Both the position numbers and the translations under genes were made by a program. The notes beneath the pieces were generated by a model. The model saw only the letters and a program-made list of their open reading frames with translations. It was not told where the DNA came from and made no database searches. From Hyphomicrobiales bacterium (lineage in GTDB: Bacteria; Pseudomonadota; Alphaproteobacteria; Rhizobiales; Rhizobiaceae): a stretch of DNA of 64,000 nt. The stretch spans positions 124,001-188,000 of the forward strand of contig UBPA01000005.1 in NCBI GenBank assembly GCA_900467185.1. Direction: 5' to 3'. Positions 1 through 64,000 of the stretch are shown here, piece by piece (position 1 is the first letter of the stretch; each line of letters starts with the position of its first letter).

Positions 1-541
1 CACGCTCGCTCTCGTCGATATGCCCGTCGGCGCGGGCCGCCGCGATCATGGCACGCACGAGAACGAGCACGAAATCGTTGCGGACGACGGAGGGCGAGAT
101 GGAGAAGCCGGAATTGTCCGGCGGCGGCAGGATCTCGGGTGCGGTCTGCGGATCGACCCGCTGCGGCGCCTGTCCAGCCTGATAATTCTTGTAGGCGGTG
201 TAGCCAAGACCGGCGATGGCCGCGAGGCCGCCCAGCTTCAGCGCCGTGCCAGCGATGTCGCGCCCAGCGCCCGTGCCGAGAAGGACGGCGGCAAGACCGC
301 CGGTCTTCAGGGGATTGTTCCGGGCCATCTGGACGATCTGCCCGGCCTTGTCCTTCATCGAGCCGCCACCAAGCAGGCCGCCAAGCGCACCTCCGACGGA
401 ACTTCCGCCGGCACCGCCGAGAAAACCGCCTTGCGACGACCCCTGGGACGAAGGCTGCGATCCCGAACGATCCTGCGTCCCCTGTCCGCCAAGTCCCTGA
501 GAGCCGAGAAACTGGTCCAGCAGTTTTTTCGCGTCGAACAT
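1..541 (-). CDS. DUF533 (YebE-like) protein, partial at C-terminus
   Basis: The gene starts at the ATG at 541 and runs off the left edge, so only the first 180 residues are visible. They show a short N-terminal helix (MFDAKKLLDQFLG), a Gly/Ser/Gln-rich stretch at about residues 13-60, a hydrophobic Gly/Ala segment near 81-113 that may insert in the membrane, a Pro-rich linker, and then the start of a helical region (DFVLVLVRAMIAAARADGHIDESER). The ARADGHID signature is typical of the TerB-like fold found in DUF533 proteins such as YebE. No enzymatic function is established for the family. The family call is from pattern memory; the missing C-terminal half would settle it. Confidence 0.8.
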   Translation of the reverse strand, partial: MFDAKKLLDQFLGSQGLGGQGTQDRSGSQPSSQGSSQGGFLGGAGGSSVGGALGGLLGGGSMKDKAGQIVQMARNNPLKTGGLAAVLLGTGAGRDIAGTALKLGGLAAIAGLGYTAYKNYQAGQAPQRVDPQTAPEILPPPDNSGFSISPSVVRNDFVLVLVRAMIAAARADGHIDESER

Positions 542-589
542 CCTGTCGTCAACCTCCTGATTGGTTCATCTGTGGAGGAGACATAGGAA

Positions 590-614
590 GCCGCATGCGG
601 AAAACAAATGCGGC
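590..614 (-). terminator. Possible hairpin downstream of eda
   Basis: GCCGCAT at 590-596 and ATGCGGC at 608-614 form a 7-bp stem with an 11-base loop in the 180-bp gap after the KDPG aldolase gene. On the minus strand it is followed by only a weak T-containing tract, so it is a doubtful intrinsic terminator. Confidence 0.35.
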
Positions 615-721
615 CTCCGGACGGATCGAACGATGCCCCGCCGGAAGACAGCACGCAGACCAGGCCGACAAAGCACTGATTACATGGGTGTTTCCGGCAG
701 GTGTCGTCTCGAGCGAACGGC

Positions 722-1360
722 TCAGGCGGTCAGCGCGCAGGCTTCCGATGCCAGCTTTGTGATGCCGGCCCAGTCGCCGGCCGCCACCAGTTCCTTGGGC
801 GCGACCCAGGAACCGCCGACGCAGATGACGTTGGACAGCGAGAGATAGTCCATGGCGTTCTTCAGCGAGATACCGCCGGTCGGGCAGAACAGCGTGCCGG
901 CGAGCGGCGAAGACAGGGCTTTGAGGAAAGCCGCGCCGCCGGCCTGTTCGGCCGGGAAGAACTTCATGACCTCGTAGCCTTCGGCCCGCAGGATCATCGC
1001 CTCGCTGGCGGTGGAAGCGCCCGGCAGGAACGACGCTTCGTGATCGTCGGCGGCATCCAGCAGGTCGGGCGTCGTGCCCGGGCTGACGATGAACTGCGCG
1101 CCGGCCTCGACGGCAGCGGCATAGTGCTCGGGGTTGAGGATGGTGCCGGCACCGGTTACGGCACCTTCGACCTCCTTGGCGACCGCCTCGATGGCGGCAA
1201 GGGCTGCGGGCGTCCGCAGCGTGATCTCGATCGCCTTCAGGCCGCCGGCCACCAATGCCCGAGCGAGCGGCACGGCCGTCGCGAGGTCTTCGATGATGAG
1301 CACCGGTACGACCGGCTGCAGCTTGAGGACGGACAGAAGGCGTTCGGTTTTCTCGATCAT
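722..1360 (-). CDS. eda: 2-dehydro-3-deoxy-phosphogluconate (KDPG) aldolase
   Basis: A class I aldolase of the Entner-Doudoroff pathway that cleaves KDPG to pyruvate and glyceraldehyde 3-phosphate in the cytoplasm. The 212-residue length is normal for the family. The general acid/base Glu45 lies in EITLRT, the Schiff-base Lys133 in EVMKFFPAE, and phosphate-binding glycines in CPTGGI. The start at 1360 is preceded by a GGAG ribosome-binding site on the minus strand. It stands alone here: the other Entner-Doudoroff genes are not in the window, and the neighbouring CYTH gene diverges from it. It would take the KDPG produced when sugars feed the Entner-Doudoroff route, the main hexose route in rhizobia. 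Confidence 0.95.
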   Translation of the reverse strand: MIEKTERLLSVLKLQPVVPVLIIEDLATAVPLARALVAGGLKAIEITLRTPAALAAIEAVAKEVEGAVTGAGTILNPEHYAAAVEAGAQFIVSPGTTPDLLDAADDHEASFLPGASTASEAMILRAEGYEVMKFFPAEQAGGAAFLKALSSPLAGTLFCPTGGISLKNAMDYLSLSNVICVGGSWVAPKELVAAGDWAGITKLASEACALTA

Positions 1361-1534
1361 GCGGCTTCACTCCTCAATCGATTGAATCTTTCTCCGCAAT
1401 ACCGCCCGCATCCGCCAATGTCGAGATGCCTCCATGCGCTTATGCGGCGGTATCACGAGAGTGCCATGGTAGACTTTCGCATTTTCTGAATTACGTTGGT
1501 ATCGGGCAACGAGGATGCGGTGCGAGGAACTGGG

Positions 1535-2026
1535 ATGGCCAAGGAAATCGAACGAAAGTTCCTTGTGAAGCACGAGGGCTGGCGGACTGAGGCCGGACCG
1601 GGGGCCGCCATGCGCCAGGGCTATCTCGCCGCCATGGACGACCGCACGGTTCGCATCCGCCTGATCGACGGAGAGAGCGCCCGCCTGACCATCAAGATCG
1701 GCACAGGCATGCTGACGCGCGACGAGTTCGAATACGCAGTACCGCTGGACGACGGCGAGGAGCTGATCGCGTCCGCCATCGGCACGGTGATCGCAAAGAC
1801 GCGCTACCGTGTGCAGGGCGAGACGCATGTCTGGGAAGTCGACGTGTTCGAGGAACCCTATGCCGGACTGATCGTTGCCGAAGTCGAGATGCGCACCGAA
1901 ACCGACGACCCCGTCTTGCCGGACTGGATCGGCGAGGAGGTGACCGACGACCGGCGCTATTCCAACTTCGCGCTGGCGACACAGACGCACAAGCAGCGCC
2001 CGGACCTGACAGCGGACGGACGCTGA
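1535..2026 (+). CDS. CYTH domain protein (inorganic triphosphatase-like)
   Basis: A 163-residue stand-alone CYTH domain. The hallmark EIERKFLV occurs at residues 4-11, followed by the alternating charged strands of the triphosphate tunnel (RTVRIRL, LTIKIG, EFEY, KTRYRV, WEVDVFE, AEVEM). Bacterial CYTH proteins bind divalent metal and hydrolyse inorganic triphosphate or related polyphosphates. The ATG at 1535 is chosen because EIERKFLV is nearly always at the extreme N-terminus and a GAGG-type site precedes it; an upstream in-frame start would add 13 non-conserved residues. It is followed after 49 bp by a CHAD gene, a frequent functional partner that in many bacteria is fused to CYTH. The exact substrate cannot be read from the sequence. 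Confidence 0.9.
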   Translation: MAKEIERKFLVKHEGWRTEAGPGAAMRQGYLAAMDDRTVRIRLIDGESARLTIKIGTGMLTRDEFEYAVPLDDGEELIASAIGTVIAKTRYRVQGETHVWEVDVFEEPYAGLIVAEVEMRTETDDPVLPDWIGEEVTDDRRYSNFALATQTHKQRPDLTADGR

Positions 2027-2075
2027 GACACGGAGCCGCCGCCGGCGGCATCGCGACAGACAGACAGGAACGATC

Positions 2076-2990
2076 ATGGCCTACCGACTGAAACCTGCAA
2101 AACGCTTCACCGGCGAATTCCAGCGCATCGCCGGGCGGGAACTCGACAAGGCCATCGCGGCACTGGAACTTCGTCCGGAGGGAACCTCACGCGCGATCCA
2201 TGTCGCGCGCCGCTGCCTGAAACGCACCCGCGCGCTCTATCGGCTTGCCGCACCCGAAGCGCGCAAATTCTACAAGAGCGAAAACGCCCGCCTGCGGGAC
2301 GCGTCGCGCACCGTTGCCGATCTCCGGGACGCAACCGCGCTGATCGACACCGCGACGATCCTGGCCGAGCGCCTCTCGAACGAAGAAGGCGCGGGCGAAG
2401 ACCGGGCCGCAGCCGAGCGCGCGGTCGAGGCGCTGCGCGTTCGTAAGGGCTGGGTGGTGACGGCCGAGGGCGATCTCGACGCGACGATCGATGCGATGAT
2501 CGCCGAACTGCGCGATGCCAAGGCGGCGGTGAGGACGCGTCGCTTTGCCAACGGCGTCCGGCCGACGGCCTATATGCTGGCCGCGTCCTGGCGCAAGGCG
2601 GTGGAACGCGCCCAGCTTGCGCTGGCCGCCAGCCGCGAACAGCCGACGCCGGAACATTTCCACTCGCTGCGCAAGCGCACGCAGGACTACCGCTTCTATC
2701 ACCTTCTTCTGCAGGCAGCCTGGCCCGGCGTCATTCTGGCGCGCGAGCGGCAGGTCAAGGCGCTGATCGACCGCCTCGGCTTCATCCACGATCTTGCCGT
2801 CCTGGGTGAAACACTCGCCCGTGAGCCTGAACTCCTCCCGCCGCAGGACATCGCCATCCTGCGCCACGCGATCGGCCTGGAAATGCGCGTGCAGGAGCGT
2901 CACGCGCTCCGCGAAGGCGATGCGCTTTTCGGCGACGTCGCCGGCAGGGAGGCCGAACGCATCGCCATCCTCTGGCTTGCCGCCGCCTAG
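2076..2990 (+). CDS. CHAD domain-containing protein
   Basis: A 304-residue, Arg/Lys/His-rich all-helical protein matching the conserved histidine alpha-helical domain. Two internally similar segments carry the conserved basic helices: HVARRCLKRTRALYRL near residue 45 and HFHSLRKRTQDYRFYHLLLQ near residue 195. CHAD domains bind inorganic polyphosphate through this basic surface and have no known catalytic activity. The ATG at 2076 follows an AGGAACG ribosome-binding site. It is downstream of and co-directional with the CYTH gene, so the two probably act together in polyphosphate or triphosphate metabolism. No signal peptide or transmembrane segment is seen. Confidence 0.88.
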   Translation: MAYRLKPAKRFTGEFQRIAGRELDKAIAALELRPEGTSRAIHVARRCLKRTRALYRLAAPEARKFYKSENARLRDASRTVADLRDATALIDTATILAERLSNEEGAGEDRAAAERAVEALRVRKGWVVTAEGDLDATIDAMIAELRDAKAAVRTRRFANGVRPTAYMLAASWRKAVERAQLALAASREQPTPEHFHSLRKRTQDYRFYHLLLQAAWPGVILARERQVKALIDRLGFIHDLAVLGETLAREPELLPPQDIAILRHAIGLEMRVQERHALREGDALFGDVAGREAERIAILWLAAA

Positions 2991-3046
2991 CGTTTCACAG
3001 GTTCATGCCTGTTGAGAAGCGCACGGCCACCGGCTATCCCTGCGGC

Positions 3047-3736
3047 ATGTCCCGCTCCGCCCGCCTTCTCGATCTTCTGCAGATCCTGCGCACCCACCGC
3101 CGGCCGGTGAGCGGTGCGGCCTTGGCGGAGGCGACCGGCGTCAGCCTGCGCACGCTCTATCGCGATATCGCCACGCTGCAGGCGCAAGGTGCCGACATCA
3201 CCGGTGAGCCGGGTCTCGGCTACATCCTCCATCCCGGCTTTCTCCTGCCGCCGATCATGCTGTCGAGCGAGGAGATCGAGGCGCTGGTGCTCGGCGCGCG
3301 CTGGGTCCGCGCCAATACCGACGACCGCCTGAAGCAATCCGCGGCGCACGCGCTCGCCAAGATCGCGGCCGCTCTGCCAGGTGACCTCCGGCGGGAACTG
3401 GAGACATCCGCCCTCCTCGTCCCCACCCGCCGTAAGGAAAGCCCCGAGCGGGATGTCGCAGCTTTGCGCGATGCTATCAAGGCGGGCGTAAAACTTGACA
3501 TCGCCTATCGCGACGAGCGGGCGCAGGAAACGCAACGCCGTATCTGGCCCGTTGCTCTCGGCTATTTCGAAGGGCTGCGCATCCTCGTCGCCTGGTGTGA
3601 ATTGCGGGAAGGGTTTCGCCATTTCCGCATCGACCGCATGATCGACGTCACGCCGACGCAGGAGATCTTCCCCCGTCGCGGCGAGGTGCTTCTGGCGGAA
3701 TGGCGCCGCGCGAACGGCATCGTCCACGATCTCTGA
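3047..3736 (+). CDS. YafY-family transcriptional regulator (HTH and WYL domains)
   Basis: A 229-residue DNA-binding regulator. Residues 1-60 form a winged helix (RLLDLLQILRTHRRPVSG, ALAEATGVSLRTLYRDI), with the recognition helix in VSLRTLYRDIATLQ. The C-terminal half from about 130 is a WYL domain (IAYRDERAQETQRRIWPVALGYF...), a ligand-sensing fold. The ATG at 3047 is chosen because it places the HTH at the N-terminus as usual; an in-frame ATG at 3005 would add 14 residues of no recognised similarity. The next gene is a glyoxalase-fold protein, and WYL regulators are often found beside such genes, so it may control that neighbour. The effector is unknown. Confidence 0.88.
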   Translation: MSRSARLLDLLQILRTHRRPVSGAALAEATGVSLRTLYRDIATLQAQGADITGEPGLGYILHPGFLLPPIMLSSEEIEALVLGARWVRANTDDRLKQSAAHALAKIAAALPGDLRRELETSALLVPTRRKESPERDVAALRDAIKAGVKLDIAYRDERAQETQRRIWPVALGYFEGLRILVAWCELREGFRHFRIDRMIDVTPTQEIFPRRGEVLLAEWRRANGIVHDL

Positions 3737-3820
3737 CGACGCCTCCCATGCTGACGGAAACTGACAGGAGCACGGCCTAAACCCGATCTGCCGGACAGTC
3801 CGGCCCATCAGGAGACAGCC

Positions 3821-4192
3821 ATGCAACCGACCTACATCCTTCTCGTCGTCAACGATCCACTGGCAAGCGCCGCCTTCTATGAGAGCATTCTCGGCACCGC
3901 CGCCTTGGAAGCACAGAAGACCTTCGCCCTCTTCCGCATGAACGCGTCGACCATGCTCGGCCTCTGGTCGAAACATACGATCGAGCCGCCGGTCACGGCC
4001 TCCCCCGGCAGCACCGAACTCTGCTTCGTGCTGGAGAACGCCGAGGCCGTGAACGAGTGCCACGAAAAGTGGAAAGCACAAGGCCTGCCCATCCTGCAGA
4101 CGCCGGTCGAGGCCGATTTCGGCTACACCTTCACCGCCGCCGACCCCGATGGTCATCGCCTGCGCGCATTCCACCCGTCGCATCAGGGGTAA
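3821..4192 (+). CDS. VOC (glyoxalase/bleomycin-resistance fold) family protein
   Basis: A 123-residue single-domain vicinal-oxygen-chelate protein. The N-terminus QPTYILLVVNDPLASAAFYESILG is the typical first beta-alpha unit, and the C-terminal GYTFTAADPDGHRLRAFHP contains the DPDGHRLR loop of the fold. The family includes metal-dependent isomerases, dioxygenases and drug-binding proteins; the active-site residues do not clearly identify a glyoxalase I. The ATG follows an AGGAGA ribosome-binding site. It lies 84 bp after the WYL regulator in the same direction, suggesting the two are linked. The substrate is unassigned. Confidence 0.85.
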   Translation: MQPTYILLVVNDPLASAAFYESILGTAALEAQKTFALFRMNASTMLGLWSKHTIEPPVTASPGSTELCFVLENAEAVNECHEKWKAQGLPILQTPVEADFGYTFTAADPDGHRLRAFHPSHQG

Positions 4193-4254
4193 GGCATTCG
4201 TCGGGCGCAGCCGGGTGATTGCGCGCGCGCGCCGAACGCGGTATTTCACCGCCC

Positions 4255-5199
4255 ATGACGAACAGCGCAACGACACTGCTCCCGGAAGCCAAAGGCGCGT
4301 TTCTGGTCGCGGCCCTTTACAACTTCGCCCGGCTCCACCGGTTTGCGGATCTGCGCGATCCGTTGCAGGCCGTCTGCGACGAGAACGGGGTAAAGGGCAC
4401 GCTTCTGCTGGCGCAGGAGGGCGTCAACGGAACGATTGCGGGCACGGAGGCCGGCATCGCCGCCGTGCTCGCCTTCCTGCGCGCCCAGCCGGAATTCAAG
4501 GATCTGGAGCACAAGGAGAGCCGGGCGGCCGCCATGCCCTTCCTGCGCATGAAGGTGCGGATCAAGAAGGAGATCGTCACCATGGGCGTCGAGGATATCG
4601 ACCCCCTGACGATCGTCGGCACCTATGTGGAGCCGAAGGACTGGAACGCCCTGATCTCGGACCCCGAAACGCTTGTGATCGACACCCGCAACGATTACGA
4701 GACCGCGATCGGCACCTTCCGCGGTGCGCTCGATCCGCAGACGAAAACCTTTCGCGAATTTCCGGACTGGGTGAAGAACAATACCGGCCTGCACAACAAG
4801 CCGAAGATCGCCATGTACTGCACCGGCGGCATCCGCTGCGAGAAGGCGACGGCCTTCATGAAGAGCCAGGGCTTCGACGAGGTCTACCATCTCAAGGGCG
4901 GCATCCTGAAATATCTCGAGGAAACGCCGCCGCAGGAAAGCCTGTGGGAAGGCGCCTGCTTCGTGTTCGACGATCGCGTGTCGGTAACGCATGGGCTGGG
5001 CGAGGGCGAGCATACGCTCTGCCACGCCTGCCGCCAGCCGCTGACGGCGGAAGAGCGCGCCGCGCCCGTGCATGAGGAAGGGGTCGCCTGCGTCCACTGC
5101 CACGACACGCGAACGGACGAGGACCGGGAGCGCTACCGGCAGCGCCAGCGCCAGATCGAGCTTGCGAAGAAGCGCGGCTCCAAGCATTTGGGAAGCTGA
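4255..5199 (+). CDS. trhO: tRNA uridine(34) hydroxylase (rhodanese-related)
   Basis: A 314-residue TrhO/YceA protein. It performs oxygen-dependent hydroxylation of wobble uridine 34 to ho5U, the precursor of mo5U/cmo5U modifications in tRNA. An N-terminal ferredoxin-like domain (about 1-120) precedes a rhodanese domain with the catalytic loop [12 protein letters not shown]; Cys189 and Cys195 fit the family's CxxxxxC pattern. The C-terminal tail has two Cys pairs (LCHACRQ and CVHCHDT) resembling a zinc knuckle, followed by a basic helix. The ATG at 4255 is preferred over an upstream in-frame start because conserved sequence begins just after it. It is followed 3 bp later by a GNAT gene and is probably co-transcribed with it. 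Confidence 0.93.
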
Positions 5200-5202
5200 G
5201 CG

Positions 5203-5670
5203 ATGCCGGGCGGCGTTACCGTTTCGGATCTCCGGGATGTCCCTCAGTTTCGCGACATCATGACCGATCGCCTCTGGACCGCCTGGTGGCGCGACGAGGG
5301 TCTGGTTACACGGGAACAACTCGTTTTGAAGGTCGGCGAGAATTTCACATCGACCAGCATTCCCTTCAGCCTGATCGCCCATCGCGGTGATGTGTTTTGC
5401 GGCACCGTCTCCGTCATCGAAGATGACATGCCCGCACGGCCACAATATCGTCCTTGGCTTGCGGCTCTCTGGGTCGAGGAGCATGCCCGCCGACAGGGCG
5501 TCGGTGAGAGATTGATCGACACGGCTCTCGAGATCGTGTCCGGTCTTGCGCCGGAGATCCATCTCTACTGCACGCCGGAGAACACGCCGTTTTACGAGCG
5601 TCGAGGCTGGAACCGGCTGGAAACCGACGTCGATGGCGTCAACATCCTCCACCGCCGCCCAGTCGTCTAA
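5203..5670 (+). CDS. GNAT family N-acetyltransferase
   Basis: A 155-residue single-domain acetyltransferase. The acetyl-CoA pyrophosphate-binding motif appears as EEHARRQGVGERLID (Q/RxxGxG/A pattern), preceded by the WLAALWV strand and followed by IHLYCTPENTPFYERRGW, the conserved 'N-x-x-x-x-FYERxGW' ending of GNAT domains. The start lies 3 bp after the trhO stop codon, so translation is likely coupled. The acceptor (amine of a small molecule, protein or antibiotic) cannot be deduced; the family is broad. Confidence 0.85.
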   Translation: MPGGVTVSDLRDVPQFRDIMTDRLWTAWWRDEGLVTREQLVLKVGENFTSTSIPFSLIAHRGDVFCGTVSVIEDDMPARPQYRPWLAALWVEEHARRQGVGERLIDTALEIVSGLAPEIHLYCTPENTPFYERRGWNRLETDVDGVNILHRRPVV

Positions 5671-5691
5671 TCCTCACAGCAACAGCAGGGC

Positions 5692-7074
5692 TCAGTCCGA
5701 AGGCATCTCCGCATGATTGCCCTTCGGAAACGCGCTGGCGAGATCCCTGTACCAGAGACCGCTCTTCTTGATCGTACGCAGCTGGGTCTCGTAATCGACA
5801 TGGACGATGCCGAAGCGCATGCGGTAGCCTTCCGCCCATTCGAAATTGTCCATCAGGCTCCAGGCGAAATAGCCCTTCATCGGATAGGCCTCGGCAATCA
5901 GGTCGGCCGTGACAGCGAGATGCTCGGCGATGTAGTCGAGCCGCGGCTGGTCGTTCACCTCGCCGTTTTCGACGCCCATATTGTAGCAGGCGCCGTTCTC
6001 GGTGATGTAGCAATCCGGCAGGTCGTAGCGTTCGTTGACAGTGCGGATGAGATCGCCGAGCGCCTGCGGGAAGATCTCCCAGCCGATATCGGTCTTGGCC
6101 TCGTTGACGAAGGGTGCCGGCTTGGTGGCCGGAAACTCTGCACAGTCGGTCGCATCGTCGCTGACGCGCATCGGCGTATAGTAGTTCACGCCCCACCAAT
6201 CCAGCTTCTGGCTGATCACAGCCATATCGCCGGCCTCGACCTCCGGCATGCGCGCACCCAGAGCCTCGAGCACGCTGTCGGGATAGGCGCCCTTGAAGAT
6301 CGGGCCGAAGAACACGCCATTGTGGAAATCGAATGCCCGCTCGGCAGCAGCCTTGTCAGCCTCGCTATCGGTGCCGGGATAAACATGCATGGGATTGATG
6401 ACGATGCCGACCGGCAGGTTCGCCCGCTCTTCGCGCACCGCGGCAACGCCGAGACCATGGGCGAGATTGGTCACGTGCATCGCGTGCAGCGCCGCCTCCA
6501 TGTTCTTTTCGCCCGGCGCGTGGATGCCGTAGAGATGGCTGAGCCAGACCGAGCACCAGGGCTCGTTGAAGGTCGCGACCGCATCCAGCCGGTCGCCGAG
6601 ACGGGCGATGACGGTGCGCGCATAGCGCTGGAACGCGAACGCCGTGGAGCGCGCGGTCCAGCCGCCGTCCCCGGCCAGCGTCAGCGGCAGATCCCAGTGA
6701 TAGAGCGTCGCGAAGGCCTTGATATTGCGGGCCTTCAGTCCGTCCACCAGCCGGTCGTAGAAATCGAGGCCCGCTTCGTTCACGGGTCCCGTGCCATCGG
6801 GAATGATGCGCGGCCAGGCGATGGAGAAGCGATAGGCCTGCACGCCGAGGCTCGCGATCAGATCGAGATCGTCCTCCAGGCGATTGTAATGATCGCAGGC
6901 GACATCGCCATTGTGCCGGCCGAAGACGCGGCCCGGAATGTTGGAAAACGCATCCCAGATCGATGGCTTACGCCCGTCCGCCTTCGACGCGCCTTCGATC
7001 TGAAAGGAGGCCGTGGCCACCCCGAACAGGAAATCGCCGGGAAAGCGCGCAGCCAGCGTCTTGGGATCGGTCAT
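5692..7074 (-). CDS. Beta-glucosidase, glycoside hydrolase family 1
   Basis: A 460-residue cytoplasmic GH1 retaining enzyme that hydrolyses beta-linked glucosides or related disaccharides. The acid/base Glu171 is in ATFNEPW and the nucleophile Glu359 in YITENGA; the N-terminal FLFGVATASFQIEG and the DNFEWAEGY aglycone-site loop are also present. The ATG at 7074 begins right before the conserved FPGDFLFG segment and has a GAGGA site; longer in-frame extensions look non-coding. No signal peptide is seen, so its substrate must be imported. It has its own upstream space after a terminator for the dehydrogenase gene, so it may be a separate unit within the sugar region. Exact glycoside specificity is unresolved. 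Confidence 0.95.
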   Translation of the reverse strand: MTDPKTLAARFPGDFLFGVATASFQIEGASKADGRKPSIWDAFSNIPGRVFGRHNGDVACDHYNRLEDDLDLIASLGVQAYRFSIAWPRIIPDGTGPVNEAGLDFYDRLVDGLKARNIKAFATLYHWDLPLTLAGDGGWTARSTAFAFQRYARTVIARLGDRLDAVATFNEPWCSVWLSHLYGIHAPGEKNMEAALHAMHVTNLAHGLGVAAVREERANLPVGIVINPMHVYPGTDSEADKAAAERAFDFHNGVFFGPIFKGAYPDSVLEALGARMPEVEAGDMAVISQKLDWWGVNYYTPMRVSDDATDCAEFPATKPAPFVNEAKTDIGWEIFPQALGDLIRTVNERYDLPDCYITENGACYNMGVENGEVNDQPRLDYIAEHLAVTADLIAEAYPMKGYFAWSLMDNFEWAEGYRMRFGIVHVDYETQLRTIKKSGLWYRDLASAFPKGNHAEMPSD

Positions 7075-7219
7075 CACTCGTGTCCTCTTCAATCGTCGTC
7101 TCGGGCGACGCCCATACCGCCGCGGCGCCGGGAAAGCCAGAGCGGCCAAGCGCGGCAAGCTGGGGAGACTATCCACGCCAACATGAACGGCGGATGACCG
7201 CAGACGCAAAGACAACACG

Positions 7220-7252
7220 AAAACGCCACCGGACGTCGAACATCCGGTGGCG
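7220..7252 (-). terminator. Intrinsic terminator of the epimerase-dehydrogenase unit
   Basis: CGCCACCGGA (7224-7233) pairs with TCCGGTGGCG (7243-7252) to give a perfect 10-bp stem with a 9-base loop, followed on the minus strand by GTTTTCGTG-type T-rich sequence. It lies about 25 bp after the stop of the Gfo/Idh gene. Confidence 0.85.
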
Positions 7253-7276
7253 ATCATCCGCAAACGTGTGGGAGGA

Positions 7277-8461
7277 TTAGACCGAGACCCAGGCGCCGTT
7301 TCGCTTGGAGGAGCGCACGCAGGCATCCACGAACAGCATGCCCTTCATCCCATCATCGATCGTGGGATAGGTGACGGCCGGATTGACCTTGCCGCCGGAG
7401 CGCTTCGCCTGGATGGCGCGGGCGGCCTCCGCATAGATTGTCGCGAAGCCTTCGAGGTACCCTTCGGGGTGGCCGGACGGGATGCGGGAAACCCGGTTGG
7501 CCTCCTCGCGCGCGCCCGCACCCATGCGGGTCAGGAGCTGCTTCGGCTGGCCGAAGGGGGTGTACCAGAGATAGTTCGGGTCTTTCTGCGTCCATTCGAG
7601 CCCGCCCTTGGTGCCGTAGACGCGCACCTGCAGCCCGTTCTCGTGGCCCGGCGCGACCTGGCTGCACCAGAGAAGGCCCTTGGCGCGTACGCCATCTTTC
7701 TCCTTGAAGCGCAGCATCACGTGGGCATTGTCGTCGAGCGCCCGACCCTCGACGAAGCTGTCGAGATCGGCTGCGAGTTCACCGAGCTCCAGTCCGGAAA
7801 CGAAGGCACCGAGATTATAGGCATGCGTGCCGATATCGCCGGTCGAGCCACCCGCCCCGGACCGCGCCGGGTCCGTGCGCCACTCCGCCTGCTTGGAGCC
7901 CGACTTCTCCACTGCATCCGTCAGCCAGTCCTGCGGATATTCGACCTGAACGAGACGCACCGCGCCGATATCGCCATTTGCGACCATGGCGCGAGCCTGC
8001 CGCACCATGGGATAGCCGGTGTAATTGTGGGTGAGGATGAACAGCGCCTCGCTCTCGTCGGCAAGCGCCTTCAGCTTGCGGGCGTCGCCGAGTGTCGAGG
8101 TCAGTGGCTTGTCGCAGATGACGTGGATGCCACGTTTCAGAAACTCCCGCGCCGCCTCGTAATGCACATGGTTCGGCGTAACGATCGCCACGGCCTCGAT
8201 GCCGTCCTTCAGCTTCGCCTCGCGGATCGCCATCTGCCGATAGTCGGCATAGGTGCGCGCCGGATCGAGCCCGAGATCGAGGCCCGAGGCCTGTGCCTTT
8301 TCCGGCGTCGAGGACAAAGCGCCGGCCACCAGCGTGAACTGGTCGTCGAGACGCGCTGCCATGCGATGCACGGCACCAATGAAGGCACCCTGCCCGCCGC
8401 CCACCATTCCGAGCCGGATGCGCGGCTGGCGCGCCTCCGCTGCCTTACCTTCGATGGCCAT
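7277..8461 (-). CDS. Gfo/Idh/MocA family oxidoreductase
   Basis: A 394-residue NAD(P)-dependent dehydrogenase of the sugar/inositol family. The Rossmann dinucleotide motif is RLGMVGGGQGAFIG at about residues 16-29; the cofactor/substrate lysine motif appears as ICDKPLT (normally EKP), and the substrate-domain signature GSTGDIGTHAYN lies near 210. The start at 8461 is the only ATG close to the Rossmann motif. The gene follows a TIM-barrel epimerase gene by 39 bp in the same direction and ends at a strong terminator, so the two form one unit. Pairs like this oxidise and isomerise sugars or inositols; the precise substrate is unknown. Confidence 0.9.
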   Translation of the reverse strand: MAIEGKAAEARQPRIRLGMVGGGQGAFIGAVHRMAARLDDQFTLVAGALSSTPEKAQASGLDLGLDPARTYADYRQMAIREAKLKDGIEAVAIVTPNHVHYEAAREFLKRGIHVICDKPLTSTLGDARKLKALADESEALFILTHNYTGYPMVRQARAMVANGDIGAVRLVQVEYPQDWLTDAVEKSGSKQAEWRTDPARSGAGGSTGDIGTHAYNLGAFVSGLELGELAADLDSFVEGRALDDNAHVMLRFKEKDGVRAKGLLWCSQVAPGHENGLQVRVYGTKGGLEWTQKDPNYLWYTPFGQPKQLLTRMGAGAREEANRVSRIPSGHPEGYLEGFATIYAEAARAIQAKRSGGKVNPAVTYPTIDDGMKGMLFVDACVRSSKRNGAWVSV

Positions 8462-8500
8462 TCAAGTTCTCCGTTTTCGTGTCGCTTTGATCTGCTGTCG

Positions 8501-9553
8501 TCAGATACCGAGCATGCGCCGGTTGGCGGCCTCGTCCGTGCCGCCGGTGGCGAAATCGTCGAACGCCTTTTCCGTCACGCGGATGATATGGTGCTTGACG
8601 AACTCGGCGCCTTCGCGGGCACCATCCTCCGGATGCTTCAGCGCGCATTCCCACTCGACCACGGCCCAGCCGTCGAAATCATTCGCCGTCATCTTCGAGA
8701 ACACCGCGCCGAAATCCACCTGCCCGTCGCCCAGCGAGCGGAAGCGGCCGGCCCGGTTAACCCAGCTCTGGAACCCGCCATAGACGCCCTGCCGGCCGGT
8801 CGGGTTGAACTCGGCATCCTTGACGTGGAACATCCGGATGCGGTCCTTGTAGATGTCGATATTGTCGAGATAGTCGAGGCACTGCAGGATGTAGTGCGAG
8901 GGATCGTAGAGCATGCAGGCGCGGGCATGGTTGCCGGTGCGCTCCAGAAACATCTCGTAGGTGATGCCGTCATGCAGATCTTCGCCGGGGTGGATCTCGT
9001 AGCAGATATCGACGCCGCACTCCTCGGCATGGTCGAGGATCGGCTTCCAGCGTTTCGCCAGTTCGTCAAAGGCGGTTTCCACGAGCCCCGCCGGACGCTG
9101 CGGCCACGGATAGAGATAGGGCCAGGCGAGCGCGCCGGAGAAGCTCGCCATCGCGTTGAGACCCAGATGCTTCGACGCGGTCAGCGCGAGCTTCACCTGA
9201 TCGACGGCCCAAGCCTGCCGCGCCTTCGGATTGCCGCGCACCTCCGGTGCCGCAAACCCGTCGAAACCCTCGTCATAGGCCGGGTGAACGGCGACCAGCT
9301 GGCCCTGAAGATGCGTCGAAAGCTCTGTGATGACGACGCCGTTGTCGCGCGCCTGGCCCGCCAGATCGTCGCAATAGCCCTTCGACTCCGCCGCCTTCTT
9401 CAGGTCGATGAGACGCGCATCCCATGTGGGCACCTGCACGCCCTTATAGCCGATGTCTCCAGCCCATTTCGTAATGGCATCGAAGGAATTGAACGGGGCC
9501 TCATCGCCCGCAAACTGCGCCAGAAACAAGCCCGGCCCCTTGATCGTCTTCAT
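8501..9553 (-). CDS. Sugar phosphate isomerase/epimerase (xylose isomerase-like TIM barrel)
   Basis: A 350-residue protein of the AP-endonuclease-2/xylose-isomerase-like TIM-barrel family. Likely divalent-metal ligands sit in CYEIHPGEDL (Glu), MLYDPSHY (Asp/His), MFHVKDAEF (His/Asp) and AVVEWECA (Glu), the expected order on successive barrel strands. The start at 9553 is preceded by GGAGGAG on the minus strand. It is the first gene of the unit with the Gfo/Idh dehydrogenase, and an 18-bp perfect palindrome resembling a LacI-family operator lies about 95 bp upstream. Substrate (a keto-sugar or inosose) is not determinable. Confidence 0.9.
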   Translation of the reverse strand: MKTIKGPGLFLAQFAGDEAPFNSFDAITKWAGDIGYKGVQVPTWDARLIDLKKAAESKGYCDDLAGQARDNGVVITELSTHLQGQLVAVHPAYDEGFDGFAAPEVRGNPKARQAWAVDQVKLALTASKHLGLNAMASFSGALAWPYLYPWPQRPAGLVETAFDELAKRWKPILDHAEECGVDICYEIHPGEDLHDGITYEMFLERTGNHARACMLYDPSHYILQCLDYLDNIDIYKDRIRMFHVKDAEFNPTGRQGVYGGFQSWVNRAGRFRSLGDGQVDFGAVFSKMTANDFDGWAVVEWECALKHPEDGAREGAEFVKHHIIRVTEKAFDDFATGGTDEAANRRMLGI

Positions 9554-9645
9554 CTTGCAACTCCTCCATCCTGTCGATCTGCCGCAGCACGGCGATCGTC
9601 CTCAGGCCGGCCTCCCGGCCCGCCATCCTCTTCATCATCCCGCCG

Positions 9646-9663
9646 GGCTGCAACGTTGCAGCC
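9646..9663. promoter_or_regulatory. Perfect 18-bp palindrome, LacI/GalR-type operator candidate
   Basis: GGCTGCAACGTTGCAGCC is a perfect inverted repeat with a central CpG, the classical layout of LacI/GalR operators. Flanking CCGCC and GGCGG extend the symmetry. It lies about 95 bp upstream of the epimerase-dehydrogenase unit and just after the terminator of the ABC importer. The regulator in this window has a different operator-like site (TGATGTACGTAAATCA), so this one probably belongs to another repressor. Confidence 0.6.
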
Positions 9664-9744
9664 GGCGGCACGGTATCACTCTGACATCCGCGCGCAACCC
9701 GTTCCAGCCATTGGCCGCGCGACATTCCGTCCGCGCTGGGCATG

Positions 9745-9775
9745 AAAAAGCCGCCTGCGGGTGTCCGCAGGCGGC
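9745..9775 (-). terminator. Intrinsic terminator of the sugar ABC importer operon
   Basis: GCCGCCTGCGG (9750-9760) and CCGCAGGCGGC (9765-9775) form a perfect 11-bp stem with a GTGT loop, followed on the minus strand by CTTTTTC. It begins 14 bp after the stop codon of the substrate-binding protein gene. Confidence 0.93.
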
Positions 9776-9788
9776 CCTTGATCGCTGA

Positions 9789-10745
9789 TCAGAACGGCGA
9801 ATCCGGGAAATAGAACTTCTCGGCATTCTCCTTGGTTACCAGCGTCGCATCCAGCGTGTAGGTGCCGCTGACGGGGACCTGATCGTAGAGCGCGGAGGCC
9901 GTCAGCTCCATCGCCGTGCCGACCATGGCCGGCGGATAGAGCACATCGACCGGAATCATCGTGTCGCCATCCATGACCTTTTTGATCATGTCCTTGGAAC
10001 CGGCACCGGCGACGACATACTGGATGTCCTTGCGACCGGATTGCTCGATCGCCTGCAGCACGCCCACGGCCATGTCGTCGTCCTGGCACCAGACAACATC
10101 GATCTTCTGGTACTTGGTCAGGAAGTCCTGCATGACCTTGAAGGCGTCGTCGCGGTTCCAGTTGCCGAACTGGCGGTCGAGCACCTTGACGTTGGAGCCG
10201 GCAATGCCCTTGTCGAAGCCGTCCTGACGCTGCTGGTCGATCGGGATCGGCAGGCCGCGGATGACGACGACTTCGGCGTCCGGCGTCTTGCCCGCGATGT
10301 ATTTGCCGGCGACTTCGCCGAGCGCGGGGTTGTTGCCGGCCACGTACAGATCGCGGATCGTGTCGTCGTTCACGCTCGGTGCACGGTCGACGATGGTCAC
10401 GAACTTGCCCTTGTCCTTCACCTCCCGGATGGCGTTGACCAGCGGATCCGGATCGGACGGCAGGATGACGAGGGCGTCGATGCCCTGCGTGTTCAGGTCC
10501 TGCACGGCATTGGCCTGATTGGCCGCGTCCGGTGACGTCTTGACGATGACGTTGAGGCCGGGATGCTCGGCCATCAGCAGCTTGGCCACGCGCTCGGCAT
10601 GGAACACCACGCCGGATGTCCAGCCGTGGTCGGCGGCCGGAATCGACACGCCGATCGTCTTCGTCTCCTGCGCGAAGGCGCCCGATGACAGGGCCGTGCC
10701 TGCCAGCGCCATAACGAATGCCAGTCCCAGAATACGTTTTTTCAT
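9789..10745 (-). CDS. Sugar ABC transporter substrate-binding protein
   Basis: A 318-residue periplasmic binding protein of the ribose/galactose-type (Peripla_BP_4) class. A signal peptide (MKKRILGLAFVMALAGTALSSGAFA) precedes the mature start QETKTIGVSIPAADHGW, and the two-lobed fold shows the usual hinge strands (VVAGAG, ALVILPSDPDP). The ATG at 10745 follows a GGAGAGA site; an upstream in-frame start would bury the signal peptide. It is the last gene of the ATPase-permease-binding protein operon. Because the operon's upstream operator-like site matches the one before lacI-xylBA, a pentose such as xylose is the likely ligand, but this is inferred only. Confidence 0.92.
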   Translation of the reverse strand: MKKRILGLAFVMALAGTALSSGAFAQETKTIGVSIPAADHGWTSGVVFHAERVAKLLMAEHPGLNVIVKTSPDAANQANAVQDLNTQGIDALVILPSDPDPLVNAIREVKDKGKFVTIVDRAPSVNDDTIRDLYVAGNNPALGEVAGKYIAGKTPDAEVVVIRGLPIPIDQQRQDGFDKGIAGSNVKVLDRQFGNWNRDDAFKVMQDFLTKYQKIDVVWCQDDDMAVGVLQAIEQSGRKDIQYVVAGAGSKDMIKKVMDGDTMIPVDVLYPPAMVGTAMELTASALYDQVPVSGTYTLDATLVTKENAEKFYFPDSPF

Positions 10746-10812
10746 GTTTCTCTCCTCCCGATGATGCGGGCTTCTGGGCATTGGCCCGGGCGCCCGCAAA
10801 CCCTTATCCCGT

Positions 10813-11832
10813 TCATGGCCGCCGGATCAGGAACCTCTGGACCAGCATGGCGATGATGATGATGGCGCCCTGGATCGCGCTCAGCAGATACTCGCTGACC
10901 ACGTTCGACAGGAGCATGATATTGCCGACGATCTCCAGAATGAACGCGCCGCAGATCGTTCCCCAGATGCGCCCGACGCCGCCGCGCAACGCCGTGCCGC
11001 CGACCACCACGGCGGTGATCGCCTGCAGCTCCCAGAGGATGCCCGTGGTCGCCGATGTGGATCCGAGCCGGGGCACGTAGATGAGAACCGCGATGGCGAC
11101 GCAGACCCCTTGGATGACATAGGCGATGGTGCGGACGCGGTTGACCTTGATGCCGGAATAGCGCGCGACATCCTCGTTCGAGCCGACGGCCACGACATGG
11201 CGACCGTAGCGCGTGCGGTAGAGCACGAAGGCGCCGATGGCGGCCGTGACGAAGATCACGACGATCGGCACGGGAACACCGACGATGGTGCCGAAATAGG
11301 CCGGGCGATAGAGCGACTGGACGGCGGGATCGCGCAGCGTGATGGCCCCGCCCTGCGAGAGCCAGGTCGTCAGCCCGCGATAGATGCCCATGGCGCCGAG
11401 CGTCGCGATGAACGGCTCGATCCGCCCGACGGTGGTCACCAGCCCGTTGGCCAGCCCGCAGGCCGCCCCCACCAGAAGAGCAATGCCGACGCCCGCCATC
11501 AGCGTCAGGCTCGGGTCACCCGCCGCACCACTGTTGAGAAACAGGATCATGACGCTCGCGACGAAGGCGACCATGGCGCCGACCGAGAGGTCGAGCCCGC
11601 CGGACGAAATGACGAAGGTCGCGCCGACGGCGATGACCGCAATGAAGGCGCTGCGCGCCAGCACGTTGGTTAGGTTGTCGATGCTCAGAAAATTCGGATG
11701 CGCGAAGGCGCCGAGCACCAACAGCAGCGCCAGCGCGATGAAGGGCGCGACGGCCCCGAAGTCGATATTGCGAATGGATCGTGCCGGCTTCGCGCCGTCT
11801 GCCGTGATATTGGTCATTGTCTCCCGCGTCAC
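10813..11832 (-). CDS. Sugar ABC transporter permease (RbsC/XylH family)
   Basis: A 339-residue inner-membrane permease with about 8-10 hydrophobic segments. Family signatures are SSGGLDLSVGAMVAF in the first half and GLVTTVGRIEPFIATLG followed by GIYRG in the middle; VVVGGTALRGG near the end is the coupling-region sequence. The GTG at 11832 is chosen because it overlaps the upstream ATPase stop codon (GTGA) and has a GGGGAG site; an ATG five codons later at 11817 is possible but its ribosome-binding site is too close. It would form the homodimeric channel of the importer. Confidence 0.92.
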   Translation of the reverse strand: MTRETMTNITADGAKPARSIRNIDFGAVAPFIALALLLVLGAFAHPNFLSIDNLTNVLARSAFIAVIAVGATFVISSGGLDLSVGAMVAFVASVMILFLNSGAAGDPSLTLMAGVGIALLVGAACGLANGLVTTVGRIEPFIATLGAMGIYRGLTTWLSQGGAITLRDPAVQSLYRPAYFGTIVGVPVPIVVIFVTAAIGAFVLYRTRYGRHVVAVGSNEDVARYSGIKVNRVRTIAYVIQGVCVAIAVLIYVPRLGSTSATTGILWELQAITAVVVGGTALRGGVGRIWGTICGAFILEIVGNIMLLSNVVSEYLLSAIQGAIIIIAMLVQRFLIRRP

Positions 11833-13376
11833 GCGGCCTCCCCAGAAACGCCCCCGGACACCCCCGTGGCAAGCACGACGATATCGTCTTCCGTCATCCG
11901 CTCGCCCGAAACCTCGCCGACGATGCGGCCCGACCGCATGACGACGATCCGGTCGCAGATGCCGATCAGTTCCGGCATCTCCGAGGAGACGACGATGATG
12001 GACCGACCCTCCTCGGCCAGACGGACGATGAACGCGTAGATCTGTTCCTTGGTGCCGATATCGATGCCGCGCGTCGGCTCATCGATGATGACGATCTGCG
12101 GATCGAGCATCATCATCTTGGCGATCAGCAGCTTCTGCTGGTTGCCGCCGGAAAGCTGGCCTGCCAGGAGGTCCTTGCGACCGGTCCGGATATCGAAATC
12201 CTTGATCGCCGTATCGAGCGCCGCATGCTCCTTCTTGCGATCCACCTGAAAGCCGCGCACGAAGCGGCCGAGCGATGCGAGCGTCAGATTGACGCGCAGA
12301 TCCTTGGTCAGCAGCAGCCCCTTGCCCTTGCGGTCCTCCGAGAGATAGACGATGCCGGCCTTGAGGCTGGCATGAACGTCGCGAAACTGGACCGGGCGGC
12401 CGCTCAGCATAACGGTGCCATGCGCCGGGCGCAGACCGACCATACCCTCCATCAGCTCCGTCCGCCCCGCGCCGACGAGACCGGCAAAGCCTAGAATCTC
12501 CCCTTTGCCGAGCTGGAACGTGGCATTCGTCGCATAGCCGGGCACGGACAGGCCGGAAACCTCCAGCACCGCCTCGCGCGAGGCGACGGATACGCGATCC
12601 GGATACAGCTTGGCGACGTCGCGTCCGACCATGAGCCGCGCCATGTCGGCAGGCTGCAAGGTGTCGGCCGGATGCGTGGCGACGGTGCGGCCGTCGCGCA
12701 GCACGGTCACCGTATCGGCGATGTCCTTCACCTCCGGTAGGCGGTGGGAAATGTAGAGCACGGCGACCCCGCGGTCGCGGATGTGCCGGATGACCTGCAG
12801 AAGTGCTGCGGTCTCGTGCGGCGTGAGGGACGCGGTGGGCTCGTCGAAAATGACGACGCGATGGGGCACCAGCAACACGCGGGCGATCTGCACGAGCTGA
12901 CGCTGCGCGATCGACAGCCGGGCAACGATCGTGCGCGGATCGATATCGGCACCCAGCGCACGGACCGCGTCGCGCGCGCCCTCGTTCATCGCCTTGTCGT
13001 CGAGCGTCAGTCCACGGATTTTCTCACGGCCGAGATAGATGTTCTGCGCGACGGTGAGATCGGGGGCAAGCAGGATTTCCTGGTGCACCAGCACGATGCC
13101 GCGCGCCTCCGCATCGACGGGCCCGGACAGCGTCACCGTCTGGCCGTCGATCAGGATCTCTCCGCGCGTCGGCGGAAGATTGCCGGCGATGAGCTTCATC
13201 AGCGTCGACTTTCCGGCACCGTTCTCGCCGATGATCGCATGCACCCTGCCAGCCTCGATCGTGAGATCGATGCCCTTCAGCACCTCGACGATACCGAATG
13301 TCTTCGACAGTCCCCTTGTCTGCAGCAGGGGCGAGGTCTGCAGCGGGGGCGAGAGGGAAACAGCGGCGCCGCTCAT
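11829..13376 (-). CDS. Sugar ABC transporter ATP-binding protein (tandem ATPase)
   Basis: A 515-residue protein with two fused ATPase domains, the normal architecture for ribose/xylose-type importers. Domain 1 has Walker A GENGAGKST and Walker B VVIFDEPTASL. Domain 2 has a degenerate Walker A (GLVGAGRTE) but intact LSGGNQQK signature and Walker B IVIIDEPTRGID, as is usual in this family. The ATG at 13376 has a GGAG site at good spacing; an in-frame ATG at 13418 is less well supported. It is the first gene of the importer operon, and an operator-like palindrome lies about 160 bp upstream. Confidence 0.92.
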   Translation of the reverse strand: MSGAAVSLSPPLQTSPLLQTRGLSKTFGIVEVLKGIDLTIEAGRVHAIIGENGAGKSTLMKLIAGNLPPTRGEILIDGQTVTLSGPVDAEARGIVLVHQEILLAPDLTVAQNIYLGREKIRGLTLDDKAMNEGARDAVRALGADIDPRTIVARLSIAQRQLVQIARVLLVPHRVVIFDEPTASLTPHETAALLQVIRHIRDRGVAVLYISHRLPEVKDIADTVTVLRDGRTVATHPADTLQPADMARLMVGRDVAKLYPDRVSVASREAVLEVSGLSVPGYATNATFQLGKGEILGFAGLVGAGRTELMEGMVGLRPAHGTVMLSGRPVQFRDVHASLKAGIVYLSEDRKGKGLLLTKDLRVNLTLASLGRFVRGFQVDRKKEHAALDTAIKDFDIRTGRKDLLAGQLSGGNQQKLLIAKMMMLDPQIVIIDEPTRGIDIGTKEQIYAFIVRLAEEGRSIIVVSSEMPELIGICDRIVVMRSGRIVGEVSGERMTEDDIVVLATGVSGGVSGEAA

Positions 13377-13535
13377 GCAGCGCTCCGCATCGCGAACGCC
13401 CGATGCGACATCCGACATCCGAAATGGAAACGCAAGAATACAGATCGGCGTGCTGACGGGTGTCCGCCGCAAGCGCCAAAAGGTGCTGTCGAAATCACGC
13501 TGAATCTCCTCCGAAATCGAAGCTAGCGCAATTGA

Positions 13536-13551
13536 TGAGGTACGTAAAGCA
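13536..13551. promoter_or_regulatory. Operator candidate upstream of the sugar ABC importer
   Basis: TGAGGTACGTAAAGCA is centred on TACGTA and resembles the palindrome TGATGTACGTAAATCA found before lacI-xylB-xylA. The shared core is TGA..TACGTAAA.CA. This suggests that the same LacI-family repressor controls importer and catabolic genes. Confidence 0.55.
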
Positions 13552-13643
13552 GCTTTGTCCGCCTGATCACGGAGAGGTGTTCGCCTCTCCCTAAGACATT
13601 GTTAAAGTACGATGAACCTGAAAAATGGGGTTTGCAGCGCATG

Positions 13644-13688
13644 GAAAACACATCCGGCGCGTTTGCTTCCACGAACGTGCCGGATGTG
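13644..13688 (-). terminator. Intrinsic terminator of lacI-xylB-xylA
   Basis: CACATCCGGC (13649-13658) pairs with GCCGGATGTG (13679-13688) in a perfect 10-bp stem; the 20-base interior can partly extend the helix. On the minus strand it is followed by TTTTCC. It lies just after the xylA stop codon. Confidence 0.8.
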
Positions 13689-13705
13689 GGTCATGTCTTG
13701 ATGAC

Positions 13706-15013
13706 CTAGACGTAGCGGTTGACCACGTTCTCCAGATATTCCTGCCGGCCGGAACGCGGCTGCGGGTTGAGGTCGGTTGCCTCCACATGGGCTGCAAGGT
13801 CCTCGAGCGACATGGATGTCAGCCGCTTGCGACCGTCCTCCGTGCTCCAGCCCGCATAACGTGCGTCCAGCGGTCCGGACAGGGCCTTGTCCTCAATCAT
13901 CTTCGCCGCCGCCTTCAGGCCGCGTGCACAGCAATCCATGCCGCCGATATGGCCGATGAGAAGGTCTTCGGCATCCAGCGACTGCCGGCGCAGCTTTGCG
14001 TCGAAATTGGTGCCGCCCGTGGTAAAGCCACCGCCGGCCAGAACCTGATAATAGGCAAGCGCCATTTCCGGGACATTGTTCGGGAACTGGTCGGTATCCC
14101 AGCCGGACTGGTAGTCGTTGCGGTTCATGTCGATCGAGCCGAACAGGCCGAGCGCATTGGCGAGTGCCAGCTCGTGCTCGAACGAATGGCCAGCCAGGAT
14201 GGCATGGCCCTGCTCGATGTTAAGCTTCACCTCGTTCTCGAGCCCGTAGGACTTGAGGAAGCCGTAGACGGTCGCGACGTCGTAGTCGTACTGGTGTTTG
14301 GTCGGCTCCTGCGGCTTCGGCTCGATCAGGATCGCGCCCTTGAAGCCGATCTTGTGCTTGTACTCCACCACCATGTTGACGAAGCGGCCGAGCTGGTCGA
14401 GCTCCTGCTTCAGGTTGGTGTTGAGCAGCGTCTCATAGCCTTCGCGCCCGCCCCAGAGCACATAGTTCTCGCCGCCGAGCTTGACGGTCGCGTCCATGCA
14501 GGTCTTGACCGTCGCGGCCGCGAAAGCGAACACATCCGGATCCGGATTGGTGGCCGCACCCGACATATAGCGGCGATGCGAGAAGAGGTTCGCCGTGCCC
14601 CAAAGCAGCTTGACGCCGGTCTGCTGCTGTTTGCCGGCGAAGTAATCGACGATCTCGTTCAGATTCTTCGTGTTCTCGGCAAAGCTCTTGCCCTCCGGCC
14701 GCACGTCCGCATCGTGGAAGCAGTAATAGGGCACGCCCAGCAGGTCGAAGAATTCGAACGCGACGTCGGCCTTCAGCTTCGCCGCCGCCATGCTGTCCTC
14801 GAACCAGGGTCGCTCGAAGGTCTGCCCGCCGAAGGGATCGCCGCCCGGCCAGACGAAGGTGTGCCAGTAGGCAACGGCAAAGCGCAGATGGTCTTCCATC
14901 CGCTTGCCCATAACCACCTCGTTTGGGTCGTAGTGGCGAAAAGCCAGCGGGTTGGTGCTGTCAGGCCCTTCGAAGCGGATCTTCTGGATATCCTTGAAAT
15001 AACCGGTGCTCAT
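13706..15013 (-). CDS. xylA: Xylose isomerase
   Basis: A 435-residue class II D-xylose isomerase that interconverts D-xylose and D-xylulose. The signature strands are visible: [15 protein letters not shown], the metal-binding [17 protein letters not shown], and [17 protein letters not shown], plus the YYCFHDADV active-site histidine segment. Length and N-terminus ([21 protein letters not shown]) match the class. The start at 15013 has a GGAG site. It is the last gene of a lacI-xylB-xylA unit, 32 bp after xylB, and ends at a strong terminator. Confidence 0.98.
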
Positions 15014-15045
15014 GATGTCTCCTCCAGTGGTGTCTGTGTTTTGGA

Positions 15046-16497
15046 TCAGTAGGCGGCGCGGATGGCCGGGTAGAGCCGGCCATAGCGCTGATAGGCATCC
15101 TCATAGGCCTCGCGCAGCGAAGCGACCGGCTCGACCGTGTGAGCGGTCTCGGGCGGCGTGAAGACGGACAGCGGGTCGGCACCGGTGGCCGCGACGAGGC
15201 CGAGACGGGCAGCCCCGAAGGCCGCGCCGAAGTCGCCATCGGCCGGCACGTCGACCGGCAGGTCGAGCGCGGTCGCGATCGACGACAGCCAATAGGCCGA
15301 GCGCGATCCGCCACCGATCGCGGTCACCCGGTGCAGCTGCGTTCCCGCATGTTTCAGGGCCTCGAGGCTGTCGCGGATCGCGAAGGACACGCCTTCCAGC
15401 ACGGCCTGCGTCAGCACGGCCCGGCCGCTTTCATGACCAAGGCCGAGGAAGGCGGCGCGGATGGTCGCGTCGTTGTGCGGCGTGCGCTCGCCGGAGAGAT
15501 AGGGAAGGAAGGTGACGCCGGTGGGCGCCTGCAGCGTGCTCCCCAGCTCCTGCGTCAGCTCGGAGGCGCTGCGGCCGGTGACGCCGGCATGCCAGTTCAG
15601 CGCATCGGTCGCCGACAGGATGACGCCCATCTGGTGCCATGTTTCGGGCAGCGCATGGCAGAAGGCGTGGACCGCACTCTCCGGATTGGGCAGGTAGCGG
15701 GCGTTCGCCGCAAAGAGCACGCCGGAGGTGCCGAGCGAGACGAAAGCATGGCCCTCGCCGATGGTGCCCATGCCGCAGGCAGATGCCGCATTGTCGCCGG
15801 CACCGCCCGCCACCACGACCCCCGCGCCCATGCCCCAGCCGGCGGCGAGATCGGATTTCAGCATGCCTCCAGGCGCTGTTCCCTCGACCAGCGACGGCAT
15901 CTGCCGTTTGCTGAGCCCCGTTGCTGCAAGCAGGCTTTCCGACCAGGCGCGCTTGCCCGTATCGAGCCAGGACGTGCCGGCGGAATCCGACATTTCCGAG
16001 ATGTGCTCGCCCGTCAGCCAGAGACGCAGATAGTCCTTCGGCAGCAGCACCCAGCGCACCTTGGCAAACACGTCCGGCTCGTTCTTCGCCACCCAGGCGA
16101 GCTTCGGCGCGGTGAAGCCGGGGAACACGATGTTGCCGGTGATGGCGCGAAACTGCGGATCGGCATCCAGCGCCGCAGCCTCGGCATGAGAGCGCGTGTC
16201 GTTCCAGAGAATGCAGGGGCGCAGCACGGCGTCGCTCTCGTCGAGCAACGTCGCGCCGTGCATGTGGCCGGACAGGCCGATGCCGCGCACGGCGGCAAGC
16301 TCGGCGGGATGGGATGCCTTCAGGCCGGCGATCGCCTCCTGCGTGGCGCGGACCCAGTCCGCCGGATCCTGCTCGGACCAGCCGGGATGCGGGCGCAGGA
16401 CGTCGCAGGCGCCGGTCGCCGAACCGATGATGCGCTGCGCGCCGTCGATAAGCAGCGCCTTGACGCCGGACGTGCCGAGATCGATGCCGAGATACAT
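15046..16497 (-). CDS. xylB: Xylulokinase
   Basis: A 483-residue FGGY-family kinase that phosphorylates D-xylulose to D-xylulose 5-phosphate, feeding the pentose phosphate pathway. The N-terminal phosphate-binding loop is [30 protein letters not shown] is the substrate-contact segment, and [17 protein letters not shown] carries the likely catalytic Asp. [10 protein letters not shown] near residue 395 is the ADP-binding loop. It starts 9 bp after the LacI-family gene and precedes xylA, so the repressor and both catabolic enzymes are made from one transcript. Confidence 0.97.
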
Positions 16498-16506
16498 GGA
16501 ATGCTC

Positions 16507-17583
16507 CTAGTTTGCGCCACTGGCGGCGCCGGATGGGCGAAGGGACAGACCGTCCGCGTCGTCTGCGAAGGGCAGGTTGTCCTTGAGAAAGATATCGATG
16601 CGGATGCGCTCCTGCGCCTCCACCGCGGGAATGCCGTCCGCCTTGGCCTTGAGAACGCGGATGGCGCTGCGCACTTCGTGGCCGGCATCCTGGTTGAGCA
16701 CGGCATCGATCAGGTCGCCTTCGAGCGCGGCGCGGGTATGGGGCGTCAGCTCATGCGCGATGACGGCGCGGGGGCGCGGCCGGTCATGCCGCTGCAGGGC
16801 CGCGATCAGGCCGCGATTGCCCGCGCCGAGACTATAGATGCCCGCGACATCCGGGTGACGCGCCAGAAGATCGACGATCAGCCGCTCCGTCGCCGCCGGG
16901 TCGTCCTGCCCCTCGAGCACCGGCAGCAACCGGCAGGTGCCGGACAGCGCGGCGCGGAACCCGTCGAGCCTGTCGCGATGGTCGCGCACCAGCATGGACC
17001 CGGCGAGCACGGCAATCGTGGCACTGTCCTGCCCGACGAAGCGGCGCATCAGGCTGCCGGCCGTGCGCCCGGCCGCGTGGTTGTCGATACCGGCGAAATG
17101 GTCGCGGCAGGAGGGTCCGAGGTCGGACACCAGCGTCACCAGGGGGATGCCGGAGGCCTGCACGCGCAGCGCGGCCTCCACCACGTCGGGCGCATCCACG
17201 GCCACGACGGCGATGCCGGCCGGCTCGGCCGCGATCGCCGCGTCGAGCGCACGGGCGACCGCCGCCCCGTCGAACGGGGGAACGATGACGATCGAGATCG
17301 CCACGCGGTCGGCGGACGGTCGTGCCATGGCCTCGCGCACATGCCGCTCCAGCCCGCGCATGAACGAGTTGTCGCCGGCGGGAAGTATGAAGGTGAAGGG
17401 ATAGACCCGGCTCTTGGCAAGGTTTGCGGCGGCCATGTCGCGGACGAACCCGATGGCCGCGATGGCGGCCTCGACCCGCATGCGGGTTGCCGCTTTCACG
17501 CCCGGCCGCCGGTTCAGAACCCGGTCGACCGTGGCCAGGCTGACGCCCGCCTCTGCAGCGATATCGTGAACGGTCGGTCGCAT
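16507..17583 (-). CDS. LacI-family transcriptional regulator of the xylose genes
   Basis: A 358-residue repressor. The N-terminal HTH (TVHDIAAEAGVSLATVDRVLNRRPGVK) is followed by a hinge and a periplasmic-binding-protein-like sensor domain (about 62-320). It is the first gene of the unit with xylB and xylA, so a sugar of that pathway is the probable inducer. A near-palindrome (TGATGTACGTAAATCA) lies 34 bp upstream of its start, indicating autoregulation, and a similar site precedes the sugar importer. The last ~25 residues (ADDADGLSLRPSGAASGAN) are a low-complexity tail. Confidence 0.93.
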   Translation of the reverse strand: MRPTVHDIAAEAGVSLATVDRVLNRRPGVKAATRMRVEAAIAAIGFVRDMAAANLAKSRVYPFTFILPAGDNSFMRGLERHVREAMARPSADRVAISIVIVPPFDGAAVARALDAAIAAEPAGIAVVAVDAPDVVEAALRVQASGIPLVTLVSDLGPSCRDHFAGIDNHAAGRTAGSLMRRFVGQDSATIAVLAGSMLVRDHRDRLDGFRAALSGTCRLLPVLEGQDDPAATERLIVDLLARHPDVAGIYSLGAGNRGLIAALQRHDRPRPRAVIAHELTPHTRAALEGDLIDAVLNQDAGHEVRSAIRVLKAKADGIPAVEAQERIRIDIFLKDNLPFADDADGLSLRPSGAASGAN

Positions 17584-17616
17584 GGCTCCTCCGGAAACGA
17601 GGTCTAGAGGAATTCT

Positions 17617-17632
17617 TGATGTACGTAAATCA
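17617..17632. promoter_or_regulatory. Operator candidate upstream of lacI-xylB-xylA
   Basis: TGATGTACGTAAATCA is symmetric at 14 of 16 positions with a central CpG, as in LacI-family operators. It lies 34 bp upstream of the repressor start codon, and a related site is at 13536-13551. Confidence 0.65.
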
Positions 17633-17660
17633 GAAATTTTCAGGAAGCATCATCGGAACG

Positions 17661-17686
17661 AAAAACGCCGGCACGAATGCCGGCGT
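17661..17686 (-). terminator. Intrinsic terminator of the emrAB-like operon
   Basis: ACGCCGGCA (17665-17673) and TGCCGGCGT (17678-17686) form a perfect 9-bp stem with a CGAA loop, followed on the minus strand by TTTTCG. It lies 23 bp past the stop codon of the MFS gene. Confidence 0.93.
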
Positions 17687-17709
17687 CGATCCCAAGGACG
17701 AGCTTTCTG

Positions 17710-19335
17710 TCAGTGGCCGCCGCCGGCACTGGGCGCCACCGGCTTCGGCTTCTGGATCACGAGGACGCAGAAGATCAGGGCACCGAAAAGGCCCGTCAGC
17801 AGCACGAAGATATCGGCGAACGACAGGATGGACGCCTGACGCTGGACGATGCCGGCGAGCTGCTTCATGGCGATCGTCGCGCCGTCCATGCCATGGGCAT
17901 TGTAGTTCCCGGCAATCTGGTTCAGCTGTTCCATCGCCTCCGGGTTGCTCCAGGTCACATGCTCGGAGAGCTGGGCGTAATGCACGTCCTGCCGCCGCGT
18001 GAGAATCGTGTTGATCGCCGCAAGGCCCACCGCGCCGCCGAGATTTCGCGTGAGGTTGAACACGCCGGACGCGCCGCGGATTCTGTCGGGCGATAGCGTG
18101 CCCAGCGCCACGTTGTTGATCGGCACCATGCACATCATCATGCCGAATCCGCGCAGGATCTGCGGGACGAGGAGTTCATAAAAATCCCAGTCCGTGGTGA
18201 TGTTGGTCATGATGTAGGTGCCGCTGGAAAACGAGGCGAAGCCGATGACCATCAGCACGCGCGGATCGAATTTGCCCGAGAGAATGCCGGCGATCGGCGC
18301 GGTACAGAACATGGCGACGCCCGAGACGAACATGGTCTCGCCGATCATCAGCGAATCGTAATGTCGGATCTGGCCGAGATAGAGCGGATAGAGATAGGTG
18401 AGCCCGTAAAGCCCGATACCCATGATGAAGGAGAAGAGCGAGCCGAAGGCGAAGTTCCGGTTGGAGAAGGCACGCAGGTCCACCACCGGGAAATCGACCG
18501 TGAACACCCGGTAGAAGAAGACGACGGCCGCAACGACGCAGGCGACGGCGCCCATCACGATATGCCCGTCGCTGAACCAGTCGTTCGTGTTGCCCTCTTC
18601 CAGCACATATTCGAGGCAGCCGAGAAACACGCCCATGGAGAGAAGGCCCCACCAGTCGAATTTCTTGACGAGGCTGAGCTCCGGCTTGTCGAAGTCGATG
18701 TAGTTCCAGGTGACGATCGCCACCACGATGCCCGGGGGAATATTGACGAGGAAGAGCCAGTGCCAGGAAAAGGCATGGCTGAGATAGCCGCCGACGGTCG
18801 GCCCGATGGTGGGCGCCAGCGTCGCGATGAGGCCGATGATCGGCGAGACGATATTGCGCTTGGACGGCGGGAAGATGGTGAAGGCTGCGGCGAAGACCGA
18901 CGGGATCATGCCGCCGCCGATGAAGCCTTGCAGCGCGCGATAGATGATCATCTGGTCGATGTTCGTGGCGGTGGCCGCGAGAGCGCTGGCAACCGTGAAG
19001 CCGGCTGCCGAGCAGGCAAAGAGAACGCGGGTGGAGACGATGCGTGCCAGCGTGCCCGAGAGGGGAATCATGATGACTTCGGCGATGAGATAGGCCGTCT
19101 GCACCCAGCCGATCTCGTCGGAACCGGCCGAGATGCCGGCCTGGATCTCGGCGAGCGATGCGGAGACGATCTGGATGTCGAGGATCGACATGAACATGCC
19201 GACCACCATCGCGAAGAAGGCGATCAGTCTGCGCGGGTCCATCTTCTCTTCCGCGCCGGCCTTGGAACCCGCGCCGGAGCCCGCCGCCATCGCGCCAGGC
19301 CGCCCGCCGGCGGTCGCAGTTGCACTCGCAGCCAT
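17710..19335 (-). CDS. DHA2-family MFS multidrug efflux transporter (EmrB-like)
   Basis: A 541-residue inner-membrane drug/proton antiporter with about 14 hydrophobic segments. Family-typical sequences are LDIQIVSASLAEIQAGI in TM1, GWVQTAYLIAEVIMIPLSG, and RALQGFIGGGMIPSVFAAAF (motif C region in WLFLVNIPPG). An N-terminal Gly/Ala-rich cytoplasmic extension of about 30 residues precedes MDPRRLIAFFAMVVG; an internal start at that Met is possible, but the ATG at 19335 has a GGGAG site. It follows the membrane-fusion gene by 128 bp and ends at a strong terminator. With it, it would export amphipathic drugs or plant phenolics. Confidence 0.93.
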   Translation of the reverse strand: MAASATATAGGRPGAMAAGSGAGSKAGAEEKMDPRRLIAFFAMVVGMFMSILDIQIVSASLAEIQAGISAGSDEIGWVQTAYLIAEVIMIPLSGTLARIVSTRVLFACSAAGFTVASALAATATNIDQMIIYRALQGFIGGGMIPSVFAAAFTIFPPSKRNIVSPIIGLIATLAPTIGPTVGGYLSHAFSWHWLFLVNIPPGIVVAIVTWNYIDFDKPELSLVKKFDWWGLLSMGVFLGCLEYVLEEGNTNDWFSDGHIVMGAVACVVAAVVFFYRVFTVDFPVVDLRAFSNRNFAFGSLFSFIMGIGLYGLTYLYPLYLGQIRHYDSLMIGETMFVSGVAMFCTAPIAGILSGKFDPRVLMVIGFASFSSGTYIMTNITTDWDFYELLVPQILRGFGMMMCMVPINNVALGTLSPDRIRGASGVFNLTRNLGGAVGLAAINTILTRRQDVHYAQLSEHVTWSNPEAMEQLNQIAGNYNAHGMDGATIAMKQLAGIVQRQASILSFADIFVLLTGLFGALIFCVLVIQKPKPVAPSAGGGH

Positions 19336-19410
19336 GGGCTTGCTCCCGTGCGAACGCCGCCGCCTGTCGAAAGGCCTGCGGAACGCTCGATATCGTCAGA
19401 AAAGGATCGT

Positions 19411-19444
19411 CCCGGGCGGCGGGGCGGAGCCGCTGTCGCCCGGG
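19411..19444 (-). terminator. Hairpin inside the efflux operon (possible attenuator)
   Basis: CCCGGGCG (19411-19418) and CGCCCGGG (19437-19444) form a perfect 8-bp GC stem around an interior that can pair further (GCGG/CCGC). On the minus strand it is followed by ACGATCCTTTTC. It stands in the 128-bp gap between adaptor and MFS genes, where it may lower read-through or stabilise the upstream message. Confidence 0.45.
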
Positions 19445-19463
19445 AGGCAGAGAAAACGCGATG

Positions 19464-20666
19464 TTACCGCGCGGCAGCCGTGTCGGTCGTCTGCGGCGCG
19501 GTGCGCGTGTCAACGTCCACGACGACGCTCAGGCCCGCCTGCAGGCGTCCGCTGTCGAGCACGTCCTGCGGCAGGGCGATGCGCACAGGCACGCGCTGGA
19601 TGACCTTGGTGAAGTTGCCGGTGGCATTCTCCGGCGGCAGCAGCGAGAAGACGGAGCCTGATGCCGGCGCGATGGACTCGACGGTCGCCTCGATCGGCTT
19701 GTCGTCATAGGCGTCCACATGCACCATGACCTTGGACCCCGGCACGAGACCGGCAATCTGCGTCTCCTTGAAGTTCGCATCGATATAGAGCTTGTTCACG
19801 GGTACGAGTGCGGCAAGTCGCTGGCCGGCCGAGACGAGGTCGCCATCCTGAACCGCGAGATTGCCGACGACGCCATCATACGGGGCCTTCAGCACCGTGA
19901 AGGCAAGATCGCGCTCGGCCTTGTCGCGCGACAGCTCCAGCGAGCGGATCGTACTTTCGGCCTCGGCGCGCTGGGCTTGCAGCACCGAGACGTTGGCGGC
20001 AGCGGCCGCGATCGTCGCATCGGCTGCGAGCACGTTGGCGCGTGCCTGGTCGAGCGCCACGTTGGCGCTATCGAGGGAAGCGACCGAACCCACGGCCTTC
20101 GACTGGAGGTCGCTCGCACGCTTCTGCGTGATCTCGGCCCCGCGCACGGTCGCTTCCAACGCGGTCTTCTGTGCCCGGGCCTGCAGCAGGCTCGCCTGGG
20201 AACCGGCGATCTGCGCATCGAACCGCGCCAGAGACAGTTTTTCGGTTTCGATCTGGGCCTGCGCCTGATCGGCGGCGATCCGGTAGTCGCCATTGTCGAG
20301 CGTGACGAGCGGATCGCCCGCCTTCACCCGCTGGTTGGCGACGACGTTCACCGTCTCGACATAGCCGGAGACCTTCGGGGCGATCGACGTTAGGTCACCT
20401 TCGATATAGGCGTCGTCGGTCGAGATCATGAAGCGGCCATTGGTCCACCACTCATAGCCGAACCAGCCCGCAGCCCCGAGAACGGCAAGACCTATGATGG
20501 GCACGACCAGACGACGGCGCTTTGGCTGTTTTGCCTGTGCATCGGGAGCGGGTGCAACGGTGGCAGGCGCATCCTCGGCACGGGCCGTGGGCGCACCATC
20601 CGCCGTGTCGAAATCCTCACCCACCGGCCGCACATGCGCTGCCGATGTCTTGCTGGAACCTGCCAT
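19464..20666 (-). CDS. HlyD/EmrA-family membrane fusion protein
   Basis: A 400-residue periplasmic adaptor. An Ala/Pro-rich cytoplasmic N-terminus and a basic KRRR precede one transmembrane helix (LVVPIIGLAVLGAAGWFGYEWW, about 53-74). Then come the biotinyl-lipoyl half (ISTDDAYIEGDLTSIAPKVSGYV), a long Ala/Gln-rich coiled-coil hairpin (about 130-250), the second lipoyl half (LKAPYDGVVGNLAVQDGDLV) and a beta-barrel. It is the first gene of the efflux operon and diverges from the TetR regulator, with two operator palindromes in between. It connects the MFS pump to an outer-membrane channel encoded elsewhere. Confidence 0.93.
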   Translation of the reverse strand: MAGSSKTSAAHVRPVGEDFDTADGAPTARAEDAPATVAPAPDAQAKQPKRRRLVVPIIGLAVLGAAGWFGYEWWTNGRFMISTDDAYIEGDLTSIAPKVSGYVETVNVVANQRVKAGDPLVTLDNGDYRIAADQAQAQIETEKLSLARFDAQIAGSQASLLQARAQKTALEATVRGAEITQKRASDLQSKAVGSVASLDSANVALDQARANVLAADATIAAAAANVSVLQAQRAEAESTIRSLELSRDKAERDLAFTVLKAPYDGVVGNLAVQDGDLVSAGQRLAALVPVNKLYIDANFKETQIAGLVPGSKVMVHVDAYDDKPIEATVESIAPASGSVFSLLPPENATGNFTKVIQRVPVRIALPQDVLDSGRLQAGLSVVVDVDTRTAPQTTDTAAAR

Positions 20667-20714
20667 GGTCGACGTCCCCGAAAATTGGCCCGAGAAAATA
20701 GTAAGAAAAGCAAA

Positions 20715-20732
20715 CTGAACCGCTCAGTTCGA
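20715..20732. promoter_or_regulatory. TetR operator O1 candidate
   Basis: CTGAACCGCTCAGTTCGA matches the second site (20771-20788) at 15 of 18 positions and is an imperfect palindrome. It sits immediately before the -35 of the regulator promoter and just downstream of the -10 of the efflux promoter. Confidence 0.7.
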
Positions 20733-20733
20733 T

Positions 20734-20764
20734 TTGACATAGGCAAGTCCATCCCGCATATCAA
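20734..20764. promoter_or_regulatory. Overlapping divergent promoters of efflux operon and tetR
   Basis: Plus strand: TTGACA (20734-20739), 17-bp spacer, CATATC (20757-20762), reading toward the regulator. Minus strand: TTGATA (20764-20759), 17-bp spacer, TATGTC (20741-20736), reading toward the adaptor gene. The two promoters therefore occupy the same 31 bp face to face, flanked by O1 and O2. The -35 elements are good, the -10 elements only fair. Confidence 0.6.
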
Positions 20765-20770
20765 GCGAAA

Positions 20771-20788
20771 TCGAACCGCTCGGTTCGA
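20771..20788. promoter_or_regulatory. TetR operator O2 candidate
   Basis: TCGAACCGCTCGGTTCGA has perfect 8-bp arms (TCGAACCG/CGGTTCGA) around a CT centre. It lies 8 bp downstream of the regulator's -10 and just upstream of the -35 of the efflux promoter, and resembles O1 56 bp away. Confidence 0.75.
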
Positions 20789-20811
20789 AAAGTTCATGAT
20801 GGGAGAATGCG

Positions 20812-21543
20812 ATGCCTGCGCTGCAGCGAGCCGATGCCCCAACGATAACCGTCAAGGCCGATGCTCCCGTCGCCGACGCGTTGCAGCCCGGCGCGTCCAT
20901 GGCGGATGCCGGGACGGGTGGCCGACGGGTGGCGGGCGAGGATCCAGTCAAACGTGACCAGATCATCGACGGCGCCAAGCGCGTCTTCATGGCCGTGGGC
21001 TTCGATGCCGCCAGCATGAACGACATTACCCGCGAGGCCGGGGTCTCCAAGGGCACGATCTACGTTTACTTCGGCGGCAAGGAGGACCTGTTTGCGGCTA
21101 TGATCGAGCGCGAGCGCGCGAAAGTGGTGGCCAGCATGAAGCACGTGCTGCAGAGCAATCACGGGCCTGTCGATGCCGTCCTGCATGATTTCGGCGTAAC
21201 GTTCGTCACCCATATATGCTCGGACAAGACCGTGCGCGGCATGAAGATGGCGCTGAGCGTCAGCGAGCGCATGCCGGCCCTCTGCCAGCGCTTCTTCTCG
21301 GCCTCGCCGGAAAACGGCTATTCGATCCTGAAGACCTATCTTGAAACCAAGATCGAAGAGGGACAGCTGGAGATCGAGGATACGGATCTCGCCGCGCGGC
21401 AGTTCATCGAGCTCTGCATGCCCGGCCTTTTCAAGCGCCGTCTGTTCGGCTGGCTGCCCGTTCCGCCGGACGCGGACGAGATCGACCGGACGGTGCGATC
21501 CGCCATTGCGATGTTCCTGACGTTCTACATCGCGAAAAAGTGA
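20812..21543 (+). CDS. TetR-family regulator of the efflux operon
   Basis: A 243-residue repressor. An unusual Ala-rich leader of about 45 residues precedes the HTH (DQIIDGAKRVFMAVGFDAASMNDITREAGVSKGTIYVYFGGKEDLFAAMI), whose recognition helix is VSKGTIYVYF. The C-terminal ligand domain resembles AefR-type TetR proteins. The ATG at 20812 follows GGGAG at good spacing; a start at 20899 would remove most of the leader. Divergent orientation and flanking palindromes strongly suggest that it represses both itself and the EmrAB-like pump until an efflux substrate binds. Confidence 0.92.
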   Translation: MPALQRADAPTITVKADAPVADALQPGASMADAGTGGRRVAGEDPVKRDQIIDGAKRVFMAVGFDAASMNDITREAGVSKGTIYVYFGGKEDLFAAMIERERAKVVASMKHVLQSNHGPVDAVLHDFGVTFVTHICSDKTVRGMKMALSVSERMPALCQRFFSASPENGYSILKTYLETKIEEGQLEIEDTDLAARQFIELCMPGLFKRRLFGWLPVPPDADEIDRTVRSAIAMFLTFYIAKK

Positions 21544-21696
21544 AAGAACGTGACGCCGGGAGGGGTTCGGCGCACGGCGGGCGACTTGTCGCGTCACGAT
21601 TTGCCTTTACATGGAGAGCGTTGAACGCCTGCAGCTGCAGGCACCCCGCACCAGCCTCTCACTGAGGCCACCCCTATCGAGGAAGGACCCGCCCCG

Positions 21697-22476
21697 ATGC
21701 AGGATATCCTGCTGCTCATGCAAGACCCAGCCGCCTGGATCGCGCTCATCACGCTTGTCGTCATGGAAGTCGTGCTCGGCATCGACAACCTGATCTTCAT
21801 CTCCATTCTGACGAACAAGCTGCCCCCGGAGCATCGCGACAGGGCCCGCAAGATCGGTATCGGCCTGGCTCTCATCATGCGCCTCGGCCTGCTCTTCGCC
21901 ATCGCATGGATCGTCAAGCTCGATTCCGACCTGTTCACGATCGCCGGCATGGGCTTCTCCGGCAAGGACCTGATCCTGATCGCCGGTGGTATCTTCCTCG
22001 TCTGGAAGGCCACGAAGGAAATCCACCATTCGGTCGACGTCCAGGACCACAAGGAAGACCTCGTCGGCGCCGGCAAGAACGTCGTGAAGATGACCTTCGG
22101 CGCGGCGATCGGCCAGATCCTCGTGCTTGACCTCGTCTTCTCGATCGACAGCATCATCACCGCAGTCGGCATGACGCCGCACGTGCCGATCATGTTCATC
22201 GCCGTCATCACTGCCGTCACCGTCATGCTGGTGGCCGCGACGCCGCTCGCCAACTTCATCGAGAAGAACCCGACCATCGTCATGCTGGCCCTCGCCTTCC
22301 TGCTGATGATCGGCGGCACACTGATCGTCGAAGGCTTCGGCGTCCACGTTCCCAAGGGCTACATCTACGCCGCCATGGCCTTTTCGGCCGGCGTCGAGGC
22401 GCTCAACATGTTCTCGCGCCGCAAGCGCGAGCGGGAGCGCGCTGCAAACGGCGGCGTGACGCCGACGCAGCATTGA
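21697..22476 (+). CDS. TerC family integral membrane protein
   Basis: A 259-residue membrane protein with about seven hydrophobic helices. TerC signatures are [23 protein letters not shown] near the N-terminus and [16 protein letters not shown] in the second half, the two Asp-containing segments thought to bind metal in the membrane. Family members are linked to tellurite resistance and, in some bacteria, to manganese export. A basic, Arg-rich tail ([13 protein letters not shown]) ends the protein. The ATG at 21697 follows a GGAAGGA site. No manganese riboswitch was recognised in the 150-bp leader. A terminator follows. Confidence 0.93.
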
Positions 22477-22490
22477 TCGCCTGAACGAAT

Positions 22491-22524
22491 GGGTCCGGCC
22501 GCAAGGCCGGGCCCTTATCCTTTA
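22491..22524 (+). terminator. Intrinsic terminator after the terC-family gene
   Basis: GGGTCCGGCC (22491-22500) pairs with GGCCGGGCCC (22505-22514), a 10-bp stem with one G-T pair and a GCAA tetraloop, followed by TTATCCTTTA. Confidence 0.8.
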
Positions 22525-22708
22525 TGCCAGGACCCGCCGCACACCGCCTCCGCCTTGACGCGCGCCGGGGAATATGGTCTCACGCCCGCGATTGAAGATG
22601 CCCGGCCGCCGGCACGCCGCGTGGCCGCGCGTCTCCGCCTTTGAGGGCTCGGGCCGGTGCGGCGGCGCTTGCCCGAAAACGCCAGCAGCACGCCAACAGG
22701 CCGAGATC

Positions 22709-24166
22709 ATGACAGACACACCAGTCCGGGTGCGCATCGCCCCCTCCCCCACCGGCGAGCCGCATGTCGGCACGGCCTATATCGCGCTGTTCAACTATCT
22801 CTTTGCGAAGAAGAACAACGGCACCTTCATCCTGCGCATCGAGGACACGGATGCCACGCGTTCGACGCCGGAATTCGAGACCAAGGTGCTCGACGCGCTG
22901 AAATGGTGCGGGCTCGAATGGTCGGAAGGCCCCGATATCGGCGGTCCCTACGGTCCCTATCGCCAGTCCGACCGCAAGGACATCTACAAGCCCTATGTCG
23001 AGAAGATCGTCGATGCCGGCCACGGCTTCCGCTGCTTCTGCACGTCCGAGCGCCTTGCCGAGATGCGCGAAGCCCAGCGCGCCACCGGCAAGCCGCCGAA
23101 ATATGATGGCCTCTGCCTGCATCTGAGCGCCGAGGAGGTCACGCGGCGGGTGGACGGCGGCGAGCCCCATGTCGTGCGCATGAAGATCCCGACGGAGGGC
23201 GTCTGTTCCTTCGTGGACGGCGTCTACGGCCCGGTCGAGATTCCGTGGGATGCGGTCGACATGCAGGTCCTGCTGAAGGCCGACGGCATGCCGACCTATC
23301 ACATGGCAAACGTCGTGGACGACCACCTGATGCGCATCACCCATGTGGCGCGCGGCGAGGAGTGGCTGTCCTCGGTGCCCAAGCATATCCTGCTCTATCG
23401 CTATCTCGGCCTCGAGCCACCGGTGTTCATGCATCTCTCGCTGATGCGCAATGCCGACAAGTCGAAGCTCTCCAAGCGAAAGAACCCGACCTCGATTTCC
23501 TACTACTCCGCGCTCGGCTATCTGCCGGAAGCGCTGATGAACTTCCTCGGCCTGTTCTTTATCCAGATCGCCGAAGGCGAGGAGATGCTGACCATGGCGC
23601 AGCTGACCGAGCACTTCGATCCGGAAAACCTGTCGAAGGCGGGCGCGATCTTCGACGTCCAGAAGCTCGACTGGCTGAACGGCCGCTGGCTACGCGAAGG
23701 TCTTTCGGAAGACGCCTTCGTCGGCCGCGTGCTGGCCTGGGCCATGGAGAACGACCGGATCAAGGAAGGCCTGCGCCTTTCCCAGTCCCGCATCTCCAAG
23801 CTGGGCGACCTGCCGGATCTCGCCGGCTTCCTGCTGAAGGCCGATCTCGGTCTCGACGCGTCGTCCTTTGCCAAGGTGAAGACCGCGCCGGAAGAGCTGG
23901 TCGAGATCTTCAAGACGGTGCAGCCCGATCTCGAAACCATCGTCGAATGGAACGCGGAATCGGTGGAAGCCGAACTGCGCGCCAGCGCGGACCGCATGGG
24001 CAAGAAGCTGAAGGTGGTTCTCGCACCGCTCTTCATCGCCATCTCCGGCTCGTCGCGCTCGCTGCCTTTGTTCGACAGCATGGCCATCCTCGGCCGCTCC
24101 GTCGTGCGCCAGCGCCTGAAGGTCGCGGGTCAGGTGGTTGCGGCGATGGCGGCTGCGGCAAAGTAA
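22709..24166 (+). CDS. gltX: Glutamyl-tRNA synthetase
   Basis: A 485-residue class I aminoacyl-tRNA synthetase that charges tRNA with glutamate. The HIGH-type motif reads PSPTGEPHVGTAY at about residues 11-23 and the KMSKS-type motif SKLSKRKN near 255. FILRIEDTDATRS is the glutamate-binding signature. The ATG at 22709 puts VRVRIAPSPTG at the N-terminus as usual; an upstream in-frame start adds 45 unrelated residues. Alphaproteobacteria often carry two paralogues, one of which may also charge tRNA-Gln, so discriminating versus non-discriminating specificity is open. lysS follows after a RIME-like repeat. Confidence 0.96.
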   Translation: MTDTPVRVRIAPSPTGEPHVGTAYIALFNYLFAKKNNGTFILRIEDTDATRSTPEFETKVLDALKWCGLEWSEGPDIGGPYGPYRQSDRKDIYKPYVEKIVDAGHGFRCFCTSERLAEMREAQRATGKPPKYDGLCLHLSAEEVTRRVDGGEPHVVRMKIPTEGVCSFVDGVYGPVEIPWDAVDMQVLLKADGMPTYHMANVVDDHLMRITHVARGEEWLSSVPKHILLYRYLGLEPPVFMHLSLMRNADKSKLSKRKNPTSISYYSALGYLPEALMNFLGLFFIQIAEGEEMLTMAQLTEHFDPENLSKAGAIFDVQKLDWLNGRWLREGLSEDAFVGRVLAWAMENDRIKEGLRLSQSRISKLGDLPDLAGFLLKADLGLDASSFAKVKTAPEELVEIFKTVQPDLETIVEWNAESVEAELRASADRMGKKLKVVLAPLFIAISGSSRSLPLFDSMAILGRSVVRQRLKVAGQVVAAMAAAAK

Positions 24167-24181
24167 AGTCGCGGGCTTGGC

Positions 24182-24308
24182 TGCCCCTCATCCGGCTGCC
24201 GCCACCTTCTCCCCGCATGCGGGGCGAAGGGACACGCGGCATCCGCCTACCTCTCTCAGGGCACGTCCCCTCGCCCCGCCTGCGGGGAGAGGGCTAGGGT
24301 GAGGGGCA
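24182..24308. repeat. RIME-like intergenic palindromic repeat
   Basis: A 127-bp element fills most of the gltX-lysS gap. Its ends are inverted (TGCCCCTCATCC at 24182-24193, GGGTGAGGGGCA at 24297-24308). It contains two large GC-rich palindromes, 24205-24230 (CCTTCTCCCCGC core) and 24268-24293 (CCCTCGCCCCGC core). This composition matches the RIME/REP-type repeats common between genes in Rhizobium and Sinorhizobium chromosomes. It may act as a hairpin that ends or stabilises the gltX message. No other copy was seen in the window. Confidence 0.85.
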
Positions 24309-24367
24309 GAGGCACCCGCCGACATATAAGAATACATCGCGGCCTTGCCGCCACAGGACAGGCAACC

Positions 24368-25858
24368 ATGACCGAAAAGCTTGACACCACTCTCTCCTCC
24401 GACGTCACCGAAGTCCGCGCCCAGAAGCTGAAGCTGCTGCGCGCGCAGATCGGCGATGTCTACCCCGCGCATTTTCACCGGACGATCACCAACGCCGAGC
24501 TTGCGGAGAGATATGAGGGGCTGGAGCCGGATGCGGTGACCGAGGATGTGGTCACCGTTGCCGGCCGCGTCTTCTCGTCGCGCAATTCCGGCATGTTCAT
24601 GGACATCCGCGATGCCGGGGCTAAGATCCAGATCTTCTCGCACAAGGACACGACGCCCGAGGAGGCCCGCGCCCTGCTGCCGATGGTCGATATCGGCGAC
24701 ATCATCGGCGTTACCGGCGTCGTGCGCCGCACCAAGCGCGGCGAACTGACGATCAACGCGCAAGAGATCACCATGCTGACCAAGGCGCTGCTGCCCATGC
24801 CGGAGAAGTGGCACGGCCTCTCCGACGTCGAGCTGCGGTATCGCAAGCGGCACCTCGACATCCTCACCAACGAGGATTCGAAGCTGCGCTTCCAGCAGCG
24901 CGCCCGCATCATCTCCGGCATCCGCCGCTTCATGGAAGAGGACGGCTTCATGGAGGTCGAGACGCCCATGCTGCATTCCGTCTATGGCGGCGCGACCGCC
25001 GAGCCCTTCAAGACGCACCACAACACGCTGAAGCTTGACATGTATCTGCGCATCGCGCCGGAACTGTTCCTGAAGCGCACGCTGGTCTCGGGCCTGGCCG
25101 ACAAGGTGTTCGAGGTCAACCGCAACTTCCGCAACGAAGGCGTTTCCACCCGGCACAATCCCGAATTCACGATGATGGAGTGCTACTGGGCCTATGCCGA
25201 CTACGAGGACATCATGGACCTCGTGGAGCGCCTGTTCTCGTCGCTCGCGATGAGCATCCACGGCTCGACGGACGTGACCTTCGGCGACAAGACGATCTCC
25301 TTCGCCGGCCCGTTCAAGCGCGTCCCCATGCCGGATGCGGTCAAGGACGTCACCGGCATCGATTTCCTCGCCATCAAGACCGACGAGGAAGCCCGCGCGG
25401 CGTCCAAGGCGGCCGGCTTCGAGATCGAGAAGGACTGGACCTGGGGCGAATGCCTCGCCTTCATCTTCGAGGAGAAGGTCGAGGGCACGCTGATCCAGCC
25501 GAGCCACGTCACGCATTTCCCCAAGGACATCTCGCCGTTTGCCAAGGAAGTGCCGGGCGAGCCGCGCCTGGTCGAACGCTTCGAAACCTATTGCAATGCC
25601 TGGGAAGTCGGCAATGCGTTCTCCGAGTTGAACGATCCGGAAGAACAGCGCCGCCGCATGGTCGAGCAGCTGGAGCAGGCCCATGCCCGCGGCGAGAAGG
25701 AAAAGCAGCTGGACGACGACTTTCTCGATGCGATCGACCAGGGCATGCCGCCCGCAGGCGGTCTCGGCATCGGCGTCGATCGCCTGGTGATGCTGTTGAC
25801 GAACGCCCCGTCGATCCGCGACGTCATCCTCTTCCCCGCCCGCCGCAAGGCAGACTGA
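24368..25858 (+). CDS. lysS: Lysyl-tRNA synthetase
   Basis: A 496-residue synthetase with an N-terminal OB-fold anticodon-binding domain (TVAGRVFSSRNSGMFMDIRD, about 60-150) and a class II-type catalytic core: motif 2 in FRNEGVSTRHNPEFTMME and motif 3 in GGLGIGVDRLVMLL. Details such as the VYPAHFHRT start and the AFIFEEKVEGTLIQPSH insert match a subgroup of alphaproteobacterial lysine enzymes. The ATG at 24368 is chosen because an upstream in-frame start lies inside the repeat. An inverted repeat (CGGCGCCA/TGGCGCCG, 25878-25901) at the convergent end may act as a weak terminator. Confidence 0.95.
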   Translation: MTEKLDTTLSSDVTEVRAQKLKLLRAQIGDVYPAHFHRTITNAELAERYEGLEPDAVTEDVVTVAGRVFSSRNSGMFMDIRDAGAKIQIFSHKDTTPEEARALLPMVDIGDIIGVTGVVRRTKRGELTINAQEITMLTKALLPMPEKWHGLSDVELRYRKRHLDILTNEDSKLRFQQRARIISGIRRFMEEDGFMEVETPMLHSVYGGATAEPFKTHHNTLKLDMYLRIAPELFLKRTLVSGLADKVFEVNRNFRNEGVSTRHNPEFTMMECYWAYADYEDIMDLVERLFSSLAMSIHGSTDVTFGDKTISFAGPFKRVPMPDAVKDVTGIDFLAIKTDEEARAASKAAGFEIEKDWTWGECLAFIFEEKVEGTLIQPSHVTHFPKDISPFAKEVPGEPRLVERFETYCNAWEVGNAFSELNDPEEQRRRMVEQLEQAHARGEKEKQLDDDFLDAIDQGMPPAGGLGIGVDRLVMLLTNAPSIRDVILFPARRKAD

Positions 25859-25885
25859 GGTAAGAGTCTTTCAGGATCGGCGCCA

Positions 25886-27172
25886 TCAATGGGTGGCGCC
25901 GGTCTCCTCCGGCGTCACGCCATGCGGTACCGCCGCCTCGTGCTCCACCTCAGTCGCGGCAGGGGCATGGGCCGCGTCGTCCGCAGCCACCGCATGTCCC
26001 TCGGCCTCGGCCGCATCTTTTCCGTGACCGCCTTCGGGCGCCGTCACCGCCTGTTCGGGTGCTCCATGTTCGGGCGCCCCATGTCCAGGCGCGCCATGCT
26101 CCGGCGTCTCGTGCTCCGGCGTCTTCGGTGCAGGGTCGGCATTCGCCACCGGCGCCTCCGCCGTGTCCCCGCCCAGTCCCGGGATCAGGCGCATGACCGT
26201 GGACAACATGCCGTCCCGAGCCGGTTCCGCAGCCTTCGCCGTTTCCCCATCCGCATGCGCGGTCTTGCCGCCCATTCCGGGGATCCAGGCGGTGATCGTG
26301 GAGACCCATCCGCCCTCTGCCGTTGCGGCCTGTTCGTCACCGGCCTTGCCGTCCGCGTGTTCGCTCGCCGGTGTTGCGTGACCGGCTTCGCCATCGGCGG
26401 CCGGCGCATCGTGCCCTTCGGCCGGCGCGCCATGCTCTGCCGCAGCCTCGCCATGGCCTTCCGCAGGCGCACCATGTTCCCTCGCGGCTTCGCCATGCCC
26501 GTCCGACGGCGCATCATGTCCCTCGGAGGCAGCTTCGCCATGGCCGGCGGGTTTGCCGTGTCCGCCGACCCCATCGCCCTCGACCGCAACGGACGCATCG
26601 GCGACCACTGTCTCGCAATCGGCGCGATCGGTCATCGCCGTCAGCGTTGCGCGGATGTCGTCGGGAGAGAGCGCCTTGCGCTCCCCATAGAACAGACCGA
26701 CCGCGTTGGCCTTGCCGTCGGCGTAGCGGGCGATGAAGGGCTGGTCCATGTCCGGCAGCTTCGTCGGGTCGGGCGCAAACAGAACCTCGGCGCCGATCGC
26801 AGCACCGCGCAGGTTCGCCCTGCCCTCCGGCCCCGCCCGGTCGAGCACGACGATCTGGTAGAGATCCGCCTTCTCCGCCTTTGCGAGCACGCCGGCGACG
26901 CGCAGCGCGGTGCGCACCCGCTCGATGCCATCGACATTGTCGGTGCGGACATATTTGCGCAGCCAGCGCTGGCCGCCGCGGTTGAGCTTGATGAAATCCG
27001 ACGTGGTGCAGGCGACGCCCGACGGCTGCGCAGCCGTCATCTCGGCCTCGGCATGTGAAAGAAGCCCGCTCTGCAGAACGTAGACGCCGGCGCCGCCCAG
27101 GAGGACGAGAACGGCCGCCGCACCGAGAAGACGCTTCTTCGACAGCCGGACTTTCAGGGACAAACCTTTCAC
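25886..27172 (-). CDS. Unrecognised membrane-anchored His-rich repeat protein
   Basis: I do not recognise this 428-residue protein. A basic N-terminus and one transmembrane helix (about 15-34) are followed by a globular domain at about 50-195 (ACTTSDFIKLNRGGQRW ... LYQIVVLDRAGPEGRANLRG ... GLFYGERKALSPDD), which contains two cysteines (55 and 186). Residues 200-285 form a Gly/His/Glu/Ala/Pro-rich linker with repeats such as GHGEAA and EHGAPAEGH. Two similar hydrophobic motifs follow (GWVSTITAWIPGMGGKTA and GMLSTVMRLIPGLGGDTA), then a second His-rich tail. The GTG at 27172 has a GGAG site; a TTG at 27205 is the alternative. An envelope protein with a flexible, possibly metal-binding tail is suggested, nothing more. 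Confidence 0.75.
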   Translation of the reverse strand: MKGLSLKVRLSKKRLLGAAAVLVLLGGAGVYVLQSGLLSHAEAEMTAAQPSGVACTTSDFIKLNRGGQRWLRKYVRTDNVDGIERVRTALRVAGVLAKAEKADLYQIVVLDRAGPEGRANLRGAAIGAEVLFAPDPTKLPDMDQPFIARYADGKANAVGLFYGERKALSPDDIRATLTAMTDRADCETVVADASVAVEGDGVGGHGKPAGHGEAASEGHDAPSDGHGEAAREHGAPAEGHGEAAAEHGAPAEGHDAPAADGEAGHATPASEHADGKAGDEQAATAEGGWVSTITAWIPGMGGKTAHADGETAKAAEPARDGMLSTVMRLIPGLGGDTAEAPVANADPAPKTPEHETPEHGAPGHGAPEHGAPEQAVTAPEGGHGKDAAEAEGHAVAADDAAHAPAATEVEHEAAVPHGVTPEETGATH

Positions 27173-27397
27173 CTCGGCCGCTCCATGCCCAATCACGCGC
27201 TCCAAAAGGCCTGCCGGCGGCAGACATCACGGCGGGACCGTAAACGAACAGGGTTGAGGAAGCTTTAATCCGCCCGGTCCGCAGGCATGCCGCACCTGGC
27301 GAAAAACCGCGCGCAGCTTCCGTTTGCCCTTGATTGCCGATAGCCGGATGGCGCATGAGCTTGGGCAACAGGCTTCTCGAGCATCGGACGGAACGGC

Positions 27398-28648
27398 ATG
27401 GCACGGATCGGCATAGTGGGCGGCGGCATCATCGGTTGTGCGACGGCGATCCAGCTGATCGCGCGCGGCCATGACGTCACCCTGTTCGAGCAGGACGCGA
27501 GCGGTCTTCCCGCCTCGGTCGGCAATGCCGGCATCATGGCGATCCCCGAGATCGACCCCATCGCCCGGCCGGACATGCTTCTCTCCGCCCCGCGCTGGCT
27601 TGCCGATCCGCTCGGACCGCTGACGCTGCGCTGGACCGACCTGCCAGCCCTCACCCCCTGGCTGCTGGCCTTCCTGCGCTCGGCCCGCCCGGCGCAGGCC
27701 GCCCGCACCCGCACCGCGCTGCTCGGCCTCATGCGAACCGTCCTCGACGACCACAGGCACCTCGCCGAGATGGCATCCCTCGTCGATCCCGTGCAGCACA
27801 CAGGCGCCATGACGATCTTCGACGCGCAGACCGCGCTCGATGCGGCCTTTCGCCATGAGAGCGAAACGGCAAGGCTGCTCGGCTTTGCCGTGGAGCGCCT
27901 GAGCCCCGCCGAGGTGCGCGCGCGCATTCCCGCGCTTGAGGGCGCGCTTGCCGGCGGCATCTTTTCGGCCGGCTACCACACCTTCCGCCACCCCGAGACG
28001 TTTCTGCGCGCGCTGCAGGCGCATGTCCGAGCCCGGGCGACCCTGGTCGATGCGGGCATTGCCGCGGTGCGTCCGAGCGCGGACGGCATCACGCTCACGA
28101 CCTCCGCCGGCGTCGGCCACAGCTTCGACAAGGCCGTGATTGCCGCCGGCGTCTGGTCGCGCGACCTCGTGCGCGGCCTCGGGCTGCGCGTCTCGCTGGA
28201 GACCGAGCGCGGCTACAACACGACCTTTACCGATCCGCATCTGACGCTGCCCATGCCGATCTTCTTCTCCGAGCACGGCTTCTGCGCCACGCCCTTCGAC
28301 AACGCGCTGCGGGTCGGCGGCGCCGTGGAACTGGCGCGCCCCGATGCCCCTGCCAACTTCGCCCGTGCGAAAGCGATGCGCACCAAGATGCGCCGCTACG
28401 TGCCCGCCCTGCCCGAGACGGGCGGCAAGGAGTGGATGGGCCGGCGTCCCTCGACGCCCGACAGCCTGCCGGTCATCGGCCTGAGCCCGGACGATCCGCG
28501 CATCGCGCTCGCCTTCGGCCATGGCCATCTCGGCCTCACGCTTTCGGCCACCACCGGCCGGCTCGTCGCGGAGCTGTTCGACACGGGCGAACAACCGGCG
28601 CTCGCGCCATTCAGCATCCGCCGCTTCCAGCGCGGCACCAAGACCTGA
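27398..28648 (+). CDS. FAD-dependent oxidoreductase, D-amino-acid dehydrogenase-like
   Basis: A 416-residue DAO-family flavoprotein. The FAD-binding Rossmann motif is RIGIVGGGIIGCATAIQLIARGHDVTLFE at the N-terminus, and a GxG-containing C-terminal FAD segment appears in LAFGHGHLGLTLSATTGRL. ASVGNAGIMA near residue 42 is the GNAG sequence characteristic of DadA-type D-amino-acid dehydrogenases. It would oxidise D-amino acids or related secondary amines, passing electrons to the respiratory chain. The nucleoside hydrolase gene starts 8 bp after its stop codon, so the two are co-transcribed; a shared pathway is not obvious. Confidence 0.88.
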   Translation: MARIGIVGGGIIGCATAIQLIARGHDVTLFEQDASGLPASVGNAGIMAIPEIDPIARPDMLLSAPRWLADPLGPLTLRWTDLPALTPWLLAFLRSARPAQAARTRTALLGLMRTVLDDHRHLAEMASLVDPVQHTGAMTIFDAQTALDAAFRHESETARLLGFAVERLSPAEVRARIPALEGALAGGIFSAGYHTFRHPETFLRALQAHVRARATLVDAGIAAVRPSADGITLTTSAGVGHSFDKAVIAAGVWSRDLVRGLGLRVSLETERGYNTTFTDPHLTLPMPIFFSEHGFCATPFDNALRVGGAVELARPDAPANFARAKAMRTKMRRYVPALPETGGKEWMGRRPSTPDSLPVIGLSPDDPRIALAFGHGHLGLTLSATTGRLVAELFDTGEQPALAPFSIRRFQRGTKT

Positions 28649-28656
28649 GGGGCACC

Positions 28657-29607
28657 ATGCACAAAGTCATTTTCGATACCGATCCCGGCGTGGACGACGC
28701 CATGGCGCTGCTCTTCCTGCACCAGCACCCTGACATCGACCTTGTCGGCATCACCACCATCTTCGGCAACGCCTCCATCGAGACGACGACCCGCAACGCG
28801 CTGTTCCTCAAGAGCGCCTGGGACATTCCGGCACCGGTCGCAAAGGGCGTGGCCGAGACGATCGACCCCGCCCGCGCGCATGTCGGCTGGCCGGTGATGA
28901 TCCATGGCCATGACGGCCTCGGCAATATCGGGGTTCCCGACACGGTCGAAGAGGCGCCCGATGCGCGCCCCGCCCATCGCTTCATCATCGACACGGTGCG
29001 CGCCCATCCGGGCGAGGTCACGCTGGTCGCCGTGGGACGCATGACCAATCTCGCCCGGGCGCTGGCAGACGATCCGGAGATCGTCTCATTGGTCAAGGCC
29101 GTGGTTATCATGGGCGGCGCCTTCGACGTTGCCGGCAACATCACGCCCGCCGCGGAGGCCAACATTCACGGCGATCCGGAAGCCGCCGACATCGTGATGG
29201 GGGCCGCCTGGCCCGTCACCGTCGTCGGCCTCGACGTGACGATGAAGACGGTCATGACCCGTCCGGCCCTGGCTGCCATCGCCGCTGCCTCGGGACCGCG
29301 CGCAAAGCTGCTGGCCGATATCTCCGACTTCTACATCGACTTCTACGCCCATATCGTCGCCGACGGCATGGTCGTGCATGACAGCTGCGCCTGCGTCTAT
29401 GTCGTGGCGCCCGAGCTTTTCACCACGCGGACCGGCGCCATTCGCGTCGTCTGCGGCGGCATCGCCGATGGCCAGACCATCCAGAAGGCCGACGGTCGCG
29501 CCTTTCCGCCGAGCCCCTGGGACGGCCTGCCGAGCCAGACCGTCTGCACCGATATCGACGCGGATGCCGTGATGGCGCTGATCACAGAAACGCTGTCGCG
29601 CGCGTAA
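28657..29607 (+). CDS. Inosine-uridine-preferring nucleoside hydrolase family protein
   Basis: A 316-residue N-ribohydrolase. The calcium-binding signature FDTDPGVDDAMALLFL lies at residues 5-20, and further metal/ribose contacts appear in GHDGLGN (near 87) and in NIHGDPEAADIV. Such enzymes split the N-glycosidic bond of ribonucleosides to base and ribose for salvage. The ATG at 28657 follows a GAGGGG site. It is coupled to the preceding flavoenzyme gene. Closest specificity (purine, pyrimidine or modified nucleoside) cannot be decided from sequence. Confidence 0.92.
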   Translation: MHKVIFDTDPGVDDAMALLFLHQHPDIDLVGITTIFGNASIETTTRNALFLKSAWDIPAPVAKGVAETIDPARAHVGWPVMIHGHDGLGNIGVPDTVEEAPDARPAHRFIIDTVRAHPGEVTLVAVGRMTNLARALADDPEIVSLVKAVVIMGGAFDVAGNITPAAEANIHGDPEAADIVMGAAWPVTVVGLDVTMKTVMTRPALAAIAAASGPRAKLLADISDFYIDFYAHIVADGMVVHDSCACVYVVAPELFTTRTGAIRVVCGGIADGQTIQKADGRAFPPSPWDGLPSQTVCTDIDADAVMALITETLSRA

Positions 29608-29626
29608 GCGTCTGCTGCAAAGAATC

Positions 29627-29649
29627 CCGGCCGCCTCTCTGGCGGCCGG
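29627..29649. terminator. Hairpin after the nucleoside hydrolase gene
   Basis: CCGGCCGCC (29627-29635) and GGCGGCCGG (29641-29649) form a perfect 9-bp stem with a TCTCT loop. No T-run follows on the plus strand, so it is at best a weak or factor-assisted terminator. Confidence 0.45.
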
Positions 29650-29674
29650 CCCCGGTCCGGCTATCTAGATCCTC

Positions 29675-30685
29675 ATGAGACCGGAAACGCTGCTTTATCC
29701 CACGCCCAAGGGCCTGTTCTGCGAAGCGGGCGGCTTTTACATCGATCCGGTGCATCCGGTCGACAAGGCGCTGATCACGCACGGCCATGCAGACCACGCC
29801 CGCTCCGGCCACGGCGAGGTGCTGGCGACGCGGGAGACGCTGGAAATCATGGCGATCCGCTACGGCGCGGATTTCTGCCGCCAGTCGCAGGAGGCGGTGC
29901 TCGGCGAAACGATGACGATCGGCGATGTCACGGTCAGCTTCCACCCGGCCGGTCACGTTCTCGGCTCCGCCCAGATCGCCGTCAGCCGCGGGGGCACGAA
30001 GATCGTCGTCTCCGGCGATTACAAGCGCCGCCGCGATCCGACATGCCTGCCTTTCGAGCCCGTGCCCTGCGATGTCTTCATCACGGAAGCGACCTTCGGC
30101 CTGCCGGTCTTCCATCATCCGCCGGATGCGGACGAAGTCGGCAAGCTCCTGACCTCGCTGCGCCAGTTTCCCGAGCGCGCCCATCTCGTCGGCGCCTATG
30201 CGCTCGGCAAGGCCCAGCGCGTCATCATGCTTTTGCGGGAGGCGGGCTATCACGAACCGATCTACATCCACGGCGCGCTGGTCAAGCTCTGCGATTACTA
30301 CCTTTCCAAGGGCATTCCCCTCGGCGAGCTGCGCCCGGCGACGGTGACGGCGAAGGAGAAGCCGGCCTTTGCCGGGGCCGTCGTCATCGGCCCGCCCTCG
30401 GCCTTTGCCGACAAATGGGCCCGCCGCTTTCCCGATCCGATCCCGATCTTCGCCTCCGGCTGGATGCTCGTGCGCCAGAGGGCAAAGCAGCGCGGCGTGG
30501 AACTGCCGATCATCATCTCCGACCATTGCGACTGGGCGGAGCTGACCGATACCATCCGCGAGATCCGGCCGGGACAGGTCTGGGTGACCCATGGGCGCGA
30601 GGAAGCGCTCGTCCGCTGGTGCGAGCTGGAGGGCATCAAGGCCCGCCCGCTGCATCTGGTCGGCTATGACGACGAGGGCGAATGA
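29675..30685 (+). CDS. Ligase-associated DNA exonuclease (metallo-beta-lactamase fold)
   Basis: A 336-residue MBL/beta-CASP-type nuclease. Metal-binding motifs are ITHGHADHARSGH (HxHxDH), HPAGHVLGSAQI, VSGDYKRRRDP and the C-terminal ISDHCDWAEL. Proteins of this subfamily are encoded next to bacterial ATP-dependent DNA ligases and are annotated as ligase-associated DNA damage response exonucleases. Its stop overlaps the ligase start (ATGA), so the two are translationally coupled. The usual further partners, an Lhr-type helicase and a metallophosphoesterase, are not found downstream. Confidence 0.93.
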   Translation: MRPETLLYPTPKGLFCEAGGFYIDPVHPVDKALITHGHADHARSGHGEVLATRETLEIMAIRYGADFCRQSQEAVLGETMTIGDVTVSFHPAGHVLGSAQIAVSRGGTKIVVSGDYKRRRDPTCLPFEPVPCDVFITEATFGLPVFHHPPDADEVGKLLTSLRQFPERAHLVGAYALGKAQRVIMLLREAGYHEPIYIHGALVKLCDYYLSKGIPLGELRPATVTAKEKPAFAGAVVIGPPSAFADKWARRFPDPIPIFASGWMLVRQRAKQRGVELPIIISDHCDWAELTDTIREIRPGQVWVTHGREEALVRWCELEGIKARPLHLVGYDDEGE

Positions 30686-32328
30686 TGCGGGATTTTGCCG
30701 AACTTCTGGACCGTCTCGTCCTCACACCCTCGCGCAATGCGAAGATCCGGCTGCTGACCGACTACTTCCGCACGGCACCCGACCCGGATCGCGGTTATGC
30801 GCTGGCCGCCCTCGCCGGCACGCTGACGCTTTCGACCGTCAAGCCGAACGTGCTGCGCCAGCTGATGCTGGAGCGCATGGATCCGGTTCTCTTCCAGTAT
30901 TCCTACGACTATGTCGGCGATCTCGCCGAGACCATTTCGCTCGTCTGGGAAGGCACCGAACCTGACGAGGCCGACCTTGGCGATCTCTCACTCGGGGCGA
31001 TCGTCGCGCAACTTCAGACGGTCGGCCGCGCGGATGTGCGCAATCTCGTGCGCACCCTGCTCGACCGCCTCGACGGCTCCAGCCGCTTCGCCTTCCTCAA
31101 GCTCATCACCGGCTCCATGCGCATCGGCGTCTCGTCCCGCCTCGTGAAGCAGGCTCTGGGCGAGATGGGCACGGTCGATGTCGGCGAGATCGAGACGCTG
31201 TGGCATGGCCTGCTGCCGCCCTATGTCGAGCTGTTCGCCTGGCTCGACGGCCATTCCGGTCGCCCGGAACTCACCATGCCTGCCGTCTTCCACTCGGTCA
31301 TGCTGGCAACACCCGTGGGCGACAGGGATCTCGACGGGCTCGACCCGGCCGATTTCGTCGCCGAGTGGAAGTGGGACGGCATCCGCGTGCAGCTTGCCAA
31401 TCTCTCGGGCACCCGCCGGCTCTATTCCCGCAGCGGCGACGATATCTCCGGAGCCTTCCCCGACATTCTCGAAGCGGTCGATTTCGAAGGGGTGATCGAT
31501 GGCGAGCTTCTGGTCGGGGGAACGCTGCGCTCCAACCAGGCGACGCGAAGCTTCTCCGACCTGCAGCAGCGGTTGAACCGCAAGGCGGTAACCCGCAAGA
31601 CCATCGAGGAATACCCGGCCTTCCTGCGCGGCTACGATCTCCTGTTCGACGGCCCGCGCGACATGCGCCCGGAGCCCTTCGACGTCAGGCGCGACGCCCT
31701 GGAAAGGCTGATCGCCACCACGCCGCCGCTGCATTTCGACCTCTCGCCGCTCGTTTCGTTCGCCTCCTGGGAGGAGCTCGACCGGCTGCGCACCGCGCCG
31801 CCCGATCCCGTCATCGAGGGGATCATGCTGAAACGCCGCGATTCGCCCTACACACCTGGGCGGATGAAAGGGCCGTGGTTCAAGTGGAAGCGCGAGCCTT
31901 ACAATGTCGATGCCGTGCTCATGTATGCGCAGCGCGGCCATGGCAAACGTTCGAGCTACTATTCCGACTTCACCTTCGGCGTCTGGACGGAAGGCGACGC
32001 GGGTCAGGGCGACGTTCTCGTGCCCGTCGGAAAGGCCTATTTCGGCTTCACCGATGCAGAGCTCGAAGTGCTCGACCGCTATGTCCGAAACAACACGGTC
32101 GAACGCTTCGGCCCGGTTCGCTCGGTCCGGGCGGAGCCGGACCAGGGCTTCGTGGTCGAGGTCGCGTTCGAAGGCATCGCCTTCTCCTCCCGCCACAAGT
32201 CGGGCGTCGCCATGCGGTTTCCCCGCATCTCCCGCCTGCGCACCGACAAGCTGCCGCGCGACGCCGACAGGCTGGAGACGCTGGTGTCGATGATCGACGC
32301 GGGCGCTCCGGTAAACGACGACGCGTGA
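30682..32328 (+). CDS. ATP-dependent DNA ligase (repair-associated)
   Basis: A 548-residue ATP-dependent ligase distinct from the essential NAD-dependent LigA. An N-terminal helical DNA-binding domain (about 1-200) precedes the nucleotidyltransferase core with motif I EWKWDGIR (Lys230 is the AMP acceptor), the GELLV motif and EGIMLKRRDSPY, and then the OB-fold (KREPYNVDAVLMYAQRGHGK). This subfamily is linked to tolerance of cisplatin-type and other DNA damage. ATGA coupling with the exonuclease indicates joint production. Two consecutive ATG codons begin the gene; the second would shorten it by one residue. Confidence 0.94.
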   Translation: MMRDFAELLDRLVLTPSRNAKIRLLTDYFRTAPDPDRGYALAALAGTLTLSTVKPNVLRQLMLERMDPVLFQYSYDYVGDLAETISLVWEGTEPDEADLGDLSLGAIVAQLQTVGRADVRNLVRTLLDRLDGSSRFAFLKLITGSMRIGVSSRLVKQALGEMGTVDVGEIETLWHGLLPPYVELFAWLDGHSGRPELTMPAVFHSVMLATPVGDRDLDGLDPADFVAEWKWDGIRVQLANLSGTRRLYSRSGDDISGAFPDILEAVDFEGVIDGELLVGGTLRSNQATRSFSDLQQRLNRKAVTRKTIEEYPAFLRGYDLLFDGPRDMRPEPFDVRRDALERLIATTPPLHFDLSPLVSFASWEELDRLRTAPPDPVIEGIMLKRRDSPYTPGRMKGPWFKWKREPYNVDAVLMYAQRGHGKRSSYYSDFTFGVWTEGDAGQGDVLVPVGKAYFGFTDAELEVLDRYVRNNTVERFGPVRSVRAEPDQGFVVEVAFEGIAFSSRHKSGVAMRFPRISRLRTDKLPRDADRLETLVSMIDAGAPVNDDA

Positions 32329-32356
32329 GCCGGACGGCTCGGCCCGACGGCTTTTT
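32328..32356 (+). terminator. Possible terminator after the ligase gene
   Basis: AGCCG and CGGCT arms with partial internal pairing are followed by TTTTT at 32352-32356, directly after the ligase stop codon. The stem is short and interrupted, so support is moderate. Confidence 0.45.
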
Positions 32357-32889
32357 GCAACCGGCCGGATAGCGCGGACCATCACGTCTGTTTGTTCCCG
32401 ATGTCATGTCGCGACAAGGTACGACCGTCCGAAGGACGGTGATTCTCCCTCGGGCGTGCATCTCGACCGTTCGTCGTCGGTAACACGACCGCCACGGCGA
32501 CCAGCGCCCTCCCGATGCGGCGGGACCGACGCCGAAATCGCGCCGGGAGCCGGTTTCGAGGCCCGAGAACAAGGAATGCGGCGCTCCGATCCTGCGGCAG
32601 CCAGCTGAAAAGCGAATAAGGAAAACACAACCCGCATGCATGGCACGGATTGAGACACATCCGAAAATAATCAATTGCAACAGATAATTAGAACGGCTCC
32701 GGCTGTCCGCTGCCATGCAGTTCGCGCCACATCGTACGCGCGAAGCGTGGCATGCGGGGAACACTTTCAGACAATAATGCGGAAGGCCCTCAGCTTTCGG
32801 ATTGTTTCCTCGCTTCGGATGGTGAACATGGTAAAGACCAGATGTGAATCATTCGTTACCGGCGCATCATCTGCCGGATGGGGACCCTT
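32329..32889. other. Non-coding region between ligase and outer-membrane efflux genes
   Basis: About 560 bp in which no reading frame looks coding: short frames on both strands are Arg/Ser/Pro-rich shadows without motifs. The part from 32640 to 32860 is more AT-rich than its surroundings (for example AAAATAATCAATTG around 32663-32676) and probably holds the promoter of the NodT-type gene. No repeat, tRNA or riboswitch was recognised. Confidence 0.5.
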
Positions 32890-34302
32890 ATGAAGATTGC
32901 TCAAGCGCTCCTTCCCATGAGCATGCTCCTGCTGTCCGGCTGCGTGGTGGGTCCGGATTACCAGACGCCGGCCGACAACCTGCCGGCAAAATTCTCCAAG
33001 GCCGACACCCCTGCGGCCAACGTCACCCTGAACCCCTGGTGGCAGAGTTTCCACGACAAGAAGCTTGACGCTCTCGTCACGCAGGGCATGAACCAGAACC
33101 TGAGCGTCCAGCAGTCGATCGAACGCATCGTCCAGGCTCGCGCCAACGTTGTGATCGCCGGTGCGGATGCCCTTCCCGCGCTGAACGGCAGCGGATCTGG
33201 CAACGTGCAGGGCTCCGACGGCTCCTACCTGCAGAAGACCTCGGGCATCAGCCACACCGAGACCAAGTCGCTCGATGGCGGCCTCGGCGCCTCCTGGCTG
33301 CTCGATCTCTTCGGCCAGTACCGCCGTGCGCGCGAAAGCGCCAATGCGTCGCTCGATGCCGCCTACAACAATATCAACGTCGCCCGCCTCGCCTATCTCT
33401 CGGATCTCGTGACGTCCTACATCGACGCCCGCTACAACCAGGAAGCTCTGGCCCTGGCCCGTCTGAGCCTGTCGTCGCGGCGCGAAACACTGAAGCTGAC
33501 CAACGACATCCGCAGCGCCGGCGCGGCATCCAGCCTCGACGTCGTACAGGCCGAGGGTCTCGTGAACTCGACGCTCGCCGAACTTCCGGCTTACGAGACC
33601 GGTTTCCACCAGGCGGCCAACCATATCGCCACGCTGCTCGGCCTGCCCGCCACGTCGGTCACCGCCGAACTGACCCGCGGCAAGGCGCAGCCCTGGCCGA
33701 AGTTCAACACCAAGGTCGGCGTTCCCGCCGATCTCGTGCGCAACCGTCCCGACATCCGCGTCGCCGAGCGGCAGCTGGCCGCCGCAACCGCCAATATCGG
33801 CGTAGCCGAGGCGCAGCTCTATCCGAGCCTCTCGCTCAGCGGTTCGATCAATGCCGGCCGCACCTTCGGCAATGCCGTCACCGGCAACCTGACGAGCTGG
33901 TCCTTCGGCCCGACGCTCGATGTGCCGATCTTCAACGGCGGCCGCCTGCGCGCCAATGTCGAGGCCCAACGCTCGATCGCACAGGAACAGTATCTCGCCT
34001 GGAAGCAGACCGTCCTCAACGGCATTGAGGAAGTCGAGAACGCGATGATCGCGCTGCGCAAGAACTACGAGACGGTGTCGGCCCTGCGCCGGGTCGTCGC
34101 CTCCTCGGAGCAGGCCCTTGGCCTGGCTCGCGAAAGCTACCGCGGCGGCGCGACCTCGCTGCTCGACGTTCTCGACGCGGAACGCACGCTGTCCGACAGC
34201 CGCATCCAGCTCGCGGCGGCCATCCGCAGCCTCGCCGCCAACTACGTCGCCCTCAACGTGGCCCTCGGCGGCGGCTCGGGCATCGAAGTCGCGACGAAGT
34301 AA
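32890..34302 (+). CDS. NodT-family outer-membrane efflux lipoprotein
   Basis: A 470-residue outer-membrane factor of the OprM/NodT type, forming a trimeric channel for RND or MFS pumps. A lipoprotein signal ends in LLLSGC with the lipidated Cys18, followed by VVGPDYQTP, the conserved start of this family. Two OEP repeats are visible, each with long helices (LSVQQSIERIVQARANV ..., RRETLKLTNDIRSAGAAS...) and the RPDIRVAERQLAAATANIGVAEAQLYPSL signature of the second half. The ATG at 32890 puts the signal at the N-terminus; an ATG 12 bp upstream is in frame. No pump gene adjoins it, so it may serve several transporters. Confidence 0.95.
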   Translation: MKIAQALLPMSMLLLSGCVVGPDYQTPADNLPAKFSKADTPAANVTLNPWWQSFHDKKLDALVTQGMNQNLSVQQSIERIVQARANVVIAGADALPALNGSGSGNVQGSDGSYLQKTSGISHTETKSLDGGLGASWLLDLFGQYRRARESANASLDAAYNNINVARLAYLSDLVTSYIDARYNQEALALARLSLSSRRETLKLTNDIRSAGAASSLDVVQAEGLVNSTLAELPAYETGFHQAANHIATLLGLPATSVTAELTRGKAQPWPKFNTKVGVPADLVRNRPDIRVAERQLAAATANIGVAEAQLYPSLSLSGSINAGRTFGNAVTGNLTSWSFGPTLDVPIFNGGRLRANVEAQRSIAQEQYLAWKQTVLNGIEEVENAMIALRKNYETVSALRRVVASSEQALGLARESYRGGATSLLDVLDAERTLSDSRIQLAAAIRSLAANYVALNVALGGGSGIEVATK

Positions 34303-34723
34303 GCGACGGCAACAAGATCGACAGCCAAACGCACCGGAGATACCCTCTCCGGTGCGTTTTGCGTTTGCAGGGATGCGGCCTTTGGGCACCCCGCGCCATC
34401 CTCGCACCGGGGCGACCCGGATCACGACGCAGTCACGCAATGTTTCCTTGGCGCTCCGGCGCACGGAACGTTACGCAAGGCGACATCCGACAAAAACATC
34501 GCAGGATGTTTATAAGACAAACTGGAAAAACGACGCGAGGCATCTATTTGCAACGTTCGCGGGTTGGCATCGCGGCGGAATACCGGCATAAATTCCCGGC
34601 ATGTCGCGCGGCGTTCGCCCGCGCCGACCCTTCACGCCACCCGGCCCCGAAGGCTTCGTCCGCCGCTGCATCGCGCCGTGGCCGGCACGAGGACGCCGAC
34701 ATCGTAACGATCAAACTGGGGAC
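34303..34723. other. Non-coding region upstream of the Mrp antiporter operon
   Basis: This 421-bp stretch holds the terminator of the NodT gene (34330-34360) and then about 360 bp without a plausible gene. An inverted repeat AAACATC-GCAG-GATGTTT lies at 34494-34511, next to TATAAG, and may be an operator or promoter part of the antiporter operon. Nothing else was recognised. Confidence 0.5.
34330..34360 (+). terminator. Intrinsic terminator of the NodT-family gene
   Basis: CGCACCGGAGA (34330-34340) pairs with TCTCCGGTGCG (34346-34356) in a perfect 11-bp stem with a TACCC loop, followed by TTTT. It begins 27 bp after the stop codon. Confidence 0.95.
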
Positions 34724-37654
34724 ATGACCATAGAGATCGCGCAAACCCTGCTGCTGTTGCTCGTGCTCACGCCGTTCGTGGGAAGCCTCATCGCCATCAG
34801 CCTGCCGAGCGACCGCAGCACGATGGCCGCCTGGCTTTCGGGCTCCATCGCCTTCCTGTGTCTGGCAATCACGACGTCGCTCTATGTCTTCGTGATCGAA
34901 GGCCGCGTGCTGCGCACCGATATCGCCTGGATCCCGCAGTTCGGACTGAATTTCACGCTGCGCATGGATGGCTTTTCCTGGCTGTTTTCGGCCCTGATCA
35001 GCGCGATCGCGCTGCTGGTCGTCGTCTATGCGCGCTACTACATGTCGGCGGAAGATCCGGTTCCCAGGTTCTTCTCGATGTTCCTCGCCTTCATGGGCGC
35101 CATGCTCGGCCTCGTGCTCTCGGGCAATCTCATCCTCCTGTCGATCTTCTGGGAACTGACGAGCATCATCTCCTTCCTGCTGATCGGCTACTGGTATCAC
35201 AATGCCAATGCGCGCGACGGCGCCCGCATGGCACTGACCGTGACGGGCACCGGCGGGCTCTGCCTGTTCGTCGGCCTGCTGCTCGTCGGCCATGTCGTGG
35301 GCAGCTACGATCTCGACGTGGTGCTCGCCTCCGGCGATACGATCCGCAACCATCCGCTCTACGTGCCGATTCTCGTGCTCGTGCTCATGGGCGCGCTGAC
35401 CAAGAGCGCGCAGTTTCCGTTCCACTTCTGGTTGCCCCAAGCCATGGCGGCGCCCACGCCCGTCTCGGCCTTTCTCCACTCGGCCACGCTGGTCAAGGCC
35501 GGCGTCTTCCTGCTCACCCGGTTCTGGCCGGTGATGGCGGGCACGGATGCCTGGTTCTGGCTGGTCGGCCTTGCAGGGCTTTCGACCCTGCTGCTCAGCG
35601 CCTATTTCGCCATCTTCCAGCAGGACCTCAAAGGCCTGCTCGCCTATTCCACCATCAGCCATCTCGGCCTCATCACCGTTCTCCTGAGCCTCGGCAGCCC
35701 GCTGGCGGCCGTCGCCGCGATCTTCCACACCATGAACCACGCGACGTTCAAGGCGTCGCTGTTCATGGCGGCCGGCATCATCGATCACGAGACCGGAACC
35801 CGCGACATGCGACGCCTGAGCGGGCTCTTCAAATACATGCCGATCACCGCCACGCTCGCCATGGTCGCGAGCGCCTCCATGGCGGGCGTACCGCTGCTCA
35901 ACGGCTTCCTCTCCAAGGAAATGTTCTTTGCGGAGGCGATCGAGACGCACCGGGTGAACCTGCTCGACACGCTGACGCCTTATGTGGCCACGCTGGCGAG
36001 CCTCTTTGCCGTCACCTATTCGCTGCGCTTCATCTACACCGTCTTCTTCGGCCCGAAACCGCATGACCTGCCGAACGAACCGCATGAGCCGCCGCCCTGG
36101 ATGATCGCGCCGATCGGCTTCCTGGTGCTTGCCTGCCTCGTGATCGGCATCGTCCCGAGCCTCACCATCGGGCCGCTGCTGCACACGGCCGTGGTCTCCG
36201 TGCTGCGCGAGGAGACGCCGGTCTACAGCCTTGCCGTCTGGCACGGGTGGAACCTGCCCTTCTTCATGAGCCTCTTCGCGCTCGTTGCCGGTATCCTGCT
36301 CTACGTCGTCATGCGGCCTTATCTCGCCACCAGCGTCGAGGGGCCGCCTTATTTCCGCAGGCTGCAGGGCCAGCGCGTCTTCGAGCGCATCCTCGTCACC
36401 ATCTCCTGGAAATGGGCGCGCATGGTGGAGATGAAGGCCGGCACGCGGCGTCTTCAGCCGCAGATGCGCATCCTCGTCTTCGTCGCCATCGTGGCGGCCG
36501 CGACACCCCTTCTCTGGGGACGCTTCCAGCCCGCCGATTTCGCTTTCCGCAACATAGACCCGGTCTTCGCCATCCTCTGGCTGATCGGCATGGCCTGCGC
36601 CGTCGGCGCGGCCTACCAGGCGAAGTTCCACCGGTTGGCATCCCTCGTTCTTCTGGGCGGCGCCGGCCTCGTCACCTGCATCACCTTCGTCTGGCTGTCG
36701 GCGCCGGATCTCGCCGTGACCCAGCTTCTGGTCGAAATCGTCACGACGGTTCTTATTCTCCTCGGCCTGCGCTGGCTGCCCAAGCGCTTCGAGAAAACGG
36801 ATGCCGCCGCCATGTCCGTCGGCGTGCGCATGCGCCGCCTGCGCGATCTCGTGGTCGCGGTCACGGCCGGGGTCGGCCTGATGCTGATCTCCTACACGGT
36901 CATGACGCGACCGATGCCGGAGACGATCTCCAGCTACTTCCTCGAGCGCGCCTATTCCGAAGGCGGCGGCACCAATGTGGTCAACGTGATCCTGGTCGAC
37001 TTCCGCGGATTCGACACGTTCGGTGAGATCGCGGTTCTCGCCATCGTCGCGCTCACCGTCTTCTCTCTGCTCCTGCGCTTCCGTCCGGCGGCCGAAAGTC
37101 TCGAGCGCCCGGAACAGCAGCGCGTCCAGAATGCGTTCGATGCGCGCCATCCCGAGCGGGAGACCGGCGAGAGCGTGGCGGAATATCTGCACATCCCCTC
37201 GGTCATCATGCGTTGGCTCTTCCCGGTCATCGGCATGTTCGCGGCCTTCCTGTTCTTCCGCGGTCACGATCTGCCGGGCGGCGGCTTTGCGGCGGGCATC
37301 GCGCTCTCCATCGCCTTCATCCTGCAATATATGAGCAGCGGCACCCGCTGGGTGGAGGAGCGGCTGCGCATCCATCCGCTGCGCTGGATCAGCGTCGGCC
37401 TTCTCGTCTCCACCGCCACGGGGCTCGGCTCCTGGATGTTCGGCTATCCCTTCCTCACCACGCATTCGCGCTATGCGGACCTGCCGCTGATCGGCGAGAT
37501 GCCGCTTGCGAGCGCCATCCTGTTCGATCTCGGCGTCTTCTCGCTCGTGACCGGCGCCACCGTGCTGATCCTCATCGCGCTCGCCCACCAGTCCGTACGC
37601 TCGCCGCGTGCCCATATGCGCAGCGTCAAACTGTCCGGAAAGGAGAAGATCTGA
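34724..37654 (+). CDS. mrpA: Mrp-type Na+(K+)/H+ antiporter, fused subunits A and B
   Basis: A 976-residue integral membrane protein. Residues 1 to about 730 correspond to MrpA, related to respiratory complex I NuoL/NuoN, with key charged residues in the membrane (FWELTSIISFLLIGYWYH; PFHFWLPQAMAAPTPVSAFLHSATLVKAG; HTMNHATFKASLFMAAGII). The last ~200 residues match MrpB (GYPFLTTH, HDLPGGGFAAGIALSIAF). The A-B fusion is typical of the rhizobial 'group 2' systems (called Pha in Sinorhizobium). The complex exchanges Na+ or K+ for H+ and supports alkaline and salt tolerance. The ATG at 34724 follows GGGGAC. It starts a six-gene operon with overlapping junctions. Confidence 0.95.
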   Translation: MTIEIAQTLLLLLVLTPFVGSLIAISLPSDRSTMAAWLSGSIAFLCLAITTSLYVFVIEGRVLRTDIAWIPQFGLNFTLRMDGFSWLFSALISAIALLVVVYARYYMSAEDPVPRFFSMFLAFMGAMLGLVLSGNLILLSIFWELTSIISFLLIGYWYHNANARDGARMALTVTGTGGLCLFVGLLLVGHVVGSYDLDVVLASGDTIRNHPLYVPILVLVLMGALTKSAQFPFHFWLPQAMAAPTPVSAFLHSATLVKAGVFLLTRFWPVMAGTDAWFWLVGLAGLSTLLLSAYFAIFQQDLKGLLAYSTISHLGLITVLLSLGSPLAAVAAIFHTMNHATFKASLFMAAGIIDHETGTRDMRRLSGLFKYMPITATLAMVASASMAGVPLLNGFLSKEMFFAEAIETHRVNLLDTLTPYVATLASLFAVTYSLRFIYTVFFGPKPHDLPNEPHEPPPWMIAPIGFLVLACLVIGIVPSLTIGPLLHTAVVSVLREETPVYSLAVWHGWNLPFFMSLFALVAGILLYVVMRPYLATSVEGPPYFRRLQGQRVFERILVTISWKWARMVEMKAGTRRLQPQMRILVFVAIVAAATPLLWGRFQPADFAFRNIDPVFAILWLIGMACAVGAAYQAKFHRLASLVLLGGAGLVTCITFVWLSAPDLAVTQLLVEIVTTVLILLGLRWLPKRFEKTDAAAMSVGVRMRRLRDLVVAVTAGVGLMLISYTVMTRPMPETISSYFLERAYSEGGGTNVVNVILVDFRGFDTFGEIAVLAIVALTVFSLLLRFRPAAESLERPEQQRVQNAFDARHPERETGESVAEYLHIPSVIMRWLFPVIGMFAAFLFFRGHDLPGGGFAAGIALSIAFILQYMSSGTRWVEERLRIHPLRWISVGLLVSTATGLGSWMFGYPFLTTHSRYADLPLIGEMPLASAILFDLGVFSLVTGATVLILIALAHQSVRSPRAHMRSVKLSGKEKI

Positions 37655-37995
37655 TGGAACTCGTTCTGTCCGCCGGCATCGGCGTCTTCGCGGGCTCGGG
37701 CATCTGGCTCCTCTTCCGGCCGCGGACCTATCAGGTCGTCGTCGGCCTGGCGCTGCTCTCCTATGCGGTCAACCTCTTCATCTTCGGCATGGGACGCCTG
37801 CGTCTCAACGCGCCGCCGGTGCTCGAAAAGGGCGTCGCGGGCGGTTTCCTCACGCACACCGATCCACTGCCCCAGGCGCTGGTGCTCACCGCCATCGTCA
37901 TCGGCTTTGCTATGACCGCCCTTTTCCTCGTCGTGCTGCTCGCCTCGCGCGGCTTTACCGGCAACGACCACGTGGACGGGAGGGAAGAACGATGA
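37654..37995 (+). CDS. mrpC: Mrp antiporter subunit C
   Basis: A 113-residue NuoK-like membrane subunit with three hydrophobic helices. The helix containing RPRTYQVVVGLALLSYAVNLFIFGMGR and the conserved TDPLPQALVLTAIVIGFAMTALFLVV segment identify it. Its ATG overlaps the mrpA stop codon by one base (TGATG), so it is translationally coupled. It forms part of the complex I-like antiporter membrane module with subunits A and D. Confidence 0.94.
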   Translation: MELVLSAGIGVFAGSGIWLLFRPRTYQVVVGLALLSYAVNLFIFGMGRLRLNAPPVLEKGVAGGFLTHTDPLPQALVLTAIVIGFAMTALFLVVLLASRGFTGNDHVDGREER

Positions 37996-39605
37996 GCTGG
38001 CTCGGTCACCTGATCATCCTGCCGATCCTTCTGCCCTTCGTCACCGCGGCCGCTCTCATCCCGATCGACGAGCGCCGACGGACGCTGAAAGGGGCGCTGA
38101 GCTTCGGCGCGACGCTCGTGCTGCTGCTCACGAGCACGGCCCTGATGATCGCCGCCGCCACGGCGCAGGACAATGGCTCGCTCGTCTACCAGCTCGGCAA
38201 CTGGGCGGCCCCCTACGGCATCGTTCTCGTCGTCGATCGCCTGTCGGCGATGATGATCACCCTGACGACGCTGATGGCGCTCTGCGCCCAGATGTTCTCC
38301 ATGGCACGCTGGCACAAGGCCGGCCCGCATTTCCACACGCTGTTCCAGTTCATTCTGGTCGGAGTCAACGGCGCATTTCTCACGGGCGACCTGTTCAACC
38401 TGTTCGTCTTCTTCGAGATCATGCTGGCCGCCTCCTACGGCCTCATGCTGCACGGGTCCGGCCCGATGCGCGTCAAGGCGGGCCTGCATTACATCGCCAT
38501 CAATCTCGCCGCCTCCTCGCTGTTCCTCATCGGCGTCAGCCTGATCTACGGCGCGTCGGGCACGCTCAATATGGCCGATCTGGCGCTGCGCATTCCGGAT
38601 CTGAGCGCCGAGAACCGCATGCTGATGGAGGCGGGCGCTGCCGTTCTCGGTATCGCCTTTCTCGTCAAGGCCGGCATGTGGCCGCTCGGCTTCTGGCTGC
38701 CGCAGGCCTATTCCGCGGCAACGCCGCCGGTGGCCGCGATGTTCGCCATTCTCACCAAGGTCGGCGTCTACATCCTGCTCCGGCTTTCGCTCCTTCTGTT
38801 CGGCAGCGAGGCCGGCACGTCCCAGGGCTTCGGACAGGGCGTCCTCCTCTATGGCGGCCTCCTCACCGTCACCTTCGGCACGATCGGCGTCATGGCGTCG
38901 CAGGCGATGGGACGCCTTGCGAGCTACTACGTGCTGATTTCGTCCGGCTCGCTGATGGCCGCCATCGGCCTCGGCATCACCGGCGTCATTCCCGGCACGC
39001 TGTTATACCTGATCTCGTCCACGCTCGGCATCTGCGCCTTCTTCCTGCTCATCGACCTCGTGGAGCGCGCGCGAGACGCGGGCGCCGACGTTCTCGCGGT
39101 GACGATGGAAGCCTATGGCGACGGCGACGACGACGAGGCCGAGAAGGAAGTCGGCGCGGCCGTGCCCGGCACCATGGCCGTGCTCGGCATCTGCTTCGTC
39201 GCCTGCACCATGCTGATGGCGGGCCTTCCGCCTCTGTCGGGCTTCGTCGCCAAGTTCGCGATCCTGCACGGGCTGTTTGCGAGCCTCGGCGAAACCGCGC
39301 CCGTCACGGCGGCACAGTGGACCTTCGTGACGCTGCTCATCCTCTCCGGTCTCGCGGCGCTGATCGCGCTCAACCGGGTCGGCATCCGCACCTTCTGGAA
39401 TTCGATCGAGGGCACCGTGCCCCGCGTTCGGCTGATCGAGATCACGCCCGTGCTCGTGCTCCTCGCCGCCTGCGGCTTCCTGACCCTGCAGTCGGGCCAT
39501 GCGCTGCGCTATCTTCAGGATACGGCAACGGCCCTGTCGCAGCCGCAGATCTATATCGGCAGCGTGCGCGATGCCGTGCCGGTCGTTTCTCATGGGGGGT
39601 CCTGA
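37992..39605 (+). CDS. mrpD: Mrp antiporter subunit D
   Basis: A 537-residue NuoM/NuoN-like subunit with about 14 transmembrane helices. Conserved segments include GDLFNLFVFFEIMLAASYGLM (the key Glu in the membrane), FLVKAGMWPLGFWLPQAYSAATPPVAAMFAILTKVGVY and PPLSGFVAKFAILHGLF. It is one of two antiporter-like proton channels of the Mrp complex. The ATG at 37992 overlaps the mrpC stop by four bases (ATGA), so translation is coupled. Confidence 0.95.
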   Translation: MSWLGHLIILPILLPFVTAAALIPIDERRRTLKGALSFGATLVLLLTSTALMIAAATAQDNGSLVYQLGNWAAPYGIVLVVDRLSAMMITLTTLMALCAQMFSMARWHKAGPHFHTLFQFILVGVNGAFLTGDLFNLFVFFEIMLAASYGLMLHGSGPMRVKAGLHYIAINLAASSLFLIGVSLIYGASGTLNMADLALRIPDLSAENRMLMEAGAAVLGIAFLVKAGMWPLGFWLPQAYSAATPPVAAMFAILTKVGVYILLRLSLLLFGSEAGTSQGFGQGVLLYGGLLTVTFGTIGVMASQAMGRLASYYVLISSGSLMAAIGLGITGVIPGTLLYLISSTLGICAFFLLIDLVERARDAGADVLAVTMEAYGDGDDDEAEKEVGAAVPGTMAVLGICFVACTMLMAGLPPLSGFVAKFAILHGLFASLGETAPVTAAQWTFVTLLILSGLAALIALNRVGIRTFWNSIEGTVPRVRLIEITPVLVLLAACGFLTLQSGHALRYLQDTATALSQPQIYIGSVRDAVPVVSHGGS

Positions 39606-40093
39606 TGCGTTACTGGTTCCCCTACCCCCTTCTGTCGCTCCTGCTTCTCGGCTTCTGGCTGCTCGTCAACCAGTCCGTGTCACCAGGGCAGATCCTGCTC
39701 GGCACCATCCTGTCCGTGTCCCTCTCCTGGGCGATGGTCAATCTGGAGCCGAGCAAGTCCCGCCTGCGCCGGCCGGACGCAGCACTGCGCCTGGCGGGTT
39801 CCGTGATCAAGGATATCGCGCAATCCAACGTCGCGGTGCTGGGCGCCGTGCTGTCGCGGCGCAAGCCGCCCGTGCAGTCGGCCTTCGTCATGCTGGAACT
39901 GACGCTGAAGGACGACAACGCACTGGCGCTGCTCGCCTGCATCCTCACGACCACGCCGGGCACCGCCTGGCTCGAATACGACCGCCAGACCCGCATGCTC
40001 CTCATTCATGTGCTCGACACGGCCGACGGCAAGGACTGGCAGTCGATCGTCGCCCATCGTTACGAGCGGCTTCTCAAGGAGATCTTCGAATGA
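39605..40093 (+). CDS. mrpE: Mrp antiporter subunit E
   Basis: A 162-residue subunit with two N-terminal hydrophobic helices (YPLLSLLLLGFWLLVNQSVSPGQILLG) and a soluble C-terminal part. SVIKDIAQSNVAVLGAVL and ILTTTPGTAWLEYDRQTRMLLIHVLD are typical MrpE sequences. It overlaps the mrpD stop codon by one base (TGATG). It has no complex I homologue but is needed for assembly and activity of Mrp complexes in other bacteria. Confidence 0.93.
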   Translation: MRYWFPYPLLSLLLLGFWLLVNQSVSPGQILLGTILSVSLSWAMVNLEPSKSRLRRPDAALRLAGSVIKDIAQSNVAVLGAVLSRRKPPVQSAFVMLELTLKDDNALALLACILTTTPGTAWLEYDRQTRMLLIHVLDTADGKDWQSIVAHRYERLLKEIFE

Positions 40094-40371
40094 CCGAACT
40101 TCTCATCATCTGGTCGGTGCTGATCTCGCAGATCATGATCGGCCTTGCCATGATCTGCGCGCTCTATCGCGTCGCCAAGGGGCCGCGGGCGCAGGATCGC
40201 ATTCTCGGACTCGATACGGTGTATATCACCGGCATGCTGCTGCTTCTGACCTTCGGCATCCGCACGGCCAACGTGCTCTATTTCGAAGCGGCGCTGACGA
40301 TCGCCCTGCTCGGCTTCGTCTCAACCATCGCCTTCGCCAAGTTCCTGATGCGCGGCGAGGTGATCGAATGA
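40090..40371 (+). CDS. mrpF: Mrp antiporter subunit F
   Basis: A 93-residue three-helix membrane protein. The central RVAKGPRAQDRILGLDTVYITGMLLLL, with the conserved GPxxxDRILGLD loop, is diagnostic of MrpF/PhaF. It overlaps mrpE by four bases (ATGA) and mrpG by four bases at its end. Small subunits of this type scaffold the antiporter complex. Confidence 0.93.
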   Translation: MTELLIIWSVLISQIMIGLAMICALYRVAKGPRAQDRILGLDTVYITGMLLLLTFGIRTANVLYFEAALTIALLGFVSTIAFAKFLMRGEVIE

Positions 40372-40745
40372 CGTTTCTGGTCGATCTGCCCGTCTGGGCG
40401 GCCATTCCCGCCTGCCTGCTCCTGCTGTCGGGCGCCGCCATCACGCTGGCCGGCGCCATCGGCCTCGTCCGCTTTCCGAGCTTCTACGAGCGCCTGCACG
40501 CGCCGACGCTCTGCACCAGCGGCGGCGTGCTGCTGATCGCCATGTCCTCGATGCTTGTCTTCGCCGTGCTCCAGAACCGCTGGATCGTGCACGAGGTCCT
40601 CATCGTGATCTTCATGATCGTCACGACGCCGGTCACCCTCATGCTCCTGGGCCAGTCCGCGCTCTATCGCGACCGCGCGGAAAAGAGCGCGGACGTCCCG
40701 CGCAAGACGGAAACGGCAAAGGCCGATCCGGGTATCGATATCTAA
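40368..40745 (+). CDS. mrpG: Mrp antiporter subunit G
   Basis: A 125-residue three-helix subunit, the last of the operon. The diagnostic segment is GAIGLVRFPSFYERLHAPTLCTSGGVLLIAM, followed by a helix with FMIVTTPVTLMLLGQSALYRD. The basic cytoplasmic tail (about 25 residues) is variable in the family. It overlaps mrpF by four bases. Convergent to cobM, with a 35-bp gap that contains a small hairpin. Confidence 0.94.
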   Translation: MTFLVDLPVWAAIPACLLLLSGAAITLAGAIGLVRFPSFYERLHAPTLCTSGGVLLIAMSSMLVFAVLQNRWIVHEVLIVIFMIVTTPVTLMLLGQSALYRDRAEKSADVPRKTETAKADPGIDI

Positions 40746-40751
40746 AGCACG

Positions 40752-40774
40752 TCCGGTGGCCAGCGTTCACCGGA
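40752..40774. terminator. Hairpin between convergent mrpG and cobM
   Basis: TCCGGTG (40752-40758) and CACCGGA (40768-40774) form a 7-bp stem in the 35-bp gap between convergent operons. No T-run follows on either strand, so termination activity is uncertain. Confidence 0.4.
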
Positions 40775-40780
40775 ACGGCT

Positions 40781-41545
40781 CTACAGCCCGTCGCGCCCGC
40801 GAAAGCGCCGCTGATACCCGGTATCGTAGAGTGCACTCTCGCGGAATCCCTCGGCCGTGAGCGTCCGTCCGACGAAGATCAGCGCCGTCCGCTCGATCGG
40901 ACTTTCCGCAACAAGCACCTCGATCGTCTCCAGCGTACCGCGCACCACCCGCTCATCCGGCCACGACGCCTTGACGACGATGGCGACCGGGCAGTCTCCG
41001 CCATAGAGCGGGGACAGTTCGGCGACGATCTGCGGCAGTGCGTGGATGGCAAGGTGGATGGCGAGCGTCGCCCCGGTCGCGCCGAAATTGGCCAGCGTCT
41101 CCGCATTCGGCATGGGCGAGGCACGGCCGGAAACCCGTGTCAGCACGAGGCTCTGCGCCAGTGCCGGCAGGGTCAGCTCGCGCCCGAGGGCGGCGGCGGC
41201 TGCGGCAAAGGCCGGCACGCCGGGCGTCATCGTATAGGCGATGCCCAGCGCCTCCAGCCGCCGCACCTGCTCGGCCACAGCACTCCACACGGAGAGATCG
41301 CCGGAATGCAGCCGCGCCACATCCTCGCCGGCAGCCTCCGCCCGCACATATTCCGCCTCGATCTCGTCCAGAGACAGGGGTGCGGTATCCACGATGCGCG
41401 CGCCCGGCGGGCAGTAGGCGAGCAGGTCGCGCGACACGATGGAGCCGGCAAACAGGCAGACCGGTGAGGCTGCGATCAGATCCCGCCCGCGCACGGTGAT
41501 GAGATCGGCCGCACCCGGACCGGCGCCGATGAAATGGACGGTCAT
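40781..41545 (-). CDS. cobM: Precorrin-4 C11-methyltransferase
   Basis: A 254-residue SAM-dependent methyltransferase that methylates C-11 of precorrin-4 to give precorrin-5 in the aerobic cobalamin route. The tetrapyrrole methylase signature [18 protein letters not shown] lies at the N-terminus, and [18 protein letters not shown] and [18 protein letters not shown] are the conserved SAM-binding loops. The ATG at 41545 overlaps the cobL stop codon by four bases, making cobM the last gene of the minus-strand cluster. Confidence 0.96.
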
Positions 41546-42843
41546 GCCGGCTCTCCCTGCTTGTTTTCCTGCGCGTCGTCGCCCGTGTCGTCCGGCAGCG
41601 GCTTGGTCCAGGACCACTGCGTCACCGGCATGGCCGGGCGCCAGCCCGTCATCGTGCCCACCGGCGAGGCGCGCGCAACGTCGATGCGCGTCAGGCTGCC
41701 GCCATGAGCCGCATGGGCGGCGAGCAGCACCGCCTCCATTTCCGTCGTCACCGCATTGGCGACCAGCCGTCCGCCGGGCCGCAGGGCCGCAAGTGCCGCG
41801 TCCATCACACCCGGTTCGCTGCCACCGCCGCCGACGAAGATCGCATGGGGCCGGGGCGCCTCGGAGAGATCGGCCAGCGCCTGCGGCACCGATCCCGCGA
41901 CAACGCGCAGATCCGGCACGCCGAAGGCGCGCGCATTGCGGCCGATTCGTTCGACCCGTTCCGGATGCGCCTCGATCGCGACGGCGCGCAGCGACGGATC
42001 GGCGAGCATCCACTCGATCGCGACCGACCCGGCGCCCGCGCCGATATCCCAAAGCCACTCCCCCCGTCGCGGCGAGAGCGCCGAAAGCGTCAGTGCGCGC
42101 ACCTCCCGCTTGGTGATCTGCCCGTCATGCTCGAACAGATCGTCGGCAAGGCCTGGCGAAAGCGCAAGAACCCTGGCTTGGTGACCCGCGACCACCGTGA
42201 TGGCGCAGACATTGAGCGAATGGCAATCCACGAGATCGAACCCGTCCGCCGTATGAAGGCTCACCCGCTCCTGCGGGCCCCCCATCGCTTCGAGCACGGC
42301 CAGGGCGGAGGCCCCGAAGCCGGCATCGCGCAGACGTTCGGCGACGGCCGCCGGCCCGTCACCATCGGAGGTCAGGGCGAGGATCCGCGTTCCCCCGTGT
42401 AGATGCGGCCGGATGAGGTCGAGCGGCCGGCCGTGCAGCGACAGGCAGACGGTGTCCTGCAGCGCCCAGCCGAGCCGCGCCGCTGCGAGACTGAAGGCCG
42501 AGGGCGCAGGCAGGACGCGCATCTGCGCCGGATCGATGCGGCGCGACAGGGTGACGCCGACGCCGAAGAAGAAGGGATCGCCCGAGGCGAAAACGACGAC
42601 CGGCATGCCGGCCATCGCCACTACGACATCGATGGCGGTCTCGAACGGGCTCGACCAGGGGCAGCTTTCCCCTGTGATGAGCGGTGCGGCCAGAGCCAGA
42701 TGCCGCGTGCCGCCGAAGACGAGGCGCGCCGCGGCGATCGCCTGCTTGGCCTCCTCGCCGAGACCCGCTAGACCGTCTTCTCCAAGGCCGACGATCGTCA
42801 GCCAGGGCTGCGTTGTCAGGGAAGCGTTCTCGCCGTCACACAT
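41542..42843 (-). CDS. cobL: Precorrin-6Y C5,15-methyltransferase (decarboxylating)
   Basis: A 433-residue bifunctional enzyme. The N-terminal CbiE-like half (about 14-215; [13 protein letters not shown] and [13 protein letters not shown]) methylates C-5; the C-terminal CbiT-like half (about 235-400; [19 protein letters not shown] as SAM motif) methylates C-15 and decarboxylates the C-12 side chain. It acts on the cobK product. Its ATG at 42843-42841 shares two bases with the opposite-strand cobK start (CATG), which is unusual. No strong ribosome-binding site precedes it at normal distance; AAGGA is 11 bases away. Confidence 0.95.
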
Positions 42844-43606
42844 GGGCCATCATATCCTTCTTCTCGGCGGCACCACGGATGCCCGCGCGCTGGCCGCAGC
42901 GCTGGCGCAAACCACGCACCGCGTGGTGCTGTCGCTCGCCGGCCGCACCCGCGCGCCGATGGCACAGCCCGTTCCCACCCGTATCGGTGGTTTCGGCGGC
43001 GCCGAGGGCCTTGCGCGGACGCTGAGAGCCGAAGGCTTCGATCTTCTCATCGACGCGACGCATCCCTTTGCAACCCGTATCTCGGACAATGCAGCGAAGG
43101 CCGCCCGCGACACCGGCATTCCCGCCTTCGCCCTCCGTCGTCCGCCCTGGGAGCGCCGGGCGGGCGATCTCTGGACCTGCGTTCCCAGCATCGGCGCGGC
43201 CGTCGCGGCGCTGGGCGAAAGGCCGCAGCGAATTCTTCTGGCCATCGGCCGGCAGGAGGCGGCGCGCTTCGAGGCGGCACCGCAGCATGCCTATCTCGTG
43301 CGCAGCGTCGATCCCGTCACACCGCCGCTCACCCTGCCGGATGTCCGTTACATCCTCGCAACGGGGCCGTTCGGTGAAGCCGAAGAGCATGCCTTGCTCG
43401 TGGAGCACCGCATCGAGCGAATCGTCGCCAAGAACAGCGGCGGCAGCGCCACCTATGGCAAGATCGCCGCAGCCAGAGCGCTGCAGATCCCCGTCATTCT
43501 CGTCGAACGATCGGACGAGGCGGCGCTGCCCGCGGTCGGCACGGTGGAGGCGGCGCTCGCCCGCATCGATCACGAGCTCGCTCCGGGCAGGAAACGCGGC
43601 GTATAG
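42842..43606 (+). CDS. cobK: Precorrin-6A reductase
   Basis: A 254-residue NADPH-dependent reductase that turns precorrin-6A into dihydro-precorrin-6 (precorrin-6Y). Family signatures are HILLLGGTTDARALAAAL at the N-terminus, LIDATHPFATRISDNAAKA, and IVAKNSGGSATYGKIAAARAL near the end. It lies on the plus strand in the middle of a minus-strand cluster: its start shares bases with cobL and its last 37 bp overlap the end of cobJ. No clear ribosome-binding site is seen; its upstream DNA is the start of cobL. It is thus antisense to any transcript that runs from cobJ to cobL. Confidence 0.95.
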   Translation: MGHHILLLGGTTDARALAAALAQTTHRVVLSLAGRTRAPMAQPVPTRIGGFGGAEGLARTLRAEGFDLLIDATHPFATRISDNAAKAARDTGIPAFALRRPPWERRAGDLWTCVPSIGAAVAALGERPQRILLAIGRQEAARFEAAPQHAYLVRSVDPVTPPLTLPDVRYILATGPFGEAEEHALLVEHRIERIVAKNSGGSATYGKIAAARALQIPVILVERSDEAALPAVGTVEAALARIDHELAPGRKRGV

Positions 43607-44334
43607 ACCAGATCGCCAAGGCCTGGCCGGGCAATGACGCGTGTTTCCGGCGAGCCGATGATGACGCAGGTCGCCATATCGGCAACCGTCGCATCGGCCT
43701 CGGCCAGCGGCATGACGCGCATCCGCTCGTCCGGCCGGCCGGCGGCGCGGCCGAAGATCACCGGCGTCTGCGCCGGCAGGATCGGCCGCAACACGTCGAA
43801 GGCAGCGCCAAGCTGCCACGGCCGCGTCTTGCTGATCGGATTGTAGAGCGCGATCACGAGCCCCGCCTCCGCCACCAGCGCCAGCCGCCGGGTGATGATC
43901 TCCCACGGCTTCAGATTGTCGGAGAGCGAGATGGCGCAGAAATCGTGCCCGAGCGGCGCCCCGATCCGGGCCGCGACCGCCAACATGGCCGTCACGCCGG
44001 GCGTCACGCGAAAGTCGATCTCGCGCCAGATGGCCGGCCCGTGGTCGATCGCCTCGCAGACCGCGGCGGCCATCGCGAACACGCCGGGATCTCCGCCGGA
44101 GACGACGCAGACGTCGGCCCCCTCTGCAGCCTGCTGAAGTGCGGCCTTGGCACGGTCGAGTTCCTCGCGATTGTCCGAGGCGACGCGCACCTGATCGGGG
44201 CGCAGCGAGAGGCGGTCGAGATAGGGTCCGTAGCCGAAGAAATGGCTGGCCGCGGCGATCGCCTCCAGCGCCTCCGGCGTCGTCTGGCGCGGATCGCCGG
44301 GCCCGGTGCCGACGATGGTCAGACGGCCGCTCAT
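43570..44334 (-). CDS. cobJ: Precorrin-3B C17-methyltransferase
   Basis: A 254-residue SAM-dependent methyltransferase that methylates C-17 and drives ring contraction to precorrin-4. The N-terminal RLTIVGTGPGDPRQTTPEAL and the loop VCVVSGGDPGVFAMAAAV are the tetrapyrrole methylase motifs; ALYNPISKTRPWQLG is typical of CobJ/CbiH. The ATG overlaps the cobI stop codon (ATGA), so the pair is coupled. The 3' end overlaps cobK on the other strand by 37 bp. Confidence 0.96.
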   Translation of the reverse strand: MSGRLTIVGTGPGDPRQTTPEALEAIAAASHFFGYGPYLDRLSLRPDQVRVASDNREELDRAKAALQQAAEGADVCVVSGGDPGVFAMAAAVCEAIDHGPAIWREIDFRVTPGVTAMLAVAARIGAPLGHDFCAISLSDNLKPWEIITRRLALVAEAGLVIALYNPISKTRPWQLGAAFDVLRPILPAQTPVIFGRAAGRPDERMRVMPLAEADATVADMATCVIIGSPETRVIARPGLGDLVYTPRFLPGASS

Positions 44335-45185
44335 GCGGAACCGTCCACGATGCGACCGCTCCAGCCAGGCACGAGCACGAGCGAGAAATAGGGCGCCTCG
44401 TCGGTCGGCTTGTCGGCAAGCGGCGTCATCGCCGCATTCGCCATCGTCCCGCGCTCGACATAGATGGCATTTTCGAGCTTGCCGGCGGCGGCAAGCGCAC
44501 GGCGGATTTTCGGCAGGTTGCGCCCGACCTTCATGATCACGGCCGCCTGGGTATCGCCGAGCCGGCGGCAGAGTTCGGCCTCGTGCATGGTGCCCGGCAG
44601 CACGGACAGCACGTCGTCGCCCTGCACGATCGGCAGACCGGCGAGCGACCAGCAGCCCGACATCGCCGTCACCCCCGGCACGACCTCGGCGGCGTAACGA
44701 CCGGCAAGCCGCACATGCAGATGCATGTAGGACCCGTAAAACATCGGATCGCCTTCGCTGAGGATCGCCACCGTCCGCCCGGCATCCAGATGTGCGGCGA
44801 CGCTGGCGGCGGAAGCATCATAGAAGCCGGTGATCTGACCCTTGTAGTCGTCGTGTTCCTTGTCGATCTCGACGGTGACGGGATAATAGAGCGGCAGCTC
44901 GATGCGCCCGGGCTTCAGGATGCCCTCCATCTGCCCCGGCGCAAACAGGCCGGCAAGGCCGGACGCCTCGCCGAGGCCGTCGAGAATCGTGCGCCCGTTG
45001 CCGCGCCGGCCGGCCTTTGCGAAATAGGCGAGCACGTCGGCCTCGGCGAGCGCCCGCACGGCCTTCAGCGTCAGCAGCTCCGGATCGCCCGGCCCGGTGC
45101 CGACACCGATCAGGCGCCCGGCCGTTACGCCCGCAAGGGCTGCGCCGCCGGCGCTCAGCTCCACCGTTTCCAGATCTCCGGTCAT
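44331..45185 (-). CDS. cobI: Precorrin-2 C20-methyltransferase
   Basis: A 284-residue SAM-dependent methyltransferase that forms precorrin-3A. An N-terminal stretch of about 25 residues (TGDLETVELSAGGAALAGVTAG) precedes the methylase core GRLIGVGTGPGDPELLTLKAV; VAILSEGDPMFYGSYMHLHVRL and VVPGVTAMSGCW are the conserved loops. The ATG at 45185 has a GAGAG site; a GTG at 45197 overlapping the cobH stop is also possible. It sits between cobH and cobJ in a tightly packed operon. Confidence 0.96.
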   Translation of the reverse strand: MTGDLETVELSAGGAALAGVTAGRLIGVGTGPGDPELLTLKAVRALAEADVLAYFAKAGRRGNGRTILDGLGEASGLAGLFAPGQMEGILKPGRIELPLYYPVTVEIDKEHDDYKGQITGFYDASAASVAAHLDAGRTVAILSEGDPMFYGSYMHLHVRLAGRYAAEVVPGVTAMSGCWSLAGLPIVQGDDVLSVLPGTMHEAELCRRLGDTQAAVIMKVGRNLPKIRRALAAAGKLENAIYVERGTMANAAMTPLADKPTDEAPYFSLVLVPGWSGRIVDGSA

Positions 45186-45193
45186 CGATGCTC

Positions 45194-45826
45194 TCACAGG
45201 CCCGGCCTCGCCAGCGCGTTGATGGCCGCCGCGGTGATGGCGCTGCCACCGAGCCGGCCGCGGACGATGGCAAAGGGCACGCCATAGGACTGTTCGGCAA
45301 GCGCATCCTTGGATTCCGCCGCGCCGACGAAGCCGACCGGCATGCCGAGGATCGCCGCGGGCTTCGGCGCGCCGTCGCGCAGCATTTCCAGAAGATGGAA
45401 GAGCGCGGTCGGCGCATTGCCGATGGCAACGACCGCGCCGCCCATGCGCTCGCCCCAGAGCCGCAGCGCGGCAGCGGACCGGGTATTGCCGATCTCGCGG
45501 GCAAGCCCCGGCGTTTCCGGTTCGCGCAGGGTGCAGATCACGTCGTTTCCGGCCGTCAGCCGCGCGCGCGTCACCCCGTTCACCACCATGAAGGCATCGC
45601 AGAGTATCGGGGCGCCGCCCGCCAGCGCCGTGCGCGCCGCCGTCACGAAGCCGGGGGAGAAAACGAAATCGCGGGCCGCTTCCACGAGACCGCAGGCGTG
45701 AACCATGCGCACGGCGACGTCGGCCTCCTCCGGCGAGAACCGCGACAGGTCGGTTTCCGCCCGGATGATGGCGAAGGAGCGTTCGTAGATGGCGTCGCCA
45801 TCGCGGATGTAGTCATAAGCCGGCAT
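45194..45826 (-). CDS. cobH: Precorrin-8X methylmutase
   Basis: A 210-residue isomerase that moves the C-11 methyl to C-12 to form hydrogenobyrinate. Typical segments are YDYIRDGDAIYERSFAIIRAE at the N-terminus, MVHACG (the catalytic His lies here), and AILGMPVGFVGAAESKDAL near the end. The ATG at 45826 overlaps the 3' end of cobG by 14 bp; a TTG two codons upstream is possible. Expression is probably coupled to cobG. Confidence 0.96.
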   Translation of the reverse strand: MPAYDYIRDGDAIYERSFAIIRAETDLSRFSPEEADVAVRMVHACGLVEAARDFVFSPGFVTAARTALAGGAPILCDAFMVVNGVTRARLTAGNDVICTLREPETPGLAREIGNTRSAAALRLWGERMGGAVVAIGNAPTALFHLLEMLRDGAPKPAAILGMPVGFVGAAESKDALAEQSYGVPFAIVRGRLGGSAITAAAINALARPGL

Positions 45827-47195
45827 GGTCAATCCCGTTGAAGCGAGCCCCTGAAAAGGCGGCGGCGATCCCCGCCGGCCCCAGCCGCGTCAGGCAGGCG
45901 GCAGCCGATTCGCCCTTCTCTATCGTCTGGGCAACCCATCGGCCAAGCGCCGTGATGGCGCAAGCGCCGTCTTCGGGCCGCATTGTCGCAACCGGAGCAT
46001 CGCCGGCGCGCCCGTCGACGACGAGACCAATCCCCGGCCGGCCGTCACAGGGTGCCGCGACCAGGGTCAGATCCGCAGCGCGCGGCCGGGCGCAGCCCTT
46101 GGCGCAACCGGACACATGCAGGTCGAGCGAACCGTCCATCAGCACCGGCGCCTGCGCGATCAGGCGCCGGGCAAGGGCATGCGTATCGATGCGCCCGGAG
46201 GCACAGCCACGCGCACCGGCGCAGACATCGATTCGCAAGGCGGGATCGCCGGCGTCCACGACAAAGCCGAGCGACATGGCGAGGCGCGCCAGCGCCGACA
46301 GATCGCAGCCGGCAGGACCGACGAGGAGAAGCGCCCGCCCGGGTGCCAGCCGCACCTCGGAAAGGCCACCCGCTTTGGCGGCAGCGACCAGCTGTCGAGC
46401 GACCCGCGCCTCCATTTGCCCGAATGCGGGCGCCACCCCCAGCACGACATGCGCGCCGAGATCGAACCGGCCCACCGGCGACATGGCGACATCCCGTTTG
46501 GCGAGCGATGACGATCCGGACGGCACACGCTTCGCCGGAAGGTCGCGGGCGCGCGCGGCTGGCCCGCAGGCCGCGATATCGGCGACCACCGACATCGCGG
46601 CGTCGAGCATGGCATCCTCGGAGCCGGAAAGGCCTGTCGGTCTCCCCGCCACGAGCAGATGCCAGAGCGGCGAGCCGCCGGGCGCTTCCGCCACGAGCTT
46701 GATATCGGCCGCGACGCCATCGAGATGCAGCCTCCCCCCGCCATCGACGACGACCGCCAGCTTCGGCGCAAGCTGAAGGCCGCTGTCGCCGATCCGGTCG
46801 GCAAGCGTTCGGGCAAGCGGGCGCGGATCGGCCCCTTCGGACGGGTCGAGCCCCGCAAGCGGCGGCATTTCCACGGCAATGCCGTCGCACGGCACGATGC
46901 CGGCACGGGCAACGGCCGCCGACAGGGGCGCAACGCCTTCGGGGCGCAGCCCCCGGATCTGCAGGTTGCCCCGCGCGGTAATGTCGAGCCGCCCCGAGCC
47001 GAACGCCTCCGCCGCATCCAGAAGCGCCAGAAAGGCCTCGGCCGTGAAGAAGCCGGAGGCCGGCCGCAGCCGCGCAAGCAGGCCGTCGCCGGTCTGCATC
47101 GGGGCGGCCAGCGTCGGGCAGACACCGCGGCGCAGCGCCGATGGTGATCCCGTCGTCGTCCTATCCCTGTGCAGTGCCGTCCCGGCCGTCATCAT
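45813..47195 (-). CDS. cobG: Precorrin-3B synthase
   Basis: A 460-residue iron-sulfur monooxygenase that hydroxylates C-20 of precorrin-3A; it needs O2 and so marks the aerobic pathway. It has the duplicated sulfite/nitrite-reductase-like fold: an N-terminal half with RPASGFFTAEAFLALLD and LDITARGNLQIRGL, and a C-terminal half with the 4Fe-4S ligand pattern VCAGARGCASG and LHVSGCAKGCARP. Two adjacent ATG codons begin the gene at 47195. It is 59 bp after cobF and overlaps cobH. Confidence 0.95.
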   Translation of the reverse strand: MMTAGTALHRDRTTTGSPSALRRGVCPTLAAPMQTGDGLLARLRPASGFFTAEAFLALLDAAEAFGSGRLDITARGNLQIRGLRPEGVAPLSAAVARAGIVPCDGIAVEMPPLAGLDPSEGADPRPLARTLADRIGDSGLQLAPKLAVVVDGGGRLHLDGVAADIKLVAEAPGGSPLWHLLVAGRPTGLSGSEDAMLDAAMSVVADIAACGPAARARDLPAKRVPSGSSSLAKRDVAMSPVGRFDLGAHVVLGVAPAFGQMEARVARQLVAAAKAGGLSEVRLAPGRALLLVGPAGCDLSALARLAMSLGFVVDAGDPALRIDVCAGARGCASGRIDTHALARRLIAQAPVLMDGSLDLHVSGCAKGCARPRAADLTLVAAPCDGRPGIGLVVDGRAGDAPVATMRPEDGACAITALGRWVAQTIEKGESAAACLTRLGPAGIAAAFSGARFNGIDHAGL

Positions 47196-47254
47196 CTCGG
47201 TGCCCTTCGATCAGCCGTCATACAGCATGCGGCAAGGGCCGCGCAAATCCCGGC

Positions 47255-48040
47255 TCACAGGCCTGTCATCCCTGCCGCCGGGGGCGTCGCGGGCCTGCGC
47301 AGGAGATAGATGTCCATGATCCAGCCATGCCGCGCCCGTGCCGTAGCGCGCGCCGCGACGATCGCATCACGCACCGCACCAAGCCGTCCGGCAATCGTGA
47401 TCTCCTGCGGCAGACCCAGATAGGCGCCCCAGAAGATCTCGGTCCCGAGGTCCTCGACCGCCATAAACGCCTCTTCGCCGTCGAGCATCACCACGACCGC
47501 CTCTGCCGTCTGCGGGAAAACCTCCGAGAGCCGGCGGCCGGGGGTGATGGTCACCGGCTGCCCGATGCCGTTGATGGGAATACGGTGGCGGGCCGCCAGC
47601 AGCTGCATGCTGGTGATGCCCGGCAGCACGGAAACCTCGAACGCAACGCGCCCGCCGTCGCGCACGCGCTCCAGAATACGGATCGTGCTATCGTAGAGCA
47701 TGGGATCGCCCCAGACGAGGAAGGCCCCCGTCTCTCCCTCCGCCAGATGGTCGAGAAACAGCCGCTCGTAGATATCGGCGATCGCGGCATGCCAGACATC
47801 GACGCCCTGCCGATAGCCGACGCCATCTGTCTGCCGCCGTGGCACGGCAAAATCGATCAGCCTTGCGCCCGCCCCTCCGTGCCGGGCGATCATGCCGCGA
47901 CGGACATCGGCAAGCTCGGCCTTGTCTTCGCCCTTGGTCGGCACGAAGATCACGTTCGCCTCGCCGATCGCCCGAATGGCCTCGAGCGTCAGGTGGTCGG
48001 GATGTCCCGTTCCGATGCCGATCACCAGAATCCGTCGCAT
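47255..48040 (-). CDS. cobF: Precorrin-6A synthase (deacetylating)
   Basis: A 261-residue SAM-dependent methyltransferase that methylates C-1 and releases acetate, forming precorrin-6A. CobF is specific to the aerobic route. RRILVIGIGTGHPDHLTLEAIRAI and LVWGDPMLYDSTIRILERV are the methylase loops. It is the first gene of the minus-strand cluster. The ATG has a GGAGAG site. The 250-bp gap up to the divergent secretion gene shows no B12-riboswitch core on the minus strand. Confidence 0.95.
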   Translation of the reverse strand: MRRILVIGIGTGHPDHLTLEAIRAIGEANVIFVPTKGEDKAELADVRRGMIARHGGAGARLIDFAVPRRQTDGVGYRQGVDVWHAAIADIYERLFLDHLAEGETGAFLVWGDPMLYDSTIRILERVRDGGRVAFEVSVLPGITSMQLLAARHRIPINGIGQPVTITPGRRLSEVFPQTAEAVVVMLDGEEAFMAVEDLGTEIFWGAYLGLPQEITIAGRLGAVRDAIVAARATARARHGWIMDIYLLRRPATPPAAGMTGL

Positions 48041-48289
48041 GGCCTCTCCTTCACGGCACGGTCTTGCTGGGCGCGTTCGCCCCGCCGCAGCACCTGCGGC
48101 CTTCTGCCCGTCCCTATAGCCCGCAGAGCCGAAAAACGGGTAATGCTAAAATAAAATCGAAAATGCGCGTTCGGTGATGAAAAATTGACATCATCCTCTC
48201 TAATGTGCCTGCATCTACAAGGGCAAGCGACCGCGGACGGTGGCTTGACGTTCGGGATGGCAGGCGGCTGCCGGGCACTCGGGGTAACG

Positions 48290-50089
48290 ATGACACAGAC
48301 CAGACATTCGGGCGCCGAGCCGGCGCAGGCTTTGCGGGATTGCAAGGGCGCCTTCATCGGCGTCGGCGTCGCCAGCGCGCTCGTCAACGTGCTGTACCTT
48401 ACCGGTTCGTTCTTCATGCTCGAGGTCTACGACCGCGTCCTGCCGAGCCGCAGCATCCCGACGCTCGTCGCGCTCTGCATTCTCGCGCTCATGCTCTACG
48501 CCTTCCAGGGCGCATTCGAGTGGATCCGCGGCCGCATGCTTGTGCGTATCGCCGGCGCGCTGGACGAGGCGATGACCGGGCGGATCTATCGCACCGTCGT
48601 GCGCCAGCCGCTGAAGATGCGCACAGCCGGCGATGGCCTGCAGCCGCTGCGCGATTTCGATCAGGTGCGCGCCTTCCTGTCGGGCGCAGGACCCGCCGCC
48701 TTCTTCGACCTGCCCTGGCTGCCCTTCTACATCGGTATCTGCTTCCTGTTCCATCCGGTCATCGGCATGGTCTCGGTCGTTGGCTCCTTGATCCTCATCG
48801 CCCTCACCTTACTCACCAACCGGGGAACACAAGGACCGTCCAAGAAGGCGTCGGAAACCGGAAACCTGCGCAACGCCTTTGCCCAGGCATCCCAGCGCAA
48901 TGCCGAGGTCATGCAGTCCATGGGCATGCTTGGCCGCATGTCCACCCTCTGGGGCGAGCGCAACGACGCCTACCGCCACCACAACCTCGTCAATTCCGAC
49001 GTCTCGAACGGCTACGGCGCCCTGTCGAAGGTGTCCCGCATGATCCTCCAGTCGGCGGTTCTGGCCACCGGCGCGGTGCTCGTCATCGAGGGCCTCGCCT
49101 CGCCCGGCATCATCATTGCGGGCTCCATCCTCACCGCCCGGGCACTGGCACCGGTGGAACTGGCGATCGGCAACTGGCGCTCCTTCGTGGCGGCACGCCA
49201 GAGCTGGAAGCGTCTCGGCGAACTCCTCACCGCCCTTCCCGAACGCGACGCGCCGCTGGAACTGCCGGTGCCGCGCGAAAAGCTGACCGCCGAAGGCATT
49301 GCCGGCGGACCGCCCGGCGTGCAGCGTCTCACCTTTGCCGACGTCACCTTCACCCTGAAGAGCGGCAGCGCGCTCGGCATCATCGGGCCGAGCGCCTCCG
49401 GCAAGTCCTCGCTCGCCCGCGCATTGATCGGCATCTGGCCGACCCTGCGCGGCGCGGTGCGTCTCGACGGGGCAGCACTCGACCAGTGGGACAGCGACCG
49501 CCTGGGCAAGCATATCGGCTATTTGCCCCAGGACGTCGAACTGTTCTCCGGCACCGTGGCGCAGAACATCGCGCGCTTCGAGGAAGACGCCGCACCCGGC
49601 GCGATCGTGGAAGCCGCCAAGGCCGCCCGCGTCAACGACCTCATCCTCAAACTGCCGAACGGCTATGAAACCGAGATCGGCGACGGCGGCTCGTCTCTGT
49701 CGGCCGGCCAGCGCCAGCGCGTCGCCCTTGCCCGCGCGCTGTACGGCGAGCCCTTCCTCGTCGTTCTCGACGAACCCAACTCCAATCTCGATGCCGAAGG
49801 CGAGCAGGCGCTGAGCGAAGCGATCCTCGGCGTGCGCGCCCGCGGCGGCATCGTCATCGTCGTCGCCCACCGCCCCTCTGCGCTCGCCAGCGTCGATCTG
49901 GTGCTGATGATGAACGAGGGCCGCATGCAAGCGTTCGGGCCGAAGGATGAGGTTCTCGCGCAGATCCTGCGCCGGGAGCCACCGCGCCCCGCAGCCGGAC
50001 AAGCGTTCCAGCCGAATTTCCAGACACAGCTGCAGGCGCAGCCGCCCGTGCTGAAAGCCGTGGGCAATGGACAGGAAACCGCATCATGA
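48290..50089 (+). CDS. Type I secretion ABC transporter permease/ATPase (PrtD-like)
   Basis: A 599-residue half-transporter with an N-terminal membrane domain (about 25-310; hydrophobic segments from GVGVASALVNVLYLTGSFFMLEVYDRVLPS) and an ATPase domain with Walker A GPSASGKSS, signature LSAGQRQRVALARAL, and Walker B LVVLDEPNSNLD. It lacks an N-terminal peptidase domain, so it fits transporters for RTX-type proteases, glycanases or other C-terminal-signal substrates. The ATG at 48290 follows GGGGTAACG; in-frame starts upstream are less likely. It is coupled to the adaptor gene (ATGA). No RTX protein or TolC gene is nearby. Confidence 0.92.
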   Translation: MTQTRHSGAEPAQALRDCKGAFIGVGVASALVNVLYLTGSFFMLEVYDRVLPSRSIPTLVALCILALMLYAFQGAFEWIRGRMLVRIAGALDEAMTGRIYRTVVRQPLKMRTAGDGLQPLRDFDQVRAFLSGAGPAAFFDLPWLPFYIGICFLFHPVIGMVSVVGSLILIALTLLTNRGTQGPSKKASETGNLRNAFAQASQRNAEVMQSMGMLGRMSTLWGERNDAYRHHNLVNSDVSNGYGALSKVSRMILQSAVLATGAVLVIEGLASPGIIIAGSILTARALAPVELAIGNWRSFVAARQSWKRLGELLTALPERDAPLELPVPREKLTAEGIAGGPPGVQRLTFADVTFTLKSGSALGIIGPSASGKSSLARALIGIWPTLRGAVRLDGAALDQWDSDRLGKHIGYLPQDVELFSGTVAQNIARFEEDAAPGAIVEAAKAARVNDLILKLPNGYETEIGDGGSSLSAGQRQRVALARALYGEPFLVVLDEPNSNLDAEGEQALSEAILGVRARGGIVIVVAHRPSALASVDLVLMMNEGRMQAFGPKDEVLAQILRREPPRPAAGQAFQPNFQTQLQAQPPVLKAVGNGQETAS

Positions 50090-51444
50090 GCACCAGCGAA
50101 CCGTCCGCCGCAACGCGCCCCGCCCCGTTACACCCGGCCCCACTACGCCCGGCACAATCGCGCCGCTCCCTGTCCCGCCACATCGTGGCGGTCGGGGCCA
50201 TGGCGGTGGTGCTCGTCGGCGGCATCGGCGGATGGGCCGGCACGACGGAGCTTTCGAGCGCCATCGTCGCGTCCGGCACCGTCGTCGTCGAGAACAACGT
50301 CAAGAAGATTCAGCACCTGACCGGCGGCATCGTCGGCGAACTGGACGTGCGCGAGGGTGAAACCGTCGAGGCCGGACAGGTGCTCGTGCGGCTGGATGGC
50401 ACCACCGTGCGCGCCAATCTGTCGATCGTCCAGAACACGCTGGCCCAGCTCTATGCCCGCCGCGCCCGGATCCTCGCCGAACAGGCGGGAGAAAAGACCT
50501 TCACGGTGCCGCCGCTCGCGCAGGTCGTGCCGACGGACATGGTGTCCACCGGCTTCGAGGAGAGCGAGCGACGCCTCTTCGACAGCCGCCGGAGCGCGCT
50601 GGTCGGCATGAAGAACCAGCTTGCTTCCCGCAAGGCGCAGCTCAAGGACGAGATCGAGGGCCAGACGGTTCAGCTCAACGCCATCGCCGACAGCCTGACG
50701 CTGATCAGTCAGGAACTCGAAGGCGTCGACAAGCTCTACGCCCAGGGCCTCGTCTCCATGCAGCGCGTGACCGCCCTCAAGCGCGACCGCGCCCAGCTCG
50801 AAGGCGATCGCGGCGCCCGCATCGCCGCCCGCGCGCAAGCCGCCGGGAAATCGAGCGAGATCGACCTGCAGATCCTGCAGCTGGACGAGGACCGCCGCAC
50901 CGAGAACGCCAAGGACCTGACCGATGTCGAGGCGCGCATCGCGGAATACGAGGATCGTGGCGTCGCCGCCCTCGACCAGCTGAAACGGCTGGACATCCGC
51001 TCGCCGATCTCGGGCCGCGTCTCCCAGCTTGCCATCCACACGGTCGATGGCGTCGTCAATCCCGGCGAGGTGCTGATGCTCGTCGTTCCCGCCACCGATA
51101 CGCTGACCGTCGAAGCCCGCATCGCCACCAGCGACATCGACCAGATCACCCTCGGCCAGCCGGTCGAGATCCGCTTCAGCGCCTTCAACCAGCGCACGAC
51201 GCCCGTGGTCGAGGGCGAGGTCGCCAACATCGCGCCGGACCAGGTGACCGACCAGCGCACGGGCGCCAGCTACTACCCCTTGCGCATTCGCCCGAAGCCG
51301 GAGAGCCTCACCGCTCTCAAGGGCCTCACGCTCTATCCGGGCATGCCGGCGGAGACCTATATCAAGATCGCCGACCGAACCGTCATCTCCTATCTCGCCA
51401 AGCCGCTGACCGAACAGATGCAGCGCACCTTCCGGGAGGACTGA
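50086..51444 (+). CDS. HlyD-family type I secretion membrane fusion protein (PrtE-like)
   Basis: A 452-residue periplasmic adaptor. A Pro/Ala-rich cytoplasmic leader and one transmembrane helix (about 28-50; HIVAVGAMAVVLVGGIGGWAGTTEL) precede the lipoyl half VVVENNVKKIQHLTGGIVGELDVREGETVEAG, a long coiled-coil (about 110-290), and the C-terminal beta-barrel and lipoyl half (IRSPISGRVSQLAIHTVDGVVNPGE). PrtE/LipC-type adaptors have this layout. It overlaps the ABC gene by four bases. With an outer-membrane channel encoded elsewhere it would complete a one-step secretion machine. Confidence 0.93.
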   Translation: MSTSEPSAATRPAPLHPAPLRPAQSRRSLSRHIVAVGAMAVVLVGGIGGWAGTTELSSAIVASGTVVVENNVKKIQHLTGGIVGELDVREGETVEAGQVLVRLDGTTVRANLSIVQNTLAQLYARRARILAEQAGEKTFTVPPLAQVVPTDMVSTGFEESERRLFDSRRSALVGMKNQLASRKAQLKDEIEGQTVQLNAIADSLTLISQELEGVDKLYAQGLVSMQRVTALKRDRAQLEGDRGARIAARAQAAGKSSEIDLQILQLDEDRRTENAKDLTDVEARIAEYEDRGVAALDQLKRLDIRSPISGRVSQLAIHTVDGVVNPGEVLMLVVPATDTLTVEARIATSDIDQITLGQPVEIRFSAFNQRTTPVVEGEVANIAPDQVTDQRTGASYYPLRIRPKPESLTALKGLTLYPGMPAETYIKIADRTVISYLAKPLTEQMQRTFRED

Positions 51445-51509
51445 CGGGACGAGCGGGCACACGGTCCCGCAGGCGCCTCGTTCCGCAGCAGGCTGCCGCA
51501 CCCCAGCCC

Positions 51510-51525
51510 GTTCAATCGGTTGAAC
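51510..51525. promoter_or_regulatory. Inverted repeat upstream of the EamA transporter gene
   Basis: GTTCAATCGGTTGAAC has perfect 6-bp arms (GTTCAA/TTGAAC) around TCGG. It lies 129 bp upstream of the transporter start and 66 bp after the adaptor gene. A perfect palindrome ACCGGTACCGGT follows at 51539-51550. Either may be an operator; no T-run supports termination. Confidence 0.45.
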
Positions 51526-51653
51526 AATTCCGCGGGAAACCGGTACCGGTCCTTTGAATAATGCAGTAGAGACAGGCATGCCCGACCGAGGCATGTCCCA
51601 AAAGACCTGAGTGCGTCCATACGGTCGTCGAGGCGAGCACGGCAAGACGACTG

Positions 51654-52553
51654 ATGACATCCAAGCGCAAAGGCTATCTCTTCGTCTTCATCGCAATCCT
51701 GATCTTCACATTGCAGGATGCGACGTCCAAGCACATGGGCGGGCTCTATCCGCCGGTCTTCATCACGATGATCCGCTACTGGGCGTTCGCGGCCTTCGTT
51801 CTCATCCTGGCGGCCCGGTCGAGCGGCGGGCTGAGGGCGGCGGTGACCACCAGGCATCCCGTCCTGCAGATCCTGCGCGGGCTCTTGCTGGTGAGCCAGA
51901 TCGTGCTGGTCATCGCCTCCTTCGCCAGTGTCGGCCTTGCCCACTCCCAGGCGATCTTTTCCGTCGGGCCGATTTTCGTGGCGCTTCTCTCGATCGTCAT
52001 TCTGGGCGAGCGCGTCGGCTGGCGGCGATGGACGGCCATCTTCGTCGGCCTCATCGGCGTTATCGTCATCCTCGACCCGACGGGCGACGAACAGGCCTCC
52101 CTGCTCGTCGTTCCCGTCTCCTCCGCGCTCATCTTCGCCTTCTACGTCGTTACCACGCGGCTCGTCAGCCGCGAGGATTCGGCGATGACCAGCTTTTTCT
52201 ACACGGGCGCCGCCGGCGCGGTGGCGATCACGCTGATCGGGCCGTTCTACTGGACATGGTTCGCCCCGGTCGATTGGCTGTGGATGGGGCTTCTCTGCGT
52301 CACCGGCACATCGAGCCATTTCTTCCTGATCAAGGCCTATGAATATCTCGACGCGTCGGAAGTGCAGCCGCTGACCTATCTCCAGCTGGTTTTTGCCAGC
52401 ATCATCGGCGTTTCCGTCTTCGGCGAGGTCCTCAGCGTCAACATGATCGTCGGTGCCGTCATCGTCGTTGCCGCCGGCATCTTCACCGTCTGGCGCGAAA
52501 GCGTCGTCGCACGCCGGGCCGGCGCCGCGGGCACACAGCCGCCGCGCGCATAG
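51654..52553 (+). CDS. DMT-family (EamA) transporter
   Basis: A 299-residue inner-membrane protein with two EamA repeats, giving ten transmembrane helices. The first begins GYLFVFIAILIFTLQDATSKH; SVGPIFVALLSIVILGERVGWRRW ends it with the conserved GE motif. The second ends EVQPLTYLQLVFASIIGVSVFGEVLSV with the matching FGE. These transporters export or exchange small metabolites; the substrate is not predictable. The start at 51654 ('MTSKRKG') is supported by the positive-inside rule, although the ribosome-binding site is weak. Convergent with ung, 9 bp apart. Confidence 0.9.
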   Translation: MTSKRKGYLFVFIAILIFTLQDATSKHMGGLYPPVFITMIRYWAFAAFVLILAARSSGGLRAAVTTRHPVLQILRGLLLVSQIVLVIASFASVGLAHSQAIFSVGPIFVALLSIVILGERVGWRRWTAIFVGLIGVIVILDPTGDEQASLLVVPVSSALIFAFYVVTTRLVSREDSAMTSFFYTGAAGAVAITLIGPFYWTWFAPVDWLWMGLLCVTGTSSHFFLIKAYEYLDASEVQPLTYLQLVFASIIGVSVFGEVLSVNMIVGAVIVVAAGIFTVWRESVVARRAGAAGTQPPRA

Positions 52554-52562
52554 AACCGACAA

Positions 52563-53249
52563 TCAGAGCGGCGGCAGCGCCCAGTCGATCGGCGTGCGGC
52601 CGTGGGCCTCGAGAAACGCGTTTGCCCTGGAGAACGGCGCCGTGCCGAAGAAGCCGTTATGCGCCGACAGCGGGGACGGATGCGCCGAGCGGAGCACCAG
52701 ATGCCGGCTCTGGTCGACGAACGCGGCCTTCTTCTGCGCATAGGACCCCCAGAGGATGAAGACCACCGGCCTCGGCTGGTCGTTGACGGCGCGGATGATG
52801 GCGTCGGTGAACGTCTCCCATCCGCGCTTCTGGTGGGATGCGGCAAGCGCCCGCTCCACCGTCAGCACGCTGTTGAGCAGCAGGACACCCTGTTCGGCCC
52901 AATGTTCGAGAAAGCCGTGGCGCGCCGGCGCAATGCCGAGATCGGTCTGCAGTTCCTTGTAGATATTGACGAGCGACGGGGGAATGCGCACGCCGGGCCG
53001 CACGCTGAAGGACAGCCCATGCGCCTGCCCCTCCCCGTGATAGGGGTCCTGCCCGAGAATGACGACACTGACTTTTTCGAGCGGCGTCAGATCCAGGGCC
53101 CGGAAATACTCCGAGCCTTTCGGGAAGATCTGTTTTCCCGACTGCTTCTCCGCCTGGAGGAAGCTCTTGAGCGTGCTCATATAGGCGCTGTCGAACTCGT
53201 TCGAGAGCGCCTGTTTCCAGCTCTCCTCCAGCCTGACCGTCCCGTCCAT
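52563..53249 (-). CDS. ung: Uracil-DNA glycosylase
   Basis: A 228-residue family 1 enzyme that removes uracil from DNA in base-excision repair. The water-activating Asp68 is in [10 protein letters not shown], the uracil-pocket segment is HGLSFSV, and the catalytic His190 is in [15 protein letters not shown]. Length is typical. It is a stand-alone gene, convergent with the EamA transporter and divergent from modA. Confidence 0.96.
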
Positions 53250-53375
53250 CCTGCCCGTCCCCGCCTGTTTTCCGTGATGCCTTGCACGGCAAACGATAGA
53301 TCATCGCGCCGGCATCGCAAGAGCGACGCAGCAATGTATTTCCGCAAACATATCGCTGGCCAACCGCCCGACATG

Positions 53376-53399
53376 CGTTATATTCCTCGAAATATTTCG
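53376..53399. promoter_or_regulatory. Mo-box-like ModE operator candidate upstream of modA
   Basis: CGTTATATT (53376-53384), a 6-base spacer, and AATATTTCG (53391-53399) form an inverted repeat that resembles the ModE/MopAB Mo-box (CGnTATAT half-sites). It ends 18 bp before the modA start codon, a position where bound repressor would block transcription. A ModE-like gene lies at the other end of the operon. Confidence 0.7.
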
Positions 53400-53417
53400 A
53401 TCTCCGGAGGGGCAAGA

Positions 53418-54212
53418 ATGCCGACGATGCAAGGACTGAAGACGAACATCGGGGCCGCACTCGCGGTTCTCCTCCTGGCGCTCGCGTCGCTGGCAAGCCC
53501 CGCGCTGGCGGCGGAAAAGGTGACGGTGTTTGCCGCCGCAAGCCTCAAGAATGCGCTGGATGCCGTGAACGACGCCTGGCAGCAGCAGAGCGGCCATGCC
53601 GTCACCGCCTCCTATGCCGCAAGCTCGGCGCTGGCCAAGCAGATCGAGGCGGGCGCGCCGGCCGATATTTTCATCTCCGCCGATCTCGCCTGGATGGATT
53701 ACGTCGCGGGCAAGACGCTGATCCGGGAGGACAGCCGCTCGACGCTCCTCGGCAACCGTCTTGTCCTCGTTGCACCGGCAGCCGATGCCAGACCGGTCGA
53801 GATCGGCGAGGGGTTCGACCTGAAAGCGCGGCTCGCCGGCGGCAAGCTCGCCATGGGTGCGGTGGACTCCGTGCCGGCCGGCAAGTACGGCAAGGCGGCG
53901 CTCGAGAAGCTCGGCGTCTGGTCGTCGGTCGAACAGGATGTCGCGGGTGCCGAGAACGTCCGCGCCGCCCTCCTTCTCGTCTCCAAGGGCGAGGCGCCGC
54001 TCGGCATCGTCTACGAAACCGATGCCGCAGCCGACCCCTCGGTCAAGATCGTCGGCACCTTCCCGGAGAGCTCTCACCCGCCCATCGTCTATCCGATCGC
54101 GATCCTGTCGGAGAGCACCCATCCCGAAGCCGCCGCCTATCTTGATTTCGTCCGCTCGCCGGCCGCAAAACCGCTCTTCGAGGCACAGGGCTTTACCGTT
54201 CTCGCCAAATAG
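53418..54212 (+). CDS. modA: Molybdate-binding periplasmic protein
   Basis: A 264-residue substrate-binding protein of the high-affinity molybdate importer. A signal peptide (cleavage probably after ASPALA) precedes EKVTVFAAASLKNALD, whose AASL loop contacts the oxyanion; ASYAASSALAKQIEAGAPADIFISAD contains the second Ser contact, and VDSVPAGKYGKAALEKLG is typical of ModA. The ATG at 53418 follows GGAGGGG. It starts the modABC operon, controlled by a Mo-box-like site. Molybdate is needed for nitrate reductase, xanthine dehydrogenase and nitrogenase-type enzymes. Confidence 0.96.
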   Translation: MPTMQGLKTNIGAALAVLLLALASLASPALAAEKVTVFAAASLKNALDAVNDAWQQQSGHAVTASYAASSALAKQIEAGAPADIFISADLAWMDYVAGKTLIREDSRSTLLGNRLVLVAPAADARPVEIGEGFDLKARLAGGKLAMGAVDSVPAGKYGKAALEKLGVWSSVEQDVAGAENVRAALLLVSKGEAPLGIVYETDAAADPSVKIVGTFPESSHPPIVYPIAILSESTHPEAAAYLDFVRSPAAKPLFEAQGFTVLAK

Positions 54213-54262
54213 GGGAAGGCTTGCCTCCGGCCTCGAAACCGGACCCCGGCGGCGTGAAGGAC

Positions 54263-54973
54263 ATGGCGACTTTGGACTGGCTTGCTCTCAGCGATGCGGA
54301 ATGGACGGCGATCCGGCTGAGCCTCAAGGTTTCGGCCGTCGCTATGCTGGCGAGCCTGCCTCTGGCGCTTCTGGCGGCCATGGCGTTGGCACGCGGACGG
54401 TTCTGGGGGCGCTCGCTTCTGAACGGGCTCGTCCACCTGCCGCTGATCCTGCCGCCGGTCGTTACCGGTTTCCTGCTGCTGATCCTGTTCGGCCGGCGCG
54501 GGCCGGTCGGTGCGTTTCTCGAAACCTATACAGGCCTCGTCTTCTCCTTCCGCTGGACCGGGGCGGCGCTCGCCTGCGCCGTCATGGGCTTTCCCCTGAT
54601 GGTGCGCAGCATCCGCCTGTCGATCGAGGCCGTGGACGGGCGACTGGAACAGGCCGCCGCCACGCTCGGCGCCGCGCCGGCCTGGGTCTTTGCCACCATC
54701 ACCCTGCCGCTGATTCTGCCCGGCATCATCGCCGGCATGATCCTCTCCTTCGCCAAGGCCATGGGCGAGTTCGGCGCCACCATCACCTTCGTCTCCAACA
54801 TTCCAGGCGAAACGCAGACATTGTCGGCCGCCATCTATACCTTCACGCAGGTGCCGGGCGGCGATAGCGGTGCGCTCCGCCTCACGCTCGTCTCCGTGGT
54901 CCTCTCCATGGCGGCACTTCTGCTGTCGGAATGGCTGGCGACGGCCGCCGCGCGCCGGGTCTCCGGCACATGA
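54263..54973 (+). CDS. modB: Molybdate ABC transporter permease
   Basis: A 236-residue inner-membrane permease with about five to six helices. The EAA-type coupling loop EQAAATLGAAPAWVFATITLPLILPGIIAGMIL and the N-terminal AIRLSLKVSAVAMLASLPLALLAA are typical of ModB; GEFGATITFVSNIPGETQTLSAAIY is the family signature. The ATG at 54263 is 50 bp after modA; its ribosome-binding sequence AAGG is closer than usual, and other in-frame starts upstream (GTG 54254, TTG 54221) are possible. It overlaps modC by four bases. Confidence 0.94.
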   Translation: MATLDWLALSDAEWTAIRLSLKVSAVAMLASLPLALLAAMALARGRFWGRSLLNGLVHLPLILPPVVTGFLLLILFGRRGPVGAFLETYTGLVFSFRWTGAALACAVMGFPLMVRSIRLSIEAVDGRLEQAAATLGAAPAWVFATITLPLILPGIIAGMILSFAKAMGEFGATITFVSNIPGETQTLSAAIYTFTQVPGGDSGALRLTLVSVVLSMAALLLSEWLATAAARRVSGT

Positions 54974-56043
54974 CGCTCGATGTCTCCGTGCGCCACCGCC
55001 TCGACGCCTTCTCGCTCGATATCGCTTTCTCGACGGATGGCGGCATCACCGCTCTGTTCGGCCGCTCGGGCTCCGGCAAGACCTCGCTCATTCGTGTTCT
55101 GGCCGGCCTGATCCGCCCCGACGAAGGCCATGTGCGGCTCAATGGCGAGACGATTCTCGACACGGCAAGCAAAGCCATCACGCCGCCGCACCGCCGGCGC
55201 TTCGGGACGGTCTTTCAAGAAGGCCGCCTGTTTCCGCATCTGAGCGTGCGGCAGAACCTCCTCTACGGCCGCTGGTTTTCCAGGGACCCCGCCGAGACCG
55301 GCGAGATCGAACGTGTCGTCGGGCTTCTTGGCATCGCGCCCCTGCTCGCCCGCCCGACGGCCCATCTCTCCGGCGGCGAGAAACAGCGCGTGGCGATCGG
55401 CCGGGCGCTTCTGGCACGCCCGCGCCTTCTCCTGATGGACGAACCGCTCGCCGCTCTCGACAACGCGCGCAAGGCCGAGATCCTGCCCTATCTCGAGCGC
55501 CTGCGCGACGAAACGGCCATTCCCATCCTCTATGTCAGCCATTCCGTCACGGAGGTCACCCAACTCGCGGACCGCGTGCTGATGATCGAAAACGGCCGGC
55601 TGACGGCCAGCGGCACCGCGTCGGACATGCTCAGCCTGCCCGGATCGAGCGCGGCGATCAGCCGGCGCGAGGCGGGAACCGTGATCGAGGCGACGGTCCT
55701 GCCACACCAGCCCGATCCCCGCATCGTCAAGGTTGCAGCCGGCGGCCTGACGCTGTTTCTAGCCGGCACCGCGCGGCAGCCCGGACAGCGTCTGCGCCTG
55801 CGCATCGCCGCCCGCGACATCCTGCTCGCCACGCGCCGGCCCGAAGGCCTGAGCGCGCTGAATATCATCGAAGGGGTCATCACCGGCATGGCGCCGTCCG
55901 GTCAGGATCAGATCGACGTGACGCTCGATTGTGCGGGCACACGGCTGACGGCGCGCATCACCACCGTCTCCGCCGATATGCTGGCGCTGACGTCCGGAAT
56001 GCCGGTCCACGCCGTCATCAAGACGGTGGCGCTGGATCCTTGA
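54970..56043 (+). CDS. modC: Molybdate ABC transporter ATP-binding protein
   Basis: A 357-residue ATPase. The nucleotide domain has Walker A GRSGSGKTS, signature HLSGGEKQRVAIGRALLA and Walker B LLLMDEPLAALD. The C-terminal part from about 295 is a Mop/TOBE molybdate-binding domain (LSALNIIEGVITGMAPSGQDQIDVTLDC), which can sense intracellular oxyanion and lower transport when replete. Its ATG overlaps the modB stop codon (ATGA). It is convergent with the ModE-like regulator. Confidence 0.96.
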   Translation: MTLDVSVRHRLDAFSLDIAFSTDGGITALFGRSGSGKTSLIRVLAGLIRPDEGHVRLNGETILDTASKAITPPHRRRFGTVFQEGRLFPHLSVRQNLLYGRWFSRDPAETGEIERVVGLLGIAPLLARPTAHLSGGEKQRVAIGRALLARPRLLLMDEPLAALDNARKAEILPYLERLRDETAIPILYVSHSVTEVTQLADRVLMIENGRLTASGTASDMLSLPGSSAAISRREAGTVIEATVLPHQPDPRIVKVAAGGLTLFLAGTARQPGQRLRLRIAARDILLATRRPEGLSALNIIEGVITGMAPSGQDQIDVTLDCAGTRLTARITTVSADMLALTSGMPVHAVIKTVALDP

Positions 56044-56090
56044 AGGCCTTCGCCCGAAAGTGTCGAGCGGTTTCGGGAAAGCGACAGGCT

Positions 56091-56456
56091 TCACGGCGAG
56101 GCGCGACGCGCCTCCAGCCAGGCGATATCGTCGGACATAGCTGCCAGCGCTTTGTCCTCCATGGCCCGGAACCGGGCGATCAGCGCTTCGCCGAAGGGCG
56201 TCACCGCCGCGCCGCCGCCCTGTTTTCCGCCGCGCTGCGAGATGACCGAATCTTCCTCGAACATCGCGTTCAAGGCACTGACCAGCAGCCAGGCGCGGCG
56301 ATAGCTCATATCCATGGCACGACCCGCGGCCGAAATGGACCCCGTCTCGCGAATATGTTCGAGCAGCGCGATCTTGCCACGCCCGAGGCGCACCGGCCCT
56401 GAAGGGCCGGGCAGATCGAGCCGGATGACCGGCCGTGGCGGCGATGTCTGGACCAT
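56091..56456 (-). CDS. ModE-like winged-helix regulator without Mop domain
   Basis: A 121-residue protein equal to the N-terminal DNA-binding half of ModE. GRGKIALLEHIRETGSISAAGRAMDMSYRRAWLLVSALNAMF is the winged helix with the characteristic SISAAGRAMDMSYRRAW recognition region, and GGKQGGGAAVTPFGEALIARF is the wing and following helix. The molybdate-binding Di-Mop domain of full-length ModE is absent. Its position beside modABC and the Mo-box-like site before modA suggest that it controls the operon, but how it would sense molybdate is unclear. Confidence 0.9.
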   Translation of the reverse strand: MVQTSPPRPVIRLDLPGPSGPVRLGRGKIALLEHIRETGSISAAGRAMDMSYRRAWLLVSALNAMFEEDSVISQRGGKQGGGAAVTPFGEALIARFRAMEDKALAAMSDDIAWLEARRASP

Positions 56457-56540
56457 GGCGTCATCCGGATGGGCAATCGGCCCGCATGGGAGCGTGAAGC
56501 GACCGCGCCTGTCAACCCCGCCATCGCGCGCGAAAAAGCC

Positions 56541-57425
56541 TCAGCCCATCCGCTCGGAGGCGTAGGAGCCCGGGCTTGCCGGAAAGACGATGGTGCGGTT
56601 GCCGTTCATGAAGACGCGGTGGTGGATATGGGCATGCACGGCGCGGGCGAGAACCTGGCTTTCCACGTCGCGGCCGATGGAGACATAATCGTCGGGCGAC
56701 TGCGCATGGGTGATGCGGGCGATGTCCTGCTCGATGATCGGGCCCTCGTCGAGATCCTCGGTGACGTAGTGCGCCGTCGCGCCGATGAGCTTCACGCCGC
56801 GCTCATAGGCCTGCTTGTAGGGGTTTGCACCCTTGAAGCTCGGCAGGAAGGAGTGGTGGATGTTGATGATGCGGCCCGACATCTTCTTGCAGACGGCATC
56901 CGAGAGCACCTGCATGTAGCGGGCCAGCACGATCAGCTCGGCACTCGACTGTTCGACGATCTCCATCAGCCGCGCCTCGGCCTCGATCTTGTTCTCCTTC
57001 GTCACTTTGATGTGATGGAAGGGAATGTCGTGATTGACGATCACCTTCTGGTACTCGAAGTGGTTGGACACCACGCCGACGATCTCAACCGGCAGCGCGC
57101 CGATCTTCCAGCGATAGAGAAGATCGTTCAGACAATGTCCGAAACGCGACACCATCAGCAGCACCTTCATGCGCTTGGCGCTGTCGTGGATCTGCCACGT
57201 CATGGCGAAGGTTTCGGCAACCGGCACGAACCCCGCCTGGATGTCCGCCTCGGCGACGCCTTCCTCGGAGATGAAGCTGACCCGCATGAAAAACAGGCCG
57301 GTCTGGAGATCGTCGAACTGCGAACTGTCAACGATATTGCAGCCTTGCGTGGTCAGATAACCGGAGATGGCAGCCACGATGCCGCGGGTGGATTTGCAGC
57401 TGACGGTCAGCACATAGCTCTTCAT
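56541..57425 (-). CDS. purU: Formyltetrahydrofolate deformylase
   Basis: A 294-residue enzyme that hydrolyses 10-formyl-THF to formate and THF, balancing the one-carbon pool. An N-terminal ACT-type regulatory domain (about 1-85; SYVLTVSCKSTRGIVAAISGYLTTQGCNIVD) precedes a formyltransferase domain with INIHHSFLPSFKGANPY and HYVTEDLDEGPIIEQD, containing the catalytic Asn-His-Asp triad. The ATG at 57425 begins right before the ACT domain. It is a single gene, divergent from the polysaccharide cluster. Confidence 0.96.
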   Translation of the reverse strand: MKSYVLTVSCKSTRGIVAAISGYLTTQGCNIVDSSQFDDLQTGLFFMRVSFISEEGVAEADIQAGFVPVAETFAMTWQIHDSAKRMKVLLMVSRFGHCLNDLLYRWKIGALPVEIVGVVSNHFEYQKVIVNHDIPFHHIKVTKENKIEAEARLMEIVEQSSAELIVLARYMQVLSDAVCKKMSGRIINIHHSFLPSFKGANPYKQAYERGVKLIGATAHYVTEDLDEGPIIEQDIARITHAQSPDDYVSIGRDVESQVLARAVHAHIHHRVFMNGNRTIVFPASPGSYASERMG

Positions 57426-57782
57426 GGATTTGTCTCTCGCCTTCGCAGATCGCCGCGGACGCAATCGTCCGGCAGGCTGCAAGCTAGCGTGCTTGCGAAC
57501 CTCCCGTCCATCCGCTTCGCGACATCCGCTAGCAGGAACCGGCCATCCCGTCACGCCGGCGCGACCGCCATGACGTTTCCGGCCGGCCGGCGGCCCGCAT
57601 GTCGTCGGCCCGGTTGCCGGCGTGCGCCGCTGTTAACGCCGCGGTTACCCTGCCGAACACATGCCCCGATCTCTGCAGCATCCATTAGTCTTTGCCCTCT
57701 ACATCTGCCCCTCGAACGACCATCTGCGTCCACACGCGGCGCTGCGTCCTGTTCGGCGACGGCAATGACCCGGGAAGACCCA
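57426..57782. other. Non-coding region upstream of the polysaccharide cluster
   Basis: This 357-bp gap separates divergent purU and flippase genes and should hold both promoters. Visible structures are GC-rich palindromic stretches around 57582-57612 and a pair of GTTAAC/GTTACC direct repeats at 57632-57649. No small gene or RNA was recognised. Confidence 0.5.
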
Positions 57783-59357
57783 ATGTCCACGGAAAAGCCC
57801 AAACGGCAATTATCGGTGAACTTCGCCATCAATGTCGCGGGAGCGATCGCGCCGATCGTCATCGCGCTCGTGACGGTGCCGATCCTCGTGCGCCATATCG
57901 GCGACGCCCGCTACGGCGTCATGTCGATCGTCTGGGTCCTGCTCGGCTATCTCGGCTTCCTCGATCTCGGCCTGTCGCGCGCCTCGACCAATGCCCTGTC
58001 GCGCCTGCCGCTTTCGGCAAAGCAGGAGCGCTCCGAGATCGTCGCGACATCCTTTATTCTGAACATCGCGCTGGCAAGCTTTGGCGCCGTCTTGCTCTAC
58101 TTCGCCGGCAACTTCCTGCTGCTCACCGTCTTCACCGTACCGCCGGAGCTCGAGGCGGAAATCGCGACCGCCCTGCCCTTCATCGCCTGTCTTTTGCCGC
58201 TCGCGCTCATTTCCGGTTTTTCCATCGGCATCCTGGAATCGCGCGAGCGCTTCCTGCTCGCCAATGCGCTGCAGATCGGCGGCATGATCGTCGGACAGAT
58301 CGTGCCTGTCCTCTGCGCCATCTTCATCTCGCCCGATCTCTCGGTCATCATTCCCGCCGCCGCCCTCTCGCGCGCGGCCTCCGTCATCGTGGCGACGCTG
58401 ATCGCGCTCTACACCGAGCAGGGCTTCCGCTTCGACCGGTTCCGCTTTGCCAAGGTCCGCTCTCTCATGAACTATGGCGGCTGGATCACGCTGTCCTCGA
58501 TCATTCTGCCGGTCCTCAACACGCTCGACCAGATCGTCATCGGCAAGACACTCGGCGTCAGCGCCGTTACCTATTACTCCGTGCCGATGAATCTCGTGAT
58601 GCGCAGCCAGGTTTTCACCAGCTCGCTCGCCCGCACGCTGTTTCCCCGCCTGTCGAGCCTTCCGCGCGAGGAGGCCATCGCCATTTCCGAGCGCGCGATG
58701 ATGGTCAGCGGCATTCTTTATGCCGGGCTCTGCGCGGCCGGCATCTTCCTCATGCGGCCGTTCCTCGACCTCTGGATGGGCCCGTCCTTCACGGCGATCG
58801 CCGGCACCGTCGCGGTCGTTCTGCTCATGGGCAGCTGGCCGAACGCCTTGACCTTCGCGCCGTTCACCCTGTTGCAGGGACAAGGCCGTCCCGACATGAC
58901 GGCGAAGATTCATGTGGCGCAGATGGTACCCTATGTCCTGCTGCTGCTGGCTCTGACGCACCAGTTCGGCATTCTCGGCGCCGCCATCGCCTTTCTCTGC
59001 CGCGGCTATCTCGATTGCAGCCTGCTCATTCTCTTTTCCCAGATGCCCCGGCGCATCTTCCGCGCACTTTTCCCCTCTGCCGTTCTGGTCGTGGTGGCCG
59101 GTGTGCTTCAGTTTCCGCTGGCGGGCTCGCCCGTCATCCTGTTCGTGGCCGCCTGCATCAGCATGCTCATCGCCATCGCGCTCCTGCGGTTTCAGGAGCG
59201 CGCGATCTTCGATGAAACCCTGTCGGTCGCAACGGGCGCATGGAGCCGCCGGAGATCGCGAGAGGGGGCAGCACCCGTCACGAATCCATCGACCGTGGGG
59301 CGCACCTTTCCGCCCGCGGTCGCCGCACCGACGACGGTCGAGAACCAGGGAGCCTGA
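57783..59357 (+). CDS. Polysaccharide flippase (MATE/Wzx-like)
   Basis: A 524-residue integral membrane protein of the MOP superfamily with about 12-14 transmembrane helices. The N-terminus LSVNFAINVAGAIAPIVIALVTVPILVRHIGDARYGVMSIVW and the following LGFLDLGLSRASTNALSR are typical of oligosaccharide-lipid flippases. It would move undecaprenyl-linked repeat units across the inner membrane. A cytoplasmic tail of about 45 residues is extra. The ATG at 57783 has a GGGAAG site; an ATG 18 bp upstream is in frame. It is the first gene of a cluster with GT4, GH5, polymerase-like and Wzz-like genes. Confidence 0.9.
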   Translation: MSTEKPKRQLSVNFAINVAGAIAPIVIALVTVPILVRHIGDARYGVMSIVWVLLGYLGFLDLGLSRASTNALSRLPLSAKQERSEIVATSFILNIALASFGAVLLYFAGNFLLLTVFTVPPELEAEIATALPFIACLLPLALISGFSIGILESRERFLLANALQIGGMIVGQIVPVLCAIFISPDLSVIIPAAALSRAASVIVATLIALYTEQGFRFDRFRFAKVRSLMNYGGWITLSSIILPVLNTLDQIVIGKTLGVSAVTYYSVPMNLVMRSQVFTSSLARTLFPRLSSLPREEAIAISERAMMVSGILYAGLCAAGIFLMRPFLDLWMGPSFTAIAGTVAVVLLMGSWPNALTFAPFTLLQGQGRPDMTAKIHVAQMVPYVLLLLALTHQFGILGAAIAFLCRGYLDCSLLILFSQMPRRIFRALFPSAVLVVVAGVLQFPLAGSPVILFVAACISMLIAIALLRFQERAIFDETLSVATGAWSRRRSREGAAPVTNPSTVGRTFPPAVAAPTTVENQGA

Positions 59358-59386
59358 CAGTGGTGGGCCAGCAGGAGCGGACCGAA

Positions 59387-60574
59387 ATGCCGTTACAGAC
59401 GCGAAAGCCGCTGATCGTCCAGGTCGTGCGCCAGTTTCTGCCCAATCGCGGCGGATTGGAGGACGTGGTCGCCAATCTCTGCCGATCGCTCCCCGAGCGC
59501 GGCTTTCGCGTGCGCGTCGTCACCTGCGACAGCCTGTTCTCCGAGCCGGAACGGGGACACCTGCCGGCCGAAGAGGTGATCGACGGCATCGAGATCGTCC
59601 GCATCCCCTGGCGCGGCTCCACCCGCTATCCCGTCGCCCCCGCCGTCTTCCGGCATCTTCGCGACGCCGATCTCGTGCATGTCCACGCGATCGACTTCTT
59701 CTTCGATGCCCTGTCCTGGGGTCGCCTTCTCCATCGTCGCCCGATGGTCGCGACGACCCATGGCGGCTTCTTCCACACCAAGGCCTTTTCGGCCCTGAAG
59801 ACGACGTGGTTCAACAGCGTCACGCGTGTGTCGGCACAGGGATATGCCAGCATCATCGGGTGCAGCGAGGCGGATGTGCGCACCTTCCAGCCCATTGCCG
59901 GCGACCGCGTCCGCCTGATCGAGAACGGCGTCGATATCCGCAAATTCGAGGACGCCGCCAGCCAAACGCCGGCCCGCCGGCTCGTGACCATCGGTCGCTT
60001 CTCCTCCAACAAGCGCCTGCCTCTGCTGATCGCGCTGACCGCCGCCCTGAAGGCACGCCATCCCGACTGGAGCCTCGACATCATCGGCGTTCCCTCCGAT
60101 CTCACCGTGGACATGCTGCAGGCCGAGGCCCGCAAGCAGGGGGTGGAGACGGCCGTCACCGTCCACAAGGGCCTGACCAATCCGGAGATCCGCGATCGTC
60201 TCGCCGAGGCATCCCTGTTCGTTTCCGCCTCCGACTACGAAGGCTTCGGCCTCGTGGCCGTCGAGGCGATGAGCGCAGGGCTTCTTCCGGTGCTCAACGC
60301 CAACGCGGCCTTTGCCGATCTCGCGGGCCGCCACCCGGAACTGTCCCTCTGCGATGCCTCCGACATCGCCGCAACGGCCGATCGGGTGGATGCCGCCTAT
60401 GCGCGTCTCGAGACGCAAGGGCCGGCACTCCGGGCCGACCTGATATCCGCAGCCCAGGCCTATGGCTGGAGTGCCGTGGCAGACCGCTACTGCGACGTCT
60501 ACCGCTCGGTGCTCGGCCTTGCCTCCGTGTCGCGTCCCGCTATGTCGTTCGACACGACTGCCCCTGCCCGATGA
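59387..60574 (+). CDS. Glycosyltransferase family 4
   Basis: A 395-residue GT-B retaining glycosyltransferase. The N-terminal donor-side glycines appear in FLPNRGGLEDVVANLCRSLPERG; the C-terminal half has LVTIGRFSSNKRLPLLI, and the EGFGLVAVEAMSAG segment has the E-x7-E nucleotide-sugar motif. It would add a sugar to a lipid-linked repeat unit for export by the neighbouring flippase. The ATG at 59387 has an AGGAG site; a GTG at 59360 with GGGAG is an equally plausible start. Its stop overlaps a potential ATG of the next gene, so the genes are co-transcribed. Confidence 0.9.
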   Translation: MPLQTRKPLIVQVVRQFLPNRGGLEDVVANLCRSLPERGFRVRVVTCDSLFSEPERGHLPAEEVIDGIEIVRIPWRGSTRYPVAPAVFRHLRDADLVHVHAIDFFFDALSWGRLLHRRPMVATTHGGFFHTKAFSALKTTWFNSVTRVSAQGYASIIGCSEADVRTFQPIAGDRVRLIENGVDIRKFEDAASQTPARRLVTIGRFSSNKRLPLLIALTAALKARHPDWSLDIIGVPSDLTVDMLQAEARKQGVETAVTVHKGLTNPEIRDRLAEASLFVSASDYEGFGLVAVEAMSAGLLPVLNANAAFADLAGRHPELSLCDASDIAATADRVDAAYARLETQGPALRADLISAAQAYGWSAVADRYCDVYRSVLGLASVSRPAMSFDTTAPAR

Positions 60575-60585
60575 GGACCGACACC

Positions 60586-61653
60586 ATGCAACCGACACGT
60601 TCTCTTGCCGGACGCGCTGCCCGTCTCGTCGCGCTTGCGGCTTGCCTGTCCACCGGCGTCCAGCCGGCGCTCGCTGGCTGCTTCAACGGCGTCAATCTTG
60701 CCGGTGCGGAGTTCGGCACCATGCCCGGCGTCTTCGGCAAGGAATATACCTACCCCTCGAAGGAAACCATCGACTACTTTGCCGGCAAGGGCTTCAACAC
60801 CATCCGCCTCCCCTTTCGCTGGGAGCGCATCCAGCGCCAGCTGAACGGCCCGCTCGACCGGGAGGAGCTCGCCCGCCTGAAGGAGAGCGTGGCGGCCATG
60901 CGCGCGCACGGCCAGACCGTCATTCTCGACCTCCACAATTTCGCCCGCTACAACGAGAAGATCGTCGGCACGAAGGATGTGCCGGATGCAGCCCTTGCCG
61001 ATGTCTGGGCGCGTTTGGCCAAGGTTTTCGCCAACCAGAAGGGCGTCGTCTTCGGGCTGATGAACGAGCCGTTCGACATGGCCCCCACCGCCTGGCTGCC
61101 GCCGGCCAATGCCGCGATCGCTGCCATCCGCAAGACGGGTGCCAAGAACCTCGTGCTGGTGCCCGGCGTCTCCTGGACGGGCGCGCACAGCTGGCAGGCC
61201 GACATCGAGGGCTCCTCCAATGCCTCGACCATGATCCACGTCAAGGATGCCGCCAACAACCTGGCCTTCGAGGTGCACCAGTATCTCGACAGCGATTTCT
61301 CCGGCACGAACGACGATTGCCCGCGTGGCGACGATGCGGCCGCCGCGCTTCGCGCCATGACCGACTGGTTCCGGGCCAACAAGACACGCGGCTTTCTCGG
61401 CGAGTTCGGCGGATCGGCGACATCGGACTGCATGATCGGGCTCGCCCGCATGGTCGATGTGATGGCAGAGGCAAACGATGTCTGGATCGGCTGGACCTAC
61501 TGGGCGGCCGGCGACTGGTGGTCGCCGGACGAACCCCTCAACGTCCAGCCGACCGAGACCGGCGACAGGCTGCAGCTGAAAGCCCTGACGACGCGCAAGC
61601 TGGCCCGCGAGGACGATGCCTGCCCGGCCTTGGACGCGGTCAGGCCACGCTGA
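60586..61653 (+). CDS. Secreted glycoside hydrolase family 5 (endoglucanase-like)
   Basis: A 355-residue exported GH5 enzyme. A signal peptide ends at about residue 30 (GVQPALA|GCFNG). The conserved NTIRLPFRWER, LDLHNF, the acid/base Glu161 in GLMNEPFD and the nucleophile Glu273 in GFLGEFGG identify the family; WIGWTYWAAGDWW near the end lines the active site. It probably cleaves the cluster's own beta-glucan-like polymer or a plant wall polymer. The ATG at 60586 has a GAGGA site; an ATG at 60571 overlaps the previous stop codon. Its last 14 bp overlap the convergent polymerase gene. Confidence 0.93.
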   Translation: MQPTRSLAGRAARLVALAACLSTGVQPALAGCFNGVNLAGAEFGTMPGVFGKEYTYPSKETIDYFAGKGFNTIRLPFRWERIQRQLNGPLDREELARLKESVAAMRAHGQTVILDLHNFARYNEKIVGTKDVPDAALADVWARLAKVFANQKGVVFGLMNEPFDMAPTAWLPPANAAIAAIRKTGAKNLVLVPGVSWTGAHSWQADIEGSSNASTMIHVKDAANNLAFEVHQYLDSDFSGTNDDCPRGDDAAAALRAMTDWFRANKTRGFLGEFGGSATSDCMIGLARMVDVMAEANDVWIGWTYWAAGDWWSPDEPLNVQPTETGDRLQLKALTTRKLAREDDACPALDAVRPR

Positions 61654-62941
61654 GGTTCCGGCCGGCGGCCGCTGCGGGGCTCGGGTCACGCGGCTTGCGA
61701 CCGAGCGCCGCGTCGTCGAGCACCGAGATGGTGCCGAACAGGAACCATAGCAGTCCCGCGGTCTTGATGGAGTAGCCGCTGTCGCTGATGATCATCAGCA
61801 GCAGCAGGTAGACGACGACCATGCCGTGAAAGGTCCGGGCCTTGACGCTCCTGAGCGGCGCGAAGACGAGCAGGCCCCACAGCCCCATGAAGCCGAACAG
61901 GCCGAACTTCGTCAGCGTATAGGCAAGCCCCGAATCCGCCGTGAACTGCGTCGTCGTCTGGGCCCCGAACACCACGCGCAGGTCGAGCGAGGTGAGAAGG
62001 TGCGCCGTCACCTGAAACCGCCCGCCGATATCGTTCGGCCCGCCCTGCGTTCCCGACTGGATGCCGTAATAGGCGAGCACCGACAACATGATGAACGGCA
62101 GCACGTACCACGCAAGGCGCGGCATGAAGCGGTAGACCGGCAGAAGCAGCGTCATCAGGATACAGGTGTAGAGCCCGAACCGCGCATCGCCGAGCGCGAT
62201 GACCGTAAGGGCGAGAAAGAGCGTCACGAAGCGCAGGCGCATCGTCGGCCGGAAGAGGCACCAGCCATAGACGATCGCTCCGAAATTGCCGACGGAAACC
62301 GGCTCCAGAAACACCGAGGACACGCGGTGCATGCCGAGAAACGGCAGGATGGTGCGTGCGCTGGGCCGCATACCGCTGATGAAAAGGCCGGTCGTCTGCC
62401 CGTAGAGCTGATCGACGGTGACGCTGCCGCGGGCGAGATAATAGCCGATGACGTTGAAGAAGGAGATGTAGACGTCGAGCGCCATGTATTCGAACAGGCC
62501 GACGGCCACCACGATAGCCGACGAGATGAAGACCAGCCGGTCGGCGAGCTTCAGGTCCTGCAGCGTCCGACCGGCGAAATAAAAGCCGATGGGGATGAGG
62601 ATGTCGCGCACGGCCTTGAGGTCCGGCGCGCCACGCATGGTGAAGAGGAAGATCATGTAGGAGATGTAGACGGCCAGCAGCATGTAGGGTGCCGTCCGCC
62701 GCCCGAGTGCCACGATGAAGACGCAGCCGACCAGCACCATTTCCGACATCATCACATGCCCGTCGGACACGCGCATGACCCGCGTGTTGACGAGGCAGAG
62801 AAGCGCGTTGAAGACGAGGCCGCCGATGACGCTGAAGGCCGCAAGCCGCGTGTAGAGCCCCCGCCAGGCGTCGTCATTCTTGGCCGCGAGACCGCCGACC
62901 GGCAGGGCATATCGCGCGGATACGTCCTGAAGAACGCTCAT
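61640..62941 (-). CDS. Wzy-like polysaccharide polymerase / O-antigen ligase family
   Basis: A 433-residue multispanning membrane protein with about 10-12 hydrophobic helices and a large periplasmic loop (about 170-240; FNVIGYYLARGSVTVDQLYGQTTGLFISGMRPSARTILPFLGMHR). This topology is typical of Wzy/ExoQ-type polymerases and O-antigen ligases, which have little sequence similarity. It follows the Wzz-like gene with a 1-bp overlap (TGATG), supporting a role in polymerising the repeat unit. Its C-terminus overlaps the GH5 gene. Ligase versus polymerase cannot be decided. Confidence 0.78.
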   Translation of the reverse strand: MSVLQDVSARYALPVGGLAAKNDDAWRGLYTRLAAFSVIGGLVFNALLCLVNTRVMRVSDGHVMMSEMVLVGCVFIVALGRRTAPYMLLAVYISYMIFLFTMRGAPDLKAVRDILIPIGFYFAGRTLQDLKLADRLVFISSAIVVAVGLFEYMALDVYISFFNVIGYYLARGSVTVDQLYGQTTGLFISGMRPSARTILPFLGMHRVSSVFLEPVSVGNFGAIVYGWCLFRPTMRLRFVTLFLALTVIALGDARFGLYTCILMTLLLPVYRFMPRLAWYVLPFIMLSVLAYYGIQSGTQGGPNDIGGRFQVTAHLLTSLDLRVVFGAQTTTQFTADSGLAYTLTKFGLFGFMGLWGLLVFAPLRSVKARTFHGMVVVYLLLLMIISDSGYSIKTAGLLWFLFGTISVLDDAALGRKPRDPSPAAAAGRNLSVA

Positions 62942-64000
62942 CAGGCGACCGCCTCAACGATCACGACGCCGACGAGTTTGTTTTGCCACGGGCCGAGTGT
63001 CTGCGCGAGATCCTTGAGGTCGGCGCGACCGGCGCGGCCGGGCCGGATGACGATGGCGATGGCGTCGCTGTCCTTCACGAAGGCCATGAGCCCCGCGCAA
63101 TTCTCCTCCCCCGTCGCATCGACGACGGAAAAATCGGCCGGTGCCGGCTTGATTGCCGCCGAGAGGAGCGAGCCCGAGGCGCGGCTGCGCTGGCGCGGCA
63201 TGGCATGACGATCGAGCCGGCGATAGGTGACGCTTTCGAAAGCCGGAACGCCGCCCATCTGCATGCGCCTGAGCGTCCCGGCAAGCGGCGACGATGCGGA
63301 GACGGAGGCAGCGGCGATATCGACGGCAGCGCCCGTATCGGCCAGCGCGAGCGCGATGTCGCCCACCAGCGCCCCATCCGGCTTGTCCATGCCGGGCGAA
63401 AGAAACACGATGCGGGCCGGCAGGGATGCAACGGCATCCGTCAGCACATAGGCCGCGCGCGTGATGCCCGCCTCGCGTTGCCGTTCGGCGGCATGCGACC
63501 GCGCAGCCGCCTTGCCGGACAACGGCAGGCGGCGCTTCATCCGCGCGACGAGACCGCCGGTGCGCCGTGAACGCCCGGAAGCCCACCTGTCGTCCGGCAC
63601 ATCCGATGTTCCCCGCGTCTCCCGAGCCGCGATGCGCGCGATGACGGGAACACCGAGCGTATCGACGATCTGCCGGTCGGAGGTCACGCGCCCGTCGATG
63701 AGGTCGAGCCCGACGGCGATGGCCGAACCGGCTGCGGCCCCGAACAGGAAGCCGGCGATGGCCACCAGCAGGGCGGAAGCCCGCGTCGTCTTTGCCGGCG
63801 GCAGGGCCTCCGAGATGATGCGGGAATTGCCCGAGCCGATATCGTACTGACGGCTCAACTCTTCCGAGCGCGTGACGAACGAGGTGTAGACGCCGCGGAT
63901 CGCATCGGCCTCGCTCTGCAGTTGCGCCAGCGTCGTGCGCGCATCGCCGCTCGCGCCATTGGCGTTGCGCAACGCGGCGAAGCGCGTTTCCAGTGCGGCG
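62941..64000 (-). CDS. Wzz/GumC-like polysaccharide chain-length protein, partial
   Basis: The N-terminal part lies beyond the right edge; about 352 C-terminal residues are visible. They contain the end of the periplasmic coiled-coil (RNANGASGDARTTLAQLQSEADAIRGVYTSFVTRSEELS), the Pro-rich ISEALPPAKTTRAS before the second transmembrane helix (ALLVAIAGFLFGAAAGSAIAVGLDLIDG), and then a cytoplasmic alpha/beta domain resembling a bacterial tyrosine kinase. In that domain the Walker A and Walker A' motifs are absent and no C-terminal Tyr cluster is seen, so it is probably catalytically inactive. It controls polymer length or export with the polymerase gene that follows. Confidence 0.85.
   Translation of the reverse strand, partial: AALETRFAALRNANGASGDARTTLAQLQSEADAIRGVYTSFVTRSEELSRQYDIGSGNSRIISEALPPAKTTRASALLVAIAGFLFGAAAGSAIAVGLDLIDGRVTSDRQIVDTLGVPVIARIAARETRGTSDVPDDRWASGRSRRTGGLVARMKRRLPLSGKAAARSHAAERQREAGITRAAYVLTDAVASLPARIVFLSPGMDKPDGALVGDIALALADTGAAVDIAAASVSASSPLAGTLRRMQMGGVPAFESVTYRRLDRHAMPRQRSRASGSLLSAAIKPAPADFSVVDATGEENCAGLMAFVKDSDAIAIVIRPGRAGRADLKDLAQTLGPWQNKLVGVVIVEAVA

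Follow-up and report, generated by a model that had tools for sequence, protein, structure and literature searches.

The gene and the architecture of its product

The window analysed here, a 64,000-nucleotide stretch of DNA from a member of the Rhizobiaceae, carries on its minus strand a gene (25886..27172; GTG start, TGA stop) encoding a protein of 428 amino acids. The family alignment begins at the GTG at 27172, which is thus the best start, and a longer ORF from a TTG at 27205 is less likely. A search of the organism's own genome with the window protein gave one match. The convergent neighbour on the plus strand is lysS (24368..25858, start codon chosen by eye), and beyond lysS and gltX lies a gene for a TerC-family membrane protein (21697..22476, plus strand; match to Pfam PF03741). 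Upstream are genes for an FAD-dependent oxidoreductase and for a nucleoside hydrolase, the latter identified by eye and by likeness to the S. meliloti record.

The protein starts with a short basic N-terminus followed by a membrane anchor at residues ~15-34 (27071..27130, minus strand), recognised from the sequence and from family conservation, since the family keeps a hydrophobic block with a basic RLSRK-type lead at this end. The globular domain, delimited by structural models and the alignment, covers residues 52-188 (26609..27019, minus strand). It comprises about 135 residues bounded by Cys55 (27008..27010) and Cys186 (26615..26617), both invariant in 40 of 40 aligned homologues, as are R85, L104, P115, G159 and G163. 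This alignment holds 40 of 41 loci, one (L073) having been left out for its disturbed N-terminus. The two cysteines are taken to form a disulphide. The window protein contains 22 His, 21 of them beyond residue 186, and the 40-member alignment of the globular domain has no invariant or near-invariant His.

The domain is followed, on the same strand, by a first His-rich linker of GHGEAA/EHGAPAEGH type (26312..26584), which is rich in indels among close relatives. Next come motif copy 1, GWVSTITAWIPGMGGKTA (residues 288-305, 26258..26311), a spacer (26213..26257) and motif copy 2, GMLSTVMRLIPGLGGDTA (residues 321-338, 26159..26212), and then a His-rich C-terminal tail (25889..26158) that is variable save for its last residues. 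These parts were read from the sequence and from comparison with close relatives. The first-pass annotation had the ORF, strand and coordinates all correct, and its layout of an anchor, a domain with two cysteines and a His-rich linker and tail is confirmed from sequence and alignment. The domain is the constant part of the protein and the tail an adjustable accessory. The conserved domain probably lies outside the inner membrane, presumably on its periplasmic side. In two loci of one genus (L064 and L088) an extension of 215-255 residues precedes the membrane anchor, its start codon being not settled. In L016, the same protein carries three LFGFLxRKKK-type repeats in an N-terminal extension, a possible membrane-surface motif on the opposite side of the membrane.

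Family, fold and tail motifs

A 13-member profile detected the family in 117 of the 394 Rhizobiaceae genomes sampled, and in 26 of their 109 genera. The 117 genomes together with one paralogue (L091) provide the 118 loci considered below. Within a sample of 249 genomes from the order, three carried the family, all of them Rhizobiaceae, and no member was found beyond this group. No relatives were found among the viral contigs searched. The close named relatives are Rhizobium sp. PP-CC-3A-592, Ferranicluibacter rubi and Rhizobium spp. Leaf371 and NFR03, with Ensifer more distant. The orthologue of S. meliloti Ak57 is the hypothetical protein LZK74_31710, which adjoins lysS in a stretch without sit. 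The record CP090106.1 is titled pSymB, yet it is 3.7 Mb long and carries lysS and gltX, and it looks like a mislabelled chromosome.

The full window protein matched no Pfam or NCBIfam family at E values up to 10, the known families of periplasmic metal chaperones included, and the domain alone retrieved only DUF3400 from Pfam (E 0.14). Sequence searches of Pfam, NCBIfam and the PDB, whether started from the window protein, from individual members or from profiles built on 13 or 40 of them, gave nothing significant or above a curated cut-off. The first-pass description of an unassigned envelope protein is supported. The recurrent match was to Pfam DUF4875 (PF16175), which 5 of 40 members matched at E up to 1, the best at 2.5e-4 and 21.2 bits against a cut-off of 25. 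None of the 40 members reached this curated cut-off, and the window protein gave no match to DUF4875 at E up to 10. Across 398 genomes of the phylum, DUF4875 had a single match, itself a member of the studied family, with an E value of 9.6e-4 per genome, so that about 0.4 matches would be expected by chance over the 398.

Two AlphaFold models, of the window protein and of an Ensifer protein, reached pTM values of 0.53 and 0.66 on shallow alignments of six sequences (the window and L023-L027). The better model has the predicted topology beta-beta-alpha-beta-(alpha)-beta-beta-beta-alpha. Both models of middling confidence matched PDB 4lg3 best, with Z scores of 11.2 (rmsd 3.8, 119 aligned residues) and 9.5 (rmsd 3.2, 115 aligned residues), the next match scoring 6.9 in both cases. 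Identity to 4lg3 was 12-13%, and the Foldseek E values were 4.6e-3 and 2.1e-3, none below 0.001. We treated as noise the PDB matches that ranked below 4lg3, which reached Z scores of up to 6.9 and comprised a T6SS immunity protein, pyrophosphatases and a MamM domain. The top fold match of the domain, 4lg3, is the Desulfovibrio piger protein DESPIG_00776; its title calls it a DUF487 family protein, from which we take it to be a member of DUF4875. We know of no function for either 4lg3 or DUF4875. The models and the matches below the cut-off suggest a possible distant relationship of the domain to the uncharacterised DUF4875 group, in which we do not file it. The first-pass annotation would have been refuted by a match of the domain to a well-characterised family of known function; the only recurrent match was to this uncharacterised DUF, below threshold, so that the annotation stands on this point.

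A limited literature search found no published account of the family, nor of DUF4875 or DESPIG_00776. On present evidence we regard the family as conserved, functionally uncharacterised and unusual in its tail, and not as a new kind of system, of interest to specialists in rhizobial metal biology and in disordered proteins. ZinT and PCuAC exemplify a class of His-rich periplasmic metal-binding proteins and metallochaperones. The studied protein is likewise rich in His and Glu and probably periplasmic, but unlike that class the window protein has no Pfam or NCBIfam match.

The two 18-residue motif copies lie where the first-pass annotation had placed them and are, as it had counted, identical at 10 of 18 positions. 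This identity was rejected as proof of duplication, since 19 of 200 shuffles of the window tail yielded a pair of 18-mers with at least 10 identities. Because the figure is weak against such shuffles, the question of selection was decided by conservation across species. Both copies are present and gap-free in all six close sequences (window included), with a gap fraction of 0 in the motifs vs 0.241 in the linker, and pN/pS is 0.13 for the motifs, 0.35 for the linker and 0.08 for the globular domain. The motifs are held by selection. The earlier proposal of a duplicated motif under selection is borne out, and the outcome that would have refuted it, loss of the copies even among close relatives, did not occur. 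The duplicated motif of that proposal persists, but its IPGxGG letters do not: copy 2 reads IPGMGA in two of the six close sequences (G005 and G001) and a congener (L007) has IPFMGG, a broader amphipathic motif standing in their place.

IPGxGG is the version of the motif found in the window's own genus. Over the wider family the motif reads G-[FMWL]-[FLM]-x-S-[MVIL]-x-[GAS]-M-[VI]-[GF]-[GL]-G, occurring in 0-3 copies per tail, and further out it can be summarised as G[FWM][FLM]xS[MVI]x[GAS]M[VI][GF][GL]G. A relaxed pattern, which includes the window clade, found at least one copy in 50 of 118 loci (24 with one, 25 with two and 1 with three) and none in 68, many of these having short tails, while the strict pattern misses the window clade, which has Thr at position 5. 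Both patterns were derived from the same data and are circular as tests. The independent measure is a count of hydrophobic clusters made without any pattern, which gave 43 clusters in the tails of 41 loci from 26 genera vs 9.9 expected by shuffling, about half of the expected number coming from two unusual tails (L064 and L088). At 100 degrees the motifs have a mean hydrophobic moment of 0.29, compared with 0.20 for shuffled motifs, which fits a short amphipathic helix with a Gly cap at its end, the likely form of the motif. In this tail, nature offers a good example of selection preserving short motifs while the linker around them drifts. Outside the family ORFs, the strict motif occurred once, in L213, among six-frame ORFs of at least 100 amino acids around the 118 loci (1.52 million residues, short of whole proteomes). 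In that locus (genome G381) a second tail motif lies in another frame; it looks like the tail of the same gene, which seems split or mis-sequenced.

Neighbourhoods and the upstream region

The most constant neighbour of the family gene is lysS, convergent and found in 109 of 118 loci; the nine loci without it include the paralogue and some stretches ended by contig ends. In 40 of 118 loci, from 12 of the 26 genera, sitA adjoins the gene divergently, and the complete sitABCD is present in 39 of these 40. One operon (L071) was tested in full: its ATPase passes the NCBI manganese/iron model (452.9 vs a cut-off of 393), and its SitA and two permeases pass no NCBIfam cut-off, SitA also matching zinc models. 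The manganese specificity of this operon rests on the ATPase model and on the studied rhizobia. Mapped on a tree of 67 members, adjacency to sit is spread widely and requires 8 changes, at least 6 of these on well-supported branches, as would be expected if an old arrangement had been broken (or remade) again and again while lysS stayed. Tails do not differ with this arrangement, the medians being 123 amino acids and 8 His in sit-adjacent loci vs 126 amino acids and 7 His in the other loci.

The window has no sit operon beside the gene, and in its genome the best relative of SitA is 35% identical and that of MntH 64%. Twenty family-bearing genomes of the non-sit group were inspected; 9 of them have a SitA relative of at least 62% identity and 14 an MntH relative of at least 42%, and every one of the 20 has at least one of the two, a result that most genomes of any kind might show. 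Of 41 long loci, 30 (the window among them) carry the TerC-family gene on the far side of lysS and gltX. The nearest NCBIfam model to the window TerC-family protein is YkoY, with a score below the cut-off, and no yybP-ykoY riboswitch was found near its gene at E up to 1. One locus (L081, 2894-2993, plus strand) contains a match to the Rfam pyrrolysine insertion element PYLIS_3 (48.9 bits vs a gathering threshold of 38), which is unexpected in Rhizobiaceae.

Short homologues occur in other surroundings. A plasmid collection, with incomplete gene tables, yielded 10 records with a homologue, five of them chromosome-sized and five smaller plasmids. The three copies from smaller plasmids that were translated (L143, L144 and L145) have no His-rich tail. 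A Nramp-type gene lies directly next to the homologue in Pseudorhizobium flavum and Rhizobium sp. Khangiran2, and one gene further in Rhizobium sp. WL3 and X9; the one tested, that of P. flavum (L143), is MntH by NCBIfam (638 vs a cut-off of 430). The fifth copy, from A. pusense, is cut short and surrounded by IS genes, with no Nramp gene in the listed stretch; the copy of X9 is likewise short and adjoins an IS21. The paralogue, which belongs to a congener of the window organism and has no His in its tail, follows mntR (229.8 vs a cut-off of 153). It is surrounded by copper genes, including those for a multicopper oxidase and PCuAC, and by genes for DsbB and two L,D-transpeptidase (YkuD) proteins. 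Genes for a heavy-metal ATPase and PCuAC are also found in two of the plasmid stretches (L143 and L144).

Upstream of the gene in the window lies a conserved element, TTAAAGCTTCCTCAAC (27253..27268, minus strand), recognised by family comparison, with the family consensus TTAA-N3-TTCC[GT][AC]AA[CG]. Downstream of it, column counts point to a possible -10 element at the TANNNT position (27237..27242, minus strand). The 17-base element scores at least 12/17 in 94 of 118 loci vs 21 of 2000 random window stretches, a comparison favoured by the consensus having been drawn from the same loci. In most loci it starts ~75-105 bases upstream of the start codon, with TANNNT ~10 bases further on. A strict search gave 2 matches in the window's own genome, and a search of 15 genomes gave 11 matches, 9 of them at the studied gene. 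A looser search for a regulon returned 41 matches, as did the reversed-pattern control (41), which is chance level. The element thus looks nearly gene-specific. CtrA sites read TTAA-N7-TTAA, and CtrA was dropped as a candidate binder, the second TTAA half-site being present in 0 of 35 aligned element sites (from 41 loci, the six scoring under 11/17 having been left out).

Mur-like palindromes, searched with a pattern drawn from sit intergenic regions, were present within 400 bases upstream in 38 of 40 sit-adjacent loci and in 0 of 78 others, the window among the latter. These boxes therefore appear to serve sit, and PMC5575495 mentions a mur box ahead of sitABCD in R. leguminosarum. The first-pass annotation had proposed looking for Zur/Fur/Mur sites upstream of the gene; the absence of a Mur-like box in the window speaks against the simplest metal-regulon version of its metal idea. 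Since the upstream element is widespread while Mur-like boxes occur only with sit, the promoter region of the gene is conserved independently of the sit operon.

Possible roles of the protein

Three genomic settings, with sit, with mntH-type genes and with mntR, point to manganese, and the TerC-family gene may add to them. We therefore favour a membrane-anchored periplasmic accessory protein of Mn(II) handling, a tentative preference to which we give somewhat less than even credence. The link to manganese, made by gene neighbourhood only, is no more than suggestive, because the window has no close SitA and no Mur-like box and lysS is the more faithful neighbour. Adjacency to sit may be passive synteny, and the metal islands are crowded with both metal and cell-wall genes. 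The protein would handle Mn(II) at the inner membrane, possibly protecting manganese handling against Zn or Cu. Its working part would be the disulphide-closed domain, probably docking on the membrane or on a periplasmic partner. The tail could serve as an expandable tether, disordered and rich in His and Glu, with a loose hold on divalent metal, and its amphipathic helices, where present, might lie on the membrane surface or on a partner, so that the tether stays close to the site of transport. Membrane contact and metal binding by the tail, both put forward in the first-pass annotation, are plausible suggestions.

The known manganese systems offer a frame for this proposal. PMC5575495 deals with manganese import by SitABCD and MntH in rhizobia, which Rhizobium leguminosarum needs in order to fix nitrogen in some of its hosts. 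The studied protein, whose gene adjoins sit in part of the family, differs in being neither a transporter nor a substrate-binding protein, and the window organism has no close SitA. In Bacillus, according to PMC10550928 and PMC12096827, TerC proteins metalate exported enzymes that require manganese. The TerC-family metalation factors MeeF and MeeY are different proteins from the one studied here; a TerC-family gene shares its neighbourhood, and a shared pathway alone is proposed. A more ambitious version, which we hold to be quite improbable, would see in the family a new class of factor for handling Mn(II) in the periplasm of Rhizobiaceae. Such a factor would link import (Sit/MntH) or TerC-type export to the metalation of exported enzymes, by means of a conserved DUF4875-like domain and a His-rich tether of variable length with amphipathic membrane feet. 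To our knowledge, the fate of Mn(II) in the rhizobial periplasm is little described, and the studied family, conserved and unnamed, with its gene next to those of the importers in many relatives, offers a concrete target for experiments.

Two other explanations take the neighbourhoods or the tail in a different light. The neighbourhoods may be those of a bystander with an unrelated function, for instance as a tether or helper of a secretion or membrane complex. Synteny with lysS, better than that with sit, has no evident functional sense, Mur-like boxes are missing where sit is absent, and the upstream element is nearly gene-specific, all of which fits a bystander; we nevertheless consider it unlikely, though deserving of some weight, as the three settings all bear on manganese. 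The tail could alternatively act as a periplasmic sponge that sequesters Cu or Zn, with no direct part in manganese traffic. His makes up at least 5% of 27 of 41 tails, a figure that also counts in favour of the Mn(II) reading, and up to 14.6%, and homologues are found alongside genes for PCuAC, multicopper oxidase or heavy-metal P-type ATPases. The homologues read from these metal islands (L143, L144, L145 and L091) are, however, precisely those without a His-rich tail, and His is absent from 7 of 41 tails, which weighs against the Mn(II) reading too, so that a sponge appears to us a poor prospect.

A cell-envelope role, in peptidoglycan or lipoprotein metabolism, forms a further alternative to the Mn(II) accessory, in which the domain would work with L,D-transpeptidases, wall hydrolases or lipoprotein processing while the tail reaches toward the wall or the outer membrane. 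Around the homologue in four plasmid stretches (L143, L144, L146 and L147) are found lspA and genes of the L,D-transpeptidase or murein L,D-transpeptidase family, together with DUF882 and/or cell-wall hydrolase genes, and two of the four also have lnt; the pair of YkuD proteins at the paralogue agrees with this. The common chromosomal neighbours found are lysS, gltX, sit and TerC, and we judge an envelope factor rather unlikely. The same islands share a further feature: L,D-transpeptidase-type genes occur in all five (the four plasmid stretches and L091), lspA in the four plasmids, and a manganese-type gene in each (Nramp in four, mntR in L091). Copper inhibits L,D-transpeptidases, and the islands may form a package that allows crosslinking of the wall and supply of manganese to continue in the presence of copper.
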